The notes under the pieces: model-generated
Seen by the model: the letters and a program-made list of their open reading frames with translations, nothing else
What the model was told of the DNA's origin: nothing
The model's database searches: none
Part shown: positions 1 through 26,677 of the stretch, piece by piece
How the letters are laid out: the number at the start of each line of letters is the position of its first letter
Position numbering within the stretch: position 1 is the stretch's first letter
Virus record (IMG/VR): IMGVR_UViG_3300035698_001603
Span: 1 to 26,677 of that record
Strand: one strand, 5' to 3'
Source of the DNA: a virus
DNA: 26,677 nucleotides
Program-made: the position numbers and the translations under genes

Positions 1-256
1 GAACTGAAACCGGACCATTTATTGCTATGTCCAGCGCGGATGTCGTTACGGTTGGTTCGCTATACGTTAGTGATAGAGATCCGTCTGTAGTCGTTAGTGA
101 AGCTTTCCTTACGTGAGGTGATATAGCGGATCCCATCCACACCTCGGCGTTTGTGGTTAATCTGCCTTCGCGCTCTGTACCATCAAACGACATGTTATCA
201 GTGAAAGTTACAGTTTCGTCGCCTCGAATTGAATTATTTCCTGCGATATCGTCCAC
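1..256 (-). CDS. Partial tail-fibre-like protein, runs off left edge
   Basis: A frame on the minus strand stays open from about 256 to the window edge. It encodes a polar, Thr/Ser-rich, beta-type sequence (begins VDDIAGNNSIRGDETVTF) like the other fibre-associated proteins here. The gene follows the 294-824 gene by about 40 nt, so it is probably the next gene of the same transcript. The start is a problem. The good ribosome binding site (AAGGAG, 75-80 of the 200s) points at a GTG at 266, but that frame stops after ten codons. The long frame is one base off and its first plausible start is GTG at 256. Either a weak start is used or there is a one-base frameshift. No specific family is recognised. 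Confidence 0.55.
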   Translation of the reverse strand, partial: MDDIAGNNSIRGDETVTFTDNMSFDGTEREGRLTTNAEVWMGSAISPHVRKASLTTTDGSLSLTYSEPTVTTSALDIAINGPVSV

Positions 257-293
257 AATCAGCCACGAAGACTGCTCCTTTATTTGATTTTCA

Positions 294-824
294 CTAAGTT
301 ACGATTCTAAACTCTAACAACCCATTCCAGTTAATCATGTCGGCTGCTGTTCCCTGGATTTCAATCAAGATGTTATTACCGGTAGCAGACAGAAAAATAT
401 CGGCTGTTGCCAATTCTAGATCTTGAAAAGTATCATGGAACTCAGTGCCCAATTCAGTTGCTGTTGCACCGTCTGTTCGATAACCACCAGAAAATGAAAA
501 TCCCGCGGATGCTGGGATAGCCGGGGAAAAAGATTGAACGTTTCCATACACATAGATAGTTCCTGCCACTGCTCCCATTGGAACCGTGATAAGCGTTGTT
601 AGAGTATCATCAGTAGTTGTCGCCGTGTTCGTGTATCGGTTCGTTAACTCAACTGTTACAGTGGATCCTGTTGCTGATGTCTGAATACCAGTGTTATTAT
701 TTTCTGGTGTATGATCTCCAAGAATAGTCAGAACGTTAAGAACAGGAACGGCCGTTCCACTGTCCGTCGCAAAACTATTTGGGACCGCTGGTGATGATGC
801 TGAGCTTAGGTATACTTGTGACAT
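294..824 (-). CDS. Fibre-associated virion protein, 176 aa
   Basis: The product is a Thr/Ser/Ala-rich beta-type protein with no membrane segment or signal peptide. The stretch at residues 27-60 (VLNVLTILGDHT, then a Gly/Ser/Thr-rich segment ending VTVELTNR) is of a type often seen in short phage fibre or baseplate proteins. An ATG start is preceded by GAGGG. The gene begins 8 bases after the stop of the 833-1171 gene, so the two are likely co-transcribed. A role in fibre assembly or decoration is inferred from composition and position; no enzymatic motif is visible. Confidence 0.75.
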   Translation of the reverse strand: MSQVYLSSASSPAVPNSFATDSGTAVPVLNVLTILGDHTPENNNTGIQTSATGSTVTVELTNRYTNTATTTDDTLTTLITVPMGAVAGTIYVYGNVQSFSPAIPASAGFSFSGGYRTDGATATELGTEFHDTFQDLELATADIFLSATGNNILIEIQGTAADMINWNGLLEFRIVT

Positions 825-832
825 TTAATCCC

Positions 833-1171
833 TCAACGATAGCCAACAAAAAGCAGGCGATCTGTGTTAGATGACGTTTTAGCATAAACAATAGTTCCAG
901 CATGCAAGCTTTTATGTCCGCCTGCTCCATTTCCCCATCCGTCGGCGTTAGCTTCAGCATCAAAAATGAACGTTCCGCCTGGCGGGACAAAATCATGCTC
1001 GTCAACTCCATTATACGACAAAATTACTAGGCTAGTACCAGAATTATACATTTTAAATGATACACAGGGCTCAACGGTTCCTGCTCCATTAATTGCCTGA
1101 AATGCACCGGTCAGTGTCGATCCATCGAAATTTGATAGTGTCTCAAATGTTAGTCTATTTTCATCTGCCAT
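833..1171 (-). CDS. Small virion protein, 112 aa, unknown function
   Basis: The 112-aa product is rich in Gly, Asn and aromatic residues. It has a Gly-rich C-terminal half (NADGWGNGAGGHKSLHAG) and probably folds as a compact beta protein. Its ATG overlaps the stop of the preceding 52-aa gene by one base (TAATG), which suggests translational coupling. It belongs to the small-gene cluster downstream of the large fibre gene, so a fibre or tail accessory role is likely, but I do not recognise the family. Confidence 0.75.
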   Translation of the reverse strand: MADENRLTFETLSNFDGSTLTGAFQAINGAGTVEPCVSFKMYNSGTSLVILSYNGVDEHDFVPPGGTFIFDAEANADGWGNGAGGHKSLHAGTIVYAKTSSNTDRLLFVGYR

Positions 1172-1329
1172 TATGTTTTTTTCCCGTTTGATAGCAACTT
1201 AGCAAAACTATTATTGCTAAGTTTGGCTTTTTTAAGAGCTGCTGCGAGTCCTACTGTATTTTTAACATTTTTTTCTTTTACTTGCTTCTTTTTTGAGACT
1301 TTTACCGGTGATTTTTCCGTGGATTTCAC
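1171..1329 (-). CDS. Lysine-rich 52-aa protein
   Basis: This small gene starts at GTG 1329 and stops with the TAA that overlaps the next ATG by one base. Its ribosome binding site GGAGAG lies in the last codons of the upstream gene. The product is strongly basic: about the first 24 residues are dominated by Lys, Val and Ser, followed by a short Ala/Leu/Lys helix (VGLAAALKKAKL). It may be a nucleic-acid-binding or DNA-neutralising virion protein, but that is inference from charge alone. Tight coupling on both sides argues that it is real despite its size. Confidence 0.6.
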   Translation of the reverse strand: MKSTEKSPVKVSKKKQVKEKNVKNTVGLAAALKKAKLSNNSFAKLLSNGKKT

Positions 1330-1331
1330 TT

Positions 1332-1544
1332 TTACTCTCCGTCTGTCTTTTCAGGCTCAACAGATTCTTTATCTTCTGGTTGGTTTGATGCTTCGTTAGC
1401 TTCTTTAATTTGAGATGAAATTACAGAACTCATTTGATTTAGAGAGTCCCAAATAGCACCGAGAGGAGATGCGTCTTCACAAATAAAACTATATGATTTC
1501 TCGTCGATCTCTACTTTAAGTACAATTTTCTTTTCAATCTTCAT
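1332..1544 (-). CDS. Small acidic protein, 70 aa
   Basis: The ATG at 1544 is chosen over an upstream GTG at 1553 because GGTGG sits about 6 nt before it. The N-terminal half alternates Lys and hydrophobic residues (beta-strand-like), the middle is helical, and the last 25 residues are very acidic. No family is recognised. It is the first gene after the terminator-like hairpin that follows the large fibre gene, and its stop codon overlaps the ribosome binding site of the 52-aa gene, so it opens the left-hand small-gene cluster. Confidence 0.65.
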   Translation of the reverse strand: MKIEKKIVLKVEIDEKSYSFICEDASPLGAIWDSLNQMSSVISSQIKEANEASNQPEDKESVEPEKTDGE

Positions 1545-1629
1545 TTTTTCCACCGATGTTATGATTAATAATTAAATGGAGCAGGCTGTCCAGAAAACAG
1601 CTTTTCGCGTGATCATTCGCTAGCTCACA

Positions 1630-1669
1630 GAAATAATAAACGCCCCTCAACTAAAAGTCGAGCGGCGTT
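1630..1669 (-). terminator. Rho-independent terminator after the large fibre gene
   Basis: On the minus strand AACGCC pairs with GGCGTT, continued after a G/G mismatch by CTC/GAG and ACT/AGT around a TTT loop. A T-rich tract (TTATTATTT) follows. It lies just downstream of the fibre stop at 1692. The stem is nearly symmetric, so weak activity on the other strand is possible. Confidence 0.6.
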
Positions 1670-1691
1670 ATATTTTAAAACACATCGTCAA

Positions 1692-4049
1692 TTATGCGAC
1701 AGTTCCACCGTTATTGCCGGTAATTATCCAGCCTGCTGCACCAGCATCATAGTACATCTGGCAACCAAGACCCAGAGGGTTTGCTGCAAATGTAATCTGA
1801 GTTCCACCTATTAGCGAAGCTGGAGTAATCTTGACACTGTCTGTTGAATCACCAACAGCTACCACTGCAAAGATCTTTATCTGACCATCTACACCGTTAG
1901 CTAGAGTAACGTTGTCAAGATCCATGTCTCCGTTTGTTGTGATTTCAGTCACAACAGTTGCAACTGATGCCGCAGTACCACCACTCGCTGCAGTGATCGC
2001 ATCCGGTACATATAGACATGGTCCAGAGCTGACAATTCCGCCAGAACCAGCAAGAATATTAGTAGCTCCTGCACCGGTCGTCGATCCTAGAGTTATGACA
2101 TCCGCTGTAGCAGCTGCACCGATATTGATGGTCTTGATTCCAGTTCCACCGCCGGCTAGTTCAACTGTACGCGCTCCAGTTCCGGAAGCAATGGTTACCG
2201 TTCCTGTATTAACACCTGTGCTGCTGATGTCATAGGTCGAGGCAGTTGCACCTTCAAGGGTGAAGTTACCTGTTCCACACTTAAGATCAAGACTCGCCGC
2301 CGCTGTGACAGTACCGATAGTGACGATGTTGCCGATGGCTGATGTAGCAATATTGACCGTTTTAGCACCTGTTCCGCCTGTTGCCAGGTTGACAGTTCGT
2401 GCGCCAGTACCAGCCGCTATGGTTACAGTACCTGTATTAACACCAGTAGCTGAAATATCATAGGTTGAAGCTGTAGCGCCTTCTAGAGTGAAGTTACCAG
2501 TACCACACTTGAGATCGAGGCTAGCTGCTGCGGTTACAGTACCGATAGTGACGATATTTCCAATCGCTGAAGTAGCAATGTTGACAGTCTTAGCACCTGT
2601 TCCGCCAACCGCTAGGTTCACAGTCCGTGCGCCAGTACCACCGAAAGCGTTTACTGTACCAGTATTTACCCCTGTATCAGAGATTGCATATGTACTAGCT
2701 ACGTTACCTTCCAGGGTAAAGTTTCCTGTACCAACCAAGAGGTCCATGCTGGCGGCACCCGAAACGCTACCTAGAGTTAAAACATTAGCTACCGCACCAG
2801 TTCCAACGTTTACAACTTTAGCACTTGTTGCTCCGCCAGCGATATTTACAGTAGTTGCTCCTTCACCTGCTCCAATTTCAACTACATTAGTTCCAGACGA
2901 ATCACCAAGGGTCATTGTTCCAGTTTGAGCTGTTCCACCGATGGCAACTGTTCCAGATGTTGTTGATGCACCAATTGTATAGGTAGAAGCACCAACACCA
3001 TTTAGAGCAAAATCTCCTGTTCCAACATCAAGGACTAGAGCTGAGGCACCAGTTTTATTTCCTACAGTTATAGTATGGGCGATTGTTGTTCCGATATTTA
3101 CTGCGCCAGTACCAGCGTCTAAAGTTAGAGAAGCTGCACCGTTTTGCGATCCTACGGTAATATCTCTTTCGCCATCGCTACCGAGGTTGATAGCTTGGTC
3201 AACATCATCATTACCAATATTGATAACGCCTGCTGAACTGTTAAGCTCAAGGACGCCATCTGCATCTACTAGGAATGTATCGTCTGAATCAATCGTAATG
3301 TCACCGGCTCCTGTTGAAGCTAGTTGGATTCCGGCTGTACCTGAGTTGAGAACAACTTGGCTGGCTCCAGTAACAGACCCAACAGTTACCACATGCGCTG
3401 CTGCTGAACTTCCGATTCCGATAGCACGCGCAACTGTACCCACACCTAAATTAACAGCGTCACCGCTATTGTCTGATCCAAGGTTAAGTGCAGTTCCAGC
3501 TGTTAGTACTGTTGCCGATCCACTAAGTGATGATAGACCACTTGCTGCTAGTGTAGTGAAACTACCAGCCGCAGGAGTTCCTGATCCCATCGCTGGAGGA
3601 GCTGCAAATGCTGCTGCAACCTTTAATGGTGTAACGATTCTTAGGTCGTCAGTATAAGCCACTGTCTCAGCTGAAGTTGCCAGTTCTGCAATACCTGATA
3701 CTGTTTCCGACGCTGCAGGTGCACCTGCAATTGCTAGGGCGTCTGCATATGTTTTTGTTGCTAACGCTGTAGGAACTGTTGTGTTGTCTGCACCCGCTAG
3801 AGTTCCATCTTCGTTTAAGAGAACGATTCCAGCTACTGTTGTTGTTGCTGAAGCGTTTCCGCCGCTATCCCACGTGTTAGCTGCCACATAAGTGTAAGCC
3901 GCGTTGGATGCTGTGTCAATCCACTGCGTACCAAGAACAAACGAATTGTCTTGCGAAGTTGGAGCGCGTGCCGCTGCAATTGTTTGGGGTTGTGTGTGCT
4001 CGTCGGCCCCTAGATATCCTAAAGGATTATTTGAATTGAATGATGTCAT
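1692..4049 (-). CDS. Repeat-built tail fibre protein, 785 aa
   Basis: The N-terminus (residues 1-60, containing LGTQWIDTASNAAYTYVA) resembles the virion-anchoring or packing segment of phage fibre proteins. Residues about 100-150 resemble the fibre segment typified by SETVSGIAELATSAET. Residues 160-700 are short Gly/Thr/Val/Ala-rich repeats (forms such as GTGAKTVNIA and LTLGSVSGAASMDL) expected to form an elongated beta-helix or triple-beta shaft. The best-conserved unit is 76 residues long, with two nearly identical tandem copies and flanking degenerate copies. The C-terminal 90 residues are non-repetitive and may form the tip. The start has a GGAGG site 8 nt upstream. The role, receptor contact at the distal tail, is inferred from architecture and position. 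Confidence 0.85.
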   Translation of the reverse strand: MTSFNSNNPLGYLGADEHTQPQTIAAARAPTSQDNSFVLGTQWIDTASNAAYTYVAANTWDSGGNASATTTVAGIVLLNEDGTLAGADNTTVPTALATKTYADALAIAGAPAASETVSGIAELATSAETVAYTDDLRIVTPLKVAAAFAAPPAMGSGTPAAGSFTTLAASGLSSLSGSATVLTAGTALNLGSDNSGDAVNLGVGTVARAIGIGSSAAAHVVTVGSVTGASQVVLNSGTAGIQLASTGAGDITIDSDDTFLVDADGVLELNSSAGVINIGNDDVDQAINLGSDGERDITVGSQNGAASLTLDAGTGAVNIGTTIAHTITVGNKTGASALVLDVGTGDFALNGVGASTYTIGASTTSGTVAIGGTAQTGTMTLGDSSGTNVVEIGAGEGATTVNIAGGATSAKVVNVGTGAVANVLTLGSVSGAASMDLLVGTGNFTLEGNVASTYAISDTGVNTGTVNAFGGTGARTVNLAVGGTGAKTVNIATSAIGNIVTIGTVTAAASLDLKCGTGNFTLEGATASTYDISATGVNTGTVTIAAGTGARTVNLATGGTGAKTVNIATSAIGNIVTIGTVTAAASLDLKCGTGNFTLEGATASTYDISSTGVNTGTVTIASGTGARTVELAGGGTGIKTINIGAAATADVITLGSTTGAGATNILAGSGGIVSSGPCLYVPDAITAASGGTAASVATVVTEITTNGDMDLDNVTLANGVDGQIKIFAVVAVGDSTDSVKITPASLIGGTQITFAANPLGLGCQMYYDAGAAGWIITGNNGGTVA
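2233..2688 (-). repeat. Two tandem 228-bp repeats in the fibre gene
   Basis: Two 228-bp units each encode 76 residues running from TGTVTIA to the TYDIS(A/S)TGVN region. The proteins are almost identical, but many third codon positions differ between copies. Further, more degenerate copies extend to higher coordinates. Confidence 0.8.
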
Positions 4050-4095
4050 GTATATACCTCCACATGGGAAATTTTAGTTTAAATGTTTAACTATT

Positions 4096-4788
4096 CTATT
4101 GCAAACGTCTGTATGCAAACCCACCTTTTTTGAGCAGTGCACTGACTGCAGCACCAATACTAGGATTTTTATTTCTAAACCATGTACCCCACCTATTTTT
4201 ACCGCTTGTCTTCGCCGCTATGCCTCCACTCGATATAATCTGTGCGATCTCTGGAGGTATATTATCATATTCATATGTCGGTCCCGCGTCACGAACCGTT
4301 TTTCCGTTATATTTGACGCGCATTTTCTTTGTGTTCTTATCGTACCCAAATCCCCAAACGTTACTTGATGGAAGCCATGAGCTAACAACGCCGTCTTGGG
4401 ATGTCGGCATCCCCTTCGGTATCTCTTTTGCTAAAGCTTGAATGATTTGAGCAAGTCGCCGAGGGTTTCCGATAATATCGGCTAGTGATGGATCTGGATA
4501 TGTCTGTAAGTAGTTTATAAAGGCTGCTTTATTTCCGCCTGATGCCACCCATAGAAGCCTGGCAGTGTCTGGTACGAGCCCTTGGGATCCAGTTTCAGTT
4601 GGTGCTACTTCTGCCTGAGTTGTTTGGCCTTGCTCCTGTGCCTCAAGATCTCTTAGCTTGGCTGTCGATGTCTTCAGAAATTGAGCAAATTTTACTTTAG
4701 CTTCAGGGTTCAGACTATCCGAGTTTGCTTTAGCAAACTGTACAAGTTGAACTAATCGTGCTCTAAACGCCTGTGCTGTACTAGCCAT
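4096..4788 (-). CDS. Virion protein with C-terminal KTSC-like domain, 230 aa
   Basis: The N-terminal 55 residues are a charged helix, followed by a Gln/Thr/Pro linker and a helical middle. Residues about 138-210 resemble the KTSC domain: SSNVWGFGYDKNTKKMRVKY, then YEYDNIPPEI, then a KTSG motif and a basic tail. KTSC domains are small beta-alpha modules seen in phage and bacterial proteins, often fused to other domains. The ATG directly follows the stop of the upstream Gln-rich gene, so the two are coupled. The position between ejection-type proteins and the fibre suggests a virion or injected protein. The domain call is by eye. Confidence 0.75.
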   Translation of the reverse strand: MASTAQAFRARLVQLVQFAKANSDSLNPEAKVKFAQFLKTSTAKLRDLEAQEQGQTTQAEVAPTETGSQGLVPDTARLLWVASGGNKAAFINYLQTYPDPSLADIIGNPRRLAQIIQALAKEIPKGMPTSQDGVVSSWLPSSNVWGFGYDKNTKKMRVKYNGKTVRDAGPTYEYDNIPPEIAQIISSGGIAAKTSGKNRWGTWFRNKNPSIGAAVSALLKKGGFAYRRLQ

Positions 4789-5670
4789 TTACCCGCCAAA
4801 CTCTTTTAAAAATGCATCCATCATACCTTGAAACTGAACACTCATGTCCGATTGTTGCGAAACCTGTTCAGTATTAACTTGCTGCTGTCTACTTGTTTGC
4901 TTTGGCTCGTATTTATCGCTAAATTTAGTCAGCTTTCTTAGACCTTTGATAATCCTCTGAACGCTTTTATCTTTAAAAGGAACACCTTGTCTTTCAAGTT
5001 CGTCAATCCTTTTCTTTAGCTTTCCAATGCTTGGCTTTGATTGCTGAGGAAGATCAAAGAATGACTGTCCTTCCATTGCAATTTCAAAAAAGCTACGTGA
5101 CTTTGCTTGTTTAGGTGGGGCTGCTTGTTCTTGCTGCGGCTGTTGCGGCTGCTGTTCCTGCAATTGCCGTTGATTATATCCGATCTGCTGCGGCTGTTGC
5201 GGCTGCTGTTCCTGCAATTGCCGTTGATTATATCCGATCTGCTGCGGCTGCTGTTCCTGCTGTTCCGCGGGCAACAATTCACCTTCAATGGCTTCTTGCT
5301 CCGGCTGTCCTTGCTGCGCTTGTTGTCCTGCGCGTATGGCGCCGAGACCTCCAGCTATCGCAGCTCCTGCACTAAGTAGCTTTTTACCTGCTCCAGAGTC
5401 TTCCATCTTTCCAAGTCGCGCTAATTCTTCAGGTCTTGCGGTTCCTGCTTCAGATCTTCGAGATAGATCTTTTTTTAGCTTCTTTTGAGACGGATTTTCA
5501 GTCATTTCTTTGACGAATCCAAGAATTTCTTCAGCAGCGTGACCCGCAACAGTTGCGCCTGCAATAAATTGTTGTAGTCTCGGATCCGCCCTTGCTATTT
5601 CTTTTAATACTGCTGCAGCTGGAATAGCTTTTGAAAGTATCGGACCTATTTTTGAAAGCATTGCTATCAT
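4789..5670 (-). CDS. Gln-rich virion protein, 293 aa
   Basis: Residues 1-60 are hydrophobic and helical (LSKIGPILSKAIPAAAVLKEI), with a second Ala/Gly-rich hydrophobic segment near residues 98-112. The middle is a Gln/Pro-rich low-complexity stretch with two exact 18-residue repeats (IGYNQRQLQEQQPQQPQQ). The C-terminal 110 residues are basic and helical. Its start overlaps the stop of the 5667-7142 gene (ATGA). Its place in a run of Gln-rich, membrane-prone proteins between tail and fibre genes is typical of podovirus ejection (internal virion) proteins, but there is no diagnostic motif. Confidence 0.75.
   Translation of the reverse strand: MIAMLSKIGPILSKAIPAAAVLKEIARADPRLQQFIAGATVAGHAAEEILGFVKEMTENPSQKKLKKDLSRRSEAGTARPEELARLGKMEDSGAGKKLLSAGAAIAGGLGAIRAGQQAQQGQPEQEAIEGELLPAEQQEQQPQQIGYNQRQLQEQQPQQPQQIGYNQRQLQEQQPQQPQQEQAAPPKQAKSRSFFEIAMEGQSFFDLPQQSKPSIGKLKKRIDELERQGVPFKDKSVQRIIKGLRKLTKFSDKYEPKQTSRQQQVNTEQVSQQSDMSVQFQGMMDAFLKEFGG
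5133..5259 (-). repeat. Tandem 54-bp repeat (2 full, 1 partial) in Gln-rich gene
   Basis: Two consecutive 54-bp units (5133-5186 and 5187-5240) appear identical at the DNA level, followed by a third partial unit. They encode an 18-residue Gln/Pro repeat. Base identity implies a recent duplication or ongoing unit-number change. Confidence 0.85.
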
Positions 5671-7142
5671 CGTTTTCCAAATCCTCTTGCTATGTTTTGG
5701 CCGACTGAATGTCTACCACTCCGACCGGTCAGACCGGATGTAGCGCTATACCACATATCGGTTAAACTGAAGTCCATAGGTAGTCTTTCCCTTAACTCCG
5801 CGTCTTGTTTATCAGAGAGTTCTAGTTTTCCATCTGTAACAAGTTCATTTATTCTGTCATAAAACACTTCTTCTTCTAACCCTGCATCGACCAAAGCAGC
5901 CGCCGCTGTGTAAAGAGATTGTGATTCATCTAATGAATTAACTACTTTATCGGCGTAATCACGAGTTATTTTTTCTCTCTTTTCTGTCCTTTTGGGCATA
6001 TATCCAGGCTCATATGTTCCTGTATAGACCTTTAATAGATCTTTCCAACCCTCTTTAGCCTCTTTCTGCAAACTTGCCACAGCTTTTTTCATTCCAACAT
6101 TAGCTGGATAAGCCATAGCGTGTGCCATACCATGCCCAAATTGTTTCATCTCTAACTCTGCAACATACTCCGGAAGCGCATCCAATTTTTTATATAATGA
6201 CTGATATCCAACAAGGTCCTTTTTAACTTTTTCAGATCCCGAACCAACAATAGCTCTGCCTGGCAGTTCTTTGAGGTCTGCAATTGATTGGACTTGACGA
6301 AGTGCTGTTTTTGCTGCATTTTCTCCGACATTTGCGGGAACTCCGCCCTTTGAAACTGAGGCAATCGCATCTTTATATATCTTATCTTGCATGGTGCCTG
6401 GTAAGGCGCTCCATGAATCGGGTTTTCCGATTACCTGAAGTTTATTTTGTAGTTTGTTTTGAAATGCGGCTTCTGTTTCGTCTGTGAGTTTTTGCCGTTC
6501 TGTACCTGATCTCCTAGTCTCATCAATTCGCGCATGTTGTGCGGCCTGGTTTTTGTCAACCGTCGGCAATGCTCCTTGGGGGTTTTTATACAGAGACGGA
6601 TTTGTTTTATAAATGCGGTTTGCTTCTGCTAATCGCTCATCTTGGGTTAAGTATTGTTTCTGTTGTACTCTGCTTTCTATGTCCTCTGGTGTGACAAGCG
6701 TTGAAACGTCGCCTTGAGCTTGCTGGAGTGGCTGAGGTTGCTGGGTCTGTTGACCTGCTGAGCCGATCTGCTGAATTCTTGACTGATCTTGTTGTCCCGG
6801 CTGTACTGGCACCCGTCCAGAGGTGTCAACTACACCATTGTTTTGTTGTGTGGTCTGCCTTCCAGGATCGCCTCGCTCTATATCTGCTGACATTAACGAT
6901 GCTTCCATGATCGGATAATACTTGCTCATCAATTCTGGAGTCATCCCCGCGACTTTCTGCAAGTTTACCTGTAGTCCAAAACGGTCTGTAATCTGACCTG
7001 ACCGCACAGCCTCCGCAATACTTTCAAGTCCAGAAATCGGTGCGCGTCGTTCAGCTTCCTTTCCGACTGTCTCACCTAGATTGCGACCGAAATTCTCTGC
7101 TAGCTCTCCAAATGGTGTTGCTTGACGAATTACTTGTACCAC
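5667..7142 (-). CDS. Putative internal/ejection virion protein, 491 aa
   Basis: The GTG start at 7142 has an AAGAGGTG site upstream. The N-terminus (FGELAENFGRNLGETVGKEA) is an amphipathic helix common at the head of podovirus internal proteins. A Gln/Pro-rich linker lies near residues 95-150. The rest is long, charged, predicted helical sequence with many Lys/Glu/Ala residues. No lytic transglycosylase or peptidase motif is visible. It follows the 177-aa gene by 10 nt and overlaps the next gene by 4 nt. Function as a DNA-ejection protein is inferred from gene order and composition. Confidence 0.75.
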   Translation of the reverse strand: MVQVIRQATPFGELAENFGRNLGETVGKEAERRAPISGLESIAEAVRSGQITDRFGLQVNLQKVAGMTPELMSKYYPIMEASLMSADIERGDPGRQTTQQNNGVVDTSGRVPVQPGQQDQSRIQQIGSAGQQTQQPQPLQQAQGDVSTLVTPEDIESRVQQKQYLTQDERLAEANRIYKTNPSLYKNPQGALPTVDKNQAAQHARIDETRRSGTERQKLTDETEAAFQNKLQNKLQVIGKPDSWSALPGTMQDKIYKDAIASVSKGGVPANVGENAAKTALRQVQSIADLKELPGRAIVGSGSEKVKKDLVGYQSLYKKLDALPEYVAELEMKQFGHGMAHAMAYPANVGMKKAVASLQKEAKEGWKDLLKVYTGTYEPGYMPKRTEKREKITRDYADKVVNSLDESQSLYTAAAALVDAGLEEEVFYDRINELVTDGKLELSDKQDAELRERLPMDFSLTDMWYSATSGLTGRSGRHSVGQNIARGFGKR

Positions 7143-7152
7143 TTTTCACCTC

Positions 7153-7686
7153 TTATTTTTGTATGAAACCAGGCGTCATGTATTGGGAAGCCGCATATCC
7201 TGCCGCTTGTCCTGCTCCACCCGCCGCAGCCGTCGCAAACTTTTCAGCTGTGCTAGGCTCTCTTGGTCTAAATAGCATTTCATCTCTTGGTTGCATCCCT
7301 TGACCAGCCATTGCCGTTAAACCTTCGGCTCCTCTCTGTCTAAGTTCAGCGCGCATTATTCCGATTCTTTCAGACAAGTCCGTACCAGCTCGACCCGCTT
7401 CCTGTGCAAAACCTCCACTCGAAAGACCACCTGCACCCATTCCGGCAAATTGTTCCGCAATTCCCGGCATGATATCTTCCCGAAATTGACGCATCAGTGG
7501 AGCTTCAAACGCTTCTGATCCCTGACCTGACAGTAAATCTCTGTAGTAATCTGCCGTATCCCCATAAACACCCCCAGTACCGCTCCCTTGTAGGGCTGCC
7601 TGTTGCTGTTGGTACAGTTTGTTTTGCTCTTGTCTCAGTGGATCAATCCGCTCTATACGTTCTGGTTCTGCTGTAAAATATGCCAT
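7153..7686 (-). CDS. Putative ejection protein, 177 aa, Gly/Ala-rich
   Basis: The ATG at 7686 is selected because GAGGAAA lies just upstream; a longer frame would run into the preceding gene. The middle carries FREDIMPGIAEQFAGMGAGG followed by a Ser/Gly-rich loop and a helical region. This resembles a family common in podovirus genomes between tail and internal proteins. The C-terminus (residues 145-165) is Ala/Gly-rich and could associate with a membrane. It leads directly into the 491-aa gene. A role in the ejectosome or virion core is likely by context; the exact role is unknown. Confidence 0.75.
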   Translation of the reverse strand: MAYFTAEPERIERIDPLRQEQNKLYQQQQAALQGSGTGGVYGDTADYYRDLLSGQGSEAFEAPLMRQFREDIMPGIAEQFAGMGAGGLSSGGFAQEAGRAGTDLSERIGIMRAELRQRGAEGLTAMAGQGMQPRDEMLFRPREPSTAEKFATAAAGGAGQAAGYAASQYMTPGFIQK

Positions 7687-7697
7687 ATTTTCCTCTT

Positions 7698-8213
7698 TTA
7701 ATCCTCGTCTATCCACTCTACTACTACGTAAGCACATGTGTAAGCAGAGTAGTCTGTTGCTCCGTCACCCGTTATAATAATATTCGTACTATCAATTTCA
7801 ATTCCAATATTAGCATCTGCCGGTTTATCAATAAACGGTAATGGAATTCCTTTAGTTAAACTAGCAACTCCCGGGTTACTCGCCGTCCCGTAAAGTCTTG
7901 TTATACAAGTGTTTTCACTAAAAGTTAAGCCGTGTGCTATATTTTTTGGGCTTACAGCACCAAAGTCTGGAAGTCCAACAATATCAATAACTTTTCTGAA
8001 TACACTGCGGTACTTCGTTGGGTCAACAGTACCAGGTAGCCACGCTTGACCGTTCAACATCTCCTCATCTATATATGTACCATAATCACGAGCGTTTACA
8101 CCGTCGGTGATCTCTCGTAACTGTTCTATTAAGAACTGTCTCGCATCTTCCCACTCTTCGGGTATTGTGTCGTAAACAGGTACGTATATTTCAAAATCAC
8201 TTGTCGGTGTCAT
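7698..8213 (-). CDS. Short tail-fibre-associated protein, 171 aa
   Basis: Residues 1-50 are helical (EEWEDARQFLIEQLREITDGVNARDYG). Residues 50-80 carry the pattern NGQAWLPG...YRSVFRKVIDIVGLPDFG. The C-terminal half is beta-rich, with IAHGLTFSENTCITRLYGTA and a final VVVEWI strand. This arrangement is typical of a recurrent phage family found next to short fibre genes and thought to be virion-associated. It starts 2 nt after the stop of the 8216-8809 gene, so the pair are likely co-translated. A fibre or receptor-binding accessory role is inferred. Confidence 0.8.
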   Translation of the reverse strand: MTPTSDFEIYVPVYDTIPEEWEDARQFLIEQLREITDGVNARDYGTYIDEEMLNGQAWLPGTVDPTKYRSVFRKVIDIVGLPDFGAVSPKNIAHGLTFSENTCITRLYGTASNPGVASLTKGIPLPFIDKPADANIGIEIDSTNIIITGDGATDYSAYTCAYVVVEWIDED

Positions 8214-8215
8214 CT

Positions 8216-8809
8216 TTAAGCCCCAATAGCGATCCAGTCAAAAATTGTAGAGTTGCCAGAAACAAAATTTACTGTAAATCCTGTGTTTGATGTGCTGATT
8301 ACTCGTTGAGTCTGTACAGCTGCTGCACTTCTAGGAGTAAGCACAAGAGAATATGTTGCTGTAGCAAAATTAGTTAAAGCAAAACTTGCAACGTAGGTGA
8401 AAGCCGTGCTAACTCCCGATGCTCCGGAAGTAGCAGTCCCCCACTTGATCCCAATTCCTCCTGGCAAAAATGATTCTCCAATTGCCGTGGCGATAACTCC
8501 ACCTGAAATCTGAACTTCTTGTGTGGCAGCTGCACTGTCTGGCTCTTGATAGAATAGTCTAGGCGTCCCCCCTACATCCTTTACGTACATAGCAATTTCT
8601 TGGTTTGTAGTAACAGGAGGAATTGTTAAAGCTTTATCAGTTCTATTAACAAACGTTGTGGCTTCATGCTTCCCTGCATCGCCCGTTACGTCTGACCATT
8701 TTACGTGATCTACATCAAATAATGAATCGAGTTGCGAGAAGTTTTCAAGTATTTCTGCCTGACTAATTCTAAGTCGATCTCCAGGCTGAGGTATCGCGGC
8801 TTTATACAT
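8216..8809 (-). CDS. Short tail fibre, gp53-like C-terminal domain, 197 aa
   Basis: The N-terminus (PQPGDRLRISQAEILENFSQLDSLF, quoted in parts: DRLRISQAEILENF, then DHVKWSDV and GKHEATTF) matches the common anchoring segment of short phage fibres. The C-terminal 80 residues are beta strands ending FDWIAIGA. This is the tryptophan-containing ending of the gp53-like fibre tip fold. A clear AGGAG lies 9 nt before the ATG. An HNH endonuclease gene sits immediately upstream on the same strand. The product probably trimerises and binds a host surface receptor. Confidence 0.8.
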   Translation of the reverse strand: MYKAAIPQPGDRLRISQAEILENFSQLDSLFDVDHVKWSDVTGDAGKHEATTFVNRTDKALTIPPVTTNQEIAMYVKDVGGTPRLFYQEPDSAAATQEVQISGGVIATAIGESFLPGGIGIKWGTATSGASGVSTAFTYVASFALTNFATATYSLVLTPRSAAAVQTQRVISTSNTGFTVNFVSGNSTIFDWIAIGA

Positions 8810-8821
8810 TTCACTGTACTC

Positions 8822-9499
8822 CTATATGTGTTTCCAGTTTTTTCTTGTTTTTATATTAGATACACTTGACTGTTTCAAACAATACTTAATACAAATATCT
8901 AATTGTGAAACACCAGAATCTAGTAATTTTCTAATTTCAATCACGTCTCTTTCTTTTAGGTTTGATAAATGGTGTTTTTCGCCTTTTCTATCTGACCCTT
9001 TGTGCCCTCTCATCTTTTTTTTTGACTCTTCGGTATGCCTGTATCCAGTGTTATGAGCAATTCTTCCTTTTCCTACTGCATCTTGCATATTTTCCTTTGC
9101 CGTTCCGACCCATAAATGTTCCGGTCTAACACACTTTCTATTATCGCAAGAATGACAAACCTGTTTTCCTTTTGGAATTGGGCCATTAAAAATCTGATAA
9201 CTCAATCTATGTGCTGACAAACATTTTCGATCTATTGTTATCTGTCCATATCCATACTTGCCAATCTTTCCCTGAAATTCCCAGCATCCATCGACATTAA
9301 TAATTCTATTTAATATTTTACACTTATCACTACACTCTTTTGCAATGGAATTAGGGATAAATGGCTTTTTGCAATATGAACACATCCTGTCTTTTTTTTT
9401 ATTTGCCCAATTTTTCTTATAATCCCTAACGCATTTTTTACATTGTAATCCTAATTTAGCTATATCACCTATTTTATTACACTTGCTACATACTTCCAT
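8822..9499 (-). CDS. HNH homing endonuclease with zinc fingers and NUMOD3-like motif, 225 aa
   Basis: Residues 1-62 hold Cys pairs (CSKC, CKKC, CSYC, CSDKC) consistent with zinc binding. Residues about 70-145 form an HNH_3-type nuclease with CWEFQG, the AHRLSY motif and CHSCDNRKCVRPEHLWVGT. Residues 153-180 resemble a NUMOD3 DNA-binding module (HTEESKKKMRGHKG). The C-terminus looks like a helix-turn-helix. This is the architecture of free-standing phage homing endonucleases that cut DNA lacking the element. It lies between the propeller-like tail gene and the short fibre, in late orientation. Its visibly higher A+T content than its neighbours suggests transfer. AAGG precedes the ATG. Confidence 0.93.
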   Translation of the reverse strand: MEVCSKCNKIGDIAKLGLQCKKCVRDYKKNWANKKKDRMCSYCKKPFIPNSIAKECSDKCKILNRIINVDGCWEFQGKIGKYGYGQITIDRKCLSAHRLSYQIFNGPIPKGKQVCHSCDNRKCVRPEHLWVGTAKENMQDAVGKGRIAHNTGYRHTEESKKKMRGHKGSDRKGEKHHLSNLKERDVIEIRKLLDSGVSQLDICIKYCLKQSSVSNIKTRKNWKHI

Positions 9500-9562
9500 T
9501 TGATTACCTTATTTCAAAGTCAGTTAGTGTAACATATTACCCCATAGCGAACGATAGATAAA

Positions 9563-11851
9563 TCAAATTGTGAGCCGTCCAGCTTGCCTTTCCCATAAAA
9601 TTAACGCATGTAATATCATTTCTGAGACTGCTGAATCTCCATTCATTTGTGAGTTACTTAAAGAAAATTCAAACTGTAAGAAGTTACCAACGATTGGACA
9701 AAATACCCTACGCCAGTACGAAAGAGCACCAACAATTTCTAAATCACTTGCTGCGGTGGGCACAGAAACATTAAAGAAACTATCGGCGCCAGAATTAAAC
9801 TTAATAGACGGAACATTATCAACAAATGAGCTGAACGAAAGTTCTCCTGCAGCTGTTGCTTCTAAAAGCGCATCCACATAACCCACTTGAATTTTAGCGC
9901 CTTCGTCCATGTGATGAAATTGCTTCGTTGTTATTCTAAAATTATCTCTAACAACAATGTACCCACATCCCACATAAGTAGCGGCTGCGTCGAGCTGTAA
10001 ATCATTCCATGAATCTGTTTCGGCGTCGTATGTTCTAAGTGTAAAATTATCAGAATCTGTTGGTGTGACGTGGAACACTCCACCATTCAATGAGGTTGCA
10101 AACGGTGTAGCTGTTGGGATTCCTGCAATCTCTATAATGTCATTGAGTTCAAGATTGTGGTTCGGTGAGTTTATAGTGGTAGCTGTTGCTACGTTACCTG
10201 TAATTCCGAATATCTGAAGGCTTTGCTGATTAGATGTTAGAGTAGTGAATTTGTGTGCATAGCCTTGCTGATTTCCAGAAACAATAACAGGTTCTTTCTC
10301 TTGTTGAGCTGTCCAAATTTGATCGTACTCTTCCCAAGTTGTTTCTCCCATTTCCTCCCATGTCGAATCTTCTTTTAACCACGTATACCCATAGCATGTG
10401 ACTGAATCTTTTAGAATTGCCCACGATTCATTTTCATAATTATAAAGAAGAACTCTATTTGGGAATATTCCGTTAAATTCTCCCTGTGTCGTGCTTGGAT
10501 ATGTCCAGTAAGTTAAACGCTTTTGAATATCCCTTACACCGTATACGCGTTGATTTCCAAGATTGTCATTTTCAATGTTGATAGCAAAATCAGGGATCTT
10601 GACGTCAATTGGTTGTGAGTCAAAAGAATCACAACTGACTATTCTTTTATCACCGATTCCGACCAATGATTTATCAAACTGCACTGCCGAGAATGTAGAT
10701 TCCGCACCAAGTTCACTATTAACGCGTTCAATTTGAACAGGAGATATTGCTCTTCCTGTATAGCGAAGCTGCCAGGTGCTTCTTTCACAGTAGATAACAA
10801 GGTTATCGCGCACAAATCCAGCACTAATGATTGCCTCAGAAGTCGGTATATCTAGAAAACTACCTTTTCCTCTCTCGTCCTGCAGCCACGAATCCGCTGC
10901 AATCGGCGTTCCGATCTGAGACCACCGTATTCTCTGTTGTTGTGATACTGCTCCTGCAAACCCTGCTGCAGTCGTTCCCTCAAATGTGTTTAATGCAAAC
11001 ATCCTGCCGCGGAAAGGCAGTAAGATTTTAGCTGTATAAAGTGTGTCTGTAGTCGTATATAGAGGTTGAAAAGTTGTCCAGGCTGCTCCATTGTAGTATC
11101 GCATCGGATCACCAGCGGCACCACTTGTAAAGTTCGTTGCCCAAAATAGTTTGTTATTTGTCGCATCAACCCAATGGTTAGTCGTCCAAAAGAAATCACT
11201 ATTCAGTCCACTCCAAGTTGTGCCAACTATGAGTTCTCGCCATCGAGTTAACGACGTGTGTATATACGCGTATTTTGTATCGAAAGCTATTGTATCTTCG
11301 TCGTTGATGGCTGCTAGATCTCGTTTTCGAATTCCCATAACCGGTAACGAGGGATAGTAATTTAAATCTATATCTACGGACACACCGGGCACTATTGCGT
11401 CGAACGTCACTGAGATCGCCCCAGTCACATAATTTATTGTGCCATTTGTGAATTGCATCGAATTTGCACTAGCGGGATCAGTTTGCAAAAACAAGTCACC
11501 ATCCAATAACGTATCAATCAGTGTTGTTTCGCTAGCTCCGCCAGAATCAAAAACGATAACCACACTTCCGCATTCTATCTGTGCATCCGGCTCAGTAGCT
11601 CTTAAGGCTAGAGTAGTAAGAACGTCCGTAACCTCATAGGGTGATCCTACAGTTACGTCCATGGCTTGCGCTGTTAGAAGGCGTCTTAATCTTCCTAAAT
11701 ATTCCTTTCCACGCTTCTTTAGAATCTTTTCACGCCAGATATACGCATTTTCCAAGACAGGGAAGGCGTCATCAACGAGAAGAAAGTCTTCTCGCTCTTC
11801 AACTAGTCCAGTTTCAAAGCCTGCGATTTTTATCGGCGTGTATCCAGCCAT
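9563..11851 (-). CDS. Large tail hub/tubular protein, propeller-like, 762 aa
   Basis: The N-terminus (residues 10-55: GFETGLVEEREDFLLVDDAF, then LENAYIWREKILKKRG) has the feature of podovirus tail-tube or plug proteins of the T7 gp12/P22 gp10 type, which gather 'variables' along the genome-exit channel. The middle (residues about 270-480) is rich in Trp/Tyr beta strands (RMFALNTFEG, IRWSQIG, NLVIYCERSTWQLRYTG), consistent with a beta-propeller. Near residues 560-640 lies an Ig/FCCH-like segment (HNLELNDIIEIAGI, then NFTLRTYD). The ATG overlaps the upstream stop (TAATG). It likely forms the tail knob or hub; the exact homologue is not established. Confidence 0.8.
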   Translation of the reverse strand: MAGYTPIKIAGFETGLVEEREDFLLVDDAFPVLENAYIWREKILKKRGKEYLGRLRRLLTAQAMDVTVGSPYEVTDVLTTLALRATEPDAQIECGSVVIVFDSGGASETTLIDTLLDGDLFLQTDPASANSMQFTNGTINYVTGAISVTFDAIVPGVSVDIDLNYYPSLPVMGIRKRDLAAINDEDTIAFDTKYAYIHTSLTRWRELIVGTTWSGLNSDFFWTTNHWVDATNNKLFWATNFTSGAAGDPMRYYNGAAWTTFQPLYTTTDTLYTAKILLPFRGRMFALNTFEGTTAAGFAGAVSQQQRIRWSQIGTPIAADSWLQDERGKGSFLDIPTSEAIISAGFVRDNLVIYCERSTWQLRYTGRAISPVQIERVNSELGAESTFSAVQFDKSLVGIGDKRIVSCDSFDSQPIDVKIPDFAINIENDNLGNQRVYGVRDIQKRLTYWTYPSTTQGEFNGIFPNRVLLYNYENESWAILKDSVTCYGYTWLKEDSTWEEMGETTWEEYDQIWTAQQEKEPVIVSGNQQGYAHKFTTLTSNQQSLQIFGITGNVATATTINSPNHNLELNDIIEIAGIPTATPFATSLNGGVFHVTPTDSDNFTLRTYDAETDSWNDLQLDAAATYVGCGYIVVRDNFRITTKQFHHMDEGAKIQVGYVDALLEATAAGELSFSSFVDNVPSIKFNSGADSFFNVSVPTAASDLEIVGALSYWRRVFCPIVGNFLQFEFSLSNSQMNGDSAVSEMILHALILWERQAGRLTI

Positions 11852-13059
11852 TAAAAGAATCCATTTGTGAATGGGAATTCGCCACGTTGGCCGTTTCCTT
11901 CGTAAATAGTAGCGGTTCTTTGTCCAATCTGCTCATTGGCAATACGATTTCTAACTAGCATCTCTTGACGCTCTAGTAATGGGACAATGTTTTTAATACC
12001 TTCTACGTCCTGTCTATCGCCCAAGACTTTTACTGCAGCAACTAGGGCTATATACTGCCACCACTGTTTAAGCGTTGGAGTCTCTGTATCCTGAGTAAAC
12101 TGTGTTGGATACCTGTATGCCTCTAACTCGATTCGATAGCCTCTATCCGGAACAGGTCTTACAATAAGTTCGTCTTTCCACCACATCACAGCGTAGGGTC
12201 TGCCTGCTGTATATGTGTAATACCATGTAGAAATAGTTTTCCCAGCATCTAATGGCACAGGAAATGTGACGGTGATGACTCCAGTCACATATACAACAGT
12301 ACCGATTGATGTGCTTGTGCCTACAGCTACAATTTGACCTACACCTATTCCGGTCGGATCGCCATCATCTTCATAGCTGAGAAACTGACCGCCAAAGTAT
12401 CCAGAAATTAGCACTTCGTTTTGTAGAATTGGAGCAGCAATGTTTAGAATGTCTTGCTTGTTCCATGTTCCACCGGCTGTGTACGCTGTGACTCCGGCTT
12501 GTGTTACTTCAAACGTCGTCGCTGTCACTGTGCTAATAACATACGAATTTCCGTTTAGCTCTGTGCTGCCGCCAAGAGAATCAAATATAACTGTATCACC
12601 TGCTGTCAATCCAGTCGTAGCAGCGGTTGTAATTTCATTTGTCGGATCGGCACTTATGTCAATTGCGGTTACAGTACCAGACAACGCTGACCCCGTAAGA
12701 CTCGTGTTTAAGCTAGCTGTTCGAGGCCATGCATTGTAAAACTGTCCGCGATCTTTATAGAAGTCTGCGCGCCTTCCCTCTACATAGACTGGCTCACTGA
12801 TACCTTCGTAGGTGTCAGGTCCTGTGTTAGCGGCTAGGGTTCCTGACAGAGCGTATCTATCTACATTGGGTTGTACAAACACCTCGACCACTTCACTAAA
12901 GAGATTACTCTTTATGTCGGCCGGCATGTCTTGAGAATATGCTGTGTTAATATACTCGTCGAGATCATCGTTGCTCAATTGGAGTACTGAAGGCGACGCC
13001 GTAAGACGCCGCACTTTATTACGAATATTTGTAACCGTACTGTTGATTAGAGCAACCAT
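11851..13059 (-). CDS. Putative head-tail adaptor/tail structural protein, 402 aa
   Basis: The N-terminus (residues 5-70: INSTVTNIRNKVRRLTASPS, LSNDDLDEYINTAYSQDMP) is an alpha-helical segment of the kind seen in podovirus head-tail adaptors (T7 gp11-type and related). Residues about 125-205 hold an FCCH-like beta module (NEITTAATTGLTAGDTVIF, ELNGNSYVISTVTATTFEV) inserted between adaptor-like parts. A similar module occurs in two neighbouring genes. The C-terminus is helical (KQWWQYIALVAAVKVLGDRQ). Together with the next gene it probably forms the tail attached below the portal. Assignment is from pattern and gene order. Confidence 0.75.
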   Translation of the reverse strand: MVALINSTVTNIRNKVRRLTASPSVLQLSNDDLDEYINTAYSQDMPADIKSNLFSEVVEVFVQPNVDRYALSGTLAANTGPDTYEGISEPVYVEGRRADFYKDRGQFYNAWPRTASLNTSLTGSALSGTVTAIDISADPTNEITTAATTGLTAGDTVIFDSLGGSTELNGNSYVISTVTATTFEVTQAGVTAYTAGGTWNKQDILNIAAPILQNEVLISGYFGGQFLSYEDDGDPTGIGVGQIVAVGTSTSIGTVVYVTGVITVTFPVPLDAGKTISTWYYTYTAGRPYAVMWWKDELIVRPVPDRGYRIELEAYRYPTQFTQDTETPTLKQWWQYIALVAAVKVLGDRQDVEGIKNIVPLLERQEMLVRNRIANEQIGQRTATIYEGNGQRGEFPFTNGFF

Positions 13060-13060
13060 T

Positions 13061-13465
13061 TTACATATCCATTTCAGCGATTAGCATGTGTGTTCTGTGA
13101 AACTTTCCGTCTACTTCCATCTGCTGTCCTTTCGTATCAATAAGTCCACTACGAACAGGGGCACCTAGTGCGTTAATTTTCCTTCTTAGTCCACGTGGAA
13201 CTTGGTAGCGTTCACCATGAAGAAACCTGAAGTATCGCATTGGTTCGCCTGGGTATTCTGCATACCACCCTTCCCATTTTCCATTTTCTTGATTGTCTAC
13301 ATTATGATACGTCGATGGTACCCATTCAAGATCTTTCTTACGTCGTTCTAACATCTCTTTTTTGTTCTTTTCGGCGAGATTCTTGTATCCGTGATCAGCT
13401 ATTGAGTTAGCAATAGTTTCAATGAGCCCGTGCTCTTGTCCTTGCGACGTTTTAAATTTTTCCAC
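13061..13465 (-). CDS. Small head-tail region protein, 134 aa
   Basis: The GTG start has AGGTGG about 5 nt upstream. The N-terminal half is charged and helical. The C-terminal half has Trp/Tyr/Pro-rich turns (GKWEGWYAEYPGEPMRYFRF) and a basic segment. No family is recognised, and no catalytic motif is visible. It lies immediately after a terminator and 1 nt before the adaptor-like gene, so it opens the tail sub-operon. A connector-completion role is plausible by position only. Confidence 0.7.
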   Translation of the reverse strand: MEKFKTSQGQEHGLIETIANSIADHGYKNLAEKNKKEMLERRKKDLEWVPSTYHNVDNQENGKWEGWYAEYPGEPMRYFRFLHGERYQVPRGLRRKINALGAPVRSGLIDTKGQQMEVDGKFHRTHMLIAEMDM

Positions 13466-13482
13466 TTGTCCACCTATTTATT

Positions 13483-13516
13483 TAAAGAATAAGAGGAGAG
13501 GAATGTTCCCCTCCTC
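13483..13516 (-). terminator. Terminator between head and tail genes
   Basis: On the minus strand GAGGAG/CTCCTC plus GGGA/TCCT (one G·U pair) close a 10-11 bp stem with a 4-nt loop, followed by TTATTCTTT. It sits 7 nt after the stop of the 13523-14497 gene. No convincing promoter is seen downstream, so it may act as a partial terminator. Confidence 0.7.
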
Positions 13517-13522
13517 ATAGCA

Positions 13523-14497
13523 TTACTCAGCTCGCCACGCCTGCCACGTAACAACGTCGCTCGTTGCACCTGCAGGAGATCCTTGACCGCCTGGAAGGTA
13601 CATATATGGTACAGATAGTCCGGCTCTAAACGGATCAAGATCAAGTAGTGATCTGCTGCTAGAGAACCAATCATCATATAGACCACGCTTTCCAGCTAGT
13701 CCGCCAATTGCCCACTTCTGTGGAACATCAGCCGCTAGAGGGAAAGTGAAGGCAGTAAATCCGCTGCTCGCAATATCAACAGTCACTGTTGAAGTTCCGA
13801 TAGCTGTTACTTTTCCTTCTAGTCCGTCCATTTCCACCATTGCAAAATCACTTGGAACGCGGAAATAGATAACGTCACCAACAGTGTATTTGTGAGCTAC
13901 TGAGAAAGTAACCACTGCCGCGGATGCCTGAGAGATTCCTGTAATATATCGAGCACCTGGAAGAGCTTCTAGCTCTGCAGGGTACTTTCTAAAGTTACAG
14001 CCTGTCTCGTCAGCTGGGAATGATGTTGCATTTGAAGCATCAAGGTAACCGAGTGTGAACGTATTAGCATCCGCAACTGCTGTTACTTCGAATTCAATGC
14101 CCGCAATGTTTTGCATTACGACGTTGTTATTACAACGAACCTTGTCACCAACGGAGTATCCGTGAGTTGCTGCTGTTACAACTGCAGGATTGGCGCTTGT
14201 GATAGCTGTCGCAGCTACGTTAGCTTCTGGTCCTGGAACAGATTCACGATAAACGAAATTACCAGTCGTGTCTAAAGTCATCTGTGTAGTGTCAGCACCA
14301 CCAGTCTTTAGAGTAACGATAGCTTCGTTAACGTTTAGATTAGGATTCCATTCGAAAATAAAGTTAACGTCGTTTGTCGCCGCCAATTCAGTTTCGTTTA
14401 GTACCTTAAAGTAGTCCGCACCACCTGGAAGATCAATGCGAACACCGGCTCCAGTTGAGGTAAAGGTTTTTTGTTGAAATAGTGTAAGATTACTCAT
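13523..14497 (-). CDS. Head protein with repeated FCCH-like domains, 324 aa
   Basis: A very strong AAGGAGGT site 7 nt upstream of ATG indicates high expression, like the capsid gene just before it. Residues about 95-165 (ITSANPAVVTAATHGYSVGD, then EFEVTAVADANTFTLGY) and about 185-250 (SAAVVTFSVAHKYTVGDVIY, then KVTAIGTSTVTVDI) are two copies of the small beta domain that automatic annotation often calls 'ubiquitin-activating E1 FCCH'. The rest is beta-rich. Its place directly after the major capsid gene and its likely abundance suggest a capsid decoration or cement protein, or a major virion protein. The decoration role is inference. Confidence 0.8.
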   Translation of the reverse strand: MSNLTLFQQKTFTSTGAGVRIDLPGGADYFKVLNETELAATNDVNFIFEWNPNLNVNEAIVTLKTGGADTTQMTLDTTGNFVYRESVPGPEANVAATAITSANPAVVTAATHGYSVGDKVRCNNNVVMQNIAGIEFEVTAVADANTFTLGYLDASNATSFPADETGCNFRKYPAELEALPGARYITGISQASAAVVTFSVAHKYTVGDVIYFRVPSDFAMVEMDGLEGKVTAIGTSTVTVDIASSGFTAFTFPLAADVPQKWAIGGLAGKRGLYDDWFSSSRSLLDLDPFRAGLSVPYMYLPGGQGSPAGATSDVVTWQAWRAE

Positions 14498-14509
14498 ATT
14501 AAGACCTCC

Positions 14510-16241
14510 TTACAGTCGCTTAGTTACTTCTAGACCAGAGATCCAGTTTTGGTTCGTGATAGCCTTGGCAATAGCAAACTTAGCATACATTCCGTAGTTT
14601 TGAGCTACATTACTCATCGCATAGTTAGGGATAATTCCTAGCTTTGCACTGTATCCGTTTTGCTCTAGCTTTGCGTATGCTTCCATACCACACATAGGAA
14701 TACGATAAATGTTTGCTCCGAGAAGTGATGCGTTTTCTACCTTTGCGCCCTTTGATGAAACAAAGAAACGGAAACGAGAAATTGAGCAATATTCTTCAGG
14801 CTTAAGACCAACTTGAGTTGGGTAGTTAGCTTTCAACAACACACCGTCTACTTTCTGCAGGTCAGTTGTAACTGCTGTGTTACACAAGGCAACAAATGCG
14901 TCACGAACGGCTGCTGTACTGAACTTGTTTTCAGCACCGATAGACTCAATCATTGTCTTAGCGTCTCCGTTTAATAGGATCTGCTCAATGTTGTTAACGT
15001 CTGCTCGTGTAATCTCAGTCGGGTTGTCGGCTGATAGACCGGCGTTAGCTGACTGATAAACTACGTTTGATGACAGAAGGTCACGCATAAGCAAGTCTTC
15101 TTTTTCTCTTAGCCACTGTCCGAGAACAAGTTTATACTTTGCTTGTACTCCTGCACTGTTGAACAGGTCACGTGTTCAACTATTACTTTCGGGTCCAATG
15201 CAAAAACCCTACTGACCGCTTTTAAACGGCGGGGGTGGCACTTCAACCTCCCCTCTTGTAGTTTCCTACAAGACTAGACTATCACTTCACCGTTACCGGT
15301 GTTACTACGGTTAGTCGTTGCGGCTGCAAGTTAAATGCATTTCCTGTAAACTCACTTGCGAACTTAACAGGATATGTTCCATGACGGAAAAAACTAAGTA
15401 TACGATTGCTGAATGTGCCTACCTTTCCGGTATTATTGACGGAGAAGGTTCTATTGTCGTCTCTAGAAGCCCTGGAAAACAGGGTCGAAGCCGCTGCTAT
15501 CAACCTTTCATAAGTGTTTCTAACACCGAGATTGGTTTGATAGACTGGCTTTGTGAGACTTTCGGCGGTACTCGAACGAAGTATACGCCTAGACAAATGG
15601 CAAAAAACTGTAGAAAAGAAGTTTTTAAATGGCAGGTCACAGGCACTAACATAAATGTAATCTGTGATTTGATTCGCCCTTACAGCACAATCAAGAAAGA
15701 TCAAATTGATGTTATGATGAAACTGAGATCTACTATTGGGTTGAAGGGTAAACACAACAAGCATAGCGGACAGATTCTCTCTAGTGAGATTCTTGCCATT
15801 CGCGAGGAGTGTTTCCAACAACTTAAACTTCTTCACAATCGTTCCTAATTTATTTAACGCTTGCCTCTGGTTACCATGAGTCGCTTACGCGGCTTTTAGG
15901 CTTTCCAAGGTATTTAGTAGTAATTTATAGCAGGCTGACTCGTTAACCTGCTCATTCACGACCACGCTTTTAGCGTAGACTTCCATTTTCGCATCGATGT
16001 CAGTACGAACAGGAATTTCTGGAGCTGGATCAATACCAGAGCCATCAAGTCTTCCTCCGTCTGTACTTAGTCTTTCGATTCGACTCATTCGTGACGTGTC
16101 TGATGCGTGCTGCATCGCTGTGTGTTCGTCAGCTGCGAAGGAGTGAATTAAATTAAATGAGGGTGTCGAGAGCATCTCCTCTACTGCTTGAATTGGCAAT
16201 TCACTTTGGAAATTGCCCGGACTGGTCATTCCGGTAGCCAT
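14510..16241 (-). CDS. Major capsid protein, N4-gp56-like, split by a group I intron
   Basis: Predicted join on the minus strand: exon 1 16241-15946 (296 nt), exon 2 15170-14510 (661 nt), giving 318 residues in frame. Exon 1 includes FSAADEHTAMQ-like head sequence (SFAADEHTAMQ), RIERLSTDGGRLDG and RTDIDAKMEVYAKSVVVNEQ. Exon 2 continues VDLFNSAGVQAKYKLVLGQW, LLMRDLLSSNVVYQSA and CSISRFRFFVSS. These match the pattern of N4-gp56-family shell proteins with an HK97-type fold. Without splicing, translation would run 19 codons into the intron and stop at 15885, losing two thirds of the protein. The gene has its own promoter at 16349-16377 and an AGGT site near the ATG. Gene order scaffold-capsid supports the call. 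Confidence 0.9.
15171..15945 (-). ncRNA. Group I self-splicing intron, 775 nt
   Basis: The 5' exon end GCAGGU pairs with GCCUGC inside the intron (P1) with the required U·G at the splice site. The next four intron bases 5' of that, GUCA, pair with UGAC at the start of exon 2 (P10), so the guide lines up both exons over 10 bp. The intron ends in G. Core elements visible on the minus strand are P7 (GACUA 15316-15312 with UAGUC), P8 (CACCG-GUAA-CGGUG) and P9 (CUUGUAG-GAAA-CUACAAG). P4 is probably GCCU/AGGC near the 5' end. The endonuclease gene fills the loop before P7, on the opposite strand. Confidence 0.9.
15381..15848 (+). CDS. LAGLIDADG homing endonuclease, antisense in the capsid intron, 155 aa
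   Basis: The ATG at 15381 is chosen because an ACAGGAT site lies about 8 nt upstream; the frame is open for 21 more codons upstream, but these carry no motif and cover the intron core. The single motif YLSGIIDGEGSI near residues 14-25 is the LAGLIDADG helix with the catalytic acidic residue, so the protein should work as a homodimer. The rest (FVS-type strands, LIDWLCETFGG, IRPYSTIKKDQIDVMM) fits one LAGLIDADG domain of usual length. It presumably cuts intronless capsid alleles. It is encoded opposite to the intron and capsid gene, so it cannot be translated from the capsid transcript and needs its own promoter; I did not find a strong one. Confidence 0.92.
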   Translation: MTEKTKYTIAECAYLSGIIDGEGSIVVSRSPGKQGRSRCYQPFISVSNTEIGLIDWLCETFGGTRTKYTPRQMAKNCRKEVFKWQVTGTNINVICDLIRPYSTIKKDQIDVMMKLRSTIGLKGKHNKHSGQILSSEILAIREECFQQLKLLHNRS

Positions 16242-16348
16242 AATATACCTATAATAATAGTTACGTTCTAATTTGTAAGTCTTATTAGGTAAGCGATGCC
16301 TAGTTACAGCTTGAAGATGGGTTAGCGAGGCCCTGTACCGCTAAAATT

Positions 16349-16377
16349 ATCATAACACATCGTATTTAGCGTGGCAA
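16349..16377 (-). promoter_or_regulatory. Capsid gene promoter (sigma70-like)
   Basis: On the minus strand TTGCCA (16377-16372) and TATGAT (16354-16349) are 17 nt apart. It lies about 110 nt before the capsid ATG and would restart transcription after the terminator at 17168-17197. Confidence 0.75.
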
Positions 16378-16391
16378 GTATTCTCATTTCC

Positions 16392-16420
16392 TTGCTATAA
16401 ATAGGAAGATAATGTATCAT
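16392..16420 (+). promoter_or_regulatory. Promoter of the HNH gene (sigma70-like)
   Basis: On the plus strand TTGCTA and TATCAT are separated by 17 nt. It is 39 nt upstream of the HNH ATG and back to back with the capsid promoter. Confidence 0.7.
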
Positions 16421-16458
16421 ATTGAATCAGTAAACGACAAACAAAGGTGGGCTTAGAA

Positions 16459-17187
16459 ATGGTATCAAGAGCTGGAGATAAATTTGATCTTACAGGACAA
16501 AAGTTTGGGGAATGGTCTGTACTTAAGAATATTGATGATCCAAGGGCTGGAAGGCATTTTGAATGCCTTTGTGGATCATGTGGAGGAGTATACAACGTAT
16601 TAGGATTAGCGCTTAGACATGGACGCTCTGTTAAATGTGTTGCGTGTGCTAGGCGCGACCATGGAAGATATGAAGACATGATAGGTAAAAAGTTTGGTGA
16701 ATGGACCGTACTATCCATTGGTAAGAAACAGCATAAGAGCTTTTCATATCTATGCCGTTGCTCATGTGGAACAGAGAAGATCCTACATGGACCGGCTATT
16801 AGATATGGGAAAACTAAAAGCTGCTTGCCGTGTCACAATAGAAAACAAGCCAAGAAAAACGAAACACACGGAATGGCTAATAGTCTCATTCATAAAGTGT
16901 GGTCTACTATGAAGAATCGATGCCAATGTACTACGTCGAAAGCATTCAAGCATTACGGTGGGCGTGGCATTACACTATGCGAGCGTTGGCAGACGTTTGA
17001 AAACTTCTTAGAAGACATGGGACCACGTCCCGATGGTCTTGAAATAGAGCGTATTGATAACGACGGCCCTTATTCTAAAGAGAATTGCAAATGGGCTACT
17101 CGCAAGGAACAGATGAACAACACGCGTCGAAACCTAAAGAATCGAACAAACGACACTCCTTGGCCACAAAAAAAAACTCCAGCCTAA
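16459..17187 (+). CDS. Free-standing HNH-type endonuclease with two zinc-ribbon repeats, 242 aa
   Basis: The ATG at 16459 follows AAAGGTGG by 8 nt, so it is preferred to the GTG at 16447. Two tandem modules each begin with KFGEW(S/T)VL and hold a zinc-ribbon cysteine set: CLCGSC...CVAC (about residues 34-65) and CRCSC...CLPC (about 95-125). The C-terminal 90 residues carry [34 protein letters not shown] and ENCKWAT, a pattern common in phage HNH/AP2-associated homing endonucleases. It is on the opposite strand between scaffold and capsid, with its own promoter. Its 3' end overlaps the scaffold terminator. It probably spreads by cutting this intergenic region or the nearby capsid gene in element-free phages. 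Confidence 0.88.
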
Positions 17188-17197
17188 CAGACTGGAG
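17168..17197 (-). terminator. Rho-independent terminator after scaffold gene
   Basis: On the minus strand CTCCAG and CTGGAG form a 6-bp stem around a 9-nt loop, followed directly by nine T residues. It lies 27 nt past the scaffold stop and overlaps the stop codon of the convergent HNH gene. Confidence 0.85.
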
Positions 17198-17224
17198 CCA
17201 AGGCGCGAGGATCAACCTTAATGC

Positions 17225-18046
17225 TTAAAGACCGCGAGATTGTGCTATCAAGCGCTCGTAGTTTTCTTTCTTCTTAGCTTCTGTCAAGCTGCTACCATAT
17301 CCGGTTTCGTTCGATGGCTGTGATGTGGTGTTAGTGATTGACTGAGGCTTTCCTGCGTTGTTATCCATTCGTCGCATATCGCTAGTATTGTCTGGAGGAA
17401 CAAGCCTCTTGATAGTCTTGTAAACGTTAGACCACTTCTTTACGCCTTCAGGCATAGAGTCCAGCGCTGAAGCAACTTCAGGATAGTGAATCGAGAGATA
17501 AGAAAGGTTTTCTTCTTTCGTTACGTCGTAAAAGTCTTTGTGTATTCCGACTAGAGTTTGTGGAAGATTCTTTCTTTCTTGCTCTTCCTGCTCTTTGCGT
17601 CTCTGTGTTTCCTGCTCTTTTAAGATGTTTTTGACGAGGTCAGGCACGTACCCACTAAGGAATTGCTTAACTTCTCCACCCGTTGGGATGTCCTCATCCA
17701 TTAGATCTGCTACAACAGCTTCTTTCTGTGCTTCAGTTAGATTCTGTCCACCTTTAGAACTAAATGCGCGTTCCAGTGCCTGAGTTAGATTTGAAATTTG
17801 GTCGTCTTTCTGTACACTCTTTTGCTTTTCAGCTTCAAGCTCTGCTTTACGAGCTTTGTCGGCATCTCTTACGCGTTTCCAGTTGATTTGATCCTGTGTC
17901 AGACTCTCTTCTGGTTGTGTGTCGCCCTGCTCTAATTCTTCTCCAACAATCTTCTCAATCGCGTTAGCAACTACCGCATCTGCTGCAGTATCTATCGATT
18001 CGACTTCTTTTTTTTCTTCAACTTGATTAATGTCTAAAGTTTCCAT
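17225..18046 (-). CDS. Capsid scaffolding protein, 273 aa
   Basis: The product is acidic, highly charged and predicted mostly helical, with coiled-coil-like Glu/Lys/Gln stretches at residues about 60-105 and 135-165 (EQETQRRKEQEEQERKN). The C-terminus is basic and helical (TEAKKKENYERLIAQSRGL), as expected for the capsid-binding end of a scaffold. It lies upstream of the major capsid gene in late order, separated only by the HNH insertion. AGGTGG precedes the ATG. It should guide procapsid assembly and then leave the shell. No protease motif is visible. Identification rests on composition and gene order. Confidence 0.82.
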   Translation of the reverse strand: METLDINQVEEKKEVESIDTAADAVVANAIEKIVGEELEQGDTQPEESLTQDQINWKRVRDADKARKAELEAEKQKSVQKDDQISNLTQALERAFSSKGGQNLTEAQKEAVVADLMDEDIPTGGEVKQFLSGYVPDLVKNILKEQETQRRKEQEEQERKNLPQTLVGIHKDFYDVTKEENLSYLSIHYPEVASALDSMPEGVKKWSNVYKTIKRLVPPDNTSDMRRMDNNAGKPQSITNTTSQPSNETGYGSSLTEAKKKENYERLIAQSRGL

Positions 18047-18063
18047 TCTTCCACCTGATTATT

Positions 18064-18330
18064 ATGACTGATTTATACGAGTCCTTACAACTTCCTTCAC
18101 TGCGTGACGATCTGACAGCTTACCGAGTTGGAATAAGCCACGAAATCGGTGACGTTCCGTTAGAAACGCTCTGTCTTCCCAAAGTCATCAACACGATTCT
18201 TAAGCGTGAAAAGTTCCTTCGCGTCCATGACTTACTCGGTGTCGATATTTCTGGTATCAAAGGGATTAGTGACACTCGGGCTACAGTCGTAAGCCAAAGA
18301 ATGCGTACCTTTTTCTCTCATGACCTCTAA
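18064..18330 (+). CDS. RNA polymerase alpha C-terminal-domain-like protein, 88 aa, antisense
   Basis: Residues about 30-84 (DVPLETLCLPKVINTILKRE, then FLRVHDLLGVD, then ISGIKGISDTRATVV) follow the alpha-CTD pattern: a helix with LKRE, a V-x-DLL turn and a helix-hairpin-helix with an I-x-GI-x-x-x-R step. By eye alignment, the position of the DNA-contacting Arg265 of E. coli alpha is not an Arg. The frame overlaps the 3' end of the 186-aa gene by 99 nt and fills the 185-nt gap before the scaffold gene. No good Shine-Dalgarno or promoter is seen. The coding pattern and domain match make it credible. It could modulate host transcription; that is inference. Confidence 0.65.
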   Translation: MTDLYESLQLPSLRDDLTAYRVGISHEIGDVPLETLCLPKVINTILKREKFLRVHDLLGVDISGIKGISDTRATVVSQRMRTFFSHDL

Positions 18331-18792
18331 GTGTTCTTCTTCTGACAACATCTTGATATCGTGCTCGTTCCTAATACCCGGCCAAAACTTAGTCGTATAG
18401 AACATGTGTGACCATCGCTGCATATTTTTATATGCTGGATCAACAACAAGAACCGTCGTAAGTGAAGCTAGTGTTTCTGCTGCCGGAAGACACCATAGCA
18501 TCTTTAACTTGTTCGTGATTTTGTTATACATCCAGACGGTCTGACTGGGTCTAGGCTTCGGCAAGAACGGCCATGCATAAAACTTACGTCTAATCATGTT
18601 AGTTAAAAGCGGATCACTACCGATCAGCATCACCACACAAAATTCATCCGTATCAAACATATCCTTATGTTTGTCGACGCATTCAACGATCTGCGGTTCG
18701 ATACTCTTTGCCCACTCATTAGAGATATCGAACACGCTATAGTCGTTTGTATCTTGCTTCGCTTTATGCGCTATCCCACCAATCGTATCCAT
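18232..18792 (-). CDS. Conserved-position unknown protein between portal and scaffold, 186 aa
   Basis: The ATG directly follows the TAA of the 58-aa gene. The protein is globular and rich in Trp/Tyr/Met (RRKFYAWPFLPKPRPSQTVW, WCLPAAETLASL). The N-terminal 45 residues include a helix (EWAKSIEPQIVECVDKHKDM). Unassigned proteins of this size and style are often found between portal and scaffold in podovirus genomes of this type. No motif reveals the function. The last 33 codons are overlapped on the plus strand by the alpha-CTD-like gene. Confidence 0.8.
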   Translation of the reverse strand: MDTIGGIAHKAKQDTNDYSVFDISNEWAKSIEPQIVECVDKHKDMFDTDEFCVVMLIGSDPLLTNMIRRKFYAWPFLPKPRPSQTVWMYNKITNKLKMLWCLPAAETLASLTTVLVVDPAYKNMQRWSHMFYTTKFWPGIRNEHDIKMLSEEEHLEVMREKGTHSLAYDCSPSVTNPFDTRNIDTE

Positions 18793-18969
18793 TTATTTAT
18801 TAGGTACCTTTGCTAGAGATTCTGACTTGCGATCAAGATCTTTAGGGTTATTAGTGCTGTACTTCTTTCCGCCGCCTGGAGCGCACTTAACTGTTTGCTC
18901 TGAGTGTGCTGATACTGTTCCGGCATTGTGTCCGCTTGATCCGTAACCTTTCTTGTCTGACTTGTACAT
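18793..18969 (-). CDS. Small basic 58-aa protein
   Basis: This gene lies between portal and the 186-aa unknown, with AAGGAGC 4 nt before ATG 18969 and its stop codon abutting the next ATG. The product is hydrophilic and Lys/Gly/Ser-rich (MYKSDKKGYGSSGHNAG, CAPGGGKKY). It has no membrane segment or known motif. Strong translation signals and tight spacing support a real gene. It may be a small virion or assembly protein. Confidence 0.75.
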   Translation of the reverse strand: MYKSDKKGYGSSGHNAGTVSAHSEQTVKCAPGGGKKYSTNNPKDLDRKSESLAKVPNK

Positions 18970-18978
18970 AGTTGCTCC

Positions 18979-21060
18979 TTAAAGCTGGGGTGTTGTTTGC
19001 ATTGTTGCCGCTGCGGTCGCCGCTTGCTGTTCTGCTGCTGATTCAGCTTCAGCTTGCTGTTGCTGCTGCGACTCATTGTTTCCTTTGATAATCTTAGCTA
19101 AATCTAAAGATTCTCTCAACTGTCGCAAATCCATATCTTCGAGTTCGATCAACTGCTTCACTAAGTTTAGCTGAGACTGCGTTCGTTGCTCTTCTGCGCT
19201 CGCCCTGATCTCCCCAATGTTAGCCGTCTTCTCTGCTGCTGTTGCTTGTGACTGTCTAGCCCCGGCCATATCGCGCTGTGCCTTCGCAAAGTCTAGCATC
19301 TGCTGATTTGCTGCTTGCTTTTCTTGCTGCTGCGCCATCTGTTGCTGTTGTTGCTGCTCTTGCTGCGCTTTCTGCTCTGCTCGCTTAAGAATCTTCTCTT
19401 TGTTCTGAATCGTAGCGGCGGAAAGGATATCATCGTCCGTGATTGAAGTCATTCCCAGCTCTCTAAAGTGCAGTAGCTGTCGCAGTTCCATCTGCTTCTG
19501 TGTTGTTGAATACACACCCTGTTCGATAGCAACATCAAACTTTTGTGTATTAGTCAACCTTAAACGCTCATCCATATCGCGTCCTAGAATGTTACGGATC
19601 TTTCCGTTACTCCAGTTCTTTCGAATCGCTTCCATTCGAATAGACACATACAGCTTTTGACTGTAATCAGCTTTATCAAAGATCGTTTGCAGGGTCGTAA
19701 GGTTCGCAGCTTGCCTTAGCATCGATAGGATGCCCGCCTTATCGTCGTCAGCAGCTCCTAGCAGCTCCTCACTCACACCGCTAATCTTTGTGATGTCTTC
19801 AGCCAGGGAGCGTGATAACTCCATCATAGAAGGTGGTATGCCCGGTGGATCGATACGTTCCACGTCGCTCATTTCTGCGTTTTTGTTGACAGGTATTAAG
19901 AAGCCTTGTCCTTTCTGTCTGAATACGCGTTCATCGGTGACGGCACCGACCTTATATTTATATCCACTGTTGATCTGACTCTCTAAAATATCGAGCTCAA
20001 TGATGCGTCGTCTATTATAAAGATACTGAGCGTCGCGCAAATTTCTGATGATTCCTTGCGTTCTCCACGAGTAGTTCTGTACATCCGGTTCGTGATAGCA
20101 AAGCATCGGGATAAAAGGATATCGATCAATGTTTAGTAGATTCTTCCCTTCATAAAACACACGACCGCCTAGCTGGATCGCTAGCTTAACAGTCGGCTTC
20201 TGAACCTTCCTGATTCTTAGCCACGGCTGCTGTGATAGTGTCTTATCTAGCTCGTCTTTGTCATCGTCTGGGTTGTCTTCCCACTCGACAGTCTCACCGG
20301 TTTTAGTGTCCACAACGATAATTGCTTCTCGTGTGTCGGCATAGTGAAACTCGTCGTAAGTCATCAAGTTGCTGTTGTCGCCTGATAGTGCTTCAGCTTG
20401 AATTGGGAATCGTCCATCACGCAGACCGTCCGGACGCATCTTTTGAATGTCTTTGGCTCGTCCTGGAAGCAGAGTTTTTGCCTTCTCTTTAGTTACCCAG
20501 CGCCTTCGCCATACGAAATTACAGTCGCTTAGGTTTTGCTTACGAAACCACGGATCAATCATGAAGTTGTTGTATGCTACGTTATCACACTGTAGATTAC
20601 CGCTGACTGGGTCCATTGTGTAATCGTTGTACATATGCAGTAGAGACATTCCAGTGTCTACAGCCCCTTCAAATGCCTGAGAAAAGTACTCATGAAACCC
20701 TTCTCTCCGCTCACTCCATAGATTCAATGCTGTCCAGTCGTTCGATAGCTGCTGGTCTTTGTCTTCAACTGCAGCTAGAATACTAGATTTTCTGTGTTGA
20801 CGCTGGTATCCGCATATCATATTTACGTGTCGGCGGATCAGATTGAAGAAGAAGCGACGTTTTGAATAGAAAGCACCGTCACCGTACATTAAGGATAAGA
20901 GGTTTTGGTCACCCACCTTGAATCTCTTATCTATTGAAGCTTCTCGCCAGAATGCAGCGTTTTGGTTGTACGATCCTTCGTAAAAATGATCCATCATTTG
21001 CGTGATGTCACTCTTTCCGCCGTCTACGTAGCCGTCTGACAAAGATGTAGGATAACTCAT
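18979..21060 (-). CDS. Portal protein, P22-like, 693 aa
   Basis: The product forms the dodecameric ring at the capsid vertex through which DNA is packaged and ejected. Length and sequence fit the P22-type portal family: an N-terminal region with FYEGSYNQNAAFWREA, RFFFNLIRRHVNMICGYQRQ, then FMIDPWFRK and TQGIIRNLRDAQYLYNRRR, then IDPPGIPPSM and the helical KISGVSEELLGA segment. From about residue 575 on, the C-terminus is a Gln/Ala-rich coiled coil (EQQQQQQQMAQQQEKQA), likely the internal barrel. AAAGGAA precedes the ATG. It lies directly after the large terminase. Confidence 0.95.
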   Translation of the reverse strand: MSYPTSLSDGYVDGGKSDITQMMDHFYEGSYNQNAAFWREASIDKRFKVGDQNLLSLMYGDGAFYSKRRFFFNLIRRHVNMICGYQRQHRKSSILAAVEDKDQQLSNDWTALNLWSERREGFHEYFSQAFEGAVDTGMSLLHMYNDYTMDPVSGNLQCDNVAYNNFMIDPWFRKQNLSDCNFVWRRRWVTKEKAKTLLPGRAKDIQKMRPDGLRDGRFPIQAEALSGDNSNLMTYDEFHYADTREAIIVVDTKTGETVEWEDNPDDDKDELDKTLSQQPWLRIRKVQKPTVKLAIQLGGRVFYEGKNLLNIDRYPFIPMLCYHEPDVQNYSWRTQGIIRNLRDAQYLYNRRRIIELDILESQINSGYKYKVGAVTDERVFRQKGQGFLIPVNKNAEMSDVERIDPPGIPPSMMELSRSLAEDITKISGVSEELLGAADDDKAGILSMLRQAANLTTLQTIFDKADYSQKLYVSIRMEAIRKNWSNGKIRNILGRDMDERLRLTNTQKFDVAIEQGVYSTTQKQMELRQLLHFRELGMTSITDDDILSAATIQNKEKILKRAEQKAQQEQQQQQQMAQQQEKQAANQQMLDFAKAQRDMAGARQSQATAAEKTANIGEIRASAEEQRTQSQLNLVKQLIELEDMDLRQLRESLDLAKIIKGNNESQQQQQAEAESAAEQQAATAAATMQTTPQL

Positions 21061-21115
21061 TAATAATTCCTTTACAAAAACATATTACTTGTCACACTCG
21101 ATATTACCATTTTTT

Positions 21116-22414
21116 CTAAAAATAGCTAGAAGAACCGCCGAAAAAGTCGTTTGCTGGGTTATTCTCTCCGTATGCTCGCTGTCTGACTGCTGCAATTGAG
21201 TTGTCTTGATCAGCGGATCCAAAATCCCCGTCCGGAAATGAAGAAAAAACTACATATCTTAAACTGTCGATCGCGTGATCATTTTTTTTAATTACCTGAT
21301 CTTGACCGCGATCTGCTGCCTTTGGACACCAAGAATAACTCTTAATCTCTTCAATCAGCATCTTGCACGATGCGTTTACCAAAAGACTTTTGCTCCCGAT
21401 GAATTTATTGACTACCTGAATACCCGGTAGCACGTCATTGCTTGCCGATTTACAGGGTAGATCACGCCGTGATAGTTCTATATGAAAGCTCTTGGCCGAT
21501 GGGTCGATGTAGATCATCTCGACGTTGTGCGGCTTCAGCCAGTTCTCGATATCATCCGCTAGCTCTGCATCTGTCTTAGATCGTCCGGCTGTAGCTGAGT
21601 TAAAGTAATACATATCCATTACTCTAAGTTGCGGCCAACGCGTGGGACTGCATCCCAACAACACAGCCGCTGTCGGATTAGCTGACCCGTAATCTATGCC
21701 TACAACTAAGAAATCCGGGTTGTTTGGCTCGTCAGTATAAACGTTGTCATTGTCAAACTGATCATATATCAGACCATGCGCCACCGCCCACTCGCCGAGA
21801 ATGTAGCGCTTGTACCACATGCCCGTGTATTCTTTCTTGATGTCCCGTTTGTACTCCTCCGTGAGTACCGGATTGTCATCTAACTCAAACTTCCATGTAA
21901 TTAAATTTAGATCTTCTTGATGATCGATGAATCGTGTTTTTAGCCAGTGATTCGGGCCAGCTGGGTTGCACGTACTTAGCAGTTGAGATCCTGGAACGCT
22001 AAGTCTAGACAGCAACATATTCCAAAACGGCTCAGGTATCTCTGCGGCCTCATCGACGTACGCCAGCGCCAGCGTCGAACCTTGAATCCTTCTTACGGCC
22101 CGTTCGTCGTTTGCGCCAACGAAGTAGATCTTTCGACCTAGAAACGTCATCTCTGTTGACTTAGATGATGGAACCTTTGCACCGACCAGCAAGCATAGAT
22201 CTGTTATGACATTACGTTGTATCGCGTCTCTAGTCACACCGACAACCAGCGTGTCACCCTTTGGCCCTTTCGCGAGAAGCTTGACGAATTTAATAAGCGA
22301 AGAGTACGTTTTCCCTGATCGTACTGCTCCACACCATATGTTGATACGCGCCGTAGCTTCTCTGTAAGCTTTCAGCTGCTTTGCGCTAAGCTTAGGAACG
22401 AACTGTTTAGCCAT
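21116..22414 (-). CDS. terL: Terminase large subunit, Terminase_3-like, 432 aa
   Basis: This is the ATPase/nuclease motor that packages DNA through the portal. Walker A is GAVRSGKT (residues 29-36), Walker B ALAYVDEAAE with Asp121-Glu122, and the coupling motif STCNP follows. The RNase H-fold nuclease shows VVGIDYGSANPT, IYIDPSA and NDHAIDSLRYV, supplying the metal-binding acids. The ATG at 22414 has AGG 6 nt upstream and overlaps the small-subunit stop by 8 nt (ATGGCTAA). An in-frame ATG at 22435 would add 7 residues but has a poorer site. The family is typical of headful or PBSX-type packaging. Confidence 0.97.
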   Translation of the reverse strand: MAKQFVPKLSAKQLKAYREATARINIWCGAVRSGKTYSSLIKFVKLLAKGPKGDTLVVGVTRDAIQRNVITDLCLLVGAKVPSSKSTEMTFLGRKIYFVGANDERAVRRIQGSTLALAYVDEAAEIPEPFWNMLLSRLSVPGSQLLSTCNPAGPNHWLKTRFIDHQEDLNLITWKFELDDNPVLTEEYKRDIKKEYTGMWYKRYILGEWAVAHGLIYDQFDNDNVYTDEPNNPDFLVVGIDYGSANPTAAVLLGCSPTRWPQLRVMDMYYFNSATAGRSKTDAELADDIENWLKPHNVEMIYIDPSAKSFHIELSRRDLPCKSASNDVLPGIQVVNKFIGSKSLLVNASCKMLIEEIKSYSWCPKAADRGQDQVIKKNDHAIDSLRYVVFSSFPDGDFGSADQDNSIAAVRQRAYGENNPANDFFGGSSSYF

Positions 22415-22814
22415 TCTTTGCCTGTGTGTCAACATCCGCTATCAAGTCTTCAGCGTTATCCTTTTCGCCGTCTACTGCAAGATTGTTTGTTAAAGGGTTG
22501 TAAGGAGATATAACCGCATTCTTTAAAATGAAGTCTGCTCTCCTTGCTGCTAGCTCTGGATGCGTATCAACCATATCCATCAACTTTTGATTGATTTCGT
22601 CGGCCGTCTCTACTCGTTGGTCAACACATCTATGCGAGCCTTTTCGTCTGGCTTCCACTAATTCGGGGTGCATGTCAAGCAGATCATAGACAGTGACAGG
22701 ACTGCATTGCATCATCTTAGCCACGACCACCACACGCCCATATGCTTCTATAAATAAGCGCTGAATCTCTTCAATAGAGAAATCATCTAAAATTTTCTTA
22801 CCAGATATTCCCAT
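22407..22814 (-). CDS. terS: Terminase small subunit, 135 aa
   Basis: The protein begins with a helix-turn-helix-like region (residues about 15-50: IEEIQRLFIEAYGRVVVVAK, then CSPVTVYDLLDMHPEL) that should recognise the packaging site. A helical oligomerisation part and an acidic C-terminus (EKDNAEDLIADVD) follow. Its position before terL, with an 8-nt overlap, supports the call. No good Shine-Dalgarno is visible upstream of ATG 22814. It is the first gene of the late block, divergent from the early operon. Confidence 0.85.
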   Translation of the reverse strand: MGISGKKILDDFSIEEIQRLFIEAYGRVVVVAKMMQCSPVTVYDLLDMHPELVEARRKGSHRCVDQRVETADEINQKLMDMVDTHPELAARRADFILKNAVISPYNPLTNNLAVDGEKDNAEDLIADVDTQAKNG

Positions 22815-23026
22815 ATTTTTTCATTATATTCTGTGTTAAGTTTTGTTTGAGTTCATTTCTTTGAACCATACTCTTTTTTATTGTAATATTTTTAAGTTTT
22901 TCTTATCTACACAAAACTACTTTACCGTATACCATTACAAATCTTTTTATTTTTTGTTTCTAAACTCAATATCTATTCTTTGAATAATACCTCATTCCAT
23001 AAATTTTATCAACCGTATCGTTTCCC

Positions 23027-23055
23027 TTGCGTTAATTGATGGATTGATGTACTAT
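23027..23055 (+). promoter_or_regulatory. Early promoter (sigma70-like)
   Basis: TTGCGT and TACTAT are spaced by 17 nt, 33 nt before the GTG of the first plus-strand gene. It lies in the 274-nt A+T-rich gap (22815-23088) between the divergent late and early blocks; nothing else in that gap is coding. Confidence 0.75.
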
Positions 23056-23066
23056 TAAAACATCAA
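23036..23066 (+). promoter_or_regulatory. Operator-like repeats over the early promoter
   Basis: TTGATG occurs at 23036 and 23044. The second copy forms an inverted repeat with CATCAA (23061-23066), spaced by 11 nt and centred on the -10 element. This is the geometry of a repressor site, but the repressor is unknown. Confidence 0.5.
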
Positions 23067-23088
23067 GACATTCAAAACAGGAGATATC

Positions 23089-23766
23089 GTGAAAACAAAA
23101 TCATTTGAAATAGTAAAGCATAACCGAATCTGGACAGCTGCAAAATCTAATGGATATTCTGTAAAATTAAGATCCTCAGAACACACTAAAGATTTAGTTG
23201 TTGGTGAAACTTACGAACTACTGGTAGAAGACATTTCTATACGATCAAAATATGGTACGGATGTTAGATATACTGTTGCTAGTGAGCCAATTAAAGACTA
23301 CGTTTTCTTCACACATCCCAAAATAAATATACATCTTAATGAAAAATTGAAATCCCTTGGGGGACTATGGGACAGTGAAGGGTTAGTATGGGTTCTTCCC
23401 GCTTTTGTTGAAGATAAAGTAAATGATTTAGAAGATCTTTATAATTCTGAATTAGTTAGCGTTGAAATAAGCGCTATCGATGATTTGCGTTATGAAACAT
23501 GCCCCTGCTATTTTGCCGGTTACAAAATTTGTGCGGCTTTTAGTAGAGATTCCGGAGTTGCTGTATCTACTGATGTCGCTCATTTGAGCGGCCACTTAGA
23601 TTCCGTCGGATCAATGAAAAATTGGAGAACGTCTATTTCTAAGGGTTCCACATTCAGGCTTTCATTGCCCATAAAAGTTCTTGAAGATTTTTTTTCATTG
23701 CCCATAAAAGCTCTTGAAGATTTTGGAACTGCGCGCTGGAACGTAACAATATTACAAAAAAATTAG
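23089..23766 (+). CDS. Unknown early protein, 225 aa
   Basis: The GTG start has an AGGAG 5-6 nt upstream. Residues about 70-105 (YVFFTHPKINIHLNEKLKSL, then GGLWDSEGLVWVLP) resemble the short 'LGG-x-W-ds...WVLP' module of DUF5710-like segments found in plasmid and phage DNA-processing proteins. This resemblance is weak. The C-terminus contains an 11-residue tandem duplication (SLPIKVLEDFF / SLPIKALEDFG). The gene is first in the plus-strand operon under the promoter with operator-like repeats. An early takeover or DNA-related role is possible, unproven. Confidence 0.75.
   Translation: MKTKSFEIVKHNRIWTAAKSNGYSVKLRSSEHTKDLVVGETYELLVEDISIRSKYGTDVRYTVASEPIKDYVFFTHPKINIHLNEKLKSLGGLWDSEGLVWVLPAFVEDKVNDLEDLYNSELVSVEISAIDDLRYETCPCYFAGYKICAAFSRDSGVAVSTDVAHLSGHLDSVGSMKNWRTSISKGSTFRLSLPIKVLEDFFSLPIKALEDFGTARWNVTILQKN
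23662..23727 (+). repeat. 33-bp tandem duplication in the unknown early gene
   Basis: Two 33-bp units (23662-23694 and 23695-23727) differ at only a few bases and keep the frame. They duplicate the peptide SLPIKxLEDF near the C-terminus. Confidence 0.85.
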
Positions 23767-23807
23767 GAAAACTGTGAGTAACAACAAAATGGAGATACCT
23801 TAAAAAA

Positions 23808-24167
23808 ATGTATAAATCAACGTTAGCATGGTTCAATGAGCCTGATATGGGAGAGGAAGAAAATATGAGTTTACATATAGCGCGGCAAGTTTTACACCAA
23901 TTACTATATGGAAAAACTTCACATGGGTCTAAAGGAAAGACAGCGATGTTGTGCTGGGGGGTAAGTGGAATTACACCACTAAAAACCGGGATATCTTTCA
24001 ACGTCAACGGAGAGAATGCCGCCGGAAGTGTCTTAATCAACTATCTGTCTGGTACAGACACTTACGAAGTAGAGATCTATGACATTCAACAGAATCTTGC
24101 TGAACAGATTCACAATATTTATTTCATGGATTTGGTTAAAGTGATCGATAAAGTTATAGGTTCTTAA
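23808..24167 (+). CDS. Unknown small protein, 119 aa (or 100 aa)
   Basis: The frame from ATG 23808 has GGAG only at an unusually long 13-nt distance. An internal ATG at 23865 has a very good GGGAGAGGAAG site, giving a 100-aa protein that starts MSLHIARQVLHQLLYG. Either start is possible. The protein has an amphipathic N-terminal helix, a central beta part (MLCWGVSGITPLKTGISFNV) and a C-terminal helix ending DLVKVIDKVIG. No family is recognised. It lies in the early operon 41 nt after the previous gene. Confidence 0.65.
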   Translation: MYKSTLAWFNEPDMGEEENMSLHIARQVLHQLLYGKTSHGSKGKTAMLCWGVSGITPLKTGISFNVNGENAAGSVLINYLSGTDTYEVEIYDIQQNLAEQIHNIYFMDLVKVIDKVIGS

Positions 24168-24197
24168 CACCCTGTATCAACATTTAAGGAAATCATT

Positions 24198-24368
24198 ATG
24201 GATCTAGAATTTAAAACATGTACTTTATTCGTAGTCAGCATCTTCATTTTATATATTGGTGCTAGTGTGTATTTTTTATTTATCTATATCTTTGGGGTCT
24301 ACTTCTTGATCCCTTTCTTCCTTATGATGGTTATCATCTTTTACAGACCATACAAGGACAAATATTAA
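24198..24368 (+). CDS. Small membrane protein, 56 aa, two membrane segments
   Basis: The ATG follows AAGGA by 7-8 nt. The product is MDLEFKTC followed by two strongly hydrophobic segments (LFVVSIFILYIGASVYFLFI and FGVYFLIPFFLMMVIIF, approximately) and a basic tail YRPYKDKY. It would sit in the inner membrane. No lysis motif is recognisable. A superinfection or host-membrane role is possible, unproven. Confidence 0.6.
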   Translation: MDLEFKTCTLFVVSIFILYIGASVYFLFIYIFGVYFLIPFFLMMVIIFYRPYKDKY

Positions 24369-24432
24369 TTCTTTAATACAACACTTCTTTCAGGTAGAAT
24401 TCACATACCTATATTAATTTCTCAGGACTAAA

Positions 24433-24639
24433 ATGATAAACAAGACTAAGACACCAGCACGAAGTAACGTCACTGTGTCTATAGACAAAGACCAGCTAGA
24501 CTACGTTCGTAAACTAACATACTCAATGAGCGCTTCCGAGAGTCGAAGAGTATCATTCAGTGAACTTGTACGTGTCGCACTGACACAAAGATTTCCTGTT
24601 CCCAAAGATCAACTAGAGTTTGATCTTAAACAAAATTAA
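24433..24639 (+). CDS. Ribbon-helix-helix-like DNA-binding protein, 68 aa
   Basis: The sequence SNVTVSIDKDQLDYVRKLTY (residues about 11-30) gives a strand followed by a helix, and SESRRVSFSELVRVALTQRF gives a second helix, the pattern of Arc/CopG/MetJ regulators. Length is typical. AGGA lies 6 nt before the ATG. It could be the repressor for the operator-like site at 23036-23066, but there is no evidence beyond proximity. Confidence 0.7.
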   Translation: MINKTKTPARSNVTVSIDKDQLDYVRKLTYSMSASESRRVSFSELVRVALTQRFPVPKDQLEFDLKQN

Positions 24640-24648
24640 GATGACTAA

Positions 24649-24771
24649 ATGGATACTATCATCGAGTTTCTAGGTAAATTACTTCAAGTAGTTTGGTTGT
24701 TATCAGCCTGCTCAATACTGCTTTTACCTTTGGCCTGGGTGATCTCATTAGCTATCGAAGATATAAATTAA
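24649..24771 (+). CDS. Tiny membrane protein, 40 aa
   Basis: The ORF begins 10 nt after the previous stop and encodes an N-terminal MDTIIEFLGKL followed by one hydrophobic segment (VVWLLSACSILLLPLAWVIS) and a short acidic tail. Its ribosome binding site is poor, so expression may rely on coupling. It is credible as the last gene before the 24790 repeat but is not certain. Confidence 0.4.
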   Translation: MDTIIEFLGKLLQVVWLLSACSILLLPLAWVISLAIEDIN

Positions 24772-24789
24772 ACAAACTAAAATTAGAGC

Positions 24790-24895
24790 AAACTATCAGG
24801 GGGAGGAAACTCCCCCACTTTTAACACTTAACTAGGAGGTCGACGCTTCCTCCCATCCCTAAAGGGATAGGTTTCCGCACCGTCAATAGGATGAA
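24790..24895 (+). repeat. Copy 1 of the 106-bp structured repeat (inverted relative to copy 2)
   Basis: It matches 26473-26577 on the other strand with one base insertion and one substitution. In order it holds a hairpin GGGGGAG-GAAA-CTCCCCC (24799-24816), ACTTTT, an AGGAGG/CCTCCC pairing, a hairpin ATCCC-TAAA-GGGAT, and GTCAATAGG directly before ATGAA. It lies upstream of the 24897 gene and reads into it. Confidence 0.92.
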
Positions 24896-24896
24896 A

Positions 24897-25316
24897 ATGT
24901 TAATTAAATTAGATCAAGATAAATGGGTAAATTTTTATCACATTTATTCAATATCTTTTAGTGTATACGAAAGCAGAAAGGAAGGTAAATATTATTTATG
25001 TGCTATTGTTAGGTATCCGAACGGGACGAAACAAAACTATTGTCTTAGTAGAAACTATGAGATGTTTGAAGGATTACAGATGTTAAAGACAATAATTTGC
25101 GGAGCATTAGATAGCGCTATAGATAGCGAGCTAGGAATCTGTGATCTTTGGCTGCTCTCACAACATATAAACATAAAACTACTTCAAAAAAAATGGGAAA
25201 TAGGGGTTGAACAGCACATTGAAGAACAAATTTTAGAGGAAAAATTAAATGAGAGGTCCGAAGAGAGCATCGAAACTACGAATACAGAAGACACGAAAGA
25301 AGGTAAAATATGTTAA
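24897..25316 (+). CDS. Unknown protein, 139 aa
   Basis: ATG 24897 is preferred to ATG 24891: AGGA from the end of the repeat lies 5 nt upstream of it, while 24891 directly abuts AGG. The N-terminal half looks beta-rich (YSISFSVYESRKEGKYYLCAIVRYPNG), the middle helical (LQMLKTIICGALDSAI), and the C-terminus is a Glu-rich helix (EEQILEEKLNERSEES). No family is recognised. Its stop overlaps the next ATG. It heads the plus-strand operon behind the 106-bp repeat. Confidence 0.65.
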   Translation: MLIKLDQDKWVNFYHIYSISFSVYESRKEGKYYLCAIVRYPNGTKQNYCLSRNYEMFEGLQMLKTIICGALDSAIDSELGICDLWLLSQHINIKLLQKKWEIGVEQHIEEQILEEKLNERSEESIETTNTEDTKEGKIC

Positions 25317-25462
25317 TTAATAACCCAGTGTTTAGCTATGTATTGGGAGTTTTAATTTTAGCTTATGCACACGATTATACTCTCTTATACGATGTAGCAG
25401 CGGTGGGTATGATGCTAATCGGAGTGTCACAAACGATTATATTAGTTAAGAGAGCAAAATGA
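25310..25462 (+). CDS. Tiny membrane protein, 50 aa
   Basis: The start overlaps the stop of the previous gene, with AAGG 6 nt upstream. There are two hydrophobic segments (FSYVLGVLILAYA and VGMMLIGVSQTIILV) and a basic tail (KRAK). Its stop overlaps the next start (ATGA). The coupling on both sides supports it. Function is unknown. Confidence 0.6.
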   Translation: MLINNPVFSYVLGVLILAYAHDYTLLYDVAAVGMMLIGVSQTIILVKRAK

Positions 25463-25743
25463 GCGCATGGATTAGATCGAGTAACGGTCAATTAAATTGG
25501 ATACATTCCGAAAATAAAATTAAAGGAGTAAGTGTAATGACTGACCAAGAAAATAGAATGGAAGCGCCGATTCACATACTTCAGACTGAGTACGACGTAT
25601 ATCTAGGCGCTCTGGCTAAAGCGGTGGCTTATAGAGACAACTTGCGTGAGGATCTAGACATTACAATTAAGGAAGTGAGTAATCTAGATCGCGATATCGT
25701 ACAAATCACGAAAGCTTTAGCGCTTCTAGAAGTTTCGAAGTAA
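25459..25743 (+). CDS. Small coiled-coil protein, 94 aa (or 68 aa)
   Basis: The 5' start overlaps the previous stop (ATGA), but an internal ATG at 25537 has a far better AAAGGAG site, giving a 68-aa form beginning MTDQENRMEAPIHILQ. Both forms share a helical, heptad-like body (YLGALAKAVAYRDNLREDLD, NLDRDIVQITKALALLEV). It may dimerise. The family is unknown. It ends the plus-strand operon just before the convergent hairpin. Confidence 0.65.
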   Translation: MSAWIRSSNGQLNWIHSENKIKGVSVMTDQENRMEAPIHILQTEYDVYLGALAKAVAYRDNLREDLDITIKEVSNLDRDIVQITKALALLEVSK

Positions 25744-25746
25744 AAG

Positions 25747-25826
25747 AACTTCCCGTAGTCTACCTTAAAAAAATGGAGTTAAATTAAGAATGCGAGGTTG
25801 GGAGGTCGCACAGACTACAGGAAGTT
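25747..25826. terminator. Large stem structure between converging operons
   Basis: The arms 25747-25761 and 25812-25826 match in 14 of 15 positions as an inverted repeat (AACTTCC, then GTAGTCT), with an inner hairpin TGCGA/TCGCA. It fills the 104-nt gap between the convergent operons. It could act as a two-way terminator, though neither side has a classic U-tract. Confidence 0.45.
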
Positions 25827-25847
25827 TAAAATAGTTATACCAGATGC

Positions 25848-26276
25848 TTAATTTTCGCAACAGTCAAGCTGCTCTTCTATCCATTTAATCGCTACTTCAG
25901 TCCGTGGAGTATCAGAGTAGATCTTGCTAACTGCCACTTTCCACACTTTACGATCGTCTGTAAACACTATCTCGTTCATGCAATCAAGAACTTTCTTTAA
26001 TAAATTGTCAATATCCTGTTTGACTACGTGAGGATTTCCTAAGTGAGCTTCTCTCTTCTTCTTTGACCAGCTCTTTGGAACTGGCATACAAAAAACGACT
26101 TTCAACTCTACAGCTGTATCGATCGGGTTTTTCTTCCATAGCGATCTAATTATCGTTTTAATTTCGTCTTGTTCTTTTTTGCCAGGATCGTAAACAGTGA
26201 CAAGCTTACCCCGTCTCGCAAACTTCGGTCGTTTCTTTGCTAGCGGCTTTCCCGGTATCTCGATTACCGCGATCAC
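25848..26276 (-). CDS. rusA: RusA-type Holliday junction resolvase, 142 aa
   Basis: The product is a small homodimeric endonuclease that cuts four-way junctions. It shows the RusA pattern: GKPLAKKRPKFARRGK at the N-terminus, basic KSWSKKKREAH, and the catalytic segment QDIDNLLKKVLDCMN followed by VFTDDRKV, which supplies the acidic metal ligands. Length matches the family. Its GTG start overlaps the stop of the 60-aa gene (GTGA). In phages RusA resolves recombination and replication intermediates before packaging. It is in a minus-strand operon behind copy 2 of the repeat. Confidence 0.95.
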   Translation of the reverse strand: MIAVIEIPGKPLAKKRPKFARRGKLVTVYDPGKKEQDEIKTIIRSLWKKNPIDTAVELKVVFCMPVPKSWSKKKREAHLGNPHVVKQDIDNLLKKVLDCMNEIVFTDDRKVWKVAVSKIYSDTPRTEVAIKWIEEQLDCCEN

Positions 26277-26455
26277 TTAATCAGCTCCGCCACGTCCTTT
26301 TCTAATATATCCGCTTCAATCTTGTAGCTAGAAGTGACAATCCTGTTCAGCAGTAGATTCATGCCCAATTTATGGCCGGGGCTTTCTTTCAACAATTCAA
26401 CATCGTCTCTAATCTTTTCACACTGCTCTTTGATGTACCATTTGTTATATTTCAC
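26273..26455 (-). CDS. Unknown protein, 60 aa, upstream of RusA
   Basis: The GTG start follows GAGGGG by about 7 nt. The product is helical and charged (WYIKEQCEKIRDDVELLKES, then ILEKDVAELI), with no motif. It overlaps rusA by 4 nt, so the two are translated together. It starts 18 nt after the end of copy 2 of the repeat. Confidence 0.65.
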   Translation of the reverse strand: MKYNKWYIKEQCEKIRDDVELLKESPGHKLGMNLLLNRIVTSSYKIEADILEKDVAELIK

Positions 26456-26472
26456 TTTCTTACCCCTCAGGA

Positions 26473-26577
26473 TTCATCCTATTGACGGCGCGGAAACCTA
26501 TCCCTTTAGGGATGGGAGGAAGCGTCGACCTCCTAGTTAAGTGTTAAAAGTGGGGGAGTTTCCTCCCCCGATAGTTT
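26473..26577 (-). repeat. Copy 2 of the 106-bp structured repeat
   Basis: On the minus strand this copy has the same order of elements as copy 1 and also ends AATAGG-ATGAA. It differs by lacking one A and by G for A near its end. Unlike copy 1 it continues upstream into further hairpins. Its ATG would start a 5-codon peptide. Confidence 0.92.
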
Positions 26578-26618
26578 CCTATCGTGTGGGGTTACCCCCA
26601 CATTCTCCGGTTTCCCGG
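26552..26618 (-). ncRNA. Chain of GNRA-loop hairpins, possible structured RNA
   Basis: Read on the minus strand, four hairpins follow each other closely: CCGG-GAAA-CCGG (26618-26607), TGTGGGG-GTAA-CCCCACA (26602-26585), CGATAG-GAAA-CTATCG (26584-26569) and GGGGGAG-GAAA-CTCCCCC (26569-26552). All loops fit GNRA on this strand only, which indicates a folded RNA read from the minus strand. More of it may lie past the right edge; no gene is seen in 26578-26677. Confidence 0.6.
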
Positions 26619-26677
26619 GTAACGGCCACCTCGCCAATGTTATGGAGCGGTTTGTTGCAAGCAGCACCGGTTTAACC

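Follow-up and report, generated by a model that had tools for sequence, protein, structure and literature searches.

Inverted repeats in a virus genome fragment as the probable ends of two ORF-less HEARO insertions

The window (the whole stretch of DNA that was analysed, 26,677 nucleotides of IMG/VR virus record IMGVR_UViG_3300035698_001603) is a virus fragment in which a repeat search returned a single inverted repeat, with arms at 24799-24895 and 26473-26569 (97 nt, 99% identity). When read by eye, the near-identical stretches cover 24790-24895 (+) and 26473-26577 (-), each beginning with AAACTATC (at 24790 in copy 1, and at 26577 on the minus strand in copy 2) and running to an ATGAA at 24891-24895 and 26477-26473, respectively. 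The copies differ by one substitution, A/G in CCGC[A/G]CC, and by one additional A at position 24798, and their identity breaks off right after ATGAA on both sides. Folding yields two or three strong hairpins, and no further copies were found in the 26.7-kb record. A preceding sequence-only reading had described two inverted copies, one indel and one base apart and both stopping at ATGAA, which the repeat search and the reading by eye bear out. It had also treated them as a 106-bp element; the repeat is real, but the full element exceeds 106 bp, as copy 2 goes on as HEARO sequence to 26677.

Copy 1 (24790..24890, + strand) has the layout of a 5'-truncated HEARO reduced to its 3' module. This module begins with the hairpin GGGGGAG-GAAA-CUCCCCC (24799..24816, +), which appears in the fold and covaries in relatives, and continues with the linker CTTTTAACACTTAAC (24818..24832, +), which is nearly invariant in the ORF-less HEAROs of alignments A1 and A2 and absent from the sequence of the iscB-carrying element L018. 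The module is completed by the terminal stem-loop with the element end (24842..24890, +), which contains compensatory pairs and is common to IscB and TnpB elements of the IS200/IS605 type. No HEARO sequence was found upstream of copy 1 (5' of 24790), and its start falls in the middle of a hairpin that is seen in copy 2 (GATAG-GAAA-CTATC), which together indicate a truncated element. Copy 1 is probably an immobile, 5'-shortened remnant that has become the 5' leader of a 141-aa gene, the start codon of which is the ATG of the ATGAA directly 3' of it (24891..24895, +). The expectation that each ATGAA precedes a gene therefore held for copy 1, but the ATGAA of copy 2 is only TAM-like, the next ORF beginning at GTG 26455.

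Copy 2 (26478..26677, - strand) covers the last ~200 nt, on the 3' side, of a HEARO (omega-RNA) element without an ORF, the 5' part of which is cut off by the window edge. Within it, 26619..26677 (-) matches consensus positions 135-211 of the 211 positions of the HEARO RNA (cmscan, RF02033, 19.4 bits, E 0.043). This score lies below the gathering score, at which Rfam gave no match in the window, and it is weak because the greater part of the model falls beyond the window edge, leaving only the last third of the RNA inside. The assignment rests on homology to a complete copy in the phage genome G002 (137.5 bits with RF02033), to which copy 2 is 76% identical over 153 nt (blastn, E 3e-26) and 79% over a further 53 nt. 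Copy 2 contains no iscB, and the space between the RNA and the element end is too small for an ORF. Directly 3' of it lies the target/TAM motif ATGAA (26473..26477, -), which is found behind the other ORF-less family members too. Downstream, a RusA-like Holliday junction resolvase is encoded (25848..26276, -; PHROG 140, E 5e-40), and the genes downstream of the two copies are unrelated to each other.

The distribution of these ends was assessed with a covariance model (R1) derived from the 3' module of five relatives, in which compensatory changes occur in 7 of 23 pairs. Although the window sequences had been left out of the model, copy 2 scored 83.5 bits and copy 1 75.8 bits, with the next best match at 16.1; the corresponding E-values of ~1e-17 and ~1e-15 are rough, owing to a short calibration. 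Homologous 3' parts form the ends of iscB elements (L003, L004, L018) and likewise of complete ORF-less HEAROs (G002, L019, L022, L024, L025, L059, L060), in each case with ATGA(A) immediately after. HEAROs insert before ATGA or GTGA, and some of them lack an ORF; here, ATGA(A) stands at the element end in both window copies and in at least ten relatives, and the sequence behind the ATGAA is unrelated among family members. More distant searches matched sequence in two gut phage contigs, where it sits at the 3' end of an iscB gene with ATGAA immediately after it; tnpB element ends from haloarchaea and Bacillus matched as well. A degenerate pattern of the terminal stem-loop recovered the same end in seven viral contigs, mostly before ATGA, and in several of these the end adjoins tnpB or transposase-like ORFs (the transposase assignment having been made by eye). 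Judged by these comparisons, the covarying terminal stem-loop, common to tnpB and iscB elements, is the end of IS200/IS605-type elements, the 3' end being the one that lies within the window. When viral contigs were scanned for exact and near-exact matches to the repeat pattern, no other copy emerged. A AGGAGGTCGACGCTTCCTCCC match in one contig (L005) was dismissed as a chance match without an element end, as were pattern matches in genome contigs L016 and L017, which lack a HEARO-like end as well as a TAM and a linker.

The recurrence of this boundary bears on the origin of copy 1, which might have arisen by local inverted duplication or gene conversion of copy 2 instead of by a separate insertion. 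The copies are 98-99% identical, inverted and within 1.6 kb of each other, and all of copy 1 is contained in copy 2; yet the shared stretch halts exactly at the family's usual ATGAA, a motif that a random duplication end would ignore, which makes this origin conceivable but unlikely.

The phage G002 (L020) was found with a pattern that demanded both hairpins, and it carries a complete HEARO RNA followed by the CTTTTAACACTTAAC linker, the same end and ATGAA; its element contains no iscB. A related phage contig, L038 (contig C232 of the Chlamydiia assembly G001; portal 73% identical to that of G002), has an HTH_17 gene directly followed by RusA and lacks the element, whereas in G002 the homologous HTH_17-RusA pair (44% and 47%) is split by a 378-bp element ending at ATGAA. 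The flanks are too diverged for base-by-base placement of the junction, but by gene order the L038 pair can be read as an empty site for the element of G002, in a relative of that phage. At the two insertions in the window itself, empty sites were not found, since protein searches of IMG/VR detected no relatives of the flanking ORFs. The proposal that the repeats are ends or remnants of a HEARO/IscB-type element, for which relatives with empty sites had been named as a check, thus gains from this pair as well as from the homologues that end iscB elements and ORF-less HEAROs before ATGA(A). The same reading had stated that the window holds no transposase or nuclease, and domain searches of the window and of G002 indeed returned neither a Y1 transposase (PF01797) nor an IscB domain, so that any nuclease, and the machinery for mobilisation, would need to act in trans.

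Members of the family also occur in Chlamydiota genomes. The assembly G001 contains five RF02033 matches, one of them with iscB (L018), and at least four ORF-less HEAROs that carry the linker; all of its HEAROs end at ATGAA. Among the four ORF-less scaffolds, three share 85-92% identity with each other and 89-93% with that of the iscB-bearing L018, while the fourth (L022) is closer to G002 (71% over 241 columns). These copies precede unrelated genes, e.g., one that is IF-3-like by eye, and the assembly has an iscB and transposase fragments at contig ends. Two more ORF-less copies are present in G144 and G059. With zero mismatches allowed, the linker pattern is confined to G001 among 234 Chlamydiota genomes, and the covariance model recovers a broader set of family ends, in 53 of the 234, the weak matches of which may include ordinary tnpB/iscB ends. 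Matches of the element-end model often lie within ~200 bases of contig starts (G001, G144, G231 and others). The position of family ends at contig edges, as in the window, is consistent with repeats that break assembly.

Portal relatives of the phage lineage of the window were detected in 10 of the 234 Chlamydiota genomes, and the window portal is 42-45% identical to portals in G092, G036 and G226. For this lineage (window 18979-21060), the relatives (L038; contigs of G092, G226, G036, G165, G124, G217 and G144) include several contigs of 35-41 kb, and the L038 portal is P22-like. The lineage may possibly comprise tailed phages of environmental Chlamydiota, with mis-binning also possible since several contigs are phage-sized; the link to Chlamydiota is suggestive.

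The same material allows a shared cis-regulatory leader of both phage operons, with no mobile element, to be weighed. Both copies are structured and lie upstream of genes, copy 1 runs up to a start codon, and the element is upstream of RusA in both the window and G002, so that a local role retains some plausibility. However, in Chlamydiota the same module is found in front of chromosomal genes that are unrelated, iscB elements close with its terminal part, and the genes that follow the two window copies have nothing in common. Strict conservation with the operons, which would favour a leader, was checked and did not appear: no HEARO was present in the stretches read of six RusA-bearing relatives (L038/C232, G092, G226, G165, G124 and G217), and in L038 the gene pair stands without the element. 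Because of the empty site in a relative and the six RusA-bearing relatives that lack the element, it is not considered an operon leader, and this explanation is very improbable. Hardly credible at all is an origin of the repeats as ends of a TnpB-type IS605 miniature element (PATE/MITE-like) outside the IscB/HEARO group: the terminal stem-loop is common to tnpB elements of haloarchaea, Bacillus and phages, but copy 2 runs on into HEARO sequence and its nearest full-length homologue is a HEARO.

Taken together, the repeats are very likely the 3' (target-motif) ends of two ORF-less HEARO insertions, i.e., non-autonomous IscB-type IS200/IS605 elements, located immediately 5' of ATGAA. Such an element has three parts: an omega-RNA as guide scaffold, a short and conserved linker module that includes a hairpin, and a terminal stem-loop. 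Its partners in trans would be TnpA and IscB. A Y1 transposase (TnpA) supplied by the host would recognise the hairpins at the ends in single-stranded form and place the element next to an ATGA motif. The omega-RNA, if transcribed, would take the sequence flanking its 5' end as guide and could load a host IscB (a nuclease ancestral to Cas9) and lead it to the empty site with the corresponding sequence (guide plus ATGAA), and such targeting would favour retention and spread of the element. Under this best reading, the ends, the target motif and the mobility of the HEARO element are borne out by the comparisons, with dispersed copies and an empty site in a relative, and we infer that it is mobilised, and perhaps maintained, in trans. 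A bolder extension, in which the phage-borne omega-RNA is functional cargo, is rather doubtful: host IscB, given a phage-derived guide, would cut related competitor phages at their empty allele, and the element would home between phages and move between Chlamydiota and their tailed phages. If true, this would be an RNA-only analogue of phage homing endonucleases.

This kind of element is already known; the member described here is new, has a distinct conserved module, and stands in an unusual place, a phage lineage that is seen in Chlamydiota genomes. With HEARO RNA (RF02033)/IscB omega-RNA elements, the family shares the RNA family (via the G002 homologue), the terminal stem-loop, the insertion immediately 5' of ATGA(A), and the occurrence of copies without an ORF beside an iscB copy in one genome. 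It differs from them in that iscB is absent, with the hairpin and the CTTTTAACACTTAAC linker in the place of the gene, and the window copies are in addition phage-borne and truncated. HEARO effectors are widely distributed, with more than 16% of the encoding contigs being viral or prophage-like, and the 5' region of the element is reported to be the guide RNA of IscB (PMC9755519). A phage-borne full HEARO without adjacent iscB is found in Parabacteroides phage PF672P2 (OP172820, L032; 2429-2642, 130.4 bits), where ATGAAT, the start codon of the next gene, lies ~50 nt 3' of the RNA; unlike the window family, it has neither the linker nor the GCTTCCTCCC terminal stem-loop. The PF672P2 HEARO overlaps an opposite-strand ORF annotated as a hypothetical protein, and the annotation of the phage does not name a HEARO. 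Non-autonomous IS200/IS605 elements of the PATE type are similar in having hairpin ends, no transposase and a presumed mobilisation in trans, but the window family contains an omega-RNA. The comparisons thus document a nuclease-less HEARO family with its own internal module, in Chlamydiota genomes and in tailed phages with relatives in Chlamydiota bins. If these RNAs are used in trans, a single genomic IscB could serve many guide loci, phage ones included, which would bear on the upkeep of transposon RNA-guided nucleases and on the start of a CRISPR-like separation of guide and nuclease.

Lastly, several other features of the window were recorded. The major head protein gene (14510-16241, -) appears to be divided into two parts, 14510-15094 and 15885-16241, between which a homing-endonuclease-like ORF lies on the other strand (15318-15848, +; PHROG 5046), and the interruption is possibly an intron or intein-like insertion; at the gathering score, Rfam returned no group I intron in the window. 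Two further free-standing HNH endonuclease ORFs (8822-9499, -, and 16447-17187, +) lie between structural genes. The tail-like ORF at 1692-4049 contains long internal repeats, including two 228-nt units that are 79% alike.
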